From Roseibacillus sp. (GTDB lineage: Bacteria; Verrucomicrobiota; Verrucomicrobiia; Verrucomicrobiales; Akkermansiaceae): a stretch of 64,000 nt of DNA. How positions within the stretch are numbered: position 1 is the stretch's first letter; each line of letters starts with the position of its first letter. Under the pieces are notes generated by a model. That model was not told the origin of the DNA. It ran no database searches and worked only from the letters and a program-made list of their open reading frames with translations. The translations under genes were made by a program, and so were the position numbers. The stretch is taken from positions 1 through 64,000 of the forward strand of contig JAKVCR010000052.1 of assembly GCA_022448985.1 (NCBI GenBank). Reading direction: 5' to 3'. Shown here one piece after another: positions 1 to 64,000 of the stretch.

Positions 1-888
1 GAGCAGGGCCACGGCCATCCCGAGGATCATGCGGGCGGTGACTTCCTCCTGGAGGAAGAGGGCGCCCCAGAGGATGCCGAAGGCCGGGATGATGAAGGTT
101 ACGGTGGTGGCGGCGGTAGCCTCGTTACGCTTGAGGAGGCCAAAGAAGAGGATAAAGGCGACGGCGGTGCAGAGGAGGCCGAGGGCGAGGGTGCTGGCGA
201 GAGCGCCCCGACCGGGCAGGGCAGGGGGAGGGAAGAGCAGGACAAGGGGGAGAAGGATGAGGGAGGCGGCGAGGAGGCTCCCGGCGGAGACCGCGAGTGG
301 GGAGAGGTGGGCGAGCCTGATCCGGGTGTAGTGCCCGGCGAAGCCGTAACAGGCGGTGGCCCCGATGACAGCGAGGATGGGCCATCCCGCTCCGTCCCGC
401 CGGAAGTCGAGCTGGTCCCCGGTGAGGATCGCGATGCCGGCAAGGCCGATGACGAGGCCGAGGGACTGGAACCTGGTGAGCGGGATGCGAAGCCACCAGA
501 ACCCTATGAGGGCGGCGCAGATGGGGGTGGTGGCATTGAGCAGGGAGGTGAAGCCGGCCTCGAGGTAGAGGGTCGCCCAGCACAGGAGGGAGAAGGGGAG
601 GGCGGAGCTGAAGAGGCCCAGGACGAGGAGGCGGGTCTTGCAGTCGCGGAGGACGTGGCGGTGCTCCGGGCGCAGGAGGAAGGGGAGGAGGACGAGGGCG
701 GCCCCGCCGATGCGGGCGAAGGTTGTGGGGAAGGGGCCGAGTTCCGGGACGGCAATGCGCATGAACAGGAAGGAGGCTCCCCAGATGGCGGAGAGGAGCA
801 GCAACCGGATGGTGTCGGAAAGGCTCACCTTGGTCTGGCGGGGAGCCTGGGGCGCCCGGGAAATGGGACTGGTGCCCGCGTGGAGCAC
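1..888 (-). CDS. EamA/DMT-superfamily transporter, 3' end beyond window
   Basis: Reading the minus strand from 888 to the window edge gives an uninterrupted frame of about 296 codons with no stop, so the C-terminus is missing. It encodes many hydrophobic segments in the two-repeat EamA pattern. The first begins near LLLLSAIWGASFLFMR and the last visible one is ALFLQEEVTARMILGMA, the typical penultimate-helix motif of the second EamA repeat. These are inner-membrane drug/metabolite exporters; the substrate cannot be read. No ATG precedes the first helix. I chose GTG at 888 because AGGA lies five bases upstream; GTG at 828 is the alternative. The gene follows the DUF1552 gene by 43 bases on the same strand and may be cotranscribed. 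Confidence 0.85.
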   Translation of the reverse strand, partial: MLHAGTSPISRAPQAPRQTKVSLSDTIRLLLLSAIWGASFLFMRIAVPELGPFPTTFARIGGAALVLLPFLLRPEHRHVLRDCKTRLLVLGLFSSALPFSLLCWATLYLEAGFTSLLNATTPICAALIGFWWLRIPLTRFQSLGLVIGLAGIAILTGDQLDFRRDGAGWPILAVIGATACYGFAGHYTRIRLAHLSPLAVSAGSLLAASLILLPLVLLFPPPALPGRGALASTLALGLLCTAVAFILFFGLLKRNEATAATTVTFIIPAFGILWGALFLQEEVTARMILGMAVALL

Positions 889-931
889 CGGATTCCTGTT
901 GCGGTTTCCGGAGGCTGGAGGGGGATCCGGA

Positions 932-2281
932 CTAGGCCAGTTGGAGCGGTCCGTCCTTGCTCAGTTCCCGGTTGCCGAAGGCTTTCACCTGGTGGCCGAA
1001 GGAGTGGGCCAGTGACATCAGGAGGCGGTTGTGGGGCTGGCCGCCGTAGTCGTGGGACTGCCCCATCTTGAAACCGGCCCCTCCGCCGAGGAGGAGGAAG
1101 GGGATGTTGGCGTGGGTGTGGGAGCTACCCTCCCCGAGCTCGTTGGTCCACATGATGGTGGTGTGGTCGAGCATGGAGCCCTCCGCCCCGGGCTCGGGAA
1201 TCTCGTCGAGCTTCCGGGCGAGGTAGGCGATTTCCCCGGCGAACCACTGGTTGATACGCAGGAGCTTGTCCTGGGATTTCTTGTCCTTGATCGGCTTGTG
1301 GGAAAGCTGGTGATGGCCCTCTTCAACGTCCAGCCAGCGCATGCGGGCCCCACCCACCGACCGCATGTACTGCAGGGTGCCCACGCGGCACATGTCATTG
1401 GCGAGGGAGTTGACGAGGAGGTCGATCTGCATGCGGCTGACCTGCGGAGTATTGTCGTTGACCAGTTCGATGTTGGGATCGAGTTCCGGCTCGGGGTGAA
1501 CCAGTTCGTCCGTTTCCCCGTTCCGGGTGAGTTCACTCTCCATGGAACGGACGAGCTCGAGGTGGTCCCTGAGGCGCTGCTGGTCTTCCGCACTGATCTT
1601 CGCGGACACCTTGCGGAGGTCTTCGCGGACATCGTCGAGGAGCCCCGCGAGGGTGGCCTGGTCCTTGCGTTGCCCGTAGAGCTTGTTGAGCATCTGGTAG
1701 GGATCGTCGATCGGGGCCACCGGTTTGTTGGTCCCGGTGTAAACCATTCGGGTCCAGTTGTCGGCCCGGTCGGGCACCGCGACCCCGAACTCGAGGGAAC
1801 CGAAACGCGTGCGGGTGGCAGGATTGTTTTGCAGGAAATTCCTGATCTCCTGGTCGATGGAGATGCCATCGGCCCATCCGGCGGGGCTATGGGAGCCGCC
1901 CTGGATGTTCCCGGGAAGGAGTTCAACCCCGGTGAGGAGGCAGCTGATCCCGCGCTGGTGCTGGTCGCCGTCGCCCCGGATCCGGTTGTGCAGCCCCTTG
2001 AGCATGAGCATGCGGTCCTTGAACCCGGCGAGGGGTTCGAGGATGGCCTTGAGCTCGCCCAGGGGGCCGGGCTTGTCCTGCCAGAAGTGTGGCGGGAGGG
2101 TGCCATTCGGCGAGAACACGACGATGAGACGCTGCCGGCGGGCAACCGCGTCGGCGGCCTGCAGGCTGGGGAGCCCGGCCACGAAGGGAAGGGCGGCAGC
2201 GGAAAGGCCGAGGTCGCGGAGAAAGTCGCGGCGGTTTGGTATCGTCATTGGTCCTGGTCCGGGGGTTGAAATTCTGGTCAT
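932..2281 (-). CDS. DUF1552 family exported protein
   Basis: The product of 449 residues has an N-terminal twin-arginine-like signal (NRRDFL followed by a hydrophobic stretch) and the DUF1552 start [20 protein letters not shown]1552 proteins are found mainly in Planctomycetes, Verrucomicrobia and Myxobacteria. They belong with the DUF1501/sulfatase-like fold group and have no established activity. The ATG at 2281 overlaps the stop of the upstream DUF1592 gene as ATGA, which implies translational coupling. A second ATG at 2248 places the RR motif closer to the N-terminus and may be the true start. The DUF1592-DUF1552 pair parallels the DUF1549-DUF1501 pairs elsewhere in the window. Family assignment is firm; function is unknown. 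Confidence 0.85.
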
Positions 2282-4566
2282 TGGGCGGCGAGGGGCTCGT
2301 CCCGGGCCTCGTGGCCTGCCGCAAGGGTGGTTAATTCTACGAGCAAACTCCGGATATTGTAACCAGAATCTGTGAACTTTGTACGCAGGGATTCGAGGGT
2401 CCCGGGCCCGTAGGCGGCGATGGACTGCTTGGTGAAGTGGTGGAAGAGGTGGGTGATGAAGGCCTCGTGGGCGGTCCTGCTCCCGGCCGCGAGGTTGGCG
2501 AGGTCGCGGGCGCTTGAGATGCGCACCTTCTCGTCCTTTGCATTGGTGTAGTCACTCACGGTGTTGACCGGCTTCTCGTTATCCTGGGAACGGTGGCGGC
2601 CGACCGCGTCGAAGTTTTCGAGGCTGAACCCGACGGGATTGATCACCCGGTGGCACTCCATGCAGGAGGTCTCCTTGGTCAGCTCGGTCACCTTCTCGCG
2701 CATGGTGAGGGAGGGATCGAATTCCTCGTTCTTGAAGGCGACAGCCTCAGGAGGGGGATTGAGGAGACGGCCGAGGACGTGGCGGCTCAGGAAGACTCCC
2801 CGGTGAATGGGGGAGGTATTGTCATGATAGGAATTGAGGGAGAGGAGGAAAGGGTGGGTGAAGATGCCGGAGCGCTGGTCCGCGGGGAGGGCGACCTTCT
2901 GGAATCCACTGCCGGGCGCGGTGTCGGTCCGGTAGTAGCTGGCGAGGCGCTGGTTGAGAAAGAGGTGCTTGTCGAGCAGGAGCTGACGGTAGTCGGAGGC
3001 TTCGCTCCAGACCACGTCGTCGACGAAGCGTTCAAGCGAGCGGCGGAGGTCGGCGACGAGGCGATCATCAAAGCCGGGGTAGAGCTTGGGATCCTTGCGG
3101 AGTTCCTCGTGCTCATCGATGGCCAGCCAGTGACGGAAAAAGCCCTGCATCTTCTGCCGCGTCCTGCGGTCGGGGAGCATGCGCCGGACCTGGGCGGAGA
3201 TCTGTTCCGGCGTGCGCAGCTTGTCTTGCTTCGCGGCCTGCAGGAGCGGTTTGTCGGGCAGTCCGTCCCAGAGGGTGAGCGCGAGGCGGGAAGCCACGGT
3301 GTAGCTGTCGGGGCGACCCTTGTTATCCGCCAGGCCGGGGTAGAGGAAGCGGGGGGAGGTCAGGACCAGGAGCATCGAGTGGCGCAGGGCGAGGTGGGGA
3401 TCGGACTGCTGGTCGAAACGGGAGTCCACGAAGGTCCTGCGCTGCTCCGGGGTGAGGGGCCGCCGGAAGGCCCGGGCCGCGAACTCGTGGGCATAGCGGC
3501 GGAGGGCGGCAGGATCCTTACGCTCCTTTTCATTAAGCCCGGAGACAATGTTGAGATAGGTGATGAGATGGTTGACGAGGTCGACCGCAGCGTAGGTGGT
3601 GGCCTCCTGCCATTCCTTGGAAATGCCCGCGCCGCGTTCGTAGCCGAGGCTGCGGTCGTCGGGCGGGAACGGGGCCCCCACCACCGTGACGGTATCAATC
3701 ACCTCGGGCATCAGGTAGTCATTCGGGATGGTTTCCCAGACCCCGTGGGGCGGTTTCCACTCCAGGCGCAGGGAGGCGACCTTTTCCTGGTAGGTGAAGT
3801 AGCGGAGGTAGAGGGGGTAGCCGCGTCCGCCGAGGAGGAACTTCCGGCCCGTCTTCTCGTGCAGTTCATTCCTGCTGTTCACGTAGGCGTCGATGAAGGC
3901 GCTCTTTTCGTCATCCCCACGGAAGGAGTTGAGAAGAAAGAGGGCACTGTTGTGGGTCCTGACGCGGAACTGGTAGAGACCGGTGTGGGGGGCAAGGAGG
4001 GACCCGGCCCAGCGGATGGAGAAACCCTTCTGGTTGATCTTTTCCGCTGGCACGCCCGTTCCCCAGTCGAAGTCGATGGCCGGATCGATCCGTTCGAGGA
4101 CGTGCTCCTTTTCCTTGTTCATCTTCTCGACGTTGAAGTAGCGGCCCCGCAGGCCGCGTTCGGCCTTGATGGTCTGCGGTCGCTTGAAGGATTCGATGAG
4201 ATCTGCCGCGGACTGCCGGTACTGGTTGTTGGTCAGGCGGAGGAGTTCGATCCGGGGGGGACGGTTCCGGGCCTGGGCGGCAGGGCTGTAGAACGCGTCG
4301 TAGATGTACTGGGCTACCGCACGGGCGTCTTCGTTGACGACGGTGTCCTCCTTGTCCTCGGGCATGGACTTGTGAATGTAGCGCGTGAGGGCGTCGACCG
4401 ACTTCCTGCCCCAGAGGGGTTCCTCGTGTTCTTCCTCCACGCCCTGTCCCCTGTCCCCGTGACAGGAGGCGCAATGGACGGCGTAGATCTTCCTGCCATC
4501 GGGTTGTCCGAGGGAGGAGCACGGTGTGAGGAGGGCCGCGATGAGAAGGATGGAAGAGGATCGCAT
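2278..4566 (-). CDS. Cytochrome c / PA14 / DUF1592-DUF1588 exported protein
   Basis: A large exported protein of about 762 residues. The ATG at 4566 is chosen because it begins a clear signal peptide ([15 protein letters not shown]); a further upstream ATG would add a 43-residue leader without signal character. Order of parts: signal; c-type heme motif CASCH near residue 32; a DUF1587-like segment ([16 protein letters not shown]); a PA14-like beta domain ([17 protein letters not shown]); then DUF1595, DUF1592, DUF1588 and DUF1585 regions including CMECH and [14 protein letters not shown]. The second CxxCH could bind another heme. These proteins pair with DUF1552 and are presumed periplasmic; substrate and reaction are unknown. 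The PA14 insert suggests carbohydrate or surface binding. Confidence 0.87.
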
Positions 4567-4735
4567 TCGCGAGGTCTGATACGTGAGGAAGGGAACGATG
4601 TTTCGCCCGGACTTGAACAGAGTATACCCCCGAAGGAGCGTGATTGAACTCAGTTCTTGGGGTGATAACCCCTGTGAAACAGGGGAATTAGCCATTGGCA
4701 GGGGACGGACGGCGACGGGCCGGGCCGGGATCGCC

Positions 4736-6256
4736 TCACTCGTAGAGCCGGAGCGGGTAGCGCTTGTTGTTGCTGCGGTCAGCCAGAAAGGCCTTTTCGA
4801 GCCGCATCAGGACCTCTGGATGCTTTTTGGCCAGGTTGCTGGCCTCGGCATGGTCCTTGTCCAGGTCGTAGAGTTCCCAGGCGCCCGGTTGCTTGGTGCG
4901 GACCTTCTGCCGGACGGCCTTCCATTTGCCGTCGATGACCGCGAGCTGGCCCCGGTAGCCGTGGAATTCCCAGATCAGGGGCTTGCGGCGTTGGAAGGAT
5001 TCCCGTGATTTCTTTTCCGGTTGGAAGAGGGGTACGAGGGTGTCGCCATCGAGGTCAGCCGGCGCTTTCGTCCCGGCGATATCACAGAGGGTGGGAAACC
5101 AGTCGGGGAAGTAGGAGGGAACCCCGGTGGTGGTGGCCGCGGGGGTGACCCCCGGCCAGCGCACGATGCAGGGGACCCGGATGCCGCCTTCGTAGACGCT
5201 GCCCTTGAAGCCCCGCAACCCGGCAGTGGAATTGAAGAAGTCAGCGTCGACTCCGCCCACCCCGAACTTCGGATCGCGGGAGCGATGGGTGGTTCCATTG
5301 TCAGAGGTAAAGATGACGACCGTGTTCTTGACCAGCCCGTGCTTCTCGAGCCGTTTCAGGATGGCCCCGACATGTTCGTCGAGGTCGGAGATCATGGCGG
5401 CGTAGCCGGCCCGGGGCCGGGGATGGGGAAGATAGCCATTCTGGCCGCGGTAAACCCCCTTGGCCTTGTCCCACTCTACCGGGTAGCGCTCGACCCACTC
5501 GCGGGGGGGATGCATGGCGACGTGTGGTTCGACAAAGGGGCAGTAGAGGAAGAAGGGGTTGCCCTTGTTGGCGTCGAGAAATTCGAGGGCCTCGGCGAGG
5601 ATGCGGTCAGGGGCATAGGTTTTGGACCGGTAGTCATCGGCCACAATCTCACCCTGCGGTTTGCGTTGGTGCCCGGGAATGGCTTTCTCGTTGATGGTCT
5701 CGATCCCTTCGTCGTCATCGAGAAAGGGCGGGAAGAAGGAGTGGGCGTTGCGCTGGCAGTTGTAGCCGTAGAAGCGGTCGAAGCCCTGTCGAATGGGTGA
5801 GCCGGTGGAGTCAGTGGGTCCGAGGCCCCATTTCCCGAATCCCCCGGTGGCATAGCCGGCTTTCTTGAGCGCTTCCGCCATGGTGACCGCGCCGGCGGTG
5901 ATGGGCCACTGGCCGGGAAACTTGCGTCCGTTGCCGGAGTCCCCGTTGTTGCGGATCTCGGCGTGGCCCAGGTGACGCCCGGTCATGAGGACGCAGCGGG
6001 CCGGTGCGCAGACCGGGGCACCGGTATAGTGGCGCAGGAAGCGCAGGCCTTCCCCGGCCAGACGGTCGAGGTTGGGGGTTTTGATCTTCTTCTGGCCATA
6101 GCAACCCACCTCGCCCCATCCGAGGTCATCGGCCATGATGAAAACGATGTTGGGTTTCGGCAGGCCCCGCCCGGCGGTCTCCGCCCCGGAGATCAAAGTG
6201 GGAAGAGCGGAGGCACAGAGAAGGGCGAGGGCCCGGCTGCAGGCAGTAATTTTCAT
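4736..6256 (-). CDS. Type I sulfatase (arylsulfatase A-like)
   Basis: A 506-residue secreted sulfatase with a Sec signal peptide (MKITACSRALALLCASALP). The metal-binding start is PNIVFIMADDLGWGE, and the formylglycine motif C-A-P-A-R lies in PVCAPARCVLMTGR, near residue 83. Type I sulfatases hydrolyse sulfate esters with Ca2+ and a formylglycine made from this Cys. The later segments VIFTSDNGTTHRS and VYEGGIRVPCIVRWPG are the usual C-terminal metal and substrate residues. Its neighbours are another sulfatase and DUF families on the same strand, consistent with degradation of a sulfated polysaccharide. The exact glycan cannot be told from sequence. Its maturation enzyme is not in this window. 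Confidence 0.93.
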   Translation of the reverse strand: MKITACSRALALLCASALPTLISGAETAGRGLPKPNIVFIMADDLGWGEVGCYGQKKIKTPNLDRLAGEGLRFLRHYTGAPVCAPARCVLMTGRHLGHAEIRNNGDSGNGRKFPGQWPITAGAVTMAEALKKAGYATGGFGKWGLGPTDSTGSPIRQGFDRFYGYNCQRNAHSFFPPFLDDDEGIETINEKAIPGHQRKPQGEIVADDYRSKTYAPDRILAEALEFLDANKGNPFFLYCPFVEPHVAMHPPREWVERYPVEWDKAKGVYRGQNGYLPHPRPRAGYAAMISDLDEHVGAILKRLEKHGLVKNTVVIFTSDNGTTHRSRDPKFGVGGVDADFFNSTAGLRGFKGSVYEGGIRVPCIVRWPGVTPAATTTGVPSYFPDWFPTLCDIAGTKAPADLDGDTLVPLFQPEKKSRESFQRRKPLIWEFHGYRGQLAVIDGKWKAVRQKVRTKQPGAWELYDLDKDHAEASNLAKKHPEVLMRLEKAFLADRSNNKRYPLRLYE

Positions 6257-6310
6257 GCGGTGATGATGGTGAATGTGAGGTGGGGGAGGAAGGGAGAGTA
6301 TGGGCAGGTA

Positions 6311-7774
6311 TTATCCGTCCTTGCGCTTTCTGTTCTTCTGCTTGCGCTTCCCAAAGTTCGCCTTGCGGGTGTGGGCGGCCTCTTCGGTCGCCGCGCCCTT
6401 GTCGCCCTGTGACTTCATCCAGGCGTCCAGCTGGGCGGACAGTTCCTTCCTGGTGGCGGCAAGATCCGGATCGGCGATGAGATTGACAAGGCAGTGGGGG
6501 TCCTCCCGGACGTCGTAGAGTTCCTCGGCCGGCCGGCGGTGGTACTTGCCGACCATTGCCCTGGCATGGGCATCCCCTGACCGGGCCTTCTCCTGCCAGC
6601 TGATCCAGAAGCTGGCTTTTCCATCTCCTTCCTTCCGGGTGACCGCATTGGTGAAGATCGTATCGGGATGGAGGTTGCGGATGTAGCGGTAGCGCCTGGT
6701 GGCGCAACTCCGGATCCCGAAGGCCTCACTGCCGTTGATGATCCCGCGGGTGGTGTGGAGGCCGTAGGTGTAGGTCTTGTGCTCGGTGGACTTTCCGAGG
6801 AGGACGGGAAGGAAGGATTTGCCATCAAGCTTCCGGGGTTCTGCTCCCGCGACCTCAAGGAAGGTGGGAGTGATATCGACGTATTCCACGAGGGCATCGG
6901 TCCTGGTGCCCGGTTTCACCTTGCCGGGCCAGCGCGCGATCATCCCGGAGGCCAGCCCGAGTTCAAAACAGGTCCACTTGGCGAAGGGAAAGGCCGAGCC
7001 CTGTTCAGAAGTTACGATTACGAGGGTATTGTCCCGCAGGCCACAGTCGTCGAGGAGGGAAAGAAGGGCCCCGCACTGCCAGTCGTAGTAGGTGATTTCC
7101 GCAAGATACTTTGCGTAGAACTCCCTCGTCTCCGGGGTGTCGACCCATGAGGGGGGTAGTTTGAGCGAGGCAGGTGGATAGACCGAGGGGTCTCCCTTGG
7201 TGTAGGGCGAATGGGGCTCGTTGGAGCAGGCAAAGAGACAGAAGGGAGTGTCCGAGGACTGGCATTGCGTGATAAACTTCCTGAGATTGGGGAAGAGGGG
7301 CTTGGTCCCGGGGCCGTTGTTGCGGAAATCGTTGGAGTATTCGAAGGGGAAGGATTCCTTGGGTGAGATGTGAGTCTTTCCGCTCAGGGCGACCCGGTAG
7401 CCGGAATCCTGGAGGTGGTGGGCGATCGACCTGGTGCCCGGATAGACGCAGGTGTGGTTTGGCCAGGCACCGGAGCGGACGGGATAGAGCCCGGTGTAGA
7501 TATTGTGCCGGGTGGGCGAGCACATGGGGGCGGTCTGGAAGCAGCGGGTGAAGGTCAGCCCTTCCCTGGCAAGCTTGTTGAGATTGGGGGTCCGGGCCTG
7601 CCCGCCATAGACTTCCATGTCGAGATAGGTGCAGTCGTCCGCAATCATGAAGATAATGTTGGGACGACCTGCGGCTGCGGAGTGACCGGTGGTGGTCAGG
7701 ACGATGATCGCGGGGAGGATGATCGAGCAGAAGGCCGGGAGCAGAAGGGGAGGGCAGAGCGGGTGAAGCTTCAC
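6311..7774 (-). CDS. Type I sulfatase with basic C-terminal tail
   Basis: A 487-residue sulfatase: hydrophobic export signal at residues 8-33, PNIIFMIADDCTYLDMEVYGG as the metal-binding start, and the formylglycine motif C-S-P-T-R in PMCSPTRHNIYTG. Overall it resembles the N-sulfoglucosamine sulfohydrolase/heparan-type branch of S1 sulfatases, though subfamily assignment by eye is uncertain. The last 18 residues are strongly basic (KANFGKRKQKNRKRKDG), an unusual tail that might bind polyanions or nucleic acid. It lies 54 bases upstream (in transcription order) of the sulfatase at 4736-6256, so the two are probably one transcription unit acting on the same substrate. Confidence 0.92.
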   Translation of the reverse strand: MKLHPLCPPLLLPAFCSIILPAIIVLTTTGHSAAAGRPNIIFMIADDCTYLDMEVYGGQARTPNLNKLAREGLTFTRCFQTAPMCSPTRHNIYTGLYPVRSGAWPNHTCVYPGTRSIAHHLQDSGYRVALSGKTHISPKESFPFEYSNDFRNNGPGTKPLFPNLRKFITQCQSSDTPFCLFACSNEPHSPYTKGDPSVYPPASLKLPPSWVDTPETREFYAKYLAEITYYDWQCGALLSLLDDCGLRDNTLVIVTSEQGSAFPFAKWTCFELGLASGMIARWPGKVKPGTRTDALVEYVDITPTFLEVAGAEPRKLDGKSFLPVLLGKSTEHKTYTYGLHTTRGIINGSEAFGIRSCATRRYRYIRNLHPDTIFTNAVTRKEGDGKASFWISWQEKARSGDAHARAMVGKYHRRPAEELYDVREDPHCLVNLIADPDLAATRKELSAQLDAWMKSQGDKGAATEEAAHTRKANFGKRKQKNRKRKDG

Positions 7775-7905
7775 CCGGGAATGCTAGGGGGGGCGGGAAG
7801 CTTGTCGATGGAGAACCTCCGCGACGGCTGAGGAAGGCTCGGTTCTCCTGATCGAGGCTTCTCAAGGGAGCCATCGGACCGGGCCCTTCTCAATCCGGGA
7901 CCACT

Positions 7906-9348
7906 TTAGGTGAGGATATCCTTTGCCACTTCGCCGTAGACGTCGGTGAGACGGAAGTCCCGGCCATTGTGCTGGTAGGTGAGCCTGGTGTGGTCGATCC
8001 CGAGGAGGTGGAGGATGGTGGCGTGGAGGTCGTGGATGGTGCAGCGGTTTTCCACCGCATGATATCCGAACTCATCCGTCTTTCCGTAGCGCAGGCCTCC
8101 CTTCACTCCCGCCCCGGCCATCCACATGGTGAATCCGTCCGGGTGATGGTCGCGTCCCACCGGGCCCTTGCCCTGCTGGGTGGTAGGGGTCCGTCCGAAC
8201 TCGCCGCCCCAGAGGACGAGGGTGTCCTCAAGCAGGCCACGGGCCTTGAGGTCGAGGATCAGTCCGGTGATGGGCTTGTCGATCTGGCCCACGTTGATCG
8301 AGTGTCCCTTCTCAAGATGGGAGTGCTGGTCCCATTGTTCGTTGTTGAACTTGAGGGAGTGTGCGTGGCTGACCTGGATGAAGCGTACGCCGCGTTCGGC
8401 GAGGCGGCGGGCCATGATGCATTCCCGGGCGAAGTTTTCGGTTCCGGGATCATCCATTCCGTAGAGCTTGCGGGTGGCCTCGCTTTCGGTGGAGAGGTCG
8501 GTCGCTTCCGGGGCCGCCATCTGCATGCGGAAGGCCAGTTCGAAGCTGCGCAGGCGGTCTTCCAGCCGGCTTCCCGCCTGCCCGGTTGAGGACTCCCGTT
8601 CGTGCATGCGGCGCAGGAGGCCCAGTTGGAGGGCCTGTATCCGGGGACTGACCCGCTCGTTGGTCATGTAATGAAAGCGGGCCTCCGCCGCGGGTGTGTT
8701 GGGATATCCAGGCGTGCCGAGGGGAACCCCGCCGAACTCGGCGGGGAGGAAGGCCGGCCCAAAGTTGTCGGACCCTCCATGCAGGGAGGTTGGGCAGATG
8801 GTGACGAAGCCGGGCAGGTTGTTGTTCTCGCTGCCGAGCCCGTAGTTCACCCAGGCCCCCATGCTCGGGCGAAGGAGCGCTTCATCCCCGGTGTGCATCT
8901 TCATGCAGGCCCCACCGTGGGAGACGTTTGTTTCGCAGACCGAGTGCAGCATGCAGAGTTCGTCCGCCACCTTCGGGAGGTGCTGCCAGAGATCGGACAT
9001 CCAGTGTCCGCACTGGCCGACCTGCCGGAGAGGCCAGGGCGGCTTCATGAGATTCCCGCGCTTGGCGAACTGGACCTTGCGTTCGGGAAAGGGAAGAGGC
9101 TTGCCGTTGAACTCCTCAAGCTTGGGCTTGTGATCGAAGAGATCCACGTGGGAGGGTCCTCCGTGCATGAAGAGAAAGATCACCCGGCGGGCCCGGGCCG
9201 GGAAGAGGGCCTGCGGCCGTGAGATTCCATTCCCGGGGGACTGCTCGGCCAGGAGGGTGTTGAGGGCGAGCCCGCCGAAGCCGAGGGCCATGTGCCCAAG
9301 GGCGGCCCGGCGGGGGAGCAGGTCGGCAGCAGCGTGCGGAGGGCTCAT
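7906..9348 (-). CDS. DUF1501 exported protein
   Basis: A 480-residue DUF1501 protein. The N-terminus has a twin-arginine-like signal (LPRRAALGHMALGFGGLAL). The conserved body includes VIFLFMHGGPSHVDLFDHKP, DTLVLWGGEFGRTP and GRDHHPDGF. DUF1501 belongs to the alkaline phosphatase/sulfatase-like fold group but lacks a proven reaction. Its start overlaps the stop of the upstream DUF1549/DUF1553 gene by four bases (9345-9348), so the two products are translationally coupled and probably act together outside the cytoplasm. Such pairs are abundant in Planctomycetes and Verrucomicrobia and often sit near sulfatases, as here. Confidence 0.9.
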   Translation of the reverse strand: MSPPHAAADLLPRRAALGHMALGFGGLALNTLLAEQSPGNGISRPQALFPARARRVIFLFMHGGPSHVDLFDHKPKLEEFNGKPLPFPERKVQFAKRGNLMKPPWPLRQVGQCGHWMSDLWQHLPKVADELCMLHSVCETNVSHGGACMKMHTGDEALLRPSMGAWVNYGLGSENNNLPGFVTICPTSLHGGSDNFGPAFLPAEFGGVPLGTPGYPNTPAAEARFHYMTNERVSPRIQALQLGLLRRMHERESSTGQAGSRLEDRLRSFELAFRMQMAAPEATDLSTESEATRKLYGMDDPGTENFARECIMARRLAERGVRFIQVSHAHSLKFNNEQWDQHSHLEKGHSINVGQIDKPITGLILDLKARGLLEDTLVLWGGEFGRTPTTQQGKGPVGRDHHPDGFTMWMAGAGVKGGLRYGKTDEFGYHAVENRCTIHDLHATILHLLGIDHTRLTYQHNGRDFRLTDVYGEVAKDILT

Positions 9349-11678
9349 CGCAGGTAGAGGAATTCGTTGGAGATCAGGAGGGTGTGGCAGAGAAGGGTCC
9401 AGGCTTCGTCGCCACCCGCTTCCTCAAGGAATTTCGCAGCTTCACGGCGTTCGTCCTGCGTGGCGGGTCGGGCGAAAAGGCGCAGGTATAATTCCTCGAG
9501 GGGGTCGTCGTGGGATCGTATCCCGGTGGCGATCTCGGCCGACTTTTCGAGAAGGAAGGGGCTGTTCAGCATGAGGAGGGCCTGGGTGGCCACCGTGCTG
9601 CTGTTACGGCGGCCCACCGGGGTGGTGGGGTTGGGGAAGTCGAGGAGGCTGAGGAAGTCGTAGACGTGGCTGCGCACAACGGGAAGGTAAACGGTGCGAT
9701 GGGGGTAGTCCTCATAGACTTCTCGATTGCGGGCGATGTCGGCGGGGGAGGGGTCCTGGGCCTTGACGGTCGGCGGTGGACCAGCCGGGGCTTCGCGTTT
9801 GAGCGATCCTGAAACCGACAGGACCGCATCCCGGAAGACCTCCGCCTCCATGCGGCGCACCCTGTTTCCGCCCTCGCTGGAGGCGAGTTGATAGGTGTTG
9901 GAAAGCATGATGTGGCGGTGGAGCTTCTTGAGGGACCAGCCGTCCTCGATGAACCGGTGGGTGAGATGGTCAAGAAGGGTGGGATTGGCGGGTGCGCTGC
10001 CAGTGGTGCCGAAGTTGTCCGGGGTGGTGACCAGGCCATTTCCGAAGTGCCAGTGCCAGACCCGATTGACGATGACCCGGGCGGTGAGGGGGTGCCGTGG
10101 CGTCGTCATCCACTCAGCCAGTTCGAGCCGTCCGCTCTGGGTGGTGAGTTGGCCCGGACGGGTGGGCGCCCCGACGGAGGAGAGGAACCCACGCGGGACA
10201 GGATCGCCGAGGTCGTGGGGATTGCCCCGCAGGTTGATGCGTGCGTCCGCAATAGTGCCATCCTTGACGGCCATGACCTTGGGAAAGGTTTCCTTCCCCT
10301 CTTCCTCCAATCTGGTCCGATCGGCCTGGAGAGCCTCGATCTTTTCACGCACGGCAGCGGCCCGGGCCGGTTCGCGGATGGGGAGGAGCCGGACTTTGTC
10401 GAGGTGGGACATGAGTGGTTCGGATTCGATGCGCAGGACCCGCTTGCCGGCCTTCAGATTGAGGAGGCCCTCGTGGTGCCAGCGCTGGTTGGGAGGCATC
10501 CACCCGCCGGTGACCTGGGAGATGGCCTCCCTGATCACGACCGTGCCGTCGACGAGAACCTGCCCCGGGCGCGAAGCCGCGGCGGCATAACGCAGGGCAA
10601 GCTGGTAGGTGCCGTCCTTCCTGATCTCGATGTCGTACTCTGCGTAATTCTTCTGGCTGCCTGGATCAGAGATGATGCCGATCCCCTCCCCATATCGTTC
10701 CCGGTCGACGATGACATTGCCGCGGTCATGGGCCTCGGCCTCCCATTCGATCGTTCCTTCCAGGTCCACGAAGGTTTCGAGGGTCTTCTCGTGCTGCGCA
10801 ATTTCCCTGGTGAGGACTTCAATTTTCCCGCCCCGGGCCTTGTGGGCCGCAATGGCGTCCGGGGTTTTCAATTCCCGGTCCTCGATGGCGGTGCTGTGGA
10901 AGATCCCGGCGAGGGCATAGTAGTCGCGCTCGGGGACGGGATCGAACTTGTGATCGTGGCAGCGGGCACAGCCAAGGGAGAGGCCGAGGAAGACGCGTCC
11001 CATGGTGTCGATCTGTTCGTCGACGATATCGGCGCGTTTCTTAACCGGGTCCTTCTCGGCCAGGATCTTGGTCCCGATGGCGAGAAAGCCGGTGGCGGCG
11101 ATGCGGTTGGCAGTGACAGGGGCCATGAGATCGCCGGATAATTGTTCGCGTACGAACTGATCGTAGGGAAGGTCGCGATTGAGAGCGCCGATGACCCAGT
11201 TTCGATAGCGCCAGGCGAGGGGATAGGCATGGTTTTCATCTCCCCCGTTGGAGTCCCCGTAGCGGGCGAGATCCAGCCAGTGCCGGCCCCAGCGTTCTCC
11301 GTAATGGGGGGAAGCGAGCAGTTGATCAATGACCTTGGCCCAGGCTCCCGGGGATTGATCGGCGAGGAAGGCTTCCACCTGGGCCGGGGTCGGGGGGAGT
11401 CCGACGAGGTCGAAGTAGGCCCGTCGCAGGAGGACGCGCCGGTCCGCCCGGGGAACGGTGGCGATTGATTCGTCCGCACTAGCAGCCAGGATAAAGTGGT
11501 CGAGCGAAGTGCGGACCCAGCCTTTATGCTCGACCTCTGGCAGGGCCGGTGGGCGCAGGGACTGAAAGGCCCAGTGCGAGTCCTCCGCGCCCGGCGCCCG
11601 GAGGGCGAGGGCAAGAAGAGCGAGGATGCTCAGGCGGAACGCTGTGGGACAGAGGATGATGGTTGTTTCCCTTATCAC
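9345..11678 (-). CDS. DUF1549/DUF1553 exported protein (PSD1 family, no PSCyt1 domain)
   Basis: A 777-residue protein with a signal peptide (LSILALLALALRAPGAED), then DUF1549 (SLDHFILAAS to about residue 270, including GERWGRHWLDLARYGDSNG and the CxxCH motif CARCHDHKFDP). A central beta-rich insert (about residues 315-425: YDIEIRKDGTYQLALRYAAA) resembles a carbohydrate-binding CBM6/CBM35-type domain, and DUF1553 follows (RHPLTARVIVNRVWHWHFG onward). It lacks the N-terminal planctomycete cytochrome c domain that the homologue at 52655-55720 has. It is translationally coupled to the DUF1501 gene downstream. Function is unknown; the CxxCH suggests a redox or metal role and the insert suggests glycan binding. 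Confidence 0.88.
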   Translation of the reverse strand: MIRETTIILCPTAFRLSILALLALALRAPGAEDSHWAFQSLRPPALPEVEHKGWVRTSLDHFILAASADESIATVPRADRRVLLRRAYFDLVGLPPTPAQVEAFLADQSPGAWAKVIDQLLASPHYGERWGRHWLDLARYGDSNGGDENHAYPLAWRYRNWVIGALNRDLPYDQFVREQLSGDLMAPVTANRIAATGFLAIGTKILAEKDPVKKRADIVDEQIDTMGRVFLGLSLGCARCHDHKFDPVPERDYYALAGIFHSTAIEDRELKTPDAIAAHKARGGKIEVLTREIAQHEKTLETFVDLEGTIEWEAEAHDRGNVIVDRERYGEGIGIISDPGSQKNYAEYDIEIRKDGTYQLALRYAAAASRPGQVLVDGTVVIREAISQVTGGWMPPNQRWHHEGLLNLKAGKRVLRIESEPLMSHLDKVRLLPIREPARAAAVREKIEALQADRTRLEEEGKETFPKVMAVKDGTIADARINLRGNPHDLGDPVPRGFLSSVGAPTRPGQLTTQSGRLELAEWMTTPRHPLTARVIVNRVWHWHFGNGLVTTPDNFGTTGSAPANPTLLDHLTHRFIEDGWSLKKLHRHIMLSNTYQLASSEGGNRVRRMEAEVFRDAVLSVSGSLKREAPAGPPPTVKAQDPSPADIARNREVYEDYPHRTVYLPVVRSHVYDFLSLLDFPNPTTPVGRRNSSTVATQALLMLNSPFLLEKSAEIATGIRSHDDPLEELYLRLFARPATQDERREAAKFLEEAGGDEAWTLLCHTLLISNEFLYLR

Positions 11679-11792
11679 AGGCGGGCGAATTCAGGAAAGC
11701 GGGATTGCAGATTTCTTCGGGTGATCGAAGGGGCCAGAGGGCCCGCTTGTTGCCTCAGCGGGACTTCTAACAGCAATCCTTGCGGGCTTCTG

Positions 11793-13148
11793 CTACCTGG
11801 CCTCCGCTTTCAACTCCTTCCAACGTTTGCGCATCGTGGCGAGGGTCTCCCGGTGGGAAGCATCGCCCGCAAGGTTGTTGCGTTCGAGGGGATCCCTGCT
11901 GAGGTCGTAGAGTTCCTCCACCCCGGCCTTGGGGGCCAGCCAGTGGATGTATTTCCAACGCTGGCCGCGAACGGCCTCGGATTCCGGGATGCGATTGGGG
12001 ATGAAGTGATGTTCGTAGAAGAAGTCACTCCGCCAGTCCCCGGTGGTTTTCGCGAGCAGGGGGGTGAGAGAGCGTCCCTGCATGCTCTCCGGGGCGTTCA
12101 GTCCGGCACAGGAGAGAATGGTGGGAGCGAAATCAATGTTGAGGACCAGCTCGGTGAGTGGTTGCGCGCGCTTTTTGCGGTTGCGGGGGTCGTGAATGAT
12201 GAGGGGAATCCGGATCGATTCCTCATGGGCGAACCACTTGCCGGCCAGTCCCCGTTCCCCAAGGTAAAACCCGTGGTCGGAGGTGAAGATGATCACGGTG
12301 TTCTCCGCCACGCCCAACTTCTTCAGTTCCTCGCGCATGCGTCCGACTTCCCGGTCCACGCCGAAGAGGAGGCGGTAGTAGTCCTTCACGGTTTCCTGGA
12401 AGAGCTTGGGAGAAAAGCGGATCTCCCAGCGGCGGCGGGACTCGGAGGTCCGGAGGGGTTCGTGGAGGGCCTGGAAGATGGCAGGATCGGATAGCGGGGC
12501 CGGGGGGATGGTGACGTCGGCGAACATCTTTTCGTCGCGTTTGTCGGGGGGGAACTGGCGCTTGGCGCCGTCCTGGCAGTGGACGGCCTTGAAGCTCACC
12601 GAGAGGCACCACGGCTTGTCCTTTGGAGCGGTGCGCAGGAACTCAAGGGACTGGTCGCCCTGGAGGGCGGTAAGGTGCTGGTTGTCCTTGCGCCTGGGAT
12701 CGAGAAAGCGTCCCTGTCCGGCAAAGCCACGCCAGAAGTTGAAGGTCTTACGCGCTTCCGTCATCTTGTTGCCGACCCCGTATTTTCCTACGAAGCCGGT
12801 GTGGTATCCGGCCTCCTTGAGGAGTTGCGGGTAGGCCTTGCCCCACGCTGCCGGGCTGAACTCGGTCCGGAAATCGTGAATCTGGTGGCGGGCTTCGTAC
12901 TGCCCGGTGAAGATGCTGGCGCGGCTCACCATGCAGATAGCAGTGGTGACAAAAGCGTTCTGGAAGACGTGGCTTTCTGCGGCAAGGGCGTCGAGGTGCG
13001 GGGTCTGGCAGATCTTGTGCCCGGCAAAGCCGAAGGTGTCGTGACGCAGGTCATCGACGAGGAGAAAGAGAATGTTGGGCCGGGGAGCGGCCGGGGAGAG
13101 GAAAGGGAGGGACAGGAGGAGCGACAGGACGGCCGGGAGGACTCTCAT
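11793..13148 (-). CDS. Type I sulfatase with variant formylglycine motif CMVSR
   Basis: A 451-residue secreted sulfatase: signal peptide MRVLPAVLSLLLSLPFLSPAA, metal-binding start PNILFLLVDDLRHDTFGFAGH, and C-terminal residues VIIFTSDHGFYLGERG and KWFAHEESIRIPLII. The modification motif reads C-M-V-S-R (AICMVSRASIFTG), with Val where the consensus C-x-P-x-R has Pro. The Cys and Arg needed for formylglycine formation and catalysis are retained, so it may still be matured. The architecture resembles iduronate-2-sulfatase-like S1 members. It stands 114 bases upstream of the DUF1549 gene and ends the minus-strand sulfatase block. Confidence 0.9.
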   Translation of the reverse strand: MRVLPAVLSLLLSLPFLSPAAPRPNILFLLVDDLRHDTFGFAGHKICQTPHLDALAAESHVFQNAFVTTAICMVSRASIFTGQYEARHQIHDFRTEFSPAAWGKAYPQLLKEAGYHTGFVGKYGVGNKMTEARKTFNFWRGFAGQGRFLDPRRKDNQHLTALQGDQSLEFLRTAPKDKPWCLSVSFKAVHCQDGAKRQFPPDKRDEKMFADVTIPPAPLSDPAIFQALHEPLRTSESRRRWEIRFSPKLFQETVKDYYRLLFGVDREVGRMREELKKLGVAENTVIIFTSDHGFYLGERGLAGKWFAHEESIRIPLIIHDPRNRKKRAQPLTELVLNIDFAPTILSCAGLNAPESMQGRSLTPLLAKTTGDWRSDFFYEHHFIPNRIPESEAVRGQRWKYIHWLAPKAGVEELYDLSRDPLERNNLAGDASHRETLATMRKRWKELKAEAR

Positions 13149-13215
13149 GCCCGTTTGTTACGGGGTGCAGGGTGACGGGGCCACAAAAAAGGCGATTAGC
13201 CCTCCCTATTGGTCG

Positions 13216-13683
13216 CTAGCCCGTATGTTTGCTGAGCAGGCGCCCGACGAGATTCTGGAGGGGAAGCATTTCCGGGCTGCCCAGCGTGCTACCGGTAGTG
13301 TCCACGTAGGTGATGGAGTGGACCCGTTGCCTGTCATCGCGCTTGGTGAACCGGATAATATCCACGGTAGGACAACCGCTTTTCATCTGCCCGGAGAAAA
13401 AGCCCAGGAGTTGTCTTGTAGGGATGCGCTCTTTCTCGCTGAGCCGGTGAGACCCGAGTTTGTGAGGTCTGCCAATGCTGCCAGGGGCGTTGAGGCTGTA
13501 GATTACGACTTCGTCGGCGGTGAAGACAAAGCGGTAGGACCAGTGGTGGAAGGAACCGATCGACTCGTAGCGGATCGTGAGGCTTTGGCCGGAGTCAGGA
13601 GGGAGGGGGAGTTCCCGTGCAGTGGAGGGCTCGCGGCTGCGCAACGCGGCTGCCGACATGGAGGAGAGGACCGGGGAGTACAT
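13216..13683 (-). CDS. Hypothetical protein, unrecognised
   Basis: A 155-residue soluble-looking product with no signal peptide or membrane segment. The stretch IGSFHHWSYRFVFTADEVVIYSLN has alternating hydrophobic and polar residues, suggesting a small beta-sandwich or lipocalin-like fold. The C-terminal half is basic (DIIRFTKRDDRQRVHS). The frame is closed by a stop seven codons upstream of the ATG, so the start is well bounded, although no Shine-Dalgarno sequence is seen. I do not recognise a family. Its amino-acid composition and codon use look like real coding sequence, and no competing frame is better. Confidence 0.6.
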   Translation of the reverse strand: MYSPVLSSMSAAALRSREPSTARELPLPPDSGQSLTIRYESIGSFHHWSYRFVFTADEVVIYSLNAPGSIGRPHKLGSHRLSEKERIPTRQLLGFFSGQMKSGCPTVDIIRFTKRDDRQRVHSITYVDTTGSTLGSPEMLPLQNLVGRLLSKHTG

Positions 13684-13807
13684 GAGATTCGGGATTCTGG
13701 TTCAGGTATCATCCAGACTAGGGACCAGCCCCAGCAGGACAATGAGCCGTTAGGGTTATCCCGGCCTGGATTTTAACCCGGTTGGGGCAGGGAAAGTGCC
13801 AAGCTCC

Positions 13808-14233
13808 TCAGGGGCACTCGTTCTCGGCGAGCCAGTCGTTGAGAATCTCGAGGGCGGCCACCTGGTCGATAATATCCTTCTGGGCCCGGGCGGACTTGCC
13901 GGCTTCGCGCAGTTTTCCGGCCGCGCTGGTGGTGGTAAGGCGTTCGTCGCTGTATTCGAGGGGAACGGCGGGAATCTTCCCGGAGAGTTCAGTGCCGAAG
14001 GCGCGTACGCGGTGAGCAGCTTCGCCCTCCCTGCCATCGAGGTGGAGGGGAAGGCCGAGGACAATCAGCCTGATCTTCCGTTCCTCGACGATCTCGGCAA
14101 TCCGCTGGAGGGGCTCCATCTGCCCGGTATGAATGGTTTCCACCGGATGGGCCGCAATCCCGAGCTCGTCGGTGGCGGCGAGCCCGATGCGGGCCTGTCC
14201 GTGATCGATGGCGAGGATGGGGTGGTCGGGCAC
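13808..14233 (-). CDS. ruvX: Putative pre-16S rRNA nuclease / RuvX (YqgF) family
   Basis: A 141-residue YqgF-fold protein. It begins with the RNase H-like first strand ILAIDHGQARIGLAATD (the Asp of DHG is the usual catalytic acid), continues with IVLGLPLHLDGREGE, and has the EYSDERLTTTSA motif and a C-terminal DQVAALEILNDWL. This family trims pre-16S rRNA 5' ends in the cytoplasm and has also been proposed as a Holliday-junction resolvase. Length and motif order match the family throughout. It is followed on the same strand by a tiny membrane protein gene. Confidence 0.93.
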   Translation of the reverse strand: MPDHPILAIDHGQARIGLAATDELGIAAHPVETIHTGQMEPLQRIAEIVEERKIRLIVLGLPLHLDGREGEAAHRVRAFGTELSGKIPAVPLEYSDERLTTTSAAGKLREAGKSARAQKDIIDQVAALEILNDWLAENECP

Positions 14234-14255
14234 GGCAGAAGACGGGCGCGTTCGG

Positions 14256-14417
14256 TCAGCGAGTGAACTGGATCAGGAGGGTGAGACACAGGCAGGCCGT
14301 GCTCAGCATAATGGCCCCGGAAAGTTCTTCATTGTCCGACATGTAGCCCACTCCGAGGACGCCCAGGAACACGATAAACATGAGAGCCCAACCGATGAGA
14401 AAGCCGCGAAAAGTCAT
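14256..14417 (-). CDS. Small two-helix membrane protein, unknown
   Basis: A 53-residue product starting MTFRGFLIGWALMFIV. It has two hydrophobic segments, about residues 6-24 and 33-50, separated by a short acidic loop (SDNEEL). An upstream TTG in the same frame would add 12 residues of unlike character, so the ATG at the MTFRG start is preferred. The gene sits between manC and ruvX on the same strand and could be cotranscribed with them. I do not recognise a family; it would be anchored in the inner membrane. Confidence 0.5.
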   Translation of the reverse strand: MTFRGFLIGWALMFIVFLGVLGVGYMSDNEELSGAIMLSTACLCLTLLIQFTR

Positions 14418-14500
14418 GGAAACGAATCTGTCACGGACCAGAGTTAGAGTCAAAGGGATAGGAGGAGTGGTTCAACCGCGGCCTCTGATCCCGCTCCGCA

Positions 14501-15571
14501 TCAGAGCAACTCCTCCGGGAGTTCCTGGACGATCTTCCTGATCTCATCGGCCCGGTGACGGTCGGCGACGAGGATGGCGTCATCGGTTTGCACCACGATG
14601 AGATCATCCACGCCCAGGAGGGCGATACGTTGGTTCTTTTCGCTGAAAACGATGTTGTTGCTGCTGTCCACCACCGTGACTGGGGTGTTGCACTGGTTGG
14701 AGCCGGCTACCGTTTCGAGGTGCCGGGCGACCGAGATCCAGGAGCCTACGTCATCCCAGTCAAAGGTGGCTTCGATGTTGAGGACCCGGGAGGCCTTTTC
14801 CATGAGGGCGTAGTCGATGGAGAGGGGAGTGAGTTCGGGGAAGCGGGCCGCCACCGTGCCGGACACGTCGCGGCTGTCACGGATCTCTTCCACGAAGCTC
14901 CCCAGTTCGGGAGCGTGGGTATTGAGCTCGTTGAGGACGGTGGGGATCGACCAGATGAACATACCGGCATTCCAGGCGAAGTTTCCACTGGCAAGAAACT
15001 CCTCAGCCTGCTCGGGGGCGGGCTTCTCGCGGAAACGCACCACTTCATGAGGCTGATGGGCGAGGTTCAGTTCACCCAGGTCGGCAGCTTCTCCCCGCTC
15101 GACGTAGCCGTAGGAAGGGCAGGCCCAGGTGGGCTTGATTCCCACCGTCACCAGGCCCGCGTTTTCCGAGGCGGCCGTGAGGGCATCCTTCATGACGGAG
15201 CGAAAGGCGTCGGTATCCTGGATCAGTTGATCGGAGGGCAGGATCATCATGGAGGCCTCCGGATCGCGGGCCGCTACCAGGCCGATCCCGAGGGCGACGG
15301 CTGGTCCCGTGTCGCGCCGGGCGGGTTCCGCAAAAATGTTCTCGGGGGGCAGGGAGGAGGCCAGTTCGCGCACGGTTTCTTCCTGGAGAGCATTGGTAAG
15401 GATGAGAATGTTCTCGCGCGGGACCAGGCCTTCGAGACGCTCAAGGGTCTGGTTGAGGAGCGTGGTGGAGCCTAACAGGTTGAGGAGCTGCTTGGGCTTC
15501 GCGTTTCGGCTAAGGGGCCAGAAGCGGGTGCCGCTGCCGCCCGCCAGGATCATGGCATATGAACTGGGCAT
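14501..15571 (-). CDS. manC: Mannose-1-phosphate guanylyltransferase
   Basis: A 356-residue nucleotidyltransferase that makes GDP-mannose from mannose-1-phosphate and GTP in the cytoplasm. Evidence: the signature LAGGSGTRFWPLSRNAKPKQ at residues 9-28, FAEPARRDTGPAVALG near 85, MILPSDQ near 110, and FDWDDVGSW near 270. The C-terminal phosphomannose isomerase domain of long bifunctional ManC/AlgA proteins is absent, so this is the monofunctional form. GDP-mannose feeds polysaccharide and, via GDP-fucose, glycan synthesis. Other nucleotide-sugar genes lie about 0.5 kb and 1.5 kb away on both strands. Confidence 0.93.
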   Translation of the reverse strand: MPSSYAMILAGGSGTRFWPLSRNAKPKQLLNLLGSTTLLNQTLERLEGLVPRENILILTNALQEETVRELASSLPPENIFAEPARRDTGPAVALGIGLVAARDPEASMMILPSDQLIQDTDAFRSVMKDALTAASENAGLVTVGIKPTWACPSYGYVERGEAADLGELNLAHQPHEVVRFREKPAPEQAEEFLASGNFAWNAGMFIWSIPTVLNELNTHAPELGSFVEEIRDSRDVSGTVAARFPELTPLSIDYALMEKASRVLNIEATFDWDDVGSWISVARHLETVAGSNQCNTPVTVVDSSNNIVFSEKNQRIALLGVDDLIVVQTDDAILVADRHRADEIRKIVQELPEELL

Positions 15572-15668
15572 GCGGCCGCGATAGTGGCGGAAGATTGGGG
15601 ATGGTTAAAAGCAGCTATATGAGGAATTTCTTGTTTTTCCCCGGCAGGGTGTAAGTTACTTTCAGTTC

Positions 15669-16007
15669 GTGAGTGATAAACCGCAGGATCCTGGAAGGAC
15701 GCTGGTGGAAGCCAGCGTTGAGTGCGCCCCGGTAGCGCTCGGGGTAGCAGCTGGGATCTTCCTGGGGGACATGATGCACCGTAGCGCCCGGCGTCCGGTG
15801 GCCTTTGCCCTGGGGGTGCTCGGAATCGCGGCGATTGCCCCGGTTGTTGTCGATACCGTGCGCGACAAGGTGGCCGGGCCCAATACGCGGCGTGGAACGC
15901 AGCGGACCCTCCGGAGTATCCGGGAAGGAGCCGGGGCCCCGGCCCGCGATATAGACTTCGTGGAGGAGGAACTGGGCGAGATGTACGTGGGCCACGGCAA
16001 TCAGTGA
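15669..16007 (+). CDS. Hypothetical membrane-associated protein
   Basis: A 112-residue protein starting at GTG (MSDKPQDPGRT). Two Ala/Gly/Val-rich hydrophobic stretches (about residues 22-35 and 44-62: VALGVAAGIFLGDMM and PVAFALGVLGIAAIAPVVV) could be short transmembrane helices or an amphipathic pair. The basic middle (NTRRGTQRTLRSIREG) and acidic C-terminus (DIDFVEEELGEMYVG) are soluble. No family is recognised. It is one of the few plus-strand genes in the first 17 kb, so it must have its own promoter in the 97-base gap before it. Confidence 0.6.
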   Translation: MSDKPQDPGRTLVEASVECAPVALGVAAGIFLGDMMHRSARRPVAFALGVLGIAAIAPVVVDTVRDKVAGPNTRRGTQRTLRSIREGAGAPARDIDFVEEELGEMYVGHGNQ

Positions 16008-16044
16008 TCCGCCAGGCCCGGGGCTTGCTTCCCGGCTGGGGAGA

Positions 16045-17016
16045 TCAGGCCACTCCGGAGCCCTGTAGATTGGCGGCTATTTCGCGGACCACGAGGGGGA
16101 AGCTGGAGCGAAAGCGCTCCTGCGGTTTCCAGCCCAGCCCCGCTACCGCCTTGCTGCAGTCCACGGCGTGACGTTCGTCATTGTCCGGAGTTTCGGGGAC
16201 ATGGGTAATCAGGGACGACGGCTTGCCCAGGATTTCCAGTACGCTGCGGGCTATGCCCAGGATGGTGCGCTCGCACTGGCCGCCGAGGAGATAAACTGCC
16301 CCGGGCTGGCCCTTGAGGAAGGCGGCAATCATACCGCGGCAGTGGTCATCGACATGGATCCAGTCACGGATCTGCATGCCGTGGCCGGGGATGAGGATCG
16401 GCTGGTCATGAAAGGCGGCGTGGACAAAGGTGGGAACCAGTTTTTCGGCGTGCTGGCGGGGACCGTAGTTGTCGCTGGAACGGGTGATGACGATGTCCTG
16501 TCCGTGGCAGCGTGCCGCCGCGAGGCAGAAGAGATCGGCGGCGGCTTTGGAGGCGGCGCAAGGGTTGGTAGGATTGAGAGGTTTGATCTCGACCGAGCGG
16601 TCAGGCGGGGAGACCGGACCGTAGACTTCGTCGGTAGAGCATTGCAGGAGGGGAACCGCAGCGGATCGGCATGTTTCCACGAGGCAGGAGGTTCCGAGCA
16701 CATTGTTGTGTACGAAGTCCGCCGGAGATTGCAGGGACCGTTCGATATGTGAATCGGCAGCCAGATTGAATACGCCCGTGATGTGATGTTCCCGCAGGAG
16801 GCGGTTGGTCAGTTCATGGTCGGCGATGTCCCCTTCCACGAAATCCAGGCGCGGATCCTGGTCCGGGCCGATGAGATTGCCCCGGTTCCCCGCGCAGGTG
16901 AGTTTATCAAGAACCACAAGGCGCTCCAATCCTTTCGCGCGGAGGAGATGGCGGACCAGGGCGGACCCGATGAATCCGGCGCCCCCGGTGAGGAGGATGG
17001 AGCGGAGCTGGCGCAC
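16045..17016 (-). CDS. rfbB: dTDP-glucose 4,6-dehydratase-like extended SDR, catalytic Tyr replaced by Cys
   Basis: A 323-residue extended short-chain dehydrogenase: Rossmann motif GGAGFIGS at 11-18, AADSHIERS at 86-94, the dehydratase triad STDEVYG (T128, D129, E130), SSDNYGPRQHAEKLVP at 180-194, and a substrate-binding C-terminus (GQCERTILGIARSVLEIL). These match RmlB/RfbB, which converts dTDP-glucose to dTDP-4-keto-6-deoxyglucose. The catalytic Tyr of the YxxxK motif is replaced: the sequence reads C153-A-A-S-K157, codon TGC. Either the chemistry or substrate differs, or this is a single-base change from TAC. It is divergent from an RmlD-like gene across a 98-base spacer, suggesting shared regulation. 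Confidence 0.8.
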   Translation of the reverse strand: MRQLRSILLTGGAGFIGSALVRHLLRAKGLERLVVLDKLTCAGNRGNLIGPDQDPRLDFVEGDIADHELTNRLLREHHITGVFNLAADSHIERSLQSPADFVHNNVLGTSCLVETCRSAAVPLLQCSTDEVYGPVSPPDRSVEIKPLNPTNPCAASKAAADLFCLAAARCHGQDIVITRSSDNYGPRQHAEKLVPTFVHAAFHDQPILIPGHGMQIRDWIHVDDHCRGMIAAFLKGQPGAVYLLGGQCERTILGIARSVLEILGKPSSLITHVPETPDNDERHAVDCSKAVAGLGWKPQERFRSSFPLVVREIAANLQGSGVA

Positions 17017-17114
17017 GCGGGAGGATAGGCAGGATTACGGCAAAGAGAAATGGCTCTTTTTTTGTGGCGGCGTCGTTGCATGGGATTTTTGTTGTGACCT
17101 GCTAGGCTCTCTCC

Positions 17115-17984
17115 ATGGAAATCGTGGTGACGGGCTGCACGGGACGACTCGGTCGCTCCCTGATCCGCGAATGGCAGGGGGAGCACGTGCTGCATTGCCT
17201 GGGCCGGGAGGATCTGGATTTCGGTGAACCCGCTGGGCTGGAGCGTAAGCTTGAGGGCTTGTGTTTTGATGGCCTCGTGAACTGCGCGGCGATGGCGGAT
17301 ATCGAGTGCTGCGAAAGCCATTTGCGGGAGGCGCAACTGATCAACGCTGAATCTCCCCGTGTGCTGGCGCGTGTGTGTGCCCAGCGCGGGGCTCGCCTTA
17401 TTCACTTCAGTACGGACTACGTGCTCGATGGCACGAGGGAGGGCCTCAAGAGCGAAGGGGCGGCGGTGCGCCCCCTCAATCAATACGCCCGAACCAAGTG
17501 GGCAGGGGAGGAGAGTGTCCTGGAAGAGAACGCGGATGCGATCGTGGGACGAGTCAGCTGGCTTTTTGGAACGGAGCCGGATGGGATCGTGGAATCGGTC
17601 TTCCGGAGCGCCCGCCGCGGCGAGGATCTCCGGGCCGTGGCCGACAAGTTCTCCAAACCGACTTCGGTGCAGGAAATCGGTCGGATGGTGCTGGCCCTTC
17701 TCGGTCGTCCTGACCTGGGGGGTCTCTTTCACCTGACACATCCCGGGGAGCCGGAGAGTTGGTGGTCGATCGCTACCAAAGTCGTTCGGGCAGGGTATGA
17801 AGCGGGGCTGCTGAAACATTGCCCGGAGGTGCACCCGGAAGTGATGGAGCGGGCGGAGCGGCTGAGAGTAGCGCGACCGGTTCATACCGCGATGGATCCT
17901 GCGCGGTTGCGTACTGATTTACACTGGCAGGGTGTGGGCTGGGAGGAAGAGGTCCGATTAAGACTAGGATCGCTGTCAGGGTAG
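17115..17984 (+). CDS. RmlD-like dTDP-4-dehydrorhamnose reductase family SDR
   Basis: A 289-residue RmlD-substrate-binding family protein. Visible motifs: GCTGRLGRSL at 7-16 for NAD(P)H binding, VNCAAMADIECCE, FSTDYVLDGT, and an intact catalytic YARTKWAGE (YxxxK). The family reduces dTDP-4-keto-6-deoxyhexoses, typically as the last step to dTDP-L-rhamnose. It stands divergently to the rfbB-like gene, so the two probably act on the same sugar nucleotide. RmlA and RmlC are not in the window. The first residues after the ATG fit the beta strand directly, supporting this start. Exact product (rhamnose or another 6-deoxyhexose) is inferred only. Confidence 0.8.
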   Translation: MEIVVTGCTGRLGRSLIREWQGEHVLHCLGREDLDFGEPAGLERKLEGLCFDGLVNCAAMADIECCESHLREAQLINAESPRVLARVCAQRGARLIHFSTDYVLDGTREGLKSEGAAVRPLNQYARTKWAGEESVLEENADAIVGRVSWLFGTEPDGIVESVFRSARRGEDLRAVADKFSKPTSVQEIGRMVLALLGRPDLGGLFHLTHPGEPESWWSIATKVVRAGYEAGLLKHCPEVHPEVMERAERLRVARPVHTAMDPARLRTDLHWQGVGWEEEVRLRLGSLSG

Positions 17985-18067
17985 GGATTTGCGGCCTGGT
18001 TACCGATAAGCTCTTCCGGGTTCGGGAATCCCATTGACCCGCTGCAAGGCTGAGACACACTTTCGCC

Positions 18068-18607
18068 ATGATACTACGCGTAGTCCAATTGTCTCTGCTG
18101 GGGGCCATGATCGCGCTGCTCCCCTCCTGCGGGAACATGGCATTCTCGCGGAATTTCGATTCCTCGACTGATCCGCTGGATTCTCCCGGGAGTCAACGCC
18201 GGGGAGAGGCAAGTGATGGTGGGCTGCGCTACGCCCCGGGGAGCTATGTGGAAGTGACCGATGCCAATGCCGGTCTCTACCAGCGCTTTCCAGATGAAGA
18301 GGCGCAACCGTCTCTCCAACTTGCTCCCGGCACACAGCTCAAGGTGCTCAAGGAGAGAGGGTCCTACCTGAAGGTGGAAACGGAATCCGGGGAAATTGGC
18401 TTCGTTCCCGCTATCATGGTGAGTGATGGGGCCGCAGTTTCGAGCGCGGCATTACCGGAGGGGACGCCCGTTCGCGTGACGCCGGTGGATCCTGCGGGGA
18501 ACATCCCATTTGTAGCACCGGAGCCGGAAGTAGCGCCGATCTCCGCGGAAAGGTCCGAGGCTCCGCTACCGGCTCCCGCCCCCATGCCAGCTCCGCCTGA
18601 TGAGTAG
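18068..18607 (+). CDS. Lipoprotein-like protein with SH3b domain
   Basis: A 179-residue exported protein. The N-terminus (MILRVVQLSLLGAMIALLPSCG) ends in a Cys that fits a lipoprotein signal loosely (LLPSC). Residues about 57-125 form a bacterial SH3-type segment (YVEVTDANAGLYQRF to GSYLKVETESGEIGFVP), a fold that often binds peptidoglycan peptides. The C-terminus is Pro/Ala-rich (APLPAPAPMPAPPDE), likely disordered. It would sit in the periplasm on a membrane. No operon partner is evident; the next gene is on the opposite strand. Confidence 0.7.
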   Translation: MILRVVQLSLLGAMIALLPSCGNMAFSRNFDSSTDPLDSPGSQRRGEASDGGLRYAPGSYVEVTDANAGLYQRFPDEEAQPSLQLAPGTQLKVLKERGSYLKVETESGEIGFVPAIMVSDGAAVSSAALPEGTPVRVTPVDPAGNIPFVAPEPEVAPISAERSEAPLPAPAPMPAPPDE

Positions 18608-18705
18608 CGAAGAGCCGTGCACCGGCAAAACCAGCGTCGTGAAGAGGGGGAAGGGTTTTCCTCCGATTTCTATCCTGTAGCGGACCACGGAAGCAGCCCG
18701 TTGTA

Positions 18706-19197
18706 TCAGAGGCTCCGGAGGGCTTCCTTGATCGCCTCAAAGTTGGGCTGGTCGGCCGGGTTGTCATTGACCTCGGCGTATCGGACCACACCTTCGCCAT
18801 CGATCACGAAGGCGGAGCGCTTGGGCACCCCCCCCATGGGGAGGTTCTTGTCGGGCAGGAAGCTGTCGTAGGCTACGCCCCAGGCCTCGGCAGCCTCGTG
18901 TTCGTAGTCGCTGAGAAGGGTGATGGCGATGCCCTCTTTTTCTGCCCAGGCAGCCTGTGCGAAGGGATTGTCACCACTAACGCAAAGAACCTGCACCCCC
19001 AGCTCTTCATATTCGCTGATTCCCGCCGTGAGACTGCATAATTCCGTCGTGCAGCCCCCGGTAAAGGCCATCGGGACAAAGAGCAGGAGCGTTGTCTTGC
19101 CCGCCGTCTGCTGGGAGAGGGTCACCAGCTCGGGGCCGTCGGGGCCGAGGGTGGCCAGAGTGAAATCGGGTGCGGAGTCGCCTATTGTGATTGCCAT
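18706..19197 (-). CDS. Peroxiredoxin, AhpC/TSA family (AhpE/Bcp-like)
   Basis: A 163-residue thiol peroxidase starting at the ATG at 19197 (MAITIGDSAPDFTL), which matches the family N-terminus; an upstream start would add a non-conserved 42-residue leader. The peroxidatic Cys lies in MAFTGGCTTELC (C49), with a second Cys at C54. The GVPKRSAFVIDGEGVVRYAEV strand is the conserved C-terminal sheet. Such enzymes reduce H2O2 and organic peroxides in the cytoplasm using thioredoxin-like donors. The 1-Cys/AhpE-like grouping is inferred from motif spacing. Confidence 0.92.
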   Translation of the reverse strand: MAITIGDSAPDFTLATLGPDGPELVTLSQQTAGKTTLLLFVPMAFTGGCTTELCSLTAGISEYEELGVQVLCVSGDNPFAQAAWAEKEGIAITLLSDYEHEAAEAWGVAYDSFLPDKNLPMGGVPKRSAFVIDGEGVVRYAEVNDNPADQPNFEAIKEALRSL

Positions 19198-19508
19198 GGC
19201 GGGGACTCTAGTAGTGAGCGGCGTGGGGTCAATCACTCCTCCTGCAGGAGGTGAAACTGGCTGGTGAAGAGGGATCGGACTGGATTGTGGTGGGAAAAGG
19301 GTGCGGAATTGCAAATTATCCACAAACTCGCAAAATGTTTAAAATAAGTCAGTTGCGAACTAGTCCAGGGGAAACAATGTGAATTTTTATTAAAAAGTTG
19401 TAGTAAATTTACACAAACATTGATAATCTTTGTCCATCAATCAGGCAGGCCTTAGTCAGCCCGCCGGCCTCCACGGCCAAACGCACGACCACCCTTACCT
19501 CACCACTA
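19198..19508. other. 311-base gene-free, AT-rich intergenic region
   Basis: This is the only gene-free stretch above 300 bases. The right half (about 19310-19440) is strikingly AT-rich for this GC-rich segment. It contains one perfect DnaA-box-like 9-mer TTATCCACA at 19316-19324 and the promoter-like elements listed separately. It separates the minus-strand peroxiredoxin gene from the plus-strand exported-protein gene, so it should hold both promoters. No small ORF, RNA gene or repeat is convincing here. Confidence 0.6.
19398..19427 (+). promoter_or_regulatory. Candidate sigma-70-type promoter
   Basis: TTGTAG at 19398-19403 and GATAAT at 19422-19427 are separated by 18 bases, close to the -35/-10 consensus. 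They lie within an AT-rich tract about 80 bases before the ATG at 19509. Together with the intrinsic terminator at 20110-20144 this would make the exported-protein gene a single-gene transcript. It is a by-eye match only. Confidence 0.4.
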
Positions 19509-20072
19509 ATGAAAGGATTCGTCCTTAGCCTCAGTCTGGCGACTCTTGTCAGCGCCTCCCTTCCCGCGGCCCTTCCGCGGGTGGGGACTACCACCCCCAC
19601 TTCAGTCGCTTCACGGCCAGTCACTACCAAGGCCGTGATTTCGGGATTGGAGGAAAAGGTTCTCAGGGCTCTCCCGCCCGTCCTGATCGAACTGAGTAAC
19701 CTCCCCTCCGGAGCGGCGGTGTGGGTCGAAGTCAAGCGCGGGAAGCCTACCGATGACCGCCTTGCAGGCAAAACCGTGGAGTCGAAGTTCTACCTCCGTA
19801 AGGATCGCGTGGGAATCCTCAGTGTTCCCGGCCTCCACAAGGCCTGCCGCGCGGAAGGAACCTGGACGGTCAGGGTGCTCATGAGCGACGCTCGTGGCAC
19901 TACCGTCCTGAGCCGGGCCACCTTCGTCCTGAGGTCCGAGCGCTTTGCCTGGGAGGGAAAACCAAAGATGAATCGGGTTCGTCCCGTTCGCCCACTGCCT
20001 GCCGCCCACCCGTCGGAATCACCCTGCCCGGAGCCCTGTCTTGCCGTGATTTTCAAATCCTGCGAAAACTGA
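19509..20072 (+). CDS. Exported protein of unknown function
   Basis: A 187-residue product with a Sec signal peptide (MKGFVLSLSLATLVSASLPAA). The mature part has beta-strand character (LIELSNLPSGAAVWVEVKRGK, WTVRVLMSDARGTTVLSRATFVLRS), like an immunoglobulin-like or fibronectin-like sandwich. A Pro/Cys-rich tail (SPCPEPCLAVIFKSC) holds three or four Cys that might form disulfides or carry a modification. No family is recognised. A candidate promoter and a strong terminator flank it, so it is probably transcribed alone, perhaps at high level. Confidence 0.7.
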   Translation: MKGFVLSLSLATLVSASLPAALPRVGTTTPTSVASRPVTTKAVISGLEEKVLRALPPVLIELSNLPSGAAVWVEVKRGKPTDDRLAGKTVESKFYLRKDRVGILSVPGLHKACRAEGTWTVRVLMSDARGTTVLSRATFVLRSERFAWEGKPKMNRVRPVRPLPAAHPSESPCPEPCLAVIFKSCEN

Positions 20073-20109
20073 ACAACAGCCCAGCACAGTTTTCGTCCCT
20101 TCAATACGA

Positions 20110-20144
20110 GAGAGACCCGGGGTTACCCGGGTCTCTCTTTTTTT
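20110..20144 (+). terminator. Strong Rho-independent terminator
   Basis: A perfect 12-base-pair stem (20110-20121 with 20126-20137, arm GAGAGACCCGGG), a four-base loop GTTA, and a run of seven T. It lies 38 bases after the stop of the exported-protein gene and is the clearest intrinsic terminator in the window. Confidence 0.95.
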
Positions 20145-20212
20145 GTCAGTGCCGGAGTATTGTGTTGGTGGACGGTCCCGCCGTGGTTTAGAGCGGTTGG
20201 CGTTCGTTTATC

Positions 20213-21484
20213 ATGCCGTGGGAGCTGTCAGAATTTGGTCAGGGGCTTTGTACCGGAAGCGGGATAGGGGAGCTGATGGAAGATCTCGGGGAGGCGATGG
20301 CAGCAGGCGGGGAGCGCATCCGCATGCTGGGGGGGGGACAGCCGGCCCACATTCCGGAGATTGATGCGGTCTGGCGCCAGCGCATGGAGGAGATCATGGC
20401 GTCGGAGGGTGGACTGGAGCGCATGCTGGGAGATTACGAGGGGCCGGCAGGTAATGGTGGATTCCGGGCCTCCCTCGCGGGCCTCTTCAGCCGGGAATTC
20501 GGTTGGGAGCTGGGAGCGGAGAACGTGGCAGTCACCGCAGGGGGGCAGACAGCCTTCTTCTTTCTCTTTAATTCACTGGCGGGCCGCTTCGCAGATGGGC
20601 GGAGCAAGAAGATCCTTCTTCCCCTCGTGCCGGAGTACATTGGTTATGCCAATCAGTCGGCCGGGGGCGCGCTTTTTTGCGGAGCAAAGCCCAAGCTCGA
20701 GCTGATCGGCAATCACGAGTTCAAGTATCGTGTGGACTTCGATTCCCTGGAGATCGATGAAAATGTGGCCGCCCTCTGCGTGTCACGGCCGACAAATCCA
20801 ACCGGAAATGTCCTGACCGATAATGAGATCCGCCATCTTGCGGAATTGGCGGCCGAGCATGGGATTCCGTTGATCATCGACAATGCCTATGGGGCCCCCT
20901 TTCCGAACATCATATTCAGCGATGCCACTCCGGTCTGGAATGAGAATATCATCCTCACGCAGAGCCTCTCCAAGACAGGACTGCCAGGCACCCGCACGGG
21001 AATTGTGATTGCACGGGAGGAAGTGATCCGGTGGGTCACCTCCATGACTTCCATTGTGGGTCTTTCCAACACTAATGCAGGTCAGGCAATCATGCAGCCG
21101 TTGCTGGAGAGTGGCGAAATCCTGCGGTTGAGCGATGAAGTGATGCAGCCCTTCTACCGGGTTAAATCGGACCAGGCCCGGTCCCTCGTGGAGGAACACT
21201 TTGATTCGTCGCTTCCCTGGCGCGTTCACAAGCGGGAGGGCGCCCTTTTTCTCTGGCTCTGGTTTGAGGACCTCCCCATTACATCCCTCGAACTCTACGA
21301 ACGTCTCAAGGCCCGGGACGTATTGGTAGTTCCGGGCAACTACTTCTTTTACGGCCTTGAAGACGAGCACTGGTCCCATCGGAACGAGTGCCTGCGGATC
21401 TCCTTCACCATGCCGGAGGAAGTGGTAAGGGAGGGCTTTCGTGTCATCGGGGACGAAGTGAAGAAGGCCTATGAGGGCCGATAG
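20213..21484 (+). CDS. avtA: Valine--pyruvate aminotransferase
   Basis: A 423-residue fold-type I PLP enzyme resembling AvtA, which transfers amino groups between valine and pyruvate (alanine/valine metabolism) in the cytoplasm. Visible motifs: LGGGQPAHIPE near residue 40, GPAGNGGFRASLAGLF near 80, RPTNPTGNVLTDNE near 195, DNAYGAPFPN near 225, and the PLP-lysine motif SLSKTGLPGTRTG near 260. C-terminal Arg in LRISF fits substrate carboxylate binding. Length matches AvtA (about 417). It stands alone on the plus strand after the terminator of the preceding unit. Confidence 0.9.
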   Translation: MPWELSEFGQGLCTGSGIGELMEDLGEAMAAGGERIRMLGGGQPAHIPEIDAVWRQRMEEIMASEGGLERMLGDYEGPAGNGGFRASLAGLFSREFGWELGAENVAVTAGGQTAFFFLFNSLAGRFADGRSKKILLPLVPEYIGYANQSAGGALFCGAKPKLELIGNHEFKYRVDFDSLEIDENVAALCVSRPTNPTGNVLTDNEIRHLAELAAEHGIPLIIDNAYGAPFPNIIFSDATPVWNENIILTQSLSKTGLPGTRTGIVIAREEVIRWVTSMTSIVGLSNTNAGQAIMQPLLESGEILRLSDEVMQPFYRVKSDQARSLVEEHFDSSLPWRVHKREGALFLWLWFEDLPITSLELYERLKARDVLVVPGNYFFYGLEDEHWSHRNECLRISFTMPEEVVREGFRVIGDEVKKAYEGR

Positions 21485-21500
21485 CTAGCTGCAGGCTCCC

Positions 21501-22262
21501 CTAGGGCCTCCTGTTTGCATCGAGGCGTTTCAGGAGATCCTCATGCAGTTTCTTCTCCCAGAGCAGGGCGGGATGGATGGGGGACCAGAAGCGGATGTTG
21601 TCGCCCTGCTGCCACTTGGGGCTCCTGAGTGGGAGCATGACCATGTCCAGGGGACTGCGGTAGGAGGTGGTGGGAATGTCGAAGGTGTCATAGATGTGCT
21701 TGCCTTTCTCTAGGTTTGCCAGGAAGGCGCTCTCCGGCCGCATTTGCCTGGTCCCCCGTCCGGGATAGAGGTAGGCCATGTAGGTGCCGTTGTGAGGAGT
21801 GGCGATGGTGTAGAGCCCCTGGCAGCGGTTGGCGCCATCCAGCTCCTGGAGGTAATAGCGGGAAACCAGTCCCCCCATGCTGAAGGCTACAATGGAGAAC
21901 TCGGCGTTCTCACCCCATTCCGTATCGACGAGGTGGCGGAGTTGTCGCGCCATGGGCTCAAGGCCCTTCCGGCCGTCCACCGGCTTGAGGGAGGGCACGA
22001 GGCATTCGTAACCATCGGCCACAATGGCCCTGCGGAGCGGCCGCAGGCCGATGCGGGTGTCAAATATACCGTGGACCAGAACGACCTTGCCCTTGGAAAC
22101 CTGGGTCGACTTGGTGGCCACCTGGTGGTCTGGTGCTGGTTCGAATCTGGCGGTGCTGCAGGAAATCATGAGGATGGGAAAGGTGAGGAGACAGGGAAGG
22201 AGGATGGTTCGCACGGGTGTCCGGTCACGATTGGCGGAGCAACGGGGCAAGTTCTTCTTCAT
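21501..22262 (-). CDS. Alpha/beta-hydrolase lipoprotein (lipase-like)
   Basis: A 253-residue protein. The ATG at 22262 is chosen because AAGGA lies just upstream and the product begins MKKNLPRC, leading into a lipoprotein-type signal (LLTFPILMISC). The mature part has the alpha/beta-hydrolase oxyanion strand VVLVHGIFDTRIG, the nucleophile elbow AFSMGGL (GxSxG-like with Phe-Ser-Met), and IATPHNGTYMAYLYP, typical of triacylglycerol lipase/PGAP1-like enzymes. A late His (WSPIHPALL) may complete the triad. It is predicted to hydrolyse esters while lipid-anchored facing the periplasm; the substrate is unknown. Confidence 0.82.
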   Translation of the reverse strand: MKKNLPRCSANRDRTPVRTILLPCLLTFPILMISCSTARFEPAPDHQVATKSTQVSKGKVVLVHGIFDTRIGLRPLRRAIVADGYECLVPSLKPVDGRKGLEPMARQLRHLVDTEWGENAEFSIVAFSMGGLVSRYYLQELDGANRCQGLYTIATPHNGTYMAYLYPGRGTRQMRPESAFLANLEKGKHIYDTFDIPTTSYRSPLDMVMLPLRSPKWQQGDNIRFWSPIHPALLWEKKLHEDLLKRLDANRRP

Positions 22263-22529
22263 CCGGTCCTTTTTTGAGAGAGATGGAACTGGGATCGGCC
22301 CGTAGCACCCACGTGTTTGGGATGATGGTGAAATGCAAGTCCATGACCACGGCATCCTAGCGAGTTTGTCGCGGTCGATCTAATTGATAGTGGCGATAAA
22401 AACATCGATAGAGGTGATGAATCCGTGTTGCGGTATTGCGGGTGGGAAAGGGCTGCCGGGCTGGTATTTCGCTGGACGGGGCCCTGACCGTTGGCACAGC
22501 GTCGCTTTTTCAGCAACCACCCTGTTCTA

Positions 22530-23288
22530 ATGAAATTCCTGATTAAGACCACCTTGGCCGCCATTCTCATCTCTGGTGCCGGAGCGGAGGCCACCGGCAG
22601 GCACGGTGAGGCCATCGGCAGGCACGGTGAGGTCCCCAACGCCATCGGTGAGATTCAATCCGTGGCCGTGGCTCCGGAATCCCGTTTCGGCCAGGGGGCG
22701 GAACGCTTCTGTTTAAACATGGAGAGACTCAAGCAACAGATAGCGGAGCAACAGGGGAACACCGCTGATGAGAAGCCGGGGTTCTTGCGCGGTGGCCCCG
22801 GAAGCGTGCTATTTTTGGTGTGCGCCCAGGGTGACGATGCGGAGCCGAAGAAAGAGAAGGCTGCCGAACAGGGGGAGAAGGAAGGCAGGATTCCTGATGA
22901 GGCCACCCTCAGGAAGGCGCTGACCAAGACGCGCAAGCAGCTTGAGACCGTGCAGCAAAAGATTGAGGGGGACCATGCCCTCTGGACGCGCTCCGGGGAA
23001 CAGATGAAAGAGTCCCGGGAACGCATTGCCGAACTGGATGCCTCCCTCGCGAGGGAGCGTCTGCATTTTGAAAAGCTGCGTCAGTCGATCGCACGGATTG
23101 AACGGGAACACAACGACGACCACGACCGCGAAGAAGCGCTGGCGGCTGAGTTGTCTGAGCACGAAAAGGCCCTGCATGACTTTGAGGGCAAGCAGGACGC
23201 AATCACCAAGCTTGAGAGGAAGGCGACCGAGTTGCGTCGTCAGGCCCTTGAGCTGCGCAAACGGGCCGAGGAGCTTCGCAGCAAGTAG
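22530..23288 (+). CDS. Exported coiled-coil protein
   Basis: A 252-residue protein starting at the ATG at 22530 (MKFLIKTTLAAILISGAGA, a signal peptide). Early in the mature part a duplicated GRHGEAIGRHGEV comes from a 21-base tandem repeat. Residues about 110-252 are a long, highly charged heptad-like coiled coil (AELDASLARERLHFEKLRQSIARIEREH, then repeated KLERKATELRRQALELRKR). One Cys pair (FCLN, LVCAQ) is present. It is probably periplasmic or surface-associated and scaffold-like. No family is recognised. Confidence 0.7.
   Translation: MKFLIKTTLAAILISGAGAEATGRHGEAIGRHGEVPNAIGEIQSVAVAPESRFGQGAERFCLNMERLKQQIAEQQGNTADEKPGFLRGGPGSVLFLVCAQGDDAEPKKEKAAEQGEKEGRIPDEATLRKALTKTRKQLETVQQKIEGDHALWTRSGEQMKESRERIAELDASLARERLHFEKLRQSIARIEREHNDDHDREEALAAELSEHEKALHDFEGKQDAITKLERKATELRRQALELRKRAEELRSK
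22591..22632 (+). repeat. Two-copy 21-base tandem repeat
   Basis: CCAccGGCAGGCACGGTGAGG occurs twice head to tail (22591-22611 and 22612-22632) with one C/T difference. It lies inside the exported coiled-coil gene and duplicates a seven-residue Gly-Arg-His-Gly-Glu block in frame, so it probably arose by slippage. Confidence 0.9.
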
Positions 23289-23441
23289 CGACTCACGGAT
23301 CGTGGGCTCGAATCGCCCCCATGCAGAACCGCTGTCTGGCAAGTGGCCTCTACGGTCATTGGTTGGTGCGAAGGCTGGTCTGCGCCGGGTCCGATCTGTC
23401 CGCGCTGGCCCCCTTTTTCCAAGGGCAATAACCGTCCAAAC

Positions 23442-23462
23442 GAACAAGTGTTCACTAGAACA
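23442..23462 (+). promoter_or_regulatory. LexA/SOS operator upstream of recA
   Basis: Two overlapping palindromes lie 64 bases before the recA ATG. GAAC-AAGT-GTTC at 23442-23453 is the Gram-positive SOS-box pattern. TGTTC-ACTA-GAACA at 23449-23462 exactly fits the TGTTC-N4-GAACA LexA consensus that I recall for Verrucomicrobia. Position before recA makes LexA repression very likely. LexA itself is not in the window. Confidence 0.85.
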
Positions 23463-23525
23463 TATTTCTTCTTGCCAAGGTCCCGGGCGCCCGCTACTCT
23501 TCGGTCATACTAAATCGAAATTGTC

Positions 23526-24668
23526 ATGAGTACTGTTGCTGCTAAACCTAAGCCGATGGCCAACCAGAAAGCCTCCTCCGCCTCCTCCGAAGACCAGATT
23601 CCAGCCCCCAAGGCGGCCGCCTCTCCCGCCTCTTCCTCTTCTCCGGCCCGGGACAAGGCTGCTGAGAAAATGGCGGAAGCCCGTAAGAAGAACCTCGATC
23701 TTGCCATTTCCGCTATCCAGAAGGAATTCGGGGAGACCGCTATCATGCGGATGGGGGATGAGCATTGCATGGATATCGATGTCATTCCTACCGGCAACCT
23801 TCTCATCGACCGTGCTCTTGGGGTGGGGGGGCTCCCACGCGGGCGCATCGTCGAGGTTTACGGCCCGGAATCCTCAGGGAAAACCACTCTTACCCTGACT
23901 GCCATCGCTCAGGCCCAGCGTCGGGGTGGGCTGGCGGCCTTCATTGATGTCGAGCACGCCCTTGATCCGCAGTATGCCCGCAAACTCGGCGTCAACCTTG
24001 ATGACCTCCTCGTCTCGCAGCCCTCTTCCGGGGAAGAGGCCCTGCAGATCTGTGAAGCACTGGTGCGTTCGAACGCAATTGACGTGGTGGTCCTCGATTC
24101 GGTGGCTGCTTTGGTTACCAAGCAGGAACTAGACGGGGAGATCGGTGATTCGACGGTGGGTACCCAGGCCCGCCTCATGAGCGCAGCGATGCGAAAGCTG
24201 ACCGCCCTGATCTCCAAGGCGCGTACGGTCTGTATCTTCACCAACCAGATTCGCGAGAAGATCGGAGTGATGTTCGGAAATCCGGAAACCACCCCGGGCG
24301 GCCGGGCTTTGAAATTCTTCTCCTCGGTCCGCCTCGACATCCGCCGGATCGGCCAGATCAAGGCTACCGACGGAACGGTGCAGGGTAATCGTACCCGTGT
24401 CAAAGTCGTGAAGAACAAGGTGGCTCCGCCCTTCACCGAGGCCGAATTCGACATCATGTATAACGAGGGAATTTCCTCCGTAGGCTCCCTCCTCGACCTG
24501 GCTCTCGAATACAATCTCATCCAGAAGCGGGGAAGCTGGTTCAGCTACGATGGTGAACAACTGGCCCAGGGCCGGGATGGGGCCAAGGAAGCCCTCAAGG
24601 CCGATGAGAATCTCTACGGTGAAATCGAGGAGAAGGTGAAGGAGCATCTCAACGAATCCGCCAAATAA
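23526..24668 (+). CDS. recA: Recombinase RecA with Ala/Ser/Pro-rich N-terminal extension
   Basis: A 380-residue RecA, the cytoplasmic strand-exchange ATPase of homologous recombination and co-protease of LexA. Visible: Walker A GPESSGKT at 113-120, [25 protein letters not shown], loop L1/L2 regions and [27 protein letters not shown]. The core aligns with canonical RecA but begins about 47 residues later than in E. coli. Residues 1-50 are low complexity ([20 protein letters not shown]). The ATG at 23526 follows the LexA operator directly, and Met11 or Met49 are possible shorter starts. A single-gene SOS-regulated unit is likely. Confidence 0.97.
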
Positions 24669-24717
24669 GGATTCGGTCGGGTAAACGACCACTGGTGCCC
24701 TCTGCCTTACCACAGTC

Positions 24718-25656
24718 TCACTCGATTAAGATTCTTCCTGCCCTCCGACAGCAATGCTGCCCTCCCGGGAGATTGACCCGGGAAGGGGAGTCAGATTGGA
24801 GGAGTGCGAGGCAACGATCGACAAGATTGCGGGAAAGGTCGGATATTCCGGAATCCTGCAGATAGAGAAAAAGGGCTCTCCGCTGTAGAGGCTCGGGAAG
24901 TTTACGTAGCTTGGGAAGGAAGAGTCGGTCCTGGGGATCCACCAGGTCGAGAACGTCGAGAAGATCGTCGAGAGCTTCCTGGTCCTCGCGGCCAGCGTGG
25001 GCAGCCCGGACGATGGAGGGGACCACATCGCGTTCCATTAGCTCGTGAAGGAGAGGCAGGACTTCGGCCCGAAGCCTGTTGCGTGGGGTAAAGGGCTCAT
25101 TGTTGCTGGCATCTTCCCGGTATTGAATCCCGCGATCTTCAAGATAGGCATCGATATCCCTGCGCCGGATCTCCAGAAGAGGACGAAGCAAGGAAAGCTT
25201 TTTCCGGTTCACCGTGAGAGAGGATTGATAGCGCATGCCCTTCAGGCCAGCCGATCCACGCAGGAGATTGAGGAGTACAGTTTCGGCATTGTCGTCCGCG
25301 TGATGAGCAAGGAGGACATTTGGACACCTGTGCTTGCGGGCGCATTCCGCGAAAAACTGATGGCGGGCACGGCGGGCAGCCACCTCGATGGAGACTTTCT
25401 CTTCTTTTGCAAGACGCCGAATATTGGTGCGGGCGATTTCGAACGGGAACCCATGGGATTCTGCAATTTCGCGTACGAAGGCTGCATCGTGGGCTGAAAA
25501 CAGGCCCCGTAACTGGTGATTGAGATGGCAAAGGACGAGCTTGGTCGCACCAGCCTCAAGGAGGGCATGGAACAGGGCCACCGAATCGCGTCCCCCCGAA
25601 ATTCCAAGCAAGTAGCGACGGCGGGGTGAGAAGCGCGAATCGAGGGATAACGGCAT
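24718..25656 (-). CDS. tilS: tRNA(Ile)-lysidine synthase
   Basis: A 312-residue PP-loop ATPase that converts C34 of tRNA-Ile(CAU) to lysidine, which is essential for reading AUA. The PP-loop is LGISGGRDS near residue 20, followed by LCHLNHQLRG, VAARRARHQFFAEC, NVLLAHHADDNAETVLLNLLRGS and RPLLEIRR, all conserved in TilS. The ATG at 25656 has AGGA just upstream; a TTG at 25671 is a weaker alternative. It is shorter than E. coli TilS (about 430), with a reduced C-terminal region, as in many bacteria. It converges with recA, with only 49 bases between their stops. Confidence 0.95.
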   Translation of the reverse strand: MPLSLDSRFSPRRRYLLGISGGRDSVALFHALLEAGATKLVLCHLNHQLRGLFSAHDAAFVREIAESHGFPFEIARTNIRRLAKEEKVSIEVAARRARHQFFAECARKHRCPNVLLAHHADDNAETVLLNLLRGSAGLKGMRYQSSLTVNRKKLSLLRPLLEIRRRDIDAYLEDRGIQYREDASNNEPFTPRNRLRAEVLPLLHELMERDVVPSIVRAAHAGREDQEALDDLLDVLDLVDPQDRLFLPKLRKLPEPLQRRALFLYLQDSGISDLSRNLVDRCLALLQSDSPSRVNLPGGQHCCRRAGRILIE

Positions 25657-25831
25657 CTTTTCCTGATGCAAGTTTAGAGCGGTTCGGGATCACTTAGCAA
25701 GTAGGCAGGGCGAGGCCGGAGGAGGAGAGCCTCAGTGAGACACCGGCTGGCTGAGGAGCCGCTCCACGGTCTGGTGAAGTCTGATCGCAATTCTTGAACG
25801 GGGCCGGAATCCTGCGGGGGGCCCGTCCTCC

Positions 25832-27100
25832 TTACCCGATTTTTTCCGCGCCAAAATAGGGAACCAGCGGCTCGGGGATTGTTATTGAACCATCGGGCTC
25901 CTGGTACTGCTCAAGAAGGGCCACGTAGAGCCGGGGGAGAGCGGTTCCCGAACCGTTCAGGGTGTGGCAGAGTCGGTTCTGTCCCTCCTGGTCCTTGAAG
26001 CGCAGCTTCATCCGGCGGGCCTGGTAGTCGGTGAAATTGGAACAACTGGACACTTCGAGATACTTTCCGTGGCCCGGTGCCCACACTTCGATATCATAGG
26101 TCCGAGCGGCTCCGAACCCGATATCGCCGCCACAGAGTTCGATGACCCGGTAGTGGAGGTTCAGCGATTGCAGGATTTTCTCGGCATGGCCGGTGAGTTC
26201 CTCGAGAGCCTCGAAGGATGTGTCGGGGTGAACGATTTGGACCAGTTCGACCTTGTCGAACTGGTGGACCCGGATAATGCCGCGGGTATCGCGTCCCGCA
26301 CTCCCCGCTTCCCGTCGCCAGCAGGGGGTGTGGGCGGTCATCTTTACAGGGAGATCGCTCTCCTGCAGGAGGGTGTCGCGGTAAAGATTTGTAACGGGGA
26401 CTTCTGCGGTCGGAATGAGGAACAATTCGTCGTTCTCGGTGGGGTAGACCTCTTCCGCAAATTTGGGGAGCTGGCCGGTTCCGATTCCGCACTCGCGTTT
26501 GACGACGTAAGGAACGCCCACTTCCTCGTAGCCATGCTCACGGGTCTGGATATCCAGCAGATAGTGCACCAGGGCACGTTGCAGGCGTGCCCCCGTGCCC
26601 CGGAAGACCGGGAAACCACTCCCGGCGATACGCACGCCATCCTCAAAGGAGATCAGTCCGTGAGCCTCTGCAAGTGCGACATGATCCCTGGGATCAGAGA
26701 TCGGAGTTTTTTCACCCCAGGTCCGCAACTCGGGATTGTCTTCCTCGCTCTCACCTTGCGGGATGCCCTCGTGGGGCAGGTTGGGGATATTGAGCAGTAA
26801 TTCGGTCTGTCGATTCTCGGCGGCCGAAGCTTCTTCCTCCAGGGCCTTGATGTGCTCGCCGATTTCCTTCACCTGGGCCTCGATGGAGGAGCTGTCTTCA
26901 CCCTTTGAGCGGAGCGCACCGATCTCCTTGGAGGTCTTTTTGCGTTCGGACTGCAACTGCTGTTTCTCGGTCTCGGCCCTGCGGCGCTTTTCGTCACAGC
27001 TCAGGACCTCATCGATCAAATCCGCCGAACCGTCGTGGCGGGAGGCCAGACGTTGCCTGACGGCATCGGGATCGTCGCGAATGGCTCGGATGTCGATCAT
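25832..27100 (-). CDS. serS: Serine--tRNA ligase
   Basis: A 422-residue class II aminoacyl-tRNA synthetase that charges tRNA-Ser. The N-terminus MIDIRAIRDDPDAVRQRLASR and the long charged coiled coil (about 28-105) are the tRNA-binding arm. Motif 2 (HTPCWRREAGSAGRDTRGIIRVHQFDKVE, residues about 250-280) and motif 3 (LNGSGTALPRLYVALLEQYQ, about 380-400) are intact. Length is normal for bacterial SerRS. It is followed downstream by tilS and preceded by an ABC exporter gene on the same strand, with spacers of 175 and 77 bases. Confidence 0.98.
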   Translation of the reverse strand: MIDIRAIRDDPDAVRQRLASRHDGSADLIDEVLSCDEKRRRAETEKQQLQSERKKTSKEIGALRSKGEDSSSIEAQVKEIGEHIKALEEEASAAENRQTELLLNIPNLPHEGIPQGESEEDNPELRTWGEKTPISDPRDHVALAEAHGLISFEDGVRIAGSGFPVFRGTGARLQRALVHYLLDIQTREHGYEEVGVPYVVKRECGIGTGQLPKFAEEVYPTENDELFLIPTAEVPVTNLYRDTLLQESDLPVKMTAHTPCWRREAGSAGRDTRGIIRVHQFDKVELVQIVHPDTSFEALEELTGHAEKILQSLNLHYRVIELCGGDIGFGAARTYDIEVWAPGHGKYLEVSSCSNFTDYQARRMKLRFKDQEGQNRLCHTLNGSGTALPRLYVALLEQYQEPDGSITIPEPLVPYFGAEKIG

Positions 27101-27177
27101 GGGAATGCGGGCGGGATAAGAACAGTGAAGGCGGGCGAGTTCACGCGAAAACTTTGAAAAGAGACAGGCCTGTAGTT

Positions 27178-28920
27178 TCAGGCTGGAGCCTCCTCCTGCT
27201 CTGCGAGAAAGGCCTGCCGTGAGAGTTCAGCGTAAAGTCCATCAGCTTCCAGGAGCTGGTCGTGGGTCCCCTCTTCTACAATGGCTCCGTCATCGAGCAC
27301 GTAGATGCGGTCTGCATTACGGATTGTGGACAACCGGTGAGCGATGACAAAGGCGCTGCGGTTGGCCATGAGGGCTTCCAGGGCTTCCTGGATGAGGCGT
27401 TCCGTTTCCGAGTCAACCGAGGCGGTTGCTTCATCAAGCAGGAGGATGGGAGGATCCTTGAGCAGTGCCCGGGCAATCGAGAGGCGTTGCTTCTCCCCAC
27501 CGGATAATTTCACCCCTCGTTCGCCGACGTTGGTGTCCAGCCCTTCCGGGAGTTCCCGCACGAATGCTTCTGCCCGTGCAGACCGCAGCGCGGCCCAGAG
27601 ATCGGTGTCATCAGCCTCCCGTCTGGCCAGGCAGAGATTCTCGCGGACCGTGCCGTTGAAGAGGAAGGCCTCCTGGGTCACATAGCCGAGGGCTGATCGC
27701 AACGAGGACTTGCGGGTTTCGCTCAGTTCCTGTCCATCGATGGTGATGGATCCGTGGTCATACTCGTAGAAGCGACAGAGCAGATTCACCACCGTCGACT
27801 TGCCCGCGCCGGTCGGCCCGACCAGGGCGATGGTCTCGCCTGGGCGGGCCTCAAGGGTGACCTCGTGCAGGGTTGGCTGCTCTCCGTAGGAGAAGGACAC
27901 CTCGCGGAAGCGGACGTGTCCGTGCACCGGTTCGGGGAGCGATTGACCGTTCTCGGAGTGGGGTTCGTCCTCCGCGTCGAGGATCTCGAAGACACGGTCG
28001 GCGGCGGCCCGGGAGGAAAGTGCCATCTGGTTGAGTTGATGCAGCTTGCTTATCGGTTCGTAGAAGAGGGAAAGCAGGAGGAAGAAGAGGACGAGGTCGC
28101 CGAGTTCCATGCGGCTGTTCATTACCGCCAGACCCCCGAAGCCCAGGACGAGGGCGTAGCCCACCATGCCAACGAAGGACATTCCCGGCGAGTAGAAGGC
28201 CCACCACCGCATGATGCGCAGACTGGCCTGCCGCAGTTTGTCGGAGAACGCATTGAAGCGCTCATGCTCCTTGCTTTCCGCGGTGTAGGACTTGATCTGG
28301 CGAATGCCCGAGACATTGTCATGAAGCAGGGAATTCATGTCGCTGGAGGCCTCGCGTTGGCCGCGGTAGCGCTCCCGGGCGTCCCTGGTGTAAATCCATG
28401 CTCCCAGAACGAGGAAGGGAACCGGCAGGGTGGCCCAGAGGGCCACGGTGACATCGGTGTAGTACATCACGGCTCCCACCGCCAGGAGCTGAATAAACGC
28501 CACCAGCCCCAGTTCGATCCCGTCGATGAGAACCCGCTCCATGGCGGTCACGTCCTCGACCACCCGCGTCATGATGTCTCCGGTGCGGCGGCCGTCGAAC
28601 CAACGCAGGGGGAGACGCTGGAGCTTTTGGTAGAGGTCTGAGCGGATGTCGAAAATGACCCGCTGCTCAAAGTGGTTATTGAGAATGATGCGTGCGCAGT
28701 TCAGGGCGTCTTTCAGGAAAAAGCCCAGTAATCCGAGGCAAACCCAGAAGATTAGCTGCCCATGGCGCTCGGGTTGCGGAATCACCTCGTCCACCACATG
28801 GCCTGTCACCGAGGGGAAGATAATGACGCTGAGAGCCATGAAGGTGGCGCAGAGCAGCTGGGCACTACCCAGTAAGGGGTAACGGCGCAGGTAGCTGAGA
28901 ACTCGGATGATTGTCTTCAT
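27178..28920 (-). CDS. ABC exporter, MsbA/lipid-flippase-like half transporter
   Basis: A 580-residue type I exporter with six transmembrane helices (about residues 15-310) fused to an ATPase. The ATPase has Walker A GPTGAGKST near 370, Q-loop YVTQEAFLFNGTVREN, signature LSGGEKQR near 475, Walker B ILLLDEATASVD and the H-loop VIAHRLSTIRNADRI. It works as a homodimer or heterodimer in the inner membrane. Homology to MsbA suggests lipid or lipopolysaccharide-core export, but drug exporters look alike and no substrate cue is nearby. The ATG at 28920 leads straight into the first elbow helix. Confidence 0.92.
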   Translation of the reverse strand: MKTIIRVLSYLRRYPLLGSAQLLCATFMALSVIIFPSVTGHVVDEVIPQPERHGQLIFWVCLGLLGFFLKDALNCARIILNNHFEQRVIFDIRSDLYQKLQRLPLRWFDGRRTGDIMTRVVEDVTAMERVLIDGIELGLVAFIQLLAVGAVMYYTDVTVALWATLPVPFLVLGAWIYTRDARERYRGQREASSDMNSLLHDNVSGIRQIKSYTAESKEHERFNAFSDKLRQASLRIMRWWAFYSPGMSFVGMVGYALVLGFGGLAVMNSRMELGDLVLFFLLLSLFYEPISKLHQLNQMALSSRAAADRVFEILDAEDEPHSENGQSLPEPVHGHVRFREVSFSYGEQPTLHEVTLEARPGETIALVGPTGAGKSTVVNLLCRFYEYDHGSITIDGQELSETRKSSLRSALGYVTQEAFLFNGTVRENLCLARREADDTDLWAALRSARAEAFVRELPEGLDTNVGERGVKLSGGEKQRLSIARALLKDPPILLLDEATASVDSETERLIQEALEALMANRSAFVIAHRLSTIRNADRIYVLDDGAIVEEGTHDQLLEADGLYAELSRQAFLAEQEEAPA

Positions 28921-29106
28921 CGGCGTGGCGGAAATAGGGTCGAGGCAAGCACTTTGTAAAGAAACTGAAGGCTTTTCCGGAAATTTTAGGGTTGTGACGG
29001 CGGAAAGCTGGTCGTTACTGTGCCCCCACGCCTATTCATGGGCTACCAGCCCATCCATCGACCCGGCACCTGCACCTGCCCTGAATCCCAACCGCACTAA
29101 ATAATC

Positions 29107-30087
29107 ATGGCAAATATATTTGCGATCCTGACGGCCATTGTCCTCCTCATCTCTGGCATCGTCGCCTGGAAGAATTTTCCTGAGAGCAGTGAGAAGGCAG
29201 GCAAAGAGGGGGTCGGATATAAAGGATGGATTCTGAAGCGCAAGAACATGGAAACTGCGCTCAAGAACCAGCAGAACCGTCTCGCCGCGTTGCAGAAGGA
29301 ATTGGAGGAAACCCAGACGACCCTTGCGGAGTTCAACGCGGACAACGAAGTCAAGACAGAGGAGAACGCCGCTCAGAAGGAGAAGAACGAGGATCTTCAA
29401 GCTGAAGTAGCTGCCATGGAAGCGGAAGCCAAGGCCAAGCAGGCGGAGGTTGCCGAGAAGGAGGACAGCATTAAGGAATTCGGAGATGTTGATCAGGTTC
29501 TCGCTGAGTTGACGCAACTTCAGAGCGATCTTCGTCAGATTGAACTGGATCTCACCGAAGGGGAAGCCAACCGTGCTGACCTTGAAGCCCAACGCGCGGG
29601 GGTAGAGGCTTCGCTTGCGAACGTGCGCAAACGCATCGGCTGGCGTGTTTCTGGTGAAACCAACCCGGAGGCCGTGACGAAGATTCGCAGTGTCTATGCC
29701 ACCCTCGGATTCGTGATCCTGGCTGGAGGTGACAACCTCGGCATCGTGAAGAACTCCACCCTTGAAGTCGTGCGGGACAATGAAGTCATTGCCAGGTTGA
29801 AGGTGACCACCGTGGAGGCAAAAAGTGCCGCAGCGGATATTATCCCGGACTCGGTTGTCGATGGGGAGAGTGTGCAGGTTAGCGATACCGTGCGTGCGGC
29901 CCAGAAAGCGGCTTCCCCGGAGCCCGAACCGGTCGCCGTGCCTGTTCCCGCGCCCAGTCCCGATCCGCTTGATGCGGATCCGCTTGGCGAGCCCGAGCCT
30001 GCCCAGCCCGAGCCTGCCCAGCCCGATGCGGATCCGCTTGGCGAGCCCGAGCCTGCCCAACCCGATGATGCGGATCCGTTCGGTTAA
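29107..30087 (+). CDS. Membrane-anchored coiled-coil protein with C-terminal beta domain and Pro-rich repeats (paralogue 1)
   Basis: A 326-residue protein: one N-terminal transmembrane helix (residues 4-20), a long charged coiled coil (about 45-180), and a compact beta domain (about 192-263: ATLGFVILAGGDNLGIVKNSTLEV, then VIARLKVTTVEAKSAAADI and GESVQVSDTV). A disordered Pro/Glu/Asp tail of DPLGEPEPAQP repeats follows. The next gene, 21 bases downstream, encodes a clear paralogue with the same order of parts. The beta domain looks like a small barrel of the type seen in envelope and secretion accessory proteins, but I cannot name the family. It probably projects into the periplasm. The two products probably assemble together. 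Confidence 0.75.
   Translation: MANIFAILTAIVLLISGIVAWKNFPESSEKAGKEGVGYKGWILKRKNMETALKNQQNRLAALQKELEETQTTLAEFNADNEVKTEENAAQKEKNEDLQAEVAAMEAEAKAKQAEVAEKEDSIKEFGDVDQVLAELTQLQSDLRQIELDLTEGEANRADLEAQRAGVEASLANVRKRIGWRVSGETNPEAVTKIRSVYATLGFVILAGGDNLGIVKNSTLEVVRDNEVIARLKVTTVEAKSAAADIIPDSVVDGESVQVSDTVRAAQKAASPEPEPVAVPVPAPSPDPLDADPLGEPEPAQPEPAQPDADPLGEPEPAQPDDADPFG
29971..30083 (+). repeat. In-frame tandem repeats encoding DADPLGEPEPAQP
   Basis: GATGCGGATCCGCTTGGCG begins at 29971 and again at 30025, with a shorter degenerate copy from 30067. Within the first unit a 15-base block CGAGCCTGCCCAGCC is itself repeated. They encode the acidic, Pro-rich tail of the paralogue 1 protein and are prone to copy-number change. 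Confidence 0.85.
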
Positions 30088-30108
30088 ACCCTCTATCTTT
30101 ACGCTACG

Positions 30109-30918
30109 ATGAAGACTATTTTCTACATTCTTTCCGTCCTCGTTATTGGGGCTGCTGCCTTCTTCAGCTTTGAGAACTCCAAGAAGATCCAGAACGAGAT
30201 CGATGTGTTTGCGGCAAAGCGCCAGACAAAGAGAAATGTTGAGCGCACCATTGCGACGACAGAGAAGGACCTTTCCGATACCAAGAACCAACTGGAAACC
30301 GCTCAGAATCTGAATGCAGAGCTCATCGCTGAGATGGAGAACATGAAGAGCCGGGAGGTCTCCTACAACAAGTCGAAGGAAGAAGCCCAGGTCGACATTG
30401 ACGAAGCCAACGACCGTCTTGCGCAACTGGCTGAGATCAAGGCCAAGATCGACAAGGCGCTCGAGGGAGTTGATATTGCCTGGCCCCAGATTCCATCCGA
30501 GATCAAACGGCTCCAGGAGCTACGCAAGAAGAAGGGCGATGACCTTGACCTGCTCAATGAACACATTGCCAAGCTCACCAAGGATGTTGCAGACAAGCGT
30601 GCGTCCAACGCCCGGGAGAGTGATCGGCTCTCCAAGATCCGGACCAAGATCGCCCGGAATGCCAAGGTCGGTGCCATCACCTCGGTCAACTCGACCTGGG
30701 GCTTCGTGATCGTCAACCTCGGGACCAACAACTCGAATGTAACGGACCAGTCCAAGTTGCTGATTACTCGAAATGGTCGGCTGCTGGGACGGCTTACGCC
30801 GAACTCGGTGGAAGCCAGCCAGACGATCTGTGACCTGAATGCCCGCGACATCAATCCCGGTGTGCGCATCCAGCCCGGCGACCAGGTGACCCTTGCTGAA
30901 TCCTCGGCTGGGCAGTGA
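30109..30918 (+). CDS. Membrane-anchored coiled-coil protein with C-terminal beta domain (paralogue 2)
   Basis: A 269-residue protein with one N-terminal transmembrane helix (IFYILSVLVIGAAAFFSF), a charged coiled coil (about 25-180), and a C-terminal domain of about 80 residues (STWGFVIVNLGTNNSNVTDQS, LLITRNGRLLGRLTPNSVEAS, NPGVRIQPGDQVTL). The C-terminal domain aligns by eye with that of the preceding gene: aromatic-GFVI, S-x-L-x-V/I-x-R-N, V-E-A, and a final G-D/S-x-V. It lacks the Pro-rich tail. It starts 21 bases after paralogue 1 and is followed by a terminator, so the pair is a bicistronic unit. I do not recognise a named family. Confidence 0.75.
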   Translation: MKTIFYILSVLVIGAAAFFSFENSKKIQNEIDVFAAKRQTKRNVERTIATTEKDLSDTKNQLETAQNLNAELIAEMENMKSREVSYNKSKEEAQVDIDEANDRLAQLAEIKAKIDKALEGVDIAWPQIPSEIKRLQELRKKKGDDLDLLNEHIAKLTKDVADKRASNARESDRLSKIRTKIARNAKVGAITSVNSTWGFVIVNLGTNNSNVTDQSKLLITRNGRLLGRLTPNSVEASQTICDLNARDINPGVRIQPGDQVTLAESSAGQ

Positions 30919-30950
30919 CTGGTCAGGATCGCCCTACTTCATGCCTTTAA

Positions 30951-30978
30951 GACCGGTGGAGATTCCATCGGTCTTTTT
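30951..30978 (+). terminator. Rho-independent terminator of the coiled-coil pair
   Basis: A 10-base-pair stem with one G-U pair (GACCGGTGGA at 30951-30960 with TCCATCGGTC at 30964-30973), a three-base loop GAT and five T. It lies 32 bases after the stop of paralogue 2 and closes the two-gene unit. Confidence 0.9.
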
Positions 30979-31107
30979 CATGTTCCCGGAGGGGGTTGGG
31001 TCGGCAATTGCACCGTCATGAACGCACGACTGTTGACTGCTGCCGTCGAGCAGGAGCCAGCCGATTCCCACGCTTGCCACTATCTGGGGATCTGCTAATT
31101 TTCCGGC

Positions 31108-31284
31108 ATGAGAAAGAGCTTCATCATCCTCCTGCTCCTTGGAGGTGGTCTTTTCTGCGGTTGCGGAACCGATGGCGGGACCAGACCAGTTGGCCCTCAG
31201 GGCAGCGATGCGAGTGCCATGCCCTGGAATACGCCTCAACCCGGGGAGGGTCAGGGCATGCTCGGGCACATGCTTAATCGCTAG
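31108..31284 (+). CDS. Small lipoprotein, unknown
   Basis: A 58-residue open frame read from ATG at 31108 to TAG at 31284. It starts MRKSFIILLLLGGGLFCGCG, a lipoprotein signal with lipidated Cys candidate in the CGC motif. The mature peptide is short and Gly/Pro-rich (GTDGGTRPVGPQGSD, then MPWNTPQPGEGQGMLGHM). It is too short for a fold and may be a small outer-membrane lipoprotein. The signal peptide with a correctly placed Cys is the main argument that it is real. It follows the terminator of the preceding unit and precedes the convergent rlmH. Confidence 0.65.
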   Translation: MRKSFIILLLLGGGLFCGCGTDGGTRPVGPQGSDASAMPWNTPQPGEGQGMLGHMLNR

Positions 31285-31397
31285 GGTCCTCTGCCTTCAC
31301 CGGTAAGTTCCGGGGTATCCGGATCGGGGCGGTTTGCGGGCGGGTAGTCTTCCACCACGGTTGTGGAGCATTGATTCATGAGGCCCTCCGGGGGCGG

Positions 31398-31832
31398 TCA
31401 TTCCCGGTGATACGGTTCCCCGCGCTTGATGGTGAATACGCGGTAGAGTTGTTCCAGCAGGACAACGAGCGCGAGTTCATGCTGCATCGTCAGCCTTGAA
31501 AGGGACCAGATTTCGTCGCAGCGTTCACGCAGTTCAGGCGGGTGGCCGTCTGCTCCCCCGATCAGGAATGCGACTTTCTTGAGTTGCGGACGGTTTTCAA
31601 GCTGCGTGATCCTTTTACTGAACGATATTGTATCCAGTTGACATCCCCGCTCATCGAGGGCGATGCGGTAGCTCCCTTCACTCCTTGCCAGAAGGGAAGA
31701 GAAATCGCCACCTCCCTTGAGATATTCGAGACTGACCGGGGAATAGTGTCGAAGCCGCTTGCAGTATTCCTGCACCCCCTCCGCAGCATAGGACAGTTTT
31801 GGTTTCCCGATGGCAAGGATAAGGATCTTCAC
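31398..31832 (-). CDS. rlmH: 23S rRNA (pseudouridine1915-N3)-methyltransferase
   Basis: A 144-residue SPOUT methyltransferase that methylates pseudouridine 1915 in helix 69 of 23S rRNA. Its features are the N-terminal strand MKILILAIGKPK, the SAM-knot segment VAFLIGGADGHPPELRERC, and the C-terminal signature MQHELALVVLLEQLYRVFTIKRGEPYHRE, which is almost invariant in RlmH. Length is normal (about 155). The terminal HRE suggests an intact C-terminus. Confidence 0.96.
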   Translation of the reverse strand: MKILILAIGKPKLSYAAEGVQEYCKRLRHYSPVSLEYLKGGGDFSSLLARSEGSYRIALDERGCQLDTISFSKRITQLENRPQLKKVAFLIGGADGHPPELRERCDEIWSLSRLTMQHELALVVLLEQLYRVFTIKRGEPYHRE

Positions 31833-31934
31833 GGGAACAATCTAACAGAATGGTCCGGGCTTATCTCGCCAGTTCGTTGCAGGTCACAAAAAGATGTAAG
31901 CCATGCGATCCTGGTCATCCTCCGTCCTGCAAAT

Positions 31935-33509
31935 TTACTGGATCTCGTCGAGAAGCCGTGGGAGAAGGTCACTGGTAGAAATCCGTTCCTGCTCCATGGA
32001 GTCACGATGACGGAGGGTGACTGTATTCTTCAGTTCAGGATTCTCCTCGCCGAGGGTCTCGAAGTCCACCGTGATACAGAAGGGAGTGCCAATCTCGTCC
32101 TGCCGGCGGTAGCGCCGACCCACGGCCCCGGTTTCGTCGTAGAAGACATTCATGAAGCGTTGGAGACTACGCTGGATTTCCCTGCTGATCCGAACCTGCT
32201 CCTCGTTTTTCTTGAGCAGTGGGAAGATGGCGGCCTTGATGGGCGCCACCCTTGGATGGAGCCGCATCACGGTACGAACCTCGGACTTGCCCTTGGCGTC
32301 GGTTACCTCTTCTTCCTCAAAGGCCTCACACAGCAGGGCCAGGACGGTCCGGTCGCATCCGGCCGAGGGTTCCACGACATGGGGAATGAACTTTTCCTTA
32401 GTGGTTTCGTCGAAGTACTCGATGGGTCTGCCGGAGTGTTCCTGATGCTTGGAAAGGTCGTAATCCGTCCGGTAGGCCACGCCCTCCAGTTCCTGGCAAC
32501 CGAAGGGAAAGTCGAACTCGATATCGTAGGTTTTCTTCGAGTAGTGCGCTCGTTCTCCATCCGGGACATCAAGCACGTGCAGCTTCTCGCGGGGTAGGCC
32601 GATTTCCCCGTAGAAGGTGAGCCTTTCCTCCAACCATTCGTCGGTCAGTCGCAGACCGTCCTCCGGCCGGCAGAAGTACTCGATTTCCATCTGTTCGAAT
32701 TCCCGGGAGCGGAAGGTGAAGTTGCGCGGATTGATTTCATTACGGAAGGCCTTGCCGATCTGTGCGATGCCGAAAGGCACTTTCTTGCGGGAGGTATCGA
32801 GGACGTTCTTAAACTGCGTGAAGATCGACTGTGCCGTCTCAGGGCGAAGGTAGGCGACCGCGTTTGGGTCGTTCTCACTTGAAGAGGCGCCAACCTGGGT
32901 CTTGAACATGAGGTTGAACTCTCGTGCTTCCGTGAGCAGGGATCCGTTTTCAGGATTGTAGCTAGTGGTGCTCTCCTCCTCGGTGGTAGATTCCCCGATC
33001 AGTTCAAGAGCCTTCGGGGAAAGTGACTTGTCAGGATGAAACTGTGCATAGAACTGCCTGGCGGTCTTACGGGCCTTTTTCTCGTCCTGGCCTTCCCTGA
33101 GAAGAACCGCGAATTCTCGCTCCACGTTCCACTCGCTCTCCCTGGCCCCGGTGTAGTGGTAGGCAGTCCCGCTCTGGGGCGGAATCTGATCGGCACGCAG
33201 GCGCGCCTTGCTGAGCAGGCAGTCGCACATGGGATCAGAAAACCCTCCCACGTGGCCGGAGGCGGTGAGAACGGACTGGTGGGTCAGAATTGAGCCGTCG
33301 AGGCCGACGATATCCTCCCGCTCCTGCACGTTTTTGCGCCACCAGTATTCCTTGAGGTTACGCTTCACCTCGACTCCAAGCGGGCCGTAGTCCCAGCATC
33401 CATTGAGGCCACCGTAAAGCTCGGCAGACTGGTAGATGAAGCCTCGTCGCTTGCAGAGCGACACGATCTTCTCCATGCGCTCCGGGTCGGTGTATTCTTT
33501 GTCAGCCAT
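31935..33509 (-). CDS. glyS: Glycine--tRNA ligase (alpha2, single-chain type)
   Basis: A 524-residue class II synthetase of the dimeric GlyRS type, not the tetrameric GlyQ/GlyS type. The start is the ATG at 33509 (MADKEYTDPERMEKIVSLCKRRG), since everything further upstream in frame is antisense to xseA. Motifs: AELYGGLNGCWDYGPLGVE, SVLTASGHVGGFSD, RPETAQSIFTQFKNVL (motif 2 region), FAIGQIGKAFRNEI-type sequence, and a C-terminal VVEPSAGCDRTVLALL. It charges tRNA-Gly. Divergent from xseA across 201 bases, which should hold both promoters. Confidence 0.96.
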   Translation of the reverse strand: MADKEYTDPERMEKIVSLCKRRGFIYQSAELYGGLNGCWDYGPLGVEVKRNLKEYWWRKNVQEREDIVGLDGSILTHQSVLTASGHVGGFSDPMCDCLLSKARLRADQIPPQSGTAYHYTGARESEWNVEREFAVLLREGQDEKKARKTARQFYAQFHPDKSLSPKALELIGESTTEEESTTSYNPENGSLLTEAREFNLMFKTQVGASSSENDPNAVAYLRPETAQSIFTQFKNVLDTSRKKVPFGIAQIGKAFRNEINPRNFTFRSREFEQMEIEYFCRPEDGLRLTDEWLEERLTFYGEIGLPREKLHVLDVPDGERAHYSKKTYDIEFDFPFGCQELEGVAYRTDYDLSKHQEHSGRPIEYFDETTKEKFIPHVVEPSAGCDRTVLALLCEAFEEEEVTDAKGKSEVRTVMRLHPRVAPIKAAIFPLLKKNEEQVRISREIQRSLQRFMNVFYDETGAVGRRYRRQDEIGTPFCITVDFETLGEENPELKNTVTLRHRDSMEQERISTSDLLPRLLDEIQ

Positions 33510-33710
33510 GATTTCGCTGGTTGCGGTGGGCCGCGATGGAAGCGCCCAGCAGGCGGTTTGGCAAGGAATTGGGAATTCCCTGTGGGATTCATACCCTGGA
33601 TGAAGGTGGTTTCCGGGGAGGTCGTTCCCTGATCCTCGGAACCACCGGAAGCCGTGCCAGGAGAGGAATTTCCGCTCCATATTCCGTATTCCCTGTTTTA
33701 GCCTGTCCTT

Positions 33711-35087
33711 ATGCGTATCGAGGAGCAGGGGAAGCAGTATCAGCGGGGGGATGACGGGGCGATGTCGGTGGGCAGGCTGGTCCGTCGCATGAAGAACGTT
33801 CTGGAGATCGAAATCGGGGATGTGTGGGTGGAAGGGGAGGTGTCCAACCTGCGGAAACAGGGCAATGGGCATTACTATTTTTCGGTGAAGGATGAGAAAG
33901 CCCAGCTGGCCTGTGCGGCGTTCAGTGCCGAACGGAGGTGTGACGGGTATGAAGCGCTGCAGGATGGGGCCAAGGTGCGGATGCTCGGCGAGGTGACGGT
34001 CTACGAAGCACGCGGACAGGCTCAGCTGATCGTAAAACGGGTGGTTCCGGCGGGCCTGGGGGAATTGCAGGCACGATTTGAGCACCTTAAGAAGAAACTT
34101 CACGCGGAGGGTCTCTTTGCCGAGGAACTGAAGAAACCCCTCCCGGAATTTCCCCGGGTGATCGGACTGGTGACCTCGTCCAGCGGCGCGGCGCTGCAGG
34201 ATATGATGAGTGTGCTGAATCGGCGCGCTCCCTGGGTGAAGGCGGTTCTTTTTCCGGTGGCGGTGCAGGGCCAGGGGGCCGCGCCCGGAATTGTGCAGGC
34301 TATTGAGATGATGGGTCAGCCGGAAGATCATGACCTTCCCCGCTGTGATGTGATTATTGTCGGTCGTGGTGGAGGATCGTTGGAAGATCTCTGGAATTTC
34401 AACGAAGAAAGTGTGGCACGAGCGATAGCAGATTGTCCCATCCCGGTGGTTTCGGCGGTGGGGCACGAGATTGATTTCACGATTGCCGACTTTGCTGCGG
34501 ATGTGCGGGCACCGACCCCGAGTGCAGCCGCTGAGGTGGTTGTCCCGGATGGCGAGGAACTGCGGGCGAAGCTGGAGCGCTTGCGTGATGGTCTGCGGAG
34601 GCCGGTGCGGGAAAAACTGCGCTCTGCGAAGGATCTCATCGGGTTCGCGCGGCGCGGAGTGTTGGCGCACGACGCGGAACGAGTCCTGCGGGAGCCGACC
34701 CTGCGCCGGGACGAGATGGAGGTCGCCATGAAGCGGGCGGTGGAGGAACGTCTGGGCCAGTGGCAGCTGCGGCTGGCGGACCGGAAGGCCGGCTGGAAGG
34801 CGCACCATCCCCGCCTGGTGGTCGAGCAGCGCAGGGAGGGCCTGCGCCAATTCAGGCTACGCTACGTCCAGCAGGCCCGGCACAGCCTGCAGGGTATGGG
34901 ACAGCGGTTGGAGCGGGCTCGGCGCCTTCTCAAGACCCTGGGACCGGAGTCGGCGTTCGAGCGCGGTTTTTCCATCACCTTGACCGCGAGTGGAGACCTT
35001 GTGACGGACCCGGCACAGGTTGGGGGAGGGGATCGGATCGCCACCCGGGTCGCTGGTGGGACGATCGAAAGTGAGGTAGTGGAGTAA
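33711..35087 (+). CDS. xseA: Exodeoxyribonuclease VII large subunit
   Basis: A 458-residue XseA, which with XseB degrades single-stranded DNA bidirectionally. The N-terminal OB-fold (VWVEGEVSNLRKQGNGHYYFSVKD) is at about 40-65. The catalytic region includes GLVTSSSGAALQDM, IVGRGGGSLEDLWNFNEE and SAVGHEIDFTIADFAADVRAPTPSAAAE. The long charged helix at 280-400 forms the fingers, and the C-term ends in the conserved beta strand region (AFERGFSITLT). No xseB gene lies adjacent. It begins about 200 bases from the divergent glyS start. Confidence 0.96.
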   Translation: MRIEEQGKQYQRGDDGAMSVGRLVRRMKNVLEIEIGDVWVEGEVSNLRKQGNGHYYFSVKDEKAQLACAAFSAERRCDGYEALQDGAKVRMLGEVTVYEARGQAQLIVKRVVPAGLGELQARFEHLKKKLHAEGLFAEELKKPLPEFPRVIGLVTSSSGAALQDMMSVLNRRAPWVKAVLFPVAVQGQGAAPGIVQAIEMMGQPEDHDLPRCDVIIVGRGGGSLEDLWNFNEESVARAIADCPIPVVSAVGHEIDFTIADFAADVRAPTPSAAAEVVVPDGEELRAKLERLRDGLRRPVREKLRSAKDLIGFARRGVLAHDAERVLREPTLRRDEMEVAMKRAVEERLGQWQLRLADRKAGWKAHHPRLVVEQRREGLRQFRLRYVQQARHSLQGMGQRLERARRLLKTLGPESAFERGFSITLTASGDLVTDPAQVGGGDRIATRVAGGTIESEVVE

Positions 35088-35159
35088 CTTCGTTGCGTAA
35101 GGCCCCCTGTAGCCTTGACCGGGAGAAGGGGGGTTCGTACGTTCCGCGCCGCCCGCGTC

Positions 35160-36341
35160 ATGAATATCCACGAATACCAGGCCAAGATTCTCTTTGACCA
35201 GTTTTCGGTTCCAAACCCCCGGGGGATGGTGGCCGCTACGGCTGAGGAGGCGGCTGCTGCTGCGGTGGAGCTGGGGGGAGACCGGGTGGTGGTGAAGTCC
35301 CAGGTGCATGCGGGAGGCCGGGGGAAGGGAACATTCAAGAGTGGTTTTCAGGGTGGGGTGCATCTTGTTGCTCCTACTGAGGTAGCCGGGATAACAGAAA
35401 GGATGATTGGCGAGATCCTGGTGACCAAGCAGACGGGGGAGGAGGGCAGGCTGGTTCGCAAGGTCATGGTGGGAGAGGCAGTTGATGTTGGACATGAGTA
35501 TTACCTGGCAATTCTGATGGACCGGGCAACCTGCTGTCCGGTCATTGTTGCCTCTACTGAGGGGGGAATGGATATCGAGGAGGTGGCAGAGAGCCATCCA
35601 GACAAGATCCTGCGGGAGCATGTGCATCCACTGATGGGGCTTCAGCCCTATGAAGTACGCAAACTGACCGCCGGGTTGGCGTTCACCGGGGATGAGGCGA
35701 AGCAGTTCGGCCGGCTTCTCAGGAACCTGTATCGACTGTTTCTTGAGTGCGATTGCTCGATGGTGGAGATCAACCCCCTGGTCCGGACAGTTGATGGACG
35801 GGTTCTGGCCCTGGATGCCAAGTTCAACTTTGATGATAATGCGCTCTACCGTCACCCGGACATCGTGGAGTTCAGGGATATCGGAGAGGAAGATCCGAGG
35901 GAGGTGGAAGCTTCCAGGCATTCGCTGAACTACATCGGGCTGGATGGCAATATCGCCTGCCTCGTGAATGGGGCGGGTCTGGCGATGGCAACCATGGATA
36001 TTATCAAGCACCATGGTGGGGAGCCGGCAAATTTCCTTGATGTAGGTGGAGGGGCTTCCCAGGAGCAGGTTGCCGCGGCCTTCAAGATCATCCTGTCCGA
36101 TGAGGCGGTGAAGGCGATCCTGGTCAATATCTTCGGAGGGATCATGGATTGTGATGTCATTGCCCACGGGGTGGTCGCGGCCTGCAGGGAGGTGGGGTTG
36201 CCCATTCCCCTCGTGGTCCGGCTGGAGGGTAATAATGTGGCTGCGGGAAAGGCCACCCTGGCCTCCAGTGGTCTTAATATTATTCCTGCTGACGATCTTG
36301 CAGATGCCGCCAGCAAGGCCGTTTCTTCCATAAAGGACTGA
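35160..36341 (+). CDS. sucC: Succinyl-CoA ligase (ADP/GDP-forming) beta subunit
   Basis: A 393-residue ATP-grasp subunit; ATG at 35160 gives the conserved start [20 protein letters not shown]. Visible: [78 protein letters not shown] and [17 protein letters not shown]. It binds nucleotide and succinate in the TCA-cycle enzyme that makes ATP from succinyl-CoA. It is followed 28 bases later by sucD on the same strand, a standard sucCD operon. Confidence 0.98.
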
Positions 36342-36369
36342 TCTTCAGTAATTTGAAATATTCGAAGGG

Positions 36370-37281
36370 ATGGCAATTCTAGTAGATGAGAGCACGAAGG
36401 TCCTGGTTCAGGGCATCACCGGGAGCTTTGGCGGACGCCATGCAGAGCTGAGTCTTGATTATGGGACACAACTCGTGGCAGGCGTGACTCCCGGGAAGGG
36501 CGGACAGATCTTTGAGCATGGAGATCACAAGGTTCCTGTCTTTGATACGGTGGAGCAGGCCGTGCAGGAAACCGGGGCCACTGCGTCTGCTATTTTTGTG
36601 CCTCCTGCCTTTGCAGGCGATGCGATCCTTGAGAGTGTCGATGCTGGGGTAGGGCTGGTGGTGGCCATCACGGAGGGAATTCCGGTTCGCGACATGATGA
36701 AGGTGAAGGCTGCGATGGCTGGAAGTAGCGGGGTGCGCCTGGTGGGCCCCAACTGCCCCGGGATCGTGACACCCGGTCGGGGAGAACACTCTCAGGGAGG
36801 GTGTCGGATCGGGATCGCCCCGGGTTACATTCACAAGCGCGGACGGGTGGGGATTGTCTCGCGATCGGGCACCCTTACATACGAAGCCGTATGGCAGACA
36901 ACCCAGCGTGGCTACGGACAAAGTACCTGTGTGGGAATCGGGGGTGACCCGATCAACGGCACTTCCCACCTTGAAGCTCTGCAGCTCTTTAACGAAGATG
37001 ATGAGACCGAGGCCATCATCATGATTGGCGAAATCGGAGGATCCGCCGAGGAGGAAGCGGCAGAATGGGCCAGTGAGCATTGCAGTAAGCCGGTGGCAGC
37101 GTTTATTGCAGGCGCCACCGCCCCTCCCGGACGACGGATGGGCCATGCTGGAGCAATCGTCTCGGGGGGCAAGGGGACGGCCCAGGCCAAGAAGGAGGCC
37201 CTGCGCGCCGCTGGAATCACGGTGGCGGAGACTCCTGCCCAGATTGGTTCGGCCCTGATGGAGGCGACCGGCTGGGAATAG
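36370..37281 (+). CDS. sucD: Succinyl-CoA ligase alpha subunit
   Basis: A 303-residue partner of SucC. CoA-binding start [35 protein letters not shown], and the phosphohistidine loop [17 protein letters not shown] with the active His in [18 protein letters not shown] and [10 protein letters not shown] are also intact. A GAAGG-type ribosome-binding site lies directly before the ATG. Together the two subunits interconvert succinyl-CoA and succinate in the cytoplasm. The gene converges with ispF, leaving only 11 bases between stops. Confidence 0.98.
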
Positions 37282-37292
37282 GGAGCAGGCTT

Positions 37293-37766
37293 CTACGAAG
37301 CTGCCGAGGCCACTGCCATTGCTGCGATTCCTTCTCCGCGCCCCACAAAGCCCATATGCTCATTGGTGGTCGCCTTGATTCCGACCAGGTCCGGACCAAG
37401 TCCGAGCGCCGCGCCGATCCTTTCCTGCATCGCTTCTCGAAAGGGCAGAATCTTTGGAGCTTCGGCAATGAGCGTGCTGTCAATATTGACGATGGTCGCT
37501 CCCTCCGCCTCTGCCAGGGTGCGGCACTTGGCGAGGATCTCGAGGCTGGAGATCCCTTCTATGGATGCATCGGTGGGCGGAAAGTAGTGCCCGATGTCGG
37601 GAAGTCCCAGGGCTCCCAGGACGGCATCGGCGATGGCATGAGAGAGGACGTCAGCATCAGAGTGTCCCTGCAGGCCCTGTGGGTGGGGAATCTCGACACC
37701 GCCCAGGATAAGCGGACGGTTGTCGGTGAACTGGTGGACATCATATCCGATTCCAACACGGGTCAT
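37293..37766 (-). CDS. ispF: 2-C-methyl-D-erythritol 2,4-cyclodiphosphate synthase
   Basis: A 157-residue MEP-pathway enzyme that cyclises CDP-ME-2-phosphate, releasing CMP, for isoprenoid synthesis. Metal ligands are in GIGYDVHQF (Asp9, His11) and the third His in GHSDADVLSHAIADA. Other signatures are GLPDIGHYFPPTD and KATTNEHMGFVGRGEGIAA at the C-terminus. It is a trimer in the cytoplasm. The IspD partner is not adjacent. Length is typical. Confidence 0.97.
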   Translation of the reverse strand: MTRVGIGYDVHQFTDNRPLILGGVEIPHPQGLQGHSDADVLSHAIADAVLGALGLPDIGHYFPPTDASIEGISSLEILAKCRTLAEAEGATIVNIDSTLIAEAPKILPFREAMQERIGAALGLGPDLVGIKATTNEHMGFVGRGEGIAAMAVASAAS

Positions 37767-37928
37767 GGTCAGTGGGCGTTAGGGTAGTGGCCGGGGTTGG
37801 GCGCAGTGGTGATGCAATGTGCCCAGTGCACCTCAGACCGAATCGTGGGGCAAGTTGAAAGGAAGTCGTGGGTTTCTCCAGAGAAGGAGAGTTCCTGGCG
37901 TTTGCCTGCCGACTTCGTAATCATTAGA

Positions 37929-38684
37929 TCAAAGGATCTCCTCGATGGGGATCTTTCCATTGGTGGCGACCACCGACCAGACGTCAGGAATGGTGGGATG
38001 TGGGGTCAGATCGACCTTTCCACCTCCAGCCTCCACGAGGAGAATGCCAGCCGCCACGTCCCAGAGAGAAATCCGGGACTCAATGTAGGCATCGAGCCGT
38101 CCGGATGCGATGTAAGCCATTCCAAGGGCGGCCGACCCCATCATGCGCATCTTGCGGGCACGGGTGGAGGCGCGTTCAAACCTCGCAAGCCCGGTGGCCA
38201 GCGCTTCTTCGTCCTTGCCGCATCCCACGAAAAGAATTGATTCCTCCAGCGTGGTGCGTTGTGAACAGGCAACTGGTTTCCCGCCCAGTAATGGGGTGCC
38301 GCCCTTCTCCACGGTCCAGAGTTCATCGAGCATGGGATCATAGATAAGTCCCATCACGATGTCCTCCCGGTCACGCTCACGCAGGGCGATCGAGATGCAG
38401 AAGTGCGGAATGCTATAGAGGTAGTTCACGGTTCCGTCGATGGGATCCACGATCCACTGCAAGGGAGCGTCCTCTTTGCCCGCGACCCCCTCTTCCCCGT
38501 AGAGCGCATAGCCGGGGAAGGCGTCCAGGAGGACCTTGGTGATGAGATCCTGTGATTTTCGGTCAAGGGCCAGCTTGACATCGTGGTGGTGAGCCTCGTC
38601 GATATCCTTGCTACGGTGGAAGTTCTCCCGAAGGAGGGTGCCCGCCTGGCGTGCGGCCTGTTCGGCGGCCTGGAGATGTGTCAT
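37929..38684 (-). CDS. Inositol monophosphatase family protein
   Basis: A 251-residue Mg2+-dependent phosphatase with the three family motifs: YALYGEEGV, WIVDPIDGTVNYLY (near residues 75-90), and WDVAAGILLVEAGGGKVDL (near 210). It dephosphorylates inositol-1-phosphate or a related sugar phosphate in the cytoplasm; SuhB-, CysQ- and histidinol phosphatase-type activities cannot be separated by eye, but the DPIDGTVNY form is SuhB-like. It lies between ispF and coaB on the same strand with loose spacing. Confidence 0.9.
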   Translation of the reverse strand: MTHLQAAEQAARQAGTLLRENFHRSKDIDEAHHHDVKLALDRKSQDLITKVLLDAFPGYALYGEEGVAGKEDAPLQWIVDPIDGTVNYLYSIPHFCISIALRERDREDIVMGLIYDPMLDELWTVEKGGTPLLGGKPVACSQRTTLEESILFVGCGKDEEALATGLARFERASTRARKMRMMGSAALGMAYIASGRLDAYIESRISLWDVAAGILLVEAGGGKVDLTPHPTIPDVWSVVATNGKIPIEEIL

Positions 38685-38762
38685 GGAAGCGATGAAACCG
38701 CAGAAGGTTGTTGATTGATACCGCTATTTTCCGGAAAGGACCGACGATGCATGTGCTGGAGA

Positions 38763-39404
38763 CTAGCCCTTCCGAATCCGCAATTCCTGCACCGCCTGGA
38801 CGATGAGATGGGCAAGGTGATCCTTGGTCTCCACGGGCAGGGCGTCGGTCCGGTCGGGGTAGACAAGAAGGACCTCGTTGTGGTCTGAGTCAAAGCCGAT
38901 CCCTGCCCGGGAAACGTCGTTTGCGACCACCAGGTCGCAGTCCTTACGTTGCAGTTTTCCTCGTGCGTTTTCCTCGAGATTCTCAGTCTCGGCAGCGAAT
39001 CCCACCAGGACGCCCTCGTAGCTGAACTCAGCACGAGCCGATCCCAGGATGTCGGCATTGCGAATGAGCTCAAGGGTGACGCGGTCCTCGGACTTCTTGA
39101 TCTTGTTCTCCGCGAAGGAGGCAGGGCGGTAGTCAGCTACTGCAGCCGAGAAGATGGCTGCGTCCGTCCCGGCTATATGGACACTTACAGCCTCAAACAT
39201 CTCCTGGGCGGTCTGGACCGGGACGTAATCCACGTTGATGGGGATATCAAGGTTGGTGGGACCTGAGACCAGGGTGACGTGGTGTCCAAGTTGCGCGCCG
39301 GCATTAGCGAGGGCGTAGCCCATCTTGCCGGAAGACCGATTGGTGAGGTAACGAACCGGGTCGAGTGGCTCGCGGGTTGAGCCGGCAGTGACGAGAATTT
39401 TCAC
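38763..39404 (-). CDS. coaB: Phosphopantothenate--cysteine ligase (stand-alone CoaB)
   Basis: A 213-residue CoaB domain starting at GTG (MKILVTAGSTREPLDPVRYLTNRSSGKMGYALA), which is the exact N-terminus of the ligase half of CoaBC. It has VSGPTNLDIP, AAVADYRPASFAENKIKK and LVGFAAETENLEENARGKLQRKDCDLVVANDV. It joins cysteine to 4'-phosphopantothenate using CTP in coenzyme A synthesis. In most bacteria it is fused to CoaC; here the two are separate genes in the same frame, divided by 54 bases with two in-frame stops. Confidence 0.95.
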   Translation of the reverse strand: MKILVTAGSTREPLDPVRYLTNRSSGKMGYALANAGAQLGHHVTLVSGPTNLDIPINVDYVPVQTAQEMFEAVSVHIAGTDAAIFSAAVADYRPASFAENKIKKSEDRVTLELIRNADILGSARAEFSYEGVLVGFAAETENLEENARGKLQRKDCDLVVANDVSRAGIGFDSDHNEVLLVYPDRTDALPVETKDHLAHLIVQAVQELRIRKG

Positions 39405-39458
39405 GGAGGGGCGTTGAGATCGGAAGCCGGGATGGTTTCAGGGGGGAGATAAAGACGC

Positions 39459-39998
39459 CTATCCGGAGGAGGGCCATTCCTTGATTGCATCGATAATCTT
39501 CTCCACCGGGACGAGTCGTCCGGCACCTTCGTATCCGCAGGCCAGCATCCCGGATTCCTCAGGACCGAGAAAGCGGCATCCATCGGCCTTAAGCTGTGCA
39601 ACGTTGCGCTGGGTGGCGGGGTGTTCCCACATCTTTCCGTTCATGGCCGGAGCAAGGAGAACCTGGGCCTGGGTCGCGAGATAGATGCTTGAGAGTGGAT
39701 CGGGAGCGAGGCCGTTGGCAAAGTTTCCCAGGGTGTCGGCACTGAGAGGAGCGACCAGGAGAAGGTCTGCGCGATCAGCGAGGTCAATATGGCCCGGCTT
39801 CCATGACTGCTTTTCGTCCTCCAGCGAGACGAGGACCGGGTTGCGGGAGAGTACCTGCAGGGTGAGTGGGGTAATAAACTCGGTGGCCGCCTGGGTCATA
39901 ACGCAGTGCAGCTGGTGACCATCCTTCGCCAGTTGCGAGACGAGGTCGGCCGCCTTGTAGGCCGCGATGGATCCGGTAATTCCGAGAACAATGGTCAT
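39459..39998 (-). CDS. coaC: Phosphopantothenoylcysteine decarboxylase (stand-alone CoaC)
   Basis: A 179-residue flavoprotein of the HFCD family: ITGSIAAYKAADLVSQLAKDGH for FMN binding, catalytic His in PGHIDLADRADLLLVAPLSADTLG, PAMNGKMWEHP, and the lid LACGYEGAGRLVP. It decarboxylates phosphopantothenoylcysteine to 4'-phosphopantetheine. It ends in TAG, 54 bases before the coaB start, and is in the same reading frame as coaB. The family motifs are complete, so this is a functional split rather than decay. Confidence 0.95.
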   Translation of the reverse strand: MTIVLGITGSIAAYKAADLVSQLAKDGHQLHCVMTQAATEFITPLTLQVLSRNPVLVSLEDEKQSWKPGHIDLADRADLLLVAPLSADTLGNFANGLAPDPLSSIYLATQAQVLLAPAMNGKMWEHPATQRNVAQLKADGCRFLGPEESGMLACGYEGAGRLVPVEKIIDAIKEWPSSG

Positions 39999-40065
39999 GT
40001 GCCGGAATTAACCTCCATCTACGGCGATGTTGCGAAGAATTTCTTGCGGAGTGGAGCGCTTCTCC

Positions 40066-40662
40066 TCAGAGCAGGCGGGAAACCCGCAGGCGCTCTGCGA
40101 TGAGAAGGGACCTGAAACGGTGGTAGTCGTCTTCCTTTGAACCCGAAATGAGCCGATAAGTGTAGGAACCAGCGTGGCTCATCTCCTCAATGGCATTGCG
40201 GAGGCGGAGTGCGATCACTTCCTCGGGATCGGTGGCGCGACCTGCAAGGCGTTCGCGTAATTCGTCTTCACTGGCCGGCATGACGAAGAGATCCACCAGG
40301 TTGGCAGCAATGAGGGGATCGTCACAGGACCGCACCTGGGCGGCACCCTGCACATCGATGTCCATGACCACATCCTCGCCGCGCTGCAAAAACTCGATGA
40401 CCTCGGACTTCAGGGTCCCGTAGAGATTCCCATGCACCTCGGCGTGCTCGACGAAATTACCAGCTTCCACGTCAGCTTCAAACTGTTCCCGGGTCAGGAA
40501 GTAATAATCGCGGGCGTTGACCTCGCCCTCCCGGATTGGGCGCGTGGTGCAGGAAATGGAGTAGTGGGCTTCCCCGTCCCGGGCCAGTCGCCGGCAGAGG
40601 GTCGTCTTGCCGGACCCGGAGGGTCCGGAGACGAGGAGGAGAACGCCCGTTCGCTGGGACAT
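40066..40662 (-). CDS. gmk: Guanylate kinase
   Basis: A 198-residue kinase (ATG at 40662, MSQRTGVLLLVSGPSGSGKTTLCRRL) that phosphorylates GMP to GDP. P-loop GPSGSGKT at 13-20, then SCTTRPIREGEVNARDYYFLTREQF and VVMDIDVQGAAQVRS are the GMP-binding and lid motifs. In this start choice an upstream 15-residue leader is left out because it is not family-like. It is transcribed toward coaC; the two may share a unit, with 67 bases between them. Confidence 0.95.
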   Translation of the reverse strand: MSQRTGVLLLVSGPSGSGKTTLCRRLARDGEAHYSISCTTRPIREGEVNARDYYFLTREQFEADVEAGNFVEHAEVHGNLYGTLKSEVIEFLQRGEDVVMDIDVQGAAQVRSCDDPLIAANLVDLFVMPASEDELRERLAGRATDPEEVIALRLRNAIEEMSHAGSYTYRLISGSKEDDYHRFRSLLIAERLRVSRLL

Positions 40663-40878
40663 GGGTGAAGCCTCAGAGAAAATGCCCGGGGATGCAAGAG
40701 CAGCCACGAACCCGGAGGGATTTGGAGGATATACCTTGGAATGAGGAGCGAAGGGAGAGGGCGAAGGCCTTGAGAGGTTCCGGGCTCTCTGCTAGGTGGA
40801 GGTCGTGTTATTCGGGAAGTTACCCCGGCAGGACGTGTATCCGTGGTGTTTTCGTGCACCACGGGGACAGAAGATTGC

Positions 40879-41388
40879 ATGTCGGCTGAAATGAAATTGT
40901 ACGTGGTCTGTGGCCCACCCGCGGGCGGGAAAACCTGTTACGGGCGGCAACTGGCGGCCCGGCTGGGCGCGGTCCTGCTCGATAATGACATCGCCACCGA
41001 AACGGTCGTGCAGGCGGGGTTGGAAGCCGCGGGGTTTTCCCGCGACGACAGGGACTCGCCAAGGTACAAGGAGATCTTCCGGGAACCGGTTTACGAATCG
41101 CTTTTCCAGGTAGCGGAAGCGAACCTTGGACATCTTCCGGTGGTCCTGGTGGGGCCCTTCACGCGGGAATCCCAGCAACTGGATTGGCCCACAGGTCTCG
41201 CGGCACGCTTTGGAGTCCCGGTGGAGGTGCACTTTGTATCCTGTCCCCCTGAACTGCGACGGGAGCGCATGGAGCGTCGGGGTGAAGCGAGAGACCTCGC
41301 CAAGCTGGCCCACTGGGAGTCCTATCTGCAGACTACGGCGATGAAGCCGCCGCCGTTTGACCACGTCCTGGTGGATTCCAGCGTTTAA
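40879..41388 (+). CDS. P-loop kinase-like ATP-binding protein (AAA_33 type)
   Basis: A 169-residue protein starting MSAEMKLYVVCGPPAGGKTCYGRQ, with Walker A GPPAGGKT. It has the nucleotide-kinase pattern D-N-D (LLDNDIATE), VVLVGPFTRESQ and a possible lid with paired Arg residues (PPELRRERMERRGEARD). Such small kinases act on nucleosides, sugars or small metabolites, and some are zeta-toxin relatives; the target is not readable. The ATG at 40891 is an alternative start. It stands alone between divergent gmk and the fucose operon. Low certainty on function, high on fold. Confidence 0.75.
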   Translation: MSAEMKLYVVCGPPAGGKTCYGRQLAARLGAVLLDNDIATETVVQAGLEAAGFSRDDRDSPRYKEIFREPVYESLFQVAEANLGHLPVVLVGPFTRESQQLDWPTGLAARFGVPVEVHFVSCPPELRRERMERRGEARDLAKLAHWESYLQTTAMKPPPFDHVLVDSSV

Positions 41389-41445
41389 GCCTCGTAGGGG
41401 GAAGGGCTCCCGGGAGGCAAGGGTCGCAGCCTGTGCTGCTGCCCT

Positions 41446-42246
41446 TCAGGATTCGTCCTTTTCGATGTTTCCGTAGGAGCGGTCGAAGTGAACGTAGCCG
41501 CCATCGATGTGATGGATTTGGCCGGTGGTGTGCCCGGAACAGGGGGAGGCGAGGAACACGATGGCGTTGCCCATTTCCTCGGCACTTGTCATGCGTTGGC
41601 CAAGCGGAATGCGGGCCCGGATTGCTTCCAGGGTTTTCTCCGGATTTTCGACGGTCTTGATCCATGAATCGTACATGGGCGTCCATACCTCGGCTGGCAC
41701 AACGGTGTTAACCCGGATGCCGTGGTCGGCGAGGTCGACCGCCCATTCCCGGGTCAGTCCGTGAATGGCACCTTTTGCCGCGGCGTAGCCGGAGGTGCTT
41801 CCCTGGCCAGTGACCGCCAGTTTGGAGGAGACGTTGATGATGAATCCGGTGCTCTCGATAAGGGCATCAAGGGCGAAGTGGGTGAGGTCATAGAGGTGGA
41901 AGAGATTGCGCCGCAGGGAAGCAACAAACTCGTCCGGTCCGGCCCGCAGGCTGACTCCGTCGTTGACGCCGGCATTGTGAACGATGCCGTCGAGACGGCC
42001 AAAGGTCTCCAGGGTCTTCATGATTGCGGAGCGGCAGGCGTCCATCTCGCTCAGCTCGGTTTCGATCATGAGCCCACGCGCGCCCGTAGCGCCGATGCGT
42101 TCGAGTAGCGCATTACCGGTTTCCGGGCTGCGTCCCACGATGACCGGGATGGCGCCTTCCCGGGCAAAGATTTCCACTGCGGCAGCTCCAATACCCTTGG
42201 CACCCCCGGTCACGATCACGACTTTATCCTTAAGATTCAGGTCCAT
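41446..42246 (-). CDS. SDR oxidoreductase, probable L-fucose dehydrogenase
   Basis: A 266-residue classical SDR: GGAKGIG cofactor loop at 14-20, NAG at 91-93, Ser140, and catalytic Y154-A-A-A-K158. The opening (MDLNLKDKVVIVTGGAKGIG, then IPVIVGRS) is like the SDRs that travel with L-fuconate dehydratase. It lies at the 3' end of a four-gene operon with L-fuconate dehydratase, so oxidation of L-fucose to L-fucono-lactone is the best guess. It could instead take D-arabinose or L-galactose. An L-fuconolactonase is not adjacent. Confidence 0.75.
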   Translation of the reverse strand: MDLNLKDKVVIVTGGAKGIGAAAVEIFAREGAIPVIVGRSPETGNALLERIGATGARGLMIETELSEMDACRSAIMKTLETFGRLDGIVHNAGVNDGVSLRAGPDEFVASLRRNLFHLYDLTHFALDALIESTGFIINVSSKLAVTGQGSTSGYAAAKGAIHGLTREWAVDLADHGIRVNTVVPAEVWTPMYDSWIKTVENPEKTLEAIRARIPLGQRMTSAEEMGNAIVFLASPCSGHTTGQIHHIDGGYVHFDRSYGNIEKDES

Positions 42247-42256
42247 GGTTCTGTTG

Positions 42257-43525
42257 TTAACTGGGGGGGAATTGTGCCAGAGTTTCTTCTTTCATTTCGA
42301 TGGAAAATCCCGGGGTGGTGGGTGCCTGGTAACGCCCCTTCTTCAGGACACAGGGGGAGACAAAATGTTCATGCAGGTGATCGACGTATTCGGTCACCCG
42401 TCCTTCCCAGGATCCCGAGATGCTGAGAAAGTCTATGATGGAGAGGTGCTGGGCGTATTCGCACAGGCCTACTCCGCCGGCGTGGGGACACACCGGTTTC
42501 CCGAACTTGGCTGCCATGATCATGATGGCGAGGTTCTCGTTCAGGCCTCCTACGCGGGTCGCATCGATCTGGACCACATCGATCGCCTCGGCCTGGAGGA
42601 ATTGCTTGAAAAGGATCCGGTTCTGGCAGCATTCCCCGGTGGCGATCTTGATGGGAGCGATGCCATCGCGGATCTGCTTGTGTCCGAGGACGTCGTCCGG
42701 CGAGGTTGGCTCCTCAAGGAACCAGAGATCGAATTCGGCGAGGGGCTTCATCCATTCGATGGCCTCGTCCGGTTCCCAGACCTGATTGGCGTCGACCATG
42801 AGGGTGATTTGGTGGCCGACCACCTCCCGGACGGTTCGCAGGCGGCGGATGTCATCCTCGAGATCGGCGCCCACCTTGAGTTTCAGGTGCGTCCAACCGG
42901 CATCAACCGCTTCCTGGCAGAGACGCCGCAACTTGTCGTCGGAGTAACCGAGCCAGCCCGCCGAGGTGGTGTAGGTCGGGTAGCCATGCTCCAGGAGCCG
43001 GGCCAGGCGTTCCTCCCGGCCTTCGTGAGCACGTTCCAGGATATCGCAGGCTTCCTCCGGGGTGAGCGCGTTGGTGAGGTAACGAAAGTCAATGCAACGG
43101 ACAATTTCGTCGGGAGTCATCCCGGTAACGAGTTCCCAGACCGGTTTGCCCTCCGCCCGGGCCCAGAGGTCCCATACGGCATTGACCACCGCGCCGGTGG
43201 CAAGGTGAATGACGCCCTTGTCAGGCCCCACCCAGCGAAGTTGTGAGTCTCCGGTAAGATGGCGCCAGAAGGCTCCCATGTCGGAAGTAATTTCCTCCAG
43301 CGACATGCCGATAAGACAGGGTGCGAGGGATCTGATCCCAGCGATACAGAGTTCGTTGCCCCGTCCGAGGGTGAAGGTCAGCCCGTGTCCTTCGTGATCG
43401 CCGTCCGTTTCGAGCACGACGTAGGCCGCCGAGTAGTCGGGGTCCGGATTCATGGCATCCGAACCGTCCAGCTGGGCGGAGGTCTGGAAGCGCGCGTCGT
43501 GGGTTCTGAAACCGGTGATCTTCAA
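42257..43525 (-). CDS. fucD: L-fuconate dehydratase (enolase superfamily)
   Basis: A 422-residue mandelate-racemase-group enolase protein. It starts MKITGFRTHDARFQTSAQLDGSDAMNPDPD, diagnostic of FucD. Catalytic residues in order: K215 and K217 (KLKV), metal ligands D245 (VDANQ), E271 or E272 (LEEPT) and E298 (TGECC), D321, and the His base H348 (CPHAGG). It removes water from L-fuconate to give 2-keto-3-deoxy-L-fuconate. Its operon partners provide the preceding dehydrogenation and the following dehydrogenase and hydrolase, giving pyruvate and L-lactate. It begins 20 bases after the FAH gene stop. Confidence 0.94.
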   Translation of the reverse strand: MKITGFRTHDARFQTSAQLDGSDAMNPDPDYSAAYVVLETDGDHEGHGLTFTLGRGNELCIAGIRSLAPCLIGMSLEEITSDMGAFWRHLTGDSQLRWVGPDKGVIHLATGAVVNAVWDLWARAEGKPVWELVTGMTPDEIVRCIDFRYLTNALTPEEACDILERAHEGREERLARLLEHGYPTYTTSAGWLGYSDDKLRRLCQEAVDAGWTHLKLKVGADLEDDIRRLRTVREVVGHQITLMVDANQVWEPDEAIEWMKPLAEFDLWFLEEPTSPDDVLGHKQIRDGIAPIKIATGECCQNRILFKQFLQAEAIDVVQIDATRVGGLNENLAIMIMAAKFGKPVCPHAGGVGLCEYAQHLSIIDFLSISGSWEGRVTEYVDHLHEHFVSPCVLKKGRYQAPTTPGFSIEMKEETLAQFPPS

Positions 43526-43545
43526 GGCAGCGAAAGGACGAAGAG

Positions 43546-44403
43546 TCAGGATTCCTTGACCGCGACCTGCCGTTGAATACCGAGGCCGTCCACCCCGAGT
43601 TCGAAGACGTCGCCCTCCTGCACGAATTGTGGCGGGTCAAATCCGATGCCGACCCCGGCAGGGGTTCCGGTGGAGATGACATCGCCGGGCAGAAGCGACA
43701 TGAATTTGCTTACGTAGGCAACAAGGTGCGGGATGGAAAAGATAAGATCGCTGGTGTTACTGTCCTGCAGGGTCTCTCCATTGCGCTTGAGCCAGAGGCG
43801 CAGGTTGCCGGGATCCGGAACTTCGTCGGTGGTGGCAAGATACGGCCCAAAGGGGGCGAAGGTGTCACCGGACTTGCCCTTTACCCACTGGCCGGTTCCT
43901 TCCAGCTGCCACTCGCGCTCGGAGTAGTCGTTGTGCACCGCAAAGCCCGCGATGTGGGCGAGGGCGTCCTCCTCAGCGACATACTTGGAGTGTTTGCCGA
44001 TAACGAAGGCAAGTTCCACTTCCCAGTCTGTTTTTACGGAGTCACGGGGAATAACGAGGTCGTCGTTGGGGCCACTCCAGGCCGAGGTGGCCTTGGAAAA
44101 GAGAACCGGTTCGGCAGGTGGTTCCAGGCCGCCTTCGGCAGCATGGGCGGCGTAATTCAAGCCGATGCAGATGAGTTTGGACGGTCGTGCCACCGCCGGA
44201 GCGAGAGTGATCGCGGAAGCCTGCAGGGTGGGGGCGGTTTCGCGGTTCTGGGCCAGCCAGCTTTCCAGGCGTGGGAGGCCATCATTGCCGAAGAAATCCT
44301 CATTCCAGTCTTCGCCAAAGGCGGAGGCGTCGAGAATAGTGTCATCATCGAGGAAGAGTCCCGGGGTGGGCGATCCATCTTGGAGGAAGCGAGTGAGTTT
44401 CAT
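43546..44403 (-). CDS. FAH-family hydrolase, probable 2,4-diketo-3-deoxy-L-fuconate hydrolase
   Basis: A 285-residue fumarylacetoacetase-fold protein. The signature ICIGLNYAAHAAE and metal ligands in KTDWEVELAFVIGK (Glu of the E-x-E pattern) are near residues 78-135, and GDVISTGTPAGVGIG near 245. In fucose operons this enzyme cleaves 2,4-diketo-3-deoxy-L-fuconate into pyruvate and L-lactate. Cofactor Mg2+/Mn2+ is typical. The operon position between the SDR gene and fucD supports this, though many FAH proteins have other substrates. Confidence 0.85.
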   Translation of the reverse strand: MKLTRFLQDGSPTPGLFLDDDTILDASAFGEDWNEDFFGNDGLPRLESWLAQNRETAPTLQASAITLAPAVARPSKLICIGLNYAAHAAEGGLEPPAEPVLFSKATSAWSGPNDDLVIPRDSVKTDWEVELAFVIGKHSKYVAEEDALAHIAGFAVHNDYSEREWQLEGTGQWVKGKSGDTFAPFGPYLATTDEVPDPGNLRLWLKRNGETLQDSNTSDLIFSIPHLVAYVSKFMSLLPGDVISTGTPAGVGIGFDPPQFVQEGDVFELGVDGLGIQRQVAVKES

Positions 44404-44453
44404 GGAAGGAGAGGGGTAAGTGAAAGTAACAGGTTACGGTAAAAGGCGAAGAG

Positions 44454-45203
44454 CTAGCGGAGATTGGTCACGCCGCCGTCGATCTCGAAGGCGCTTCCGG
44501 TGATGAAACTGGCCTGCTCGGAAGTGAGGTAAGCCACGAGGCCAGCGACTTCCTCGGGTGTTCCCATACGACCGATCGGTTGCCATTCACTGAGTTTCTT
44601 GAACATTTCCGGGCGTTCCTGTTCTGAATAATTTTTTTCAAGGTAGCCATCAACGAAGGGCGTATGAACCCGGCCGGGACAGATGCAGTTGCAGCGGATT
44701 CCGCTGTCAATGTAGTCGCGGGCAATGGACATGGTCATGCTCAGGACTGCACCCTTTGACATGGAGTAGGCGAAACGTTCCGAGATTCCGAGGTAGGATG
44801 CCACCGAGGCGAGGTTCACCACACATCCTCTTCCGGCCTGGACCATCTTTGGAACAGCAAAGTGGAGGCAGTGATACATGCCCTTAACATTGACCTCGTA
44901 GATACGGTCCATTTCCTCCGGGGTGCATGTCTCCACATTGCCCACCGAAGCGATTCCGGCGTTGTTGACCAGGATGTCGAGAGACTCGAGCTGGTCGAAC
45001 GCAGACCGGACAGAGTCGGTTTGTGAGATGTCACAGGGGACCAGGCGGGCCGAACCTCCGGACTTCTGGATGAAAGCGGCACTCTCCTCTCCGGCCGCTT
45101 CGTCGACCTCAAGGATGACGATCTCGTGATTTTGCCTCGCGAGCTCGACCGCAATGGCGCGGCCGATGCCCGACCCGGCTCCGGTGACAACTGCTCTGCT
45201 CAC
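44454..45203 (-). CDS. SDR oxidoreductase, probable 2-keto-3-deoxy-L-fuconate dehydrogenase
   Basis: A 249-residue SDR starting at GTG at 45203 (MSRAVVTGAGSGIGRAIAVE); longer in-frame starts add basic residues with no family match. It has GAGSGIG, NNAGIAS, VNLASVASYLG and Y-x-x-x-K (YSMSKGA), ending in EIDGGVTN. In the oxidative fucose pathway this enzyme oxidises 2-keto-3-deoxy-L-fuconate to the 2,4-diketo acid with NAD+. It is the first gene of the operon, 50 bases before the FAH gene. The exact substrate is inferred from the neighbours. Confidence 0.8.
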   Translation of the reverse strand: MSRAVVTGAGSGIGRAIAVELARQNHEIVILEVDEAAGEESAAFIQKSGGSARLVPCDISQTDSVRSAFDQLESLDILVNNAGIASVGNVETCTPEEMDRIYEVNVKGMYHCLHFAVPKMVQAGRGCVVNLASVASYLGISERFAYSMSKGAVLSMTMSIARDYIDSGIRCNCICPGRVHTPFVDGYLEKNYSEQERPEMFKKLSEWQPIGRMGTPEEVAGLVAYLTSEQASFITGSAFEIDGGVTNLR

Positions 45204-45346
45204 GGAGCGAGACAATATCGAAATGACCTGCAGGCCAAGGGGTTTTCGCCTCCGGATGGGAGGATGGCCCATCCGCATGGAAATTCTGTCAGGATCAAGG
45301 CTTCGATGATCCGGATGGACAGTGGATTAGGGCTCCGGGACCCGTC

Positions 45347-46435
45347 TCAGGTGTCTGCCGGTTGCTTGTAGAGGCTGAATACGCGCAGGGTAGAGCCATT
45401 TGAAAGGTATTTCTCGCGATCCCTCTTGCGAGCGCCATTACCGCTGCTGCCTCCCGAAACGTAGCAGGCGGCGAGGAGTTGGCGACCATCGGGATGCAGG
45501 CTGAGTTCGTAGGCGGAGGGATTGACAAGGGAATGAAGCGGATCCGATTGTTCGATTTTCCAGAATACCAGTTCGGAATTAGCGTGCAGTATCTCGGTGT
45601 GGCCGGCGAGGATTCCGTTTGCGAGAAAGCAGAGAGAATTGAACGGGCCGTCACTCTTGCCCTTGATCCCGAGTTCGCTGCGCACTTTCCCATTATTCCA
45701 GTCAAAGACCAGGGCCGTGGGTTTGCCGGGGCAAAAGGCATTACTCTTGGCTTCCTTCATCCCGCCCGCCGCGAGGAGAGTGCCCTCTGTGTTGAAGGCA
45801 AGGCTGCGCACCCCGCCTACGTCGGCGAGGAACCGCTCTTCACGGGTATGAAGGAGGGAGGCATCCAGTGCGCGCACGAACTTCAGGCCGTCAGCCAGGT
45901 TCCATTGACGGATCGTGCCGAGGAGGTCGCCGCTGACGAGATGCTTCCCATCCGGTGAAATAGCGAGGGAAAAGATGCAATCGCGGTGCCCTTCCAGGCT
46001 GGTGACCGCCTTGCCGCTGTCAGTGTGCCAGAGTTTGATGACGGTGTCGTCGCCGGCGCTGATAAGATATTTGCCATCCGGAGTGACCGCGAGAGCACGG
46101 ACGTTGTCGCGGTCGGCGTTTGGAATGGTCCAGATTGGCTTGGTGGATTTTTCCTCGAGGTAGGCCCAACAATAAATCACGCCCTGGTAGTCGGCAGTGA
46201 AGAGATGGGGTGTCGATGGGTGAAACGCAAGTGAGGAGAGCCAGGTCTTATGGGCGTTCAGGGAGCGGTGCAACGGTTCTTCTTCCCGGAGATTCCAGAG
46301 ATGAACCAGCCGGTCCTGTCCTCCCGCCGCAATGGTGTGGCCATCGGGGCTGAAGCGTGCGCGGAAAAGCTGGCGCGGGAACTTGATTTCGCGCGAGATC
46401 CAGGCAGCGGTGGCATCGAGTTCGGGAGCGTTCAT
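45347..46435 (-). CDS. WD40 repeat protein
   Basis: A 362-residue beta-propeller starting at the ATG at 46435 (MNAPELDATAAW). WD-like units are visible: RARFSPDGHTIAAGGQDRLVHLWNL, ALAVTPDGKYLISAGDDTVIKLWHT, SLAISPDGKHLVSGDLLGTIRQWNL, SLAFNTEGTLLAAGGMK and ELSLHPDGRQLLAACY, giving six or seven blades. No signal peptide is evident. Its start overlaps the DUF1501 stop as ATGA, so it is translated together with the DUF1501/DUF1549 pair and may act as their scaffold or regulator. The cellular side is unclear because its partners are exported. Confidence 0.82.
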   Translation of the reverse strand: MNAPELDATAAWISREIKFPRQLFRARFSPDGHTIAAGGQDRLVHLWNLREEEPLHRSLNAHKTWLSSLAFHPSTPHLFTADYQGVIYCWAYLEEKSTKPIWTIPNADRDNVRALAVTPDGKYLISAGDDTVIKLWHTDSGKAVTSLEGHRDCIFSLAISPDGKHLVSGDLLGTIRQWNLADGLKFVRALDASLLHTREERFLADVGGVRSLAFNTEGTLLAAGGMKEAKSNAFCPGKPTALVFDWNNGKVRSELGIKGKSDGPFNSLCFLANGILAGHTEILHANSELVFWKIEQSDPLHSLVNPSAYELSLHPDGRQLLAACYVSGGSSGNGARKRDREKYLSNGSTLRVFSLYKQPADT

Positions 46436-47715
46436 GCCATGACCTCCCGGATGGGGCCGCAATCGTCGTGTGCGATGGCCAGTTTCTGCCCCTTATGGCG
46501 GTATTTTTTCCGCCGGGGATCGATCCCGAGTACGCTGAAGATGGTATGGAAGAGATCGCCGATGTCGTAACCGGTTCCATCTACGAACACGCCGTCCTTG
46601 TCACTGTTTCCCACTATGGCTCCCCGCTTGATGCCGCAGCCCGCCAGCGCGAGGCTCCAGCAATCCGGCCAGTGGTCGCGGCCGAGACGGGAATTGATGA
46701 CCGGGGTGCGGCCGAACTCGCTCATGAGAACGACAAGAACATTGTCGAGCATACCGCGCTCATCAAGATCGTCGATGAGGGCAGCGAAAGGCTGGTCGAT
46801 CTGAGGGATGAGCCGTTGTGACATGTTGAAGTTGTCACCGTGAGTATCCCAGTGATAGCTGTTGACCTTTACGAATCGTACGCCGGACTCCAGCAGGTCA
46901 CGGGCCCGGAGGATATGGCGGCCCAGCGGGTGGCTGCCGTAGCGTTCACGGTCTGCGGGATCGATCAGGGTGTCATCGAAGATGTCCTTGCGGGCCATGA
47001 GCTGCCGGGCCATGCGATAACTGGTCTCGTAGGCATCAATTTCAGAGGATCCCCGGTAGGACTTGAACCGCTGGTTGGCCTGCTTGCGCAGGATCTGCCG
47101 GGCCTCGTCCCGTTGTGCGGAAATGGATTCGGGCCGGTGGATGTGGACTGGGGCCTTTCCGTCCCCGAGAGCGAGCGCACCATACTCTGCTCCGAGAAAG
47201 CCAGCCTCGCGTGCGATGAAGCCGCCATTGCCGGGTTTGATCCAGATGTAGGGCGGGAGCTCGGGGTCGGCGGGTCCGAGAAGCTTGGAGACCGCAGAGC
47301 CGAGGTAGGGGTAGTCTACTCCGCGGTCAACAGGGTCTCCGCGCTGGATCCGGGGCACGCCGCTTGAGTGATTCGGGTCCTTTGTGCACATGCTGCGAAT
47401 AACCGAGATCTTGTGCGCGATTTTGGCTGTGTGGGGAAGTAGCTCGCTGAAGTGGATGCCGGGGATACTGGTGCGGATGTTTCGGAACGGTCCGGCGAAC
47501 TGGCTGCCGGGCAGCGGGTGCCAGCTCTCAAACTGGCTGATGCCGCCGTCGAGCCAGATGAGGCAGACCTGCTTGTTCTTGTTGGCGATTTCCCTGGCAA
47601 TGGCGGGTTGAACCAAGCTGCCAAATCCAGTGCTGCCGCCAAGGAGGCCGAGCACACGCCGTCTGGACAGGGTGTGGCAGGGGGATTGGCAGGGCATGGA
47701 TCCGGGAGGGGGCAT
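46432..47715 (-). CDS. DUF1501 exported protein
   Basis: A 427-residue DUF1501 with a Tat-like signal (SRRRVLGLLGGSTGFGSLV). Conserved parts are VCLIWLDGGISQFESWHP, GTYPYLGSAVSKL-type sequence, LVVLMSEFGRTPVINSRLGRDHWPDCWSLALAGCGIKRG and GDLFHTIFSVLG. It belongs to the fold group of DUF1552 and sulfatases. The upstream partner is the DUF1549 gene at 47728-49365 (12-base gap) and the downstream partner is the WD40 gene (four-base overlap). Tat export implies a folded, possibly metal-bound product. Confidence 0.9.
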   Translation of the reverse strand: MPPPGSMPCQSPCHTLSRRRVLGLLGGSTGFGSLVQPAIAREIANKNKQVCLIWLDGGISQFESWHPLPGSQFAGPFRNIRTSIPGIHFSELLPHTAKIAHKISVIRSMCTKDPNHSSGVPRIQRGDPVDRGVDYPYLGSAVSKLLGPADPELPPYIWIKPGNGGFIAREAGFLGAEYGALALGDGKAPVHIHRPESISAQRDEARQILRKQANQRFKSYRGSSEIDAYETSYRMARQLMARKDIFDDTLIDPADRERYGSHPLGRHILRARDLLESGVRFVKVNSYHWDTHGDNFNMSQRLIPQIDQPFAALIDDLDERGMLDNVLVVLMSEFGRTPVINSRLGRDHWPDCWSLALAGCGIKRGAIVGNSDKDGVFVDGTGYDIGDLFHTIFSVLGIDPRRKKYRHKGQKLAIAHDDCGPIREVMA

Positions 47716-47727
47716 TCTTCTACGGTT

Positions 47728-49365
47728 CTAGTGATTCAGGCGGAATTCGGTTGAAGTAAGGAGAGCCCAGATAAGATCAACGACAGCGGCCGTCCTCCGC
47801 TCGTGATGGGTTTCAAGGTAGGCCGACAGCTCCTCTCGTTCATCCTCTTCCGGCAGGCGGCAGAGAACAGCGCAATAGAGTTCTTTTGCAATGGCATCAG
47901 GGGATTCCATCCTGGCAAGCCGGGAGGCAAGATTTTGTTCCCGTGGCTGCAGCCAGTGGAGGATGAGACGGTCATTCATCAGAAAGAGCGCCTTGTTCAA
48001 ACCCGGCGCAAAGTCGTCCTCGGCTACCCCCGGGGGTTGGCCGAAGGTCTCTGCGAAAATGGTCCGGATGTCGGAGTAGGCGGTGGGCAGCTTGGAGTTG
48101 GTGCCGGTGAAGTAGCCGCGGCGGTCAAACGTTTCCTTGCTGGTGGACTTCCGGGTGCGGACATCCTCGTTGCCAGTGGCCCGCAGGATGGCGTGAAGGA
48201 GTTGCTCGGGAGTCAGCCCCTTGAGACAGGCGACGCGGTAGTCAGCTGGCTCGGTCTCCTTCTCCCCCGGGGGAAGCCGGCTGCTGCGCTGGTAGCTTGC
48301 GCTGAGGGCGATCTGGCGGAGGAGCCACTTCAGGTCGAACTGCTGGGCAACGAACTGGCGTTCCAACAGATCAAGAAGGTCGGGATGGGAGGGTGGGTTT
48401 TCACTATGGGCCTGGTCGAGGGGCATCCAGAATCCCCTCCCCATCATGAGCTTCCAGAAGCGGTTCACGCTGTTGCGGACGAAGAGGCTGTTCTGGCCGG
48501 AAGCGAGATCACGAGCGAGCAGTTCGCGCGGACGAAATATGGGTACGGCAGGCAGGCCATCGGCCGCAGGTTTTTCGAAGCCCTGATTCTCTTCAAACTT
48601 TGGGATGAGGACTTCTTTCCCATCCGGTAGCCGGGGGCCGGTGTCCTCCTTGTCTTCGAAGAACACGGATTGGAACTCCACCTTTCTGGTTGCGAGATTC
48701 TCTACGAAGTATGGCCGCTTCTCTCCGGAGTGGGTAGCGAGTCTGGTCTGGTTCAGGTAGGCGTAGAGGCCCCAGTAGTGGGCCTGGGTCCAATCGTCAA
48801 CGGAGGGATGATCGTGGCAGCGGGCGCATTCAAGATCACGTCCGAGGAAAAGGCGGGCGATATCCTCAGTGAGGCGGTGGTGATTACCTTTCCCAAGGAA
48901 TCTCATTGCGGCGCGGGATTCTCCTTTCCCGGTACCAGCAATCATCTCGCCCACGAGAACGTTCCAGCGTGGCTGGCCCCGGAGATTATTTTTCAGGTAT
49001 GCCCGCCATTCGTCATCCGGGATCTGGCTGAGTTGCTGTCGCTCCAGCAGCATGACGGAGAGACGGTCGGTCCAGTGTTCAGCGAAGTTTTCGCTGGCAA
49101 GCAGTTGATCGATGACCCGGCTACGCTTGTCGGCAGATTTGTCACCCAGGAAGGCATGGGTCTGGGCGGAGGTGGGAATGTTGCCGGCCAGATCAAGGTG
49201 GATTCTCCGCAGGAACTCAGCATCATCGGCTGCTGGTGCGAGAGGGCCACCCGCCCCGGCAGCGATGAGGCGATCAATGGCAGCAGGCACGGATTCCCCG
49301 CGCAGTGCTCCCAGGGGCAGGCAGGGCAGGAGCAGGGTGGCGATGACACTTACTCCACGTAGCAT
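47728..49365 (-). CDS. DUF1549 domain protein (short PSD1-type)
   Basis: A 545-residue exported protein: hydrophobic signal (SVIATLLLPCLPLGAL), DUF1549 (DDAEFLRRIHLDLAGNIPTSAQ, LARLFLGRDLECARCHDHPSVDDW with a CxxCH heme-type motif), then a DUF1553-like C-terminal half (NSVNRFWKLMMGRGFWMPL, LLRQIALSASYQRSSRLP, TPEQLLHAILRATG). There is no PSCyt1 domain and no central insert, so it is the shortest of the three PSD1-type proteins here. It is the first gene of an operon with DUF1501 and WD40. Function unknown; secreted partner of DUF1501. Confidence 0.85.
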   Translation of the reverse strand: MLRGVSVIATLLLPCLPLGALRGESVPAAIDRLIAAGAGGPLAPAADDAEFLRRIHLDLAGNIPTSAQTHAFLGDKSADKRSRVIDQLLASENFAEHWTDRLSVMLLERQQLSQIPDDEWRAYLKNNLRGQPRWNVLVGEMIAGTGKGESRAAMRFLGKGNHHRLTEDIARLFLGRDLECARCHDHPSVDDWTQAHYWGLYAYLNQTRLATHSGEKRPYFVENLATRKVEFQSVFFEDKEDTGPRLPDGKEVLIPKFEENQGFEKPAADGLPAVPIFRPRELLARDLASGQNSLFVRNSVNRFWKLMMGRGFWMPLDQAHSENPPSHPDLLDLLERQFVAQQFDLKWLLRQIALSASYQRSSRLPPGEKETEPADYRVACLKGLTPEQLLHAILRATGNEDVRTRKSTSKETFDRRGYFTGTNSKLPTAYSDIRTIFAETFGQPPGVAEDDFAPGLNKALFLMNDRLILHWLQPREQNLASRLARMESPDAIAKELYCAVLCRLPEEDEREELSAYLETHHERRTAAVVDLIWALLTSTEFRLNH

Positions 49366-49582
49366 TCAGGAAGATTAGCGGGTCAGCGGGGAGGCATCAA
49401 GCACGCGGAGATTGCAGGATCAATACCGGGCAAAATGAGCCAGGTCTCCCGCAGTCCAAATCCTGGGGCGGGAAGCCATGGCACAGATCACATGGTCCGG
49501 ATTGTCCATGCCGGCAGGATCCAGCCCCGCCGTGCTCTTTCCGGGATTGATTGCGGGAGAGAGGAATCTCCTCCCGGGCCCT

Positions 49583-51043
49583 CTAGAGCCCAAAGCCGGT
49601 ACCCGGCAGGAAGCGGTAGTAAACCTCCAGCATGAGGGTGGCGAGGGCGGTGTTGTAGACCGGATCGTTCTGATGGCCCGGACCGGGATTCGGGGGAGGG
49701 CGGAAGTGCCCATCACCTTCCTGGCCACTCAGGAGGGTGTCGCGGAACTTGTCGTTGTAGTCCCGCCAGCTCTTGCCACCGTGGTTGATGGCGGCCTGGC
49801 TCACGTAGTAGTGTTCGTAAAGGTTGCAGGGCCCTCCCTGGTAGCTGATGCGGGCGTGTTGATCGATATAGTCCATTCCCTTGCGGGCCGCACGATGTCC
49901 TGATCCCTTGTGCTGCTGGAAGCAGAGGACGCCTGCACCGGTCAGGGTGAAGTGCCCGCCACCCACCGGACTCGTCCCGCTGTAACCAAAACCGCCATTA
50001 CTGTTCTGTCGCCCTTCGCAGTAATTGAGCGCCTTGCTGATGCACTCGGGCATGTTACGGAACTGCAGGCGGGTATGGTAGCCTGCCTTGAGGGCTTGCA
50101 TTTGCCAGGCGGTGATGGACATGTCGCCTCCACGGCCGCCTTCGTTGAAGGCATAGTCCCATCCTCCCGAGGAGTTCTGGTTGTCGATGATCCACTGGAC
50201 ACCCAGCTGGACTGAATCCTTCAGGTTGGGAATGTTGAGTCCGAGGATGTTGCAGAACATGTAGGCTTCGGCAAGCGCGTAGGTGGCGATGCCGTGTTCA
50301 TAGACCCAGTGGTTGTTACCGCGGGTGGTGCACAGTCGTCCCTTGTTCTTCACGCTGTTGTCGATGAGATAGACCATGCCGTTGGTGACGGCTTCACCAA
50401 ATTCCTCGGAGAGAGGCGTCTCGCAGTGACCGAGGTAGGCCAGGAGAACGAGGCCGGTCTGGGCCACCTGGTAGTTGCCGCCCCAGGACCCGTCGGGACG
50501 CTGCACCTTCTTGAACCAGCGCAGGGCCTTGACCACCGCTTCTTCGCAGGCCTCGTTGCCGCCACTCTGCTTGAGTCGGCGCATCCGGTCGGCGGCCGAA
50601 CACCGCTTCCGCATGGCGGCCGGGATCCGACCGAAGCCTCCGCCGCCTCCATTGCCACCAGTGCCCCACCCCTGGCCGATATCGTCCCTGAAGCCGTAGG
50701 TGAGAGCCGGAACAGCTTCCACCTCCGGAACGGGGACGGCGGTATCGGTGGGCGCCACCGAGGCCATGACCTTGGCCATGGCCGAGGAGGGAGCGTTGGG
50801 CTTGGGAGTTACCTCGCGGGTAATCCGCTTTTCCTGAAGGGGGTCCTCCTCCTCTGAGCCTGCACTATAGGCCACGATGATGGGGGAGTGGATGGAGAGG
50901 GAAGGCAGCAGAATGAAAAAGAGGATGAGCACCACCAGGACCACGGAGAGGACGGCGATAATCAGGCTCGTGATGACCGACGCCCGGCGCTGGGACTCCA
51001 AGTTGGCTTGGGCCTCGGGATTGAGTCGGGCATGAATGCTCAT
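49583..51043 (-). CDS. Membrane-anchored prenyltransferase/squalene-oxidase repeat protein
   Basis: A 486-residue protein. Residues 1-22 are polar, residues about 24-46 form one transmembrane helix (VITSLIIAVLSVVLVVLILFF), then a Pro-rich linker (PKPNAPSSAM, AVPVPEVEAVPA). Residues about 160-486 carry repeated toroid motifs such as KVQRPDGSWGG, NSSGGWDYAFNEGG, SITAWQMQALK and GRQNSNGGFGYSG. These belong to the alpha/alpha-barrel prenyltransferase and squalene-cyclase superfamily. The N-terminal layout is like TonB (short cytoplasmic part, single helix, proline linker). No catalytic Asp-rich motif of a squalene cyclase (DxDDTA) is seen, so it is probably a binding or structural protein in the periplasm. 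Confidence 0.8.
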   Translation of the reverse strand: MSIHARLNPEAQANLESQRRASVITSLIIAVLSVVLVVLILFFILLPSLSIHSPIIVAYSAGSEEEDPLQEKRITREVTPKPNAPSSAMAKVMASVAPTDTAVPVPEVEAVPALTYGFRDDIGQGWGTGGNGGGGGFGRIPAAMRKRCSAADRMRRLKQSGGNEACEEAVVKALRWFKKVQRPDGSWGGNYQVAQTGLVLLAYLGHCETPLSEEFGEAVTNGMVYLIDNSVKNKGRLCTTRGNNHWVYEHGIATYALAEAYMFCNILGLNIPNLKDSVQLGVQWIIDNQNSSGGWDYAFNEGGRGGDMSITAWQMQALKAGYHTRLQFRNMPECISKALNYCEGRQNSNGGFGYSGTSPVGGGHFTLTGAGVLCFQQHKGSGHRAARKGMDYIDQHARISYQGGPCNLYEHYYVSQAAINHGGKSWRDYNDKFRDTLLSGQEGDGHFRPPPNPGPGHQNDPVYNTALATLMLEVYYRFLPGTGFGL

Positions 51044-51203
51044 GATGAAACAGGATACGTGCTAACGTGCCGGGACTGATAAAAAGCCCTATTTCAAGGA
51101 CGATTTCAAGATAGGAACGTGCTGCCTGCCTCCGATATTAGCACAGAAAGGGGATTGGAGTAGCCAGATTATCAGGATCACTTATCTAATTGCGGGTCCG
51201 GGG

Positions 51204-52652
51204 TCAGGCGATAATCTGGTTAATAACCCGTCCCGCCACGTCGGTCAGCCGGAACCTTCGCCCACTGTGCTTGAAGGTGAGTTTCTTGTGATCGAGTCCG
51301 AGGAGATGGAGGATGGTCGCATGCAGGTCGTGGATTTCGACCTTGTCGACCGCCGCGCGATGGCCGATTTCGTCGGTCTCGCCGTAGGAGGTTCCGCCCT
51401 TCACTCCGCCCCCGGCAAACCAGTAACAGCCGGCGTGAGGATTGTGATCGCGGCCGGGTTTATTGCTCTTTTGGGCCACGGGAAGGCGTCCGAACTCTCC
51501 GCCCCAGATCACGAGGGTCTCGTCGAGAAGTCCGCGTTCCTCGAGATCATGCAGGAGGCCTGCGATGGGCTGGTCTGTTTCGCCCGCGAAGCCGGTGTGA
51601 TTACCCATGATGTCGTTGTGCCCGTCCCAGCTCCGCTGGTTCTCCATTCCCCCGGAGTAGATTTGCACGTAGCGCACACCACGTTCGATCATACGCCGTG
51701 CCATCAGGCACTGGCGGGCAAAATGACTGCATTGTCCGTTTTCGAGACCGTAAAGCTTCTTGATATGGTCCGGTTCGGAGTCGACATCGACGCATGCGGG
51801 AGCCTCCTCCTGCATGCGGTAGGCAAGTTCGAAACTCTTGATCCGCGCAGTGAGCTTGCGATCCGCATCAACGCGCTCGCGGTGAGCCTGGTTCATCTCA
51901 TTCAGGAAACGGAGCTGGGCACGTTGCTGTTCCTTGCTCAGACCGGCAACCCGCTTCAGGTTCGGGATCGGATCACCCTTGGTATTGACCCAGGTGCCCT
52001 GGAAGGATCCCGGAAGAAATCCGTTGCCCCAGTTGGCTGCGTGGCCCTTGGGCAGGCCGCGGCCCTTTGGGTCGCTCATGACCATGAAAGCAGGCAGATT
52101 TTCATTCTCGGTTCCGAGGCCGTAGGCCACCCAGCTCCCCACGCAGGGATGGCCCATGCGTGTTACCCCCGTATTGGCCATGAAGAGGGCGGGGCTGTGG
52201 TTGTTGGACTGGGTATGGAAGGATTTTACGAATGCCATCTTGTCCACGTGTCTGGAAAGATGAGGAAAGAGGGAGGAGGCCCAGGCTCCACTCTGGCCGT
52301 GTTGCTTGAATTCAAAGGGGGACTTCATCAGCGGGCCGACCGCATTTTCGAAGAAACCAGTGGTAGGGTCGAAGCCTTCGAGCTTCTGCCCATCGCGCTT
52401 GGTGAGTTCGGGCTTGTGATCCCAGGTATCGACGTGGGACGGGCCGCCGTTGATGAAGAGCCAGATCACGTGCTTGGCCTTGCCGTTGAAGTGTGGTTTG
52501 CGGGCCTCGAGGGGATTATCGCCCAGTTCGATGGCCGCGTGGCCGTTCTCGTGGAGGAGGGATGCGAGGGCAAGGGCACCGAGCCCGCCGCCTGCCCTGC
52601 CCAGGAGTTCACGCCGGGACCAGAGATCTTCAATACGGTTGCAGTTCATCAC
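51204..52652 (-). CDS. DUF1501 exported protein
   Basis: A 482-residue DUF1501 with a Tat-like signal (LWSRRELLGRAGGGLGALALASLL). Conserved segments: HVIWLFINGGPSHVDTWDHKPELTK, TLVIWGGEFGRLPVAQKSNKPGRDHNPHAGCYWFAGGGVKGG and HDLHATILHLLGLDHKKLTF. It follows the big PSCyt1/DUF1549/DUF1553 gene by two bases and is certainly cotranscribed. It is the third DUF1501 in the window; its ends resemble that of 7906-9348 more than the WD40-linked one. Activity unknown. Confidence 0.9.
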   Translation of the reverse strand: MMNCNRIEDLWSRRELLGRAGGGLGALALASLLHENGHAAIELGDNPLEARKPHFNGKAKHVIWLFINGGPSHVDTWDHKPELTKRDGQKLEGFDPTTGFFENAVGPLMKSPFEFKQHGQSGAWASSLFPHLSRHVDKMAFVKSFHTQSNNHSPALFMANTGVTRMGHPCVGSWVAYGLGTENENLPAFMVMSDPKGRGLPKGHAANWGNGFLPGSFQGTWVNTKGDPIPNLKRVAGLSKEQQRAQLRFLNEMNQAHRERVDADRKLTARIKSFELAYRMQEEAPACVDVDSEPDHIKKLYGLENGQCSHFARQCLMARRMIERGVRYVQIYSGGMENQRSWDGHNDIMGNHTGFAGETDQPIAGLLHDLEERGLLDETLVIWGGEFGRLPVAQKSNKPGRDHNPHAGCYWFAGGGVKGGTSYGETDEIGHRAAVDKVEIHDLHATILHLLGLDHKKLTFKHSGRRFRLTDVAGRVINQIIA

Positions 52653-52654
52653 GG

Positions 52655-55600
52655 TTACTCCACGTAGATCATTTCATTTGAGGCCAGGAGGGCATGGCAG
52701 AAGTCCACGAGGGCGGGCTCCTTCTTCCCGCCGTAGCTCGCAATCTGTTCATTGAGGAAATGGTTCATGCGTTTCCGCTGTTCGCTCGTGGGAGGCGATC
52801 CATGGGCGCGGTAGACTGCGCTGCCAACCGGATCGCTCTCATTGAGAAGAGCCTTTGCAAAGCGGCTGGCCATTTCGCGCACCTGTGGACTGTTGATGAA
52901 CACGAGGGCTTGTGAGGGCGTGGTTGTCATTGCGCGTTGTCCCTGGCTCGTCATGCTGTCAGGCCAGTCGAAGAGCTGCATCATGGGCACCATCTTGCTG
53001 CGTTTGACGAAAAAGTAGATGCTGCGTCGTTTCATGCTCTGGTCCAGGGTGCCAGCCCCGTACATCCTGCGGTCGAGCAGTCCACTGACTGCGAGGGCGT
53101 TGTCGCGGATGATTTCCGCTTCCAGGCGCCGGGGCTCCCGCTTCCACCAGTAGCGGTTCCCGGGATCGGCACCGGTATTGGTCTTGTTACCGGAGGAGCC
53201 CATGCGGTAAGCCGCGCTCATCATGATCTTCTTATGCATGCGCTTGAGGGTCCATTCGTGCGCGATGAGATCACGGGCCAGGTAATCGAGCAGTCCGGGA
53301 TGGGTTGGCTTGGTGCCCTGGAAGCCGAAATCGTTGACTGATTCCACGATTCCGCGGCCGAAATGATGTTGCCACAGCCGATTGACGATGACGCGGGCAA
53401 GAAGATGACCGGCTCCGTTCTCTACATCGGTGATCCATTTCGCCACCCCACTGCGCTTCATGGAAGTGCGTGCCCCGCCCGGGGCGGGGATCACCCAGGC
53501 TTCCGCACTCTTTCCATTACGCATAAGGACCTTGAGGAAATCCTGAGGGGCCTTTCCGTTCTTCTGAGCCGGATCGCCACGCACGAGGTAGTAGCTTTCC
53601 TTGTAGAAGTCCGGCACCTTGCCACTGTTAGTGTGGTGGCGCATCGGCTTGAGGCCCTCGCTGCAGATCATCACCTTTTCTTTTTTGCCCTGGGGCCGGG
53701 TGGAATTGAGGGCGTTGATCCGGCTGTTTAAACTGGCCCAGTCGGCATCGAGCTGGAGGTAGAGATCAATCATGCGGGAAAGATCCGCATCCTGTGGGGT
53801 GCCCTTTGTTTTTCGGTCGAGGGCAAGGAGCTCCTTGCGGGCGATCTCGCCCGGATCAGAGTGTCCCTCCCGCAGGGGAAGATTGGCTGCCGGGCGGTTG
53901 CTTACGGAGAGGCGCAGGCGTCCGATATTGTGCTGGGTATTGAGGTTGAAGTGGAGCTTGATGGAGAGCCGTTTACTTGCGCCTTTGACGACTTCGGGAT
54001 TTGTGATCTCGAAAACAGCTGCGTGATCCTTCCCGACTTGTGGGTCGACTGCCCAGCCGCTCTTGGGATTCCCATCGATCACGAGGTTCACATGGAGACT
54101 GTCGTTCTGGTTGAAGGTTGCCCGAGGATTGGCCAGTTTCAGGGCGGTGGTTCCGGCAGAGACCTCGAGGTGAGAAAGCCCGATGTTGCCATTGCTGGCC
54201 CGGCCTGGTCCCCCACGCTTCATTGACGGGTGCGTCAGAGCCTCGATGCGCAGGGAACGCGGTTCCTCGACCGGGGAGGTGCTCACGAAGGTGTAGACGT
54301 CGGAATTGGGATTCACCCCACCCGCGAGGTAGGAACCGTCGGGTTGTCGTTTGAAGGTTGTGCCCCCCTTGGAGACGAGGGGCTCGGCCACCAGGATGGT
54401 CCAGGCCGAAGAGGGCTCATCCTTATCCCCTGCCCGGTTGGATTGCAGCCAGGCGTGCAGCTTCTTCGGGGCCTGGTCCTTCTTGAAGGTATCTGCTTCC
54501 GCCTGCAGTTTGGCCATGGCCTCCTTGAACTTGTCCATTGCCGCGCCGGTGGGTTTGTTGGTTTCGAGGTCGATTTCGGTTCGTACCGTCTGCGTGAAGG
54601 CGCTGAGCAGTTCGTAGTAATCGCGAGTGGGAATGGGATCATACTTGTGATCGTGGCAACGGGCACAGCCGATGGTAGTGGCCAGCATGGCTGATCCCAT
54701 GGTGGCGAGCATGTCATCGGTGGCATCAAAGCGGATGCGTTCCGCCTCGCTGAAGGTGATCTGGGTGGGGTAGACCCCTGCCCCGAGAAACCCGGTAGCG
54801 GCCATCGCTTCCGAGTTATCGGGTGCCAGTTCGTCTCCCGCAATCTGCCACTTCACGAATTGATCGTAGGGCATGTCGGCATTCAGGGCGCGGATGACGA
54901 AATCGCGAAAATGGAAGGCGAATTTGCGGTCGTAGTCGTGTTCGAATCCGTGGCTCTCTGCAAACCGGGCCACGTCGAGCCAGTGTCGCGCCCAGCGTTC
55001 GCCGAAACCAGGGCGAGCGAGGAGGTCGTCGATAACCTTCTCGTAGGCCTTCGGATCCTCGCTTCGCACGAATTTTTCGATCTCGTCCGGGGTGGGAGGA
55101 AGCCCGATCAGATCAAAGTAGGCGCGTCGGATGAGTTTGTGAGGATCGAGGGGGCCTGCCACTGCCAGCCCATGCTCCCGGTGCTTCGCGGCCAGGTAAC
55201 GGTCGATCTCGGATGACGCGTTGTTTTGCGCCGGGGGCGGAACAGTTGCCATCAAAGGGGCGTAGGCCCAGTAGCGCCGGTCCTCGTCGGTGACCTGCAT
55301 TGGAGCCTTTTCCGTTTTACTCCTGGCGAGGAGCGGTTGGTCGTAGGCAGCTCCCAGGGCAATCCACTCCCCAAGGGCGGCAATCGCGTCAGCGGGGAGC
55401 TTCGGTTTCTTGGGCGGCATGGCCAGTTCCTCCTCAAGATGAGCAACCGCCCGGTAGAGGAGGCTTTCTTCAGGCTTGCCCGGAACGATCGCGACCCCCT
55501 GGTCCCCACCCTTGAGGACCGCCTCACGGGTGACCAGGTCAAGGCCCGACTTGGTCTTGTCGCCCCCGTGGCAGCGCACACAGTGTTCCTTCAGGATGGC

Positions 55601-55720
55601 CCTCACCGTGCTGGTGAAGAGCTTCTGGCTTGCGGCCATCCTGGCCGCGTGTCCACGTTCCTCCGCCAGGGCCGAATGAGCCAGGGCTGCGAGGACAAGG
55701 ACCGGGAGAACTCTGGGCAT
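52655..55720 (-). CDS. PSCyt1-DUF1549-DUF1553 exported cytochrome-like protein
   Basis: A 1021-residue protein with signal peptide (MPRVLPVLVLAALAHSALA), an N-terminal planctomycete cytochrome domain with heme motif CVRCH near residue 47 (LKEHCVRCHGGDKTKSGLDL) and a distal MPPKKPKLP segment that may supply the axial ligand. DUF1549 follows (SSEIDRYLAAKHREHGL, GERWARHWLDVARFAESHG, CARCHDHKYDP). A middle beta-rich region and DUF1553 (LARVIVNRLWQHHFGRGIV to FCHALLASNEMIYVE) complete it. It is the full-length form of the family and is coupled to the DUF1501 gene two bases downstream. It is presumably periplasmic and redox-active; substrate unknown. Confidence 0.9.
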   Translation of the reverse strand: MPRVLPVLVLAALAHSALAEERGHAARMAASQKLFTSTVRAILKEHCVRCHGGDKTKSGLDLVTREAVLKGGDQGVAIVPGKPEESLLYRAVAHLEEELAMPPKKPKLPADAIAALGEWIALGAAYDQPLLARSKTEKAPMQVTDEDRRYWAYAPLMATVPPPAQNNASSEIDRYLAAKHREHGLAVAGPLDPHKLIRRAYFDLIGLPPTPDEIEKFVRSEDPKAYEKVIDDLLARPGFGERWARHWLDVARFAESHGFEHDYDRKFAFHFRDFVIRALNADMPYDQFVKWQIAGDELAPDNSEAMAATGFLGAGVYPTQITFSEAERIRFDATDDMLATMGSAMLATTIGCARCHDHKYDPIPTRDYYELLSAFTQTVRTEIDLETNKPTGAAMDKFKEAMAKLQAEADTFKKDQAPKKLHAWLQSNRAGDKDEPSSAWTILVAEPLVSKGGTTFKRQPDGSYLAGGVNPNSDVYTFVSTSPVEEPRSLRIEALTHPSMKRGGPGRASNGNIGLSHLEVSAGTTALKLANPRATFNQNDSLHVNLVIDGNPKSGWAVDPQVGKDHAAVFEITNPEVVKGASKRLSIKLHFNLNTQHNIGRLRLSVSNRPAANLPLREGHSDPGEIARKELLALDRKTKGTPQDADLSRMIDLYLQLDADWASLNSRINALNSTRPQGKKEKVMICSEGLKPMRHHTNSGKVPDFYKESYYLVRGDPAQKNGKAPQDFLKVLMRNGKSAEAWVIPAPGGARTSMKRSGVAKWITDVENGAGHLLARVIVNRLWQHHFGRGIVESVNDFGFQGTKPTHPGLLDYLARDLIAHEWTLKRMHKKIMMSAAYRMGSSGNKTNTGADPGNRYWWKREPRRLEAEIIRDNALAVSGLLDRRMYGAGTLDQSMKRRSIYFFVKRSKMVPMMQLFDWPDSMTSQGQRAMTTTPSQALVFINSPQVREMASRFAKALLNESDPVGSAVYRAHGSPPTSEQRKRMNHFLNEQIASYGGKKEPALVDFCHALLASNEMIYVE

Positions 55721-55850
55721 ACCCGGATGGTCACCCCGTGGTTCGCCCTAGGCAAGTCCCCAAGAGGGACGACACGGACATCGGGATTTCAGGGGCAGAG
55801 CGGATTTTCCCACCGAAATTGGCGGGAAGAGCCTTTTCCGGGCAGGAGCG

Positions 55851-56402
55851 TTACACCAATTCGTTGAGGAGATTCTCGTGGGGTCGCGGGATGACCACCT
55901 TATGCACGAGAAGGCCTTTTTCGGAGACCAGGTCGGCGCCGGCATCGACGGCGGCCTGGACCGCTGAAACATTGCCAGTGAGCGTAGCAAACGCCTTGCC
56001 GCCCAGGGCCATGGCGAGGCGCATTTCGATGAGCTGAACGTCGGCCGCCTTGGCTGCTGCGTCGGCCGCTTCAATCAGGGAGGTTACCGAGAAAGACTCG
56101 ATCACGCCCAGAGCGTCCAGTTTGTCTACCGGGTTGGCTCCCGAGATGGCGGGGAAGACACTTGGGTCGATGTTGGGGAGGACCGCGGAGTCGATGACCG
56201 CTCCCTCGCTGATCTCGATTCCCGCTGTGACCGAGGATTGTACGTCGGCCACTTCACCTCCCACCATGACCATGTATTTGCCCGAGCAGATGGAGCGGGC
56301 CAGCAACATCTCGACGTTGGCAGCCTTGAGCATCTCGTCGCTGGTGGAATACCCCGCCGCGATGCTGGAGAGTTCGACGATGCCGATGGCGTTCTTGGTC
56401 AT
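55851..56402 (-). CDS. pduT: Bacterial microcompartment shell protein, PduT-like tandem BMC
   Basis: A 183-residue protein with two BMC domains. The first (AIGIVELSSIAAGYSTSDEMLKAANVEMLL) and second (ALGVIESFSVTSLIEAADAAAKAADVQLI) both match the fold. It also carries Cys39 in ARSICSGKYMVMVGGEV, aligned by eye with the Cys of PduT that holds a [4Fe-4S] cluster at the trimer pore. PSVFPAISGANPVDK and the C-terminal KGLLVHKVVIPRPHE are highly PduT-like. Such trimers form part of a protein shell. The pduS-like gene ends only 12 bases upstream, and no other shell gene is nearby. Confidence 0.92.
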   Translation of the reverse strand: MTKNAIGIVELSSIAAGYSTSDEMLKAANVEMLLARSICSGKYMVMVGGEVADVQSSVTAGIEISEGAVIDSAVLPNIDPSVFPAISGANPVDKLDALGVIESFSVTSLIEAADAAAKAADVQLIEMRLAMALGGKAFATLTGNVSAVQAAVDAGADLVSEKGLLVHKVVIPRPHENLLNELV

Positions 56403-56414
56403 GGGGAGATCTGG

Positions 56415-57734
56415 TTAGATTTTTTCGATGGTGACGGCTCCGTTTACGGCAGTGACGGTCCCCTTGATGCTGGAGTGGATGTTGGCAGCCAGTTTTCCAT
56501 CCGGAATGTCTGCCACCAACTGGCCTGCTTGCACCTTGTCTCCTGCCTGGACCACCGCCCGGGATGGAGAGCCCACGTGCTGACTGAGCGGGAGGGTCAC
56601 CTTGCGGGCCTCGTAATTAATGTCGTGCCAGGGCGCGGGAACATTGTAGTTGGTGACGCCCAGTTTTTGCATGAGAGCCTTCAGGGGGACGTGCCGGCCG
56701 TCCACCATGGGATGCGCCTTGATTTCCGTAGTGGGTCCGAGCCAGCGTTCCATTCCGGCATCCTTGCGGTCCGCGATGGCCTGATCGCAGGCTTCCTTGG
56801 GAAAGAGATCCTCGGGGCAGGAGTAGAGCGTGCACAGGCCGCAGGCGCAGCAGAGGTCCGCCCACTTGCTCCAGTTGTGCTTGCCGCTGGCGGTGAACCC
56901 GAGGGTTCGCATCACCTTGTGCGGCTGGACATCATAACCTAACAGGTAGCGTGGGCAGAATTCCGTACAGTAGCTGCACTGGTCACAGGCGGACTTGCCG
57001 ATCCGGTGCATGGCCTTGTCGGGGGTGAGGACACGCTGGACCAGGCGGTGACTGGTAGGCAGAACGATGAGACCACCCGTGGTCTTGGTCACGGGCTGGC
57101 TGAGATCTTCGACCAGCTTTCCCATCATCAGTCCACCTACGAACACGGAGTAATCACCGGTGGTTGCGCCACCCGCGATATCGATCACTTCCTGCAGGGT
57201 GATCCCCACCGGGACAGCCATGCTCATGGGCGTTGCCACCTCTCCGGCCACCGTGAGGATCTTCTTTGTGACGGGGCGCCCCTCCATCGCCTCTGCGATG
57301 TTATAGAGGGTTTCAGAGTTGTGGACCACCGTCCCGACCTCAAGAGGGATACCACCGGGCGGAATGAGGCGCCCGGTGCATTCATAGACCAGGACGAATT
57401 CATCACCCGCAGGATAGTAGTCGCCAAAGAGTTGGACTTTGATTTTCGTGTTGCCGGTGGCCTCCTCCAGGATGGCCACAGCCTTGGTCCGCTTGGCCTT
57501 GATGCCGAAAATCGCCTTGTCGGCTCCAGTCGCCTTCATGGACAGCTCCATTCCCCTCAGGACCTGGGCGGCGTAGATCTCAGTGAGTTCGGCGTCCTTG
57601 TGCAGGAGGGGCTCGCACTCCGCGCCATTGGCAAGCACGTATTCGGCATCTGCTTCAAGCTTCACATGAGCGGGAAAGCCTGCGCCACCTGCACCCACCA
57701 CACCGGCTTCGCGGACTGCCTGAACGATCTCCAT
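56415..57734 (-). CDS. pduS: PduS/RnfC-like flavin and Fe-S electron-transfer protein
   Basis: A 439-residue soluble protein starting at the ATG at 57734 (MEIVQAVREAGVVGAGGAGFPAHVKL). The GAGGAGFPAHVK motif is the FMN/NADH-binding start of PduS and RnfC. Two [4Fe-4S] clusters are readable: C-x2-C-x2-C-x3-CP (DQCSYCTEFCPR, about residues 250-260) and C-x2-C-x2-C-x4-CP (CCACGLCTLYSCP, about 295-307). The C-terminus is a lipoyl-like sandwich (VVQAGDKVQAGQLVADIPDGKLAANIH). PduS reduces cobalamin in propanediol compartments and docks on PduT. The gene lies 12 bases before the pduT-like gene and 104 bases after mutS. Confidence 0.92.
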   Translation of the reverse strand: MEIVQAVREAGVVGAGGAGFPAHVKLEADAEYVLANGAECEPLLHKDAELTEIYAAQVLRGMELSMKATGADKAIFGIKAKRTKAVAILEEATGNTKIKVQLFGDYYPAGDEFVLVYECTGRLIPPGGIPLEVGTVVHNSETLYNIAEAMEGRPVTKKILTVAGEVATPMSMAVPVGITLQEVIDIAGGATTGDYSVFVGGLMMGKLVEDLSQPVTKTTGGLIVLPTSHRLVQRVLTPDKAMHRIGKSACDQCSYCTEFCPRYLLGYDVQPHKVMRTLGFTASGKHNWSKWADLCCACGLCTLYSCPEDLFPKEACDQAIADRKDAGMERWLGPTTEIKAHPMVDGRHVPLKALMQKLGVTNYNVPAPWHDINYEARKVTLPLSQHVGSPSRAVVQAGDKVQAGQLVADIPDGKLAANIHSSIKGTVTAVNGAVTIEKI

Positions 57735-57837
57735 ATGCCGCAAAGCAGCATCGTGGATGAGAATTTTGAGTCAAGGGTTGAGAATTTGCCCCAGTTGGCC
57801 CCACATCGCTCTTCAGGCTCCGCCGTGACCAGTGGTC

Positions 57838-60339
57838 TCAGGCGTTGAAGAGGTCCATCTGTGGGGAATCCGCATGCGGAAACGGTTTGTCTTTAGCTGG
57901 CTGCGGGGTCTTTGATTCTTGGCTTTGGGGCCGTCCGGCACTCATTTCCAGATGAGTAAGAATCTCCTTTGCGCGATCAATTATCGGGGCGGGGAGTCCA
58001 GCGAGGCGCGCGACCTGGATCCCGTAGCTCTTGTCGGCCGGTCCGGGGAGGATCTTGCGCAGAAAGATGATGTCTTCCTTCCACTCGCGCACCGCCACAT
58101 TGTAATTCTCGACCGCATCCCTGGTGTTGGCGAGGTCGCAGAGCTCGTGATAGTGGGTGGCAAAGAGGGCACGGCACTTGATGACGTCGTGGAGGTGCTC
58201 CGCTACCGACCAGGCGATGGAGAGGCCGTCGAAGGTCGCGGTGCCGCGACCGATTTCGTCGAGAATAACGAGGCTGCGGTCAGTTGCATTATTGACGATG
58301 AGGGAGGTCTCATTCATTTCCACCATGAAGGTCGACTGGCCGCGGGCGAGGTCGTCACTGGCACCCACCCGGCAGAAGATACGGTCGACCAGCCCGATGC
58401 GTGCCGATTCGGCTGGAACGTAGGCTCCGATTTGAGCCATCAGGACGATGAGGGCAACCTGACGGATGTAGGTTGATTTACCTGCCATATTGGGACCTGT
58501 GATGATGAGGAGGCGAGAGTTGTCGTGGTGAAGTTTGGAGTCGTTGGGGACAAACTTTTCCTCGACCAGGGTCTGCTCCAGAACGGGGTGGCGACCATTG
58601 ACGATTTCGAGGTCGCATGAGTCATCGAGGAGCGGCCGGGTGTGCTGGTAGAGTTGAGCGGTCTCAGCGAGGCCCAGCAGAACGTCGAGAGTAGCGAGGC
58701 CGTTGGCGCATTGCTGCAGTTCGTCGAGATGGGCCGTGACCGCACTGCGAAGTTTAAGGAACTCCTCGTACTCGAGCTGCTTAGCCCGCTCGTCAGCACC
58801 CAGAACCTTGCCTTCCACTTCCTTCAAGCCGGGCGTGATGTAGCGTTCGGCATTGGCCATGGTCTGCTTGCGCTGGTAGTCCTCAGGGACCTTGGAAAGG
58901 TTGGCTTTGGTGACTTCGATGAAGTAACCGAACACGTTGTTAAACTTGATCTTGAGTGAATCGATCCCGGTGCGCTCACGTTCGCTCTGCTGCATCTGGG
59001 CGATCCATTCCTTGCCATCGCGGGAGGCTGAGCGGAGGTCGTCAAGTTCCCCCGCGAATCCATCTCTGATGAGACCACCTTCCTTGGGTGAGACCGGCGG
59101 CTCGTCGACGAGAGCCTTCCCCAGTAACCCGACTAGTTCGGGGAACTCGTGGAGGTGATGGAGTATTTCTGTTTTCAGGGGGCAGGTCCCGGGTTGCCGG
59201 GCTGGGAGGGCATCCAAGTTAGTTCGGAGGGATGGGATCTGGGCGAGGGAGGCGTGCAGGGCCTGGAGGTCACGGGGATTGCCTGAACCCTGGGCCAGAC
59301 GGCCGGTACAGCGCTCGATATCGCGGATCTCCTTCAGGCTCTCGCGGCACTTGGCGAGGAGGAAGCTCTCGGCCAGGAAACTTCCGATAAGATCGTGCCT
59401 TGCTTCCAAGGTGCTGCGGTCCGAGATGGGATGGAGGATCCAGTCGCGCAGTTTGCGGGCGCCCATCGGAGTTGCGGTGCGGTCCAGGACCCCCAGAAGG
59501 GTGTGTTGGCGACCGGATCGCGAACTGACAAGATCGAGATTGTGCTGGGAGGCGGTGTCGATGGCAACTTGCTCGCCGACCTGCCGCACGGCTAATCCCC
59601 GGAGGTGATCACAGGAGCGGCGCAACTGGTAGGAAAGATAGTGCAGGATACCACCTGCTGCACTGAGGGCAGGTTGCATGCCGGAGCAGCCGAAGCCGTC
59701 GAGTGACTGAACCTTGAAATGGTCACGCAGGGTATGAATGGCCTGATCCAGGAGAAATGCGTATCCGTCGTAGGGCAGGCTGTGGGGAAGTCCGCCCAGT
59801 GACTGCAGTTGTTCGTCCGAGATGAGAAGTTCGGAGGGAGCCAGCCTGGTGAGCTCATCTTCCATTTGCTGGCGATCGGGAAACTCCGCGAGGGTGAACT
59901 CGCCGGTGGAGTGATCAACCACCGCGAGGCCGAAGGTGTCCCGATGTTCACACACCGCAGCCAGGTAATTGTGCCGGCGATCATCAAGCAGAGAGAGGTT
60001 GTCGATGGTGCCTGCCGAGATGATCTGGGAAATTTCCCGGTCCACGATCTTGCCAGGAACCGGTTCGGAGGTCTGCTCCCCGATGGCTACCCGCCTGCCC
60101 TGCTTGATGAGCTTGGCGATGTAGTTTTCCGCAGCGTGGTGAGGGACCCCACACATGGGGACTCCGCCCCGCTTGGTAAGGGCTACGTTGAGCAGTCCAG
60201 CGGCCTCCCTGGCGTCCTCGAAAAACATTTCGTAGAAGTCACCGAGTCGGAAGAAGAGGAGCACATCGTCAGGAAGCGAGCGGCGCATCGCCTGATACTG
60301 CGCCATCATGGGGGTGAGCTTGCCTTCCTTGCCGGCCAC
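57838..60339 (-). CDS. mutS: DNA mismatch repair protein MutS
   Basis: An 833-residue MutS that recognises base mismatches and recruits MutL. N-terminal mismatch-recognition motif (TPMMAQYQAMRRSLPDDVLLFFRLGDFYEMF with the Phe-x-Glu mismatch probe) near residues 10-40. The ATPase has Walker A GPNMAGKSTYIRQVALIVLMAQIGAYVPA near 635, RVGASDDLARGQSTFMVEMNE, VILDEIGRGTATFDGLSIAWSVAEHLH and THYHEL. Length and order are those of MutS1. MutL is not in the window. The 94-base gap before the PduS TTG-proximal start leaves room for a separate promoter. Confidence 0.98.
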   Translation of the reverse strand: MAGKEGKLTPMMAQYQAMRRSLPDDVLLFFRLGDFYEMFFEDAREAAGLLNVALTKRGGVPMCGVPHHAAENYIAKLIKQGRRVAIGEQTSEPVPGKIVDREISQIISAGTIDNLSLLDDRRHNYLAAVCEHRDTFGLAVVDHSTGEFTLAEFPDRQQMEDELTRLAPSELLISDEQLQSLGGLPHSLPYDGYAFLLDQAIHTLRDHFKVQSLDGFGCSGMQPALSAAGGILHYLSYQLRRSCDHLRGLAVRQVGEQVAIDTASQHNLDLVSSRSGRQHTLLGVLDRTATPMGARKLRDWILHPISDRSTLEARHDLIGSFLAESFLLAKCRESLKEIRDIERCTGRLAQGSGNPRDLQALHASLAQIPSLRTNLDALPARQPGTCPLKTEILHHLHEFPELVGLLGKALVDEPPVSPKEGGLIRDGFAGELDDLRSASRDGKEWIAQMQQSERERTGIDSLKIKFNNVFGYFIEVTKANLSKVPEDYQRKQTMANAERYITPGLKEVEGKVLGADERAKQLEYEEFLKLRSAVTAHLDELQQCANGLATLDVLLGLAETAQLYQHTRPLLDDSCDLEIVNGRHPVLEQTLVEEKFVPNDSKLHHDNSRLLIITGPNMAGKSTYIRQVALIVLMAQIGAYVPAESARIGLVDRIFCRVGASDDLARGQSTFMVEMNETSLIVNNATDRSLVILDEIGRGTATFDGLSIAWSVAEHLHDVIKCRALFATHYHELCDLANTRDAVENYNVAVREWKEDIIFLRKILPGPADKSYGIQVARLAGLPAPIIDRAKEILTHLEMSAGRPQSQESKTPQPAKDKPFPHADSPQMDLFNA

Positions 60340-60609
60340 GGAAGGAGTTTTTAACCGGGGAGGCCAGTGATTGAACGCGAAAGTTATTCACAGGACACCG
60401 ATGGGTTCACAGCGGGGAGCAGCAAGGATTGAAGAGAGCCCCATGGTCTCCCGGCCTGACGAGAGCCTGGCGGGAACTTCCCGGTGAGCGGAGAACGATT
60501 CATGGCTGATTTTGGGGCCAGCAACGACAAAAACGTCCATGGCAATAAGTTTGTTGAGCTTGGAAGTGGAGTTTGTGATTGCGGGAGCAGGTTGCTAGGC
60601 TGCGTGGCC

Positions 60610-61383
60610 TTGAAAGGAATTATCCCGATCCTCCTTGCGAATTTCGGACTACTTCTTCCGCCGGCCTCGGCCCGGGAACCGTGGGACCATGCCAAGGCCA
60701 AGAAGATGGTGGCCAAGGTGCTGGAGGTTGAGAAGGCCGGTAAACTTCCCTGGAATCGAATTCCCTGGCGAATCCATGTTGAAAATGCGGTGAAGGAAGC
60801 CAAGGGCACCGGTAAGCCGCTTTTTGTGTTCTTTTACGTTCCTCAGGAAGGACCTCCCCGGGAACCCTGCGGACTGGAGGGGCGTCTCCTGCGTGCCCAC
60901 GGCCTCTCCGATCCCAAGGTCATTGAGTTGGTCAAGGCCTACTGTGTGCCGGTGAAGATCCAGCTCAAGAAGGGGCAGGACTATCCGGTCGAATGGCCTG
61001 CCCTGAAGAAGTGGGCGACCGTCTACAAGTTTTCGAACGGTCGCGGGTTCACCGGTTGTTCAGTGGTCAGCCCTGATCTCGCCATCGAGTACGGAAACAG
61101 CGGTTCAGCCAGGATCTCGGAGATGCTCGAGTCCCCTGCCTTTGATCCGAAGGAAGTCCTTGCCATGCTGGTGCGCGCGATGGACCGGGTGAATGAAGAA
61201 CGCTCCATACGCGTGCAACGCAGTATCAGCGACGACGAACGCCAGACCGAGATCAAGCGTTTTCGCAAGGGAGTGACGCGAGTGGTCCAGAGTGAAGGCC
61301 GCCGAAAGCTCCCGCCGGAGGGATACTCCCTGGAGCAGGCGCTGGAACTTTACCGGATGGCTGGTATTGCGGACAAGGAGTAG
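60610..61383 (+). CDS. Exported thioredoxin-fold protein without CxxC
   Basis: A 257-residue exported protein. TTG at 60610 gives the signal peptide MKGIIPILLANFGLLLPPASA; GTG at 60604 or an ATG at 60484 or 60502 are alternatives, but the longer forms put the signal internally. Residues about 55-150 look like a thioredoxin fold (AVKEAKGTGKPLFVFFYVP, then KVIELVKAYCVPVKIQLKKG). The redox CxxC is not found; a single CGLEG occurs after PPREP. The C-terminal part is charged (RSIRVQRSISDDERQTEIKRF). Such proteins may act as periplasmic chaperone-like or regulators. Function unknown. Confidence 0.6.
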   Translation: MKGIIPILLANFGLLLPPASAREPWDHAKAKKMVAKVLEVEKAGKLPWNRIPWRIHVENAVKEAKGTGKPLFVFFYVPQEGPPREPCGLEGRLLRAHGLSDPKVIELVKAYCVPVKIQLKKGQDYPVEWPALKKWATVYKFSNGRGFTGCSVVSPDLAIEYGNSGSARISEMLESPAFDPKEVLAMLVRAMDRVNEERSIRVQRSISDDERQTEIKRFRKGVTRVVQSEGRRKLPPEGYSLEQALELYRMAGIADKE

Positions 61384-61486
61384 CGCCTGGCTCCCCGCGG
61401 TTCCTTTTCTGGCGCCCGGGTAAGTTGTCTGATGAAGGTCAAGAGAAGTTGACAAAGAACGCCGCGTTCGCAAGTAGTGGGGCGTC

Positions 61487-61945
61487 ATGAAGATAGTGTC
61501 ATTCCACAAGTTGATTACCTTGGCTGCGGCCGTGGCTCTGCTCGGGTTCGTCCCCCATGCCCAGAGCGGGGAGGAGAAGAAAGAGGCCGGGCCCAAGGAC
61601 ATGGAAGAGGCCATGGACCTGATGAGCGGATCGCTCAAGGGGTTACGTCGGCTCAAGCGCGATCCCGATCGGTGGAGTAAAAGTGCCGCCCTGGTCGCTA
61701 AAGGATCTCAGTCGGTCATTGCAGCCATGAAGTGGATCCCGAAGGAGATTGAGGAGCTTCCGGAAGGGCCAGATAAGATCAAGGCACTCGCCGATGCGCG
61801 CCGCCTCATGGGGCTCACCCTCGCTGGATACGCCGAACTGGAACTGGCTTTCCTTGCTAAGGATGAGGAGAAGGTGGAAGCGGCCCTCGATCAGCTGAAG
61901 GAAATCAAGGCCGAATCCCACGAGAAGTATAACAGGGGAGAGTAA
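61487..61945 (+). CDS. Exported cytochrome b562-like protein
   Basis: A 152-residue protein with signal peptide (MKIVSFHKLITLAAAVALLGFVPHAQS). The mature helices align by eye with cytochrome b562, a four-helix periplasmic heme protein. The Met ligand position matches Met43 (EEAMDLMSGSLKGLRR), and the C-terminal His ligand matches His145 in LDQLKEIKAESHEKYNRGE, like the b562 ending YHQKYR. No other cysteines or metal sites are seen. It follows the thioredoxin-fold gene on the same strand by 103 bases. The assignment rests on two aligned ligands and helix spacing. Confidence 0.6.
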   Translation: MKIVSFHKLITLAAAVALLGFVPHAQSGEEKKEAGPKDMEEAMDLMSGSLKGLRRLKRDPDRWSKSAALVAKGSQSVIAAMKWIPKEIEELPEGPDKIKALADARRLMGLTLAGYAELELAFLAKDEEKVEAALDQLKEIKAESHEKYNRGE

Positions 61946-62043
61946 GGGCTGCCACCTACTGCCTTCGCGAAAAAGCGCAGTGTAGGCCACGCTTTTGTTG
62001 AAGGAGAAACGTCAGGGAACCCGGTTCCCGGCCTTGGAGCTCT

Positions 62044-62700
62044 TTACCGGATGATGCTGACACGCGTTCCGAGGGGCAGCTTTTCGTAGACCGCGTAGGC
62101 CACCTTGGAGGGCATGCGGACGCAGCCGTGCGAGGCAGGGTAGCGGGGGACACGCCCCTGGTGCATGCCGAGACCTTTCCAGCTCAGGCGCATCCAGTAG
62201 GGCATGGCGGCTCCCTCGAACTCTCCGCCCTCGGGGACTTCGTCTTCCGTGATGTCGGCGTCGGTCTTGTGGACCTCACCCTCGGCGTCGTAAATCGTCC
62301 CGTAGAGGTTGGATTGTTTCTCGCTCTGGATCTTCTCCACAATCCGGTAGTTGCCCGGGGGGGTAGGAAAAGTCTTTCTTCCGGAGGCAATGGGGTAGTC
62401 CATTGCGATATCCTTATTGTTGTAAATCCTGGCCCGTTGCAGGGTGAGATCGATTTCCACCCGGGTATTGTCCTCGTCCAATTCACCGAAAGCGGTGAGA
62501 TCCTTGTAGACGTTGTAGGTCTTGGGATAGGACGGCTCGGCCGTGAAGTGGGCGTAGGTTCCCGGGGGATATGGGTTGACCCATTGCGCCTTGAGAACCC
62601 TCTTCTGATTCGGGTTCGGTTCGGGCACGATAGTGCAGCTGGTGGTGACAGCAACCACGGCAGGTAGAAGCGCGGAGAGGAGAGTCTTTGTAAGGTTCAT
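62044..62700 (-). CDS. L,D-transpeptidase lipoprotein (YkuD family)
   Basis: A 218-residue lipoprotein: signal MNLTKTLLSALLPAVVAVTTSC with the lipidated Cys at residue 22. The YkuD domain (VEIDLTLQRARIYNNKDIAMDYPIASGR) ends with the catalytic signature H-x-G-x9-SHGCVRM (MHQGRVPRYPASHGCVRMP), where Cys is the nucleophile. It links peptidoglycan stem peptides (3-3 cross-links) or attaches lipoproteins in the periplasm. TPPGNYRIVEK is the usual central motif. All catalytic residues are present and length is typical. Confidence 0.94.
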   Translation of the reverse strand: MNLTKTLLSALLPAVVAVTTSCTIVPEPNPNQKRVLKAQWVNPYPPGTYAHFTAEPSYPKTYNVYKDLTAFGELDEDNTRVEIDLTLQRARIYNNKDIAMDYPIASGRKTFPTPPGNYRIVEKIQSEKQSNLYGTIYDAEGEVHKTDADITEDEVPEGGEFEGAAMPYWMRLSWKGLGMHQGRVPRYPASHGCVRMPSKVAYAVYEKLPLGTRVSIIR

Positions 62701-62751
62701 GGAGATTCCCGGCCCTCGAACGGAGGCAGTCTAACACCTTGAGTAACAATC

Positions 62752-63630
62752 TCAAGCCTGCGATTTACCCTCCGGCTGGCAGGTTGGACACCAGGCCGTG
62801 GTGCGCGTGGCAATTGTTCCGCGTGAGAGAGGGGAGCGACAGCGGGGGCAGGAACCGCCCGCCTTCCACCGGTGTTGGAAGAGCCAGCGACGGGGAGGAA
62901 CCTGCTCCACATAGCTTCCAGGTGAAAATCCCCGGGTCCCGTCGCGGGGCGGGTTTTTGTCAGCGACGTGATGGAGAGCCCCCCGGCAGACCTGTCGGCT
63001 TACAGTGCGGAGGCGGGCCAGGTTGAGTTCCTGCAAGCGTGTTCCCGGGTGACAGGGGATACGCCAGCAGATCTCATCAGCCATCCAGTTGCCTACCCCG
63101 GGGAAAACGGTCTGGTCGAGCAGGAGGGCCTTGAGGGTGGTCCTCATGCGGCGGATGGTCAACCGGCGGAGACCGGCGAGTGTGAATCTCGCATCCAGCA
63201 CTTCCACGGGGAGACTCTCCCAGGGATCCACGCAGGGATCGTGGAGGTAGACGCGCCCGAACTGCCGGTAGTCTGAATAGACCAGGGAAAGTTTTTTCGT
63301 ACGCAGGATGAAGTGATCGTGTTTGGTGGTCTCGTAGTCATGGCCTGCCAGGAAGAGTCGGCCCGCCATTCCAAGATGAAGCTCAAGGTGGGTTGTCGGA
63401 TTCGTGCCTGTCGATTTGCGAGAACCCCCATTCCCGAAACTGAAGAGAATACGTTTTCCATGTGACCGGCTGCTAACAATAAAAGTGGTAGATAAGGCCG
63501 ACTCGATGATAGAGGCGGGTGTATCTCGATAAACACGGGTTCGGGGATGGGAGTCCACCGCCACGATTTGCTGCCCTATTCCCGGTTCCCATATCCGGCG
63601 GGCGAGTTCCACTTCGGCGAGCTCGGGCAT
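62752..63630 (-). CDS. mutM: Formamidopyrimidine-DNA glycosylase (Fpg/MutM family)
   Basis: A 292-residue base-excision enzyme that removes 8-oxoguanine and formamidopyrimidines. The N-terminus MPELAEVELARRIW supplies the catalytic Pro2 and Glu3, with Ala instead of the common second Pro (PELPEVE). Others: SRSHGKRILF with Lys of the family, THLELHLGMAGR, GVGNWMADEICWRIPCHPG, and the C-terminal zinc finger (CPRC and CPTC, spaced as C-x2-C-x16-C-x2-C). The Ala variant and less typical length suggest an Fpg-like branch member (Nei-type specificity possible). Confidence 0.92.
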   Translation of the reverse strand: MPELAEVELARRIWEPGIGQQIVAVDSHPRTRVYRDTPASIIESALSTTFIVSSRSHGKRILFSFGNGGSRKSTGTNPTTHLELHLGMAGRLFLAGHDYETTKHDHFILRTKKLSLVYSDYRQFGRVYLHDPCVDPWESLPVEVLDARFTLAGLRRLTIRRMRTTLKALLLDQTVFPGVGNWMADEICWRIPCHPGTRLQELNLARLRTVSRQVCRGALHHVADKNPPRDGTRGFSPGSYVEQVPPRRWLFQHRWKAGGSCPRCRSPLSRGTIATRTTAWCPTCQPEGKSQA

Positions 63631-63717
63631 ATTTTCCTACAGGGCTGAAAGTCAGAGTCGGGGTCTCGCACGACCGCGTTTTCCGGCCTCTGCGAGGTCA
63701 CTTCCGGGGAAGAGAAT

Positions 63718-63999
63718 TCATGGGCGCTTTTCCCGCGTCCTTTCCAACAGTCTCTTGTTCTCAGGGTTTTCCGGCTCCAGAGCCTCGGCTCGTTTGAGAA
63801 GGGAAGCCGCGGGTGCAAGGTTCTTGTTCTGGTCGATCCAGAGCCGGGCTAGTTCCCGGAGAGCGCGGGCGGACTTCCTGGGCTGCTCGGGAGGAATGCC
63901 TCGAATTGCGCTGCGGAGACGGTTTTCCGCACCAGCCAGATCTCCGGTCTGGCGAAGTGCCCCCGCGAATTCAATCTGGAAGTTGGGGTCGAGGATATT
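63718..63999 (-). CDS. TPR-repeat protein, C-terminal part only
   Basis: A minus-strand frame of 93 codons enters from the right window edge and stops at TGA (63718-63720). Its sequence is helical-repeat type (LDPNFQIEFAGALRQTGDLAGAENRLRSAI, then APAASLLKRAEALEPENPENKRLLE), with the TPR consensus pattern of Ala and Gly positions and a terminal EPENPENK. It is the end of a larger TPR protein whose N-terminus lies outside. It would be transcribed toward mutM, 87 bases away. Confidence 0.75.
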   Translation of the reverse strand, partial: NILDPNFQIEFAGALRQTGDLAGAENRLRSAIRGIPPEQPRKSARALRELARLWIDQNKNLAPAASLLKRAEALEPENPENKRLLERTREKRP

Positions 64000-64000
64000 C

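Follow-up and report, generated by a model that had tools for sequence, protein, structure and literature searches.

A PduS-like/PduT-type gene pair in Roseibacillus sp. as the probable satellite redox module of a PVM-type microcompartment

The closest described relatives of the locus analysed here are the PduS and PduT proteins of Pdu microcompartments. Homologous PduS is known to bind FMN and two [4Fe-4S] clusters, to oxidise NADH and to bind PduT (PMC2982820, PMC6325248), whose own cluster was measured at +99 mV (PMC2982820); the clusters of both proteins are oxygen-sensitive (PMC6325248). Use of the two proteins free of B12 is already known from glycyl-radical compartments (PMC6325248, PMC8667426), and for that of Bilophila, whose locus has no alcohol dehydrogenase, NAD+ regeneration through electron export has been proposed (PMC8667426). 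The role of PduS and PduT apart from B12 chemistry, as well as the question whether a microcompartment shell conducts electrons, remain open in the literature (PMC6325248). Pdu and glycyl-radical (GRM) loci offer several possible uses for electrons, whereas the compartment of the Planctomycetes/Verrucomicrobia (PVM) type involves neither a radical enzyme nor B12. Since similar PVM loci occur with the pair, with a lactate/malate dehydrogenase (Ldh) or with neither, the question becomes approachable by comparing close relatives.

The window, i.e. the whole stretch of 64,000 nucleotides that was analysed, belongs to contig C239 of a Roseibacillus sp. genome (G000; assembly of 4.6 Mb in 290 contigs, 97% complete, MAG contamination 5.6%). 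The features considered here were the following:

55851..56402, minus strand: PduT-type tandem-BMC shell protein (BMC-T), 183 aa, pore Cys39, with domain and structure matches
56415..57743, minus strand: PduS-like NADH:FMN/two-[4Fe-4S] oxidoreductase, 442 aa counted from TTG 57743
57744..57837, minus strand: gap of 94 bp between mutS and pduS, presumed promoter
57838-60339, minus strand: mutS, on the same strand as pduS

A previous sequence-only reading had placed a PduT-like tandem-BMC protein with pore Cys39 and a PduS-like partner at 55851-57743, and both identifications held. Profile searches detected two PF00936 domains in the BMC-T, and the nearest solved chains were PduT or PduT-like shell proteins (3nwg, E 2.7e-54; 3pac; 3n79). 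Residue 39 is the cysteine of S-I-C39-S-G-K-Y and aligns with the C-P-G-K-Y cysteine of the solved PduT-like chains; C39-S-G-K-Y satisfies the pore motif C-P/S/A-G-K/R/S-Y/F, and the cysteine was kept in 112 of 112 alignable relatives. As the score against the NCBIfam equivalog TIGR02526 stayed under its cut-off (132 bits, 250 needed), the protein is called PduT-type rather than a strict equivalog.

The pduS-like gene ends 12 bp ahead of the BMC-T start. Its product matched PF01512 (FMN/NADH), SLBB (PF10531), Fer4_17 (PF13534) and RnfC_N (PF13375), each above cut-off, and carries the cluster motifs C253xxC256xxC259xxxC263 and C298/C299, C301, C304, C309, so that the FMN/NADH motif and the two 4Fe-4S motifs read earlier from the sequence were recovered. 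The glycine-rich NADH/FMN motif, GAGGAGFP, is conserved across 117 relatives, in which the cluster-cysteine positions were likewise kept, single substitutions aside. Together with the invariant pore cysteine, this conservation indicates that the motifs of the pair are not due to chance. The C-terminal 'lipoyl-like domain' was upheld as an RnfC-type barrel-sandwich domain and not as Biotin_lipoyl itself, the profile of which scored below its cut-off. Identity amounted to about 40% over 94% of the query with annotated PduS and to about 30–32% with RsxC, which places the protein, by primary sequence, nearer to PduS than to RnfC/RsxC. Its AlphaFold model (mean pLDDT 70.8, Fe-S region mostly <50) supports a predicted RnfC/NuoF-like fold and gives no support for the cluster geometry. 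Translation more likely starts at ATG 57734 (MEIVQAV, kept in relatives) than at TTG 57743, and no encapsulation peptide was apparent on the protein.

The pair is bordered by mutS on one side and by two genes on the other, relatives of which also flank the pair in the congeners G037 and G046. This isolated position, as well as a broken copy in the relative G192 (locus L138, where PduS and BMC-T are both split across frames, either a broken copy or assembly errors), might point to a decaying relic. We give this reading almost no credence and discarded it on the grounds of conservation: the frames are full-length, the cysteines are invariant, PduS is 83–90% identical between the window and three congeners, and the flanking genes are partly conserved.

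No other microcompartment gene had been noticed near the pair, and this absence turned out to be wider than claimed, since PF00936 and PF03319 profiles detected no further BMC gene on the whole of C239 (134,715 bp). Likewise, the PduL, aldehyde dehydrogenase (AldDH), aldolase and acetate kinase of the genome's PVM locus, described below, matched nothing in the window, in line with the reported lack of PduL, aldehyde dehydrogenase and aldolase genes nearby. The same reading had taken the pair for a portable module serving a compartment encoded elsewhere, and BMC profile searches of the genome did locate one: contig C59 carries three BMC-H, three BMC-P and a class II aldolase and is the sole main BMC locus. 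The genes are ordered PduL, BMC-H, BMC-H, acetate kinase, BMC-H, BMC-P, AldDH, BMC-P, BMC-P, class II aldolase. Also present are a divergent DeoR regulator and, at the contig start, a kinase fragment. Such a gene set corresponds to the PVM type for fucose and rhamnose (PMC4207490), to which the C59 locus is assigned by gene content. Shell genes besides the BMC-T thus do exist in this genome. C59 was also considered as MAG contamination, which its tetranucleotide correlation with the window argues against (0.82–0.84, compared with 0.83–0.88 between parts of the window and 0.53–0.64 for the loci of distant genomes).

The partner enzymes known from other compartments were sought as well. PduS could reduce cobalamin for an enzyme that depends on B12, as in Pdu compartments, and it is about 40% identical to annotated cobalamin reductase PduS; however, neither diol dehydratase (PF02286) nor EutB (PF06751) was found in the 13 pair genomes searched, G000 included, with positive controls (Ilyobacter for the former), and the 64-kb window holds no cobalamin riboswitch. 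This role is therefore highly improbable, the protein is termed PduS-like instead of Pdu cobalamin reductase, and no complete Pdu or Eut operon with its own diol dehydratase stands behind the pair elsewhere in the genome. Electrons might otherwise flow inwards, the pair providing low-potential electrons for an enzyme of the lumen, for instance the activase of a glycyl radical enzyme (GRE). This has been proposed for glycyl-radical compartments (PMC6325248), and genome G052 has, besides the pair, a GRE gene within the PVM region, but GRE genes (PF02901, controls positive) were absent from the other 12 pair genomes tested, G000 among them, and the PduT potential of +99 mV is much too positive for that purpose (PMC2982820); we regard it as very unlikely. 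Both B12 reduction and GRE feeding were thus dropped after their partner enzymes had been sought in G000 and not found. G052, the single family member with both the pair and Ldh, harbors the GRE gene at G052:C4:254524-255891, adjoining its PVM locus, and two more GRE genes elsewhere.

With an incomplete shell set at the pair, one main PVM locus elsewhere in the genome, and no diol dehydratase, EutB or GRE, the pair qualifies as a satellite of the PVM compartment. We consider it probable that it is the satellite module of the C59 compartment, exporting luminal NADH electrons through the shell and recycling NAD+. In the PVM lumen, the aldolase would release lactaldehyde, which AldDH would oxidise to lactyl-CoA, yielding NADH. 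As the only recognised NADH-producing step there, this reaction would call for NADH re-oxidation inside the shell, a task that in many relatives an Ldh-like enzyme would perform by reducing a second lactaldehyde. We infer that the PduS-like protein would be located against the shell's inner surface and pass NADH electrons to FMN and on to its two [4Fe-4S] clusters, its cofactors and PduT binding being assigned by analogy with the homologues. From there, the electrons could reach a [4Fe-4S] cluster held in the BMC-T trimer pore by three Cys39, and finally a cytosolic acceptor. Provided that an outside electron acceptor exists, lactaldehyde could be oxidised completely, no half being lost as propanediol. 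With a PduT cluster at +99 mV, outward flow from NADH would be downhill; the oxygen sensitivity of the clusters is awkward for the proposal in an aerobic host. If true, it would explain why half of the lactaldehyde is not lost in an aerobic fucose/rhamnose organelle, and the pair would offer a natural part of two genes with which to wire shells.

The association of the pair with BMC loci, which had been put forward as a check, was borne out across the class. A BMC-T match was found in 36 of 286 genomes, all 36 of which also encode BMC-P vertex proteins, compared with a base rate of 97 in 286. Five of the 36 matches were weaker or broken, four of these belonging to another BMC type, and a PduS gene accompanied the BMC-T in 31 of 31 genomes with a strong PduT-like BMC-T. 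Eight genomes, G027 and seven of these 31, carry the pair within or next to the PVM locus itself. It is located directly 3' of the PVM aldolase in G027, from the same genus as the window, and 9, 9 and 37 bp past the aldolase in G203, G335 and G246, respectively; it stands between DeoR and PduL in G258 and G269, and adjoins DeoR in G293 and G148. The pair might also serve another compartment or the cytosol, the PVM link being coincidental. Its satellite position beside mutS, and its occurrence alone in Ignavibacteriota, Bacteroidota and Acidobacteriota (among the matches listed), would be compatible with this; nevertheless, the single main BMC locus of G000 and the eight PVM-associated copies make it distinctly unlikely.

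Other tandem-BMC arrangements were encountered in the same searches. A second satellite type devoid of the pore cysteine occurs in PVM genomes (L047, L048, L049, L050 in G052, G053, G013, G045), that of G052 adjoining, on sequence inspection, a dihydrodipicolinate-synthase-like gene. A small BMC locus composed of BMC-H, BMC-P, AldDH and a distant BMC-T, devoid of PduS, was found in G100, G115, G145 and G328 (L150–L153).

In related genera, the slot past the PVM aldolase that the pair can occupy holds a lactate/malate-dehydrogenase-like gene (PF00056/PF02866), of a family predicted to supply the alcohol dehydrogenase function and to regenerate NAD+ in PVM compartments (PMC4207490). No orthologue of this Ldh was found anywhere in G000 by a genome-wide family search. 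Genome-wide searches within the genus of the window detected the pair but no Ldh in five genomes (G000, G027, G037, G046, G077) and Ldh but no pair in five others (G016, G054, G062, G070, G083), while G091 has no BMC and neither pair nor Ldh. Were the genomes independent, which is not the case, p for the five/five split would be 0.008. In a tree of concatenated PVM proteins, the Ldh clade nests with strong support inside the pair-bearing group and the outgroup genera carry Ldh, implying at least two switches. In this Ldh clade ldh is itself a lone satellite gene, placed in its tree in a manner consistent with vertical inheritance within the family.

Among 118 PVM genomes, 29 have the pair only, 45 Ldh only, 7 both and 37 neither (Fisher p = 0.0005, uncorrected). 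Each of the two traits changes 16 times on the AldDH tree, and phylogenetically independent contrasts went the opposite way in about 3.2–4.5 cases and the same way in 0.2–0.5 (median p 0.125–0.25), in agreement with an exchange as to direction, not significantly. These data suggest that pair and Ldh are interchangeable ways of recycling NADH, and lend indirect support to NAD+ recycling as the role of the pair. A strict either/or rule was rejected in view of the 7 genomes with both modules, the 37 with neither and the non-significant contrasts; neither module is obligatory, given these 37. Nine of them have another Ldh/Mdh-like gene past the aldolase and 28 no recognised substitute, for which reason a third known module replacing Ldh was also discarded.

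The exchange bears on another reading, in which the pair is part of the PVM shell but mainly does something other than recycle NAD+, the Fe-S pore for example acting as a plug or as a redox/oxygen sensor that alters permeability and PduS setting its redox state. The invariant pore cysteine would suit such a function, the seven genomes with both pair and Ldh indicate that their roles need not be identical, and satellite shell proteins have been suggested to alter permeability (Sutter et al., PMC8217296). A plug or sensor, however, predicts neither exchange with an NAD-dependent dehydrogenase within one genus nor occupancy of the same post-aldolase slot, and we hold it to be unlikely.

Further dehydrogenase genes were observed past PVM aldolases. 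In G126 (L155 13425-15754), a malate-dehydrogenase-like gene is followed by a zinc alcohol dehydrogenase, the N-terminus of which resembles an encapsulation peptide, a candidate further set for NAD+ recycling. Malate-dehydrogenase-like genes occupy the same position in G142, G230 and G262.

A scan of named genomes yielded at least 80 relatives of the PduS-like protein, from Ignavibacteriota, Bacteroidota, Acidobacteriota, Verrucomicrobiota, Elusimicrobiota and further groups. Among the matches listed, 76 of 80 have a BMC-T within 3 kb. Flanks of 5 kb or more were available on both sides in 39 of them, and in 33 of these 39 comparison with PVM proteins, which divergent BMC genes could escape, revealed no further BMC gene. 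The genus of the window forms its own lineage in the PduS tree, apart from the main Verrucomicrobiota clade; Vicinamibacteria branch inside a Verrucomicrobiota clade, and Armatimonadota and Actinomycetota inside an Acidobacteriota clade, suggesting that the pair may have moved between phyla, although the sequences come from MAGs in which mis-binning is possible. In five Elusimicrobiota loci (L243, L250, L251, L252, L257), PduS and BMC-T stand within a main locus containing PduL, BMC-H, BMC-P, AldDH and a second BMC-T. We tentatively propose, at slightly less than even confidence, that one kind of organelle has two interchangeable outlets for NADH, a fermentative one (Ldh, at the cost of half the substrate) and one that exports electrons to respiration (PduS with an Fe-S pore), that lineages switch by gaining or losing one- or two-gene cassettes, and that the Fe-S cassette is a cross-phylum metabolosome plug-in.

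The presumed promoter gap between mutS and pduS contains TTGACT at 57774-57769, a candidate promoter element, and an inverted repeat, TCAACCCTTGA, at 57781-57771 (minus strand), of putative function. The form TCAACSCTTGA (TCAA-C[CG]C-TTGA) is also found shortly ahead of satellite pduS and, in some cases, of satellite ldh genes (L044, L045, L312, L316); it would be expected by chance 0.06 times in the window, but the match was noticed post hoc and is a lead only. Another palindrome, TTGACTAGTCAA, lies just upstream of pduL in the C59 locus (L009 1865-1876) and in L051, L055–L058 and L073, where it overlaps a -35-like TTGACT and is a candidate DeoR operator. It was not found upstream of pduS, and comparison of the pduS and pduL upstream regions disclosed no operator common to the pair and the main PVM locus, the best shared 18-mers being equalled by many shuffles.

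PduS, PduT, PVM loci and satellite loci are thus all known already, as is the idea of NAD+ regeneration for one glycyl-radical compartment (PMC8667426). The consulted parts of PMC4207490 and PMC8217296 contain no redox satellite for PVM compartments. Three points appear new with respect to the literature searched, whose supplementary tables may list the pair undiscussed: the pair as a module of PVM compartments, its occupancy of the Ldh slot, and its exchange with Ldh among close relatives. The window pair shares with Pdu PduS/PduT of Citrobacter and Salmonella the four PduS domains, the two tetracysteine motifs, adjacent genes and a tandem-BMC partner with a pore cysteine; it differs in the genomic absence of diol dehydratase, its location apart from the main locus and a PduS identity of about 40%. 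Glycyl-radical compartments (GRM1, GRM1b, GRM3, GRM5; Bilophila) also use the pair free of B12, whereas G000 encodes no GRE and the signature enzyme of the compartment served is a class II aldolase. The C59 locus has the gene set of described PVM fucose/rhamnose compartments; unlike these, G000 has no Ldh and, in a satellite, encodes a BMC-T and a PduS-like protein. Satellite and satellite-like BMC loci (Axen 2014, PMC4207490; Sutter 2021, PMC8217296) similarly combine an incomplete contiguous shell set with one other main locus. In contrast to plain satellites, the pair also holds a redox partner gene, which makes it 'satellite-like' in the 2014 wording (PMC4207490).
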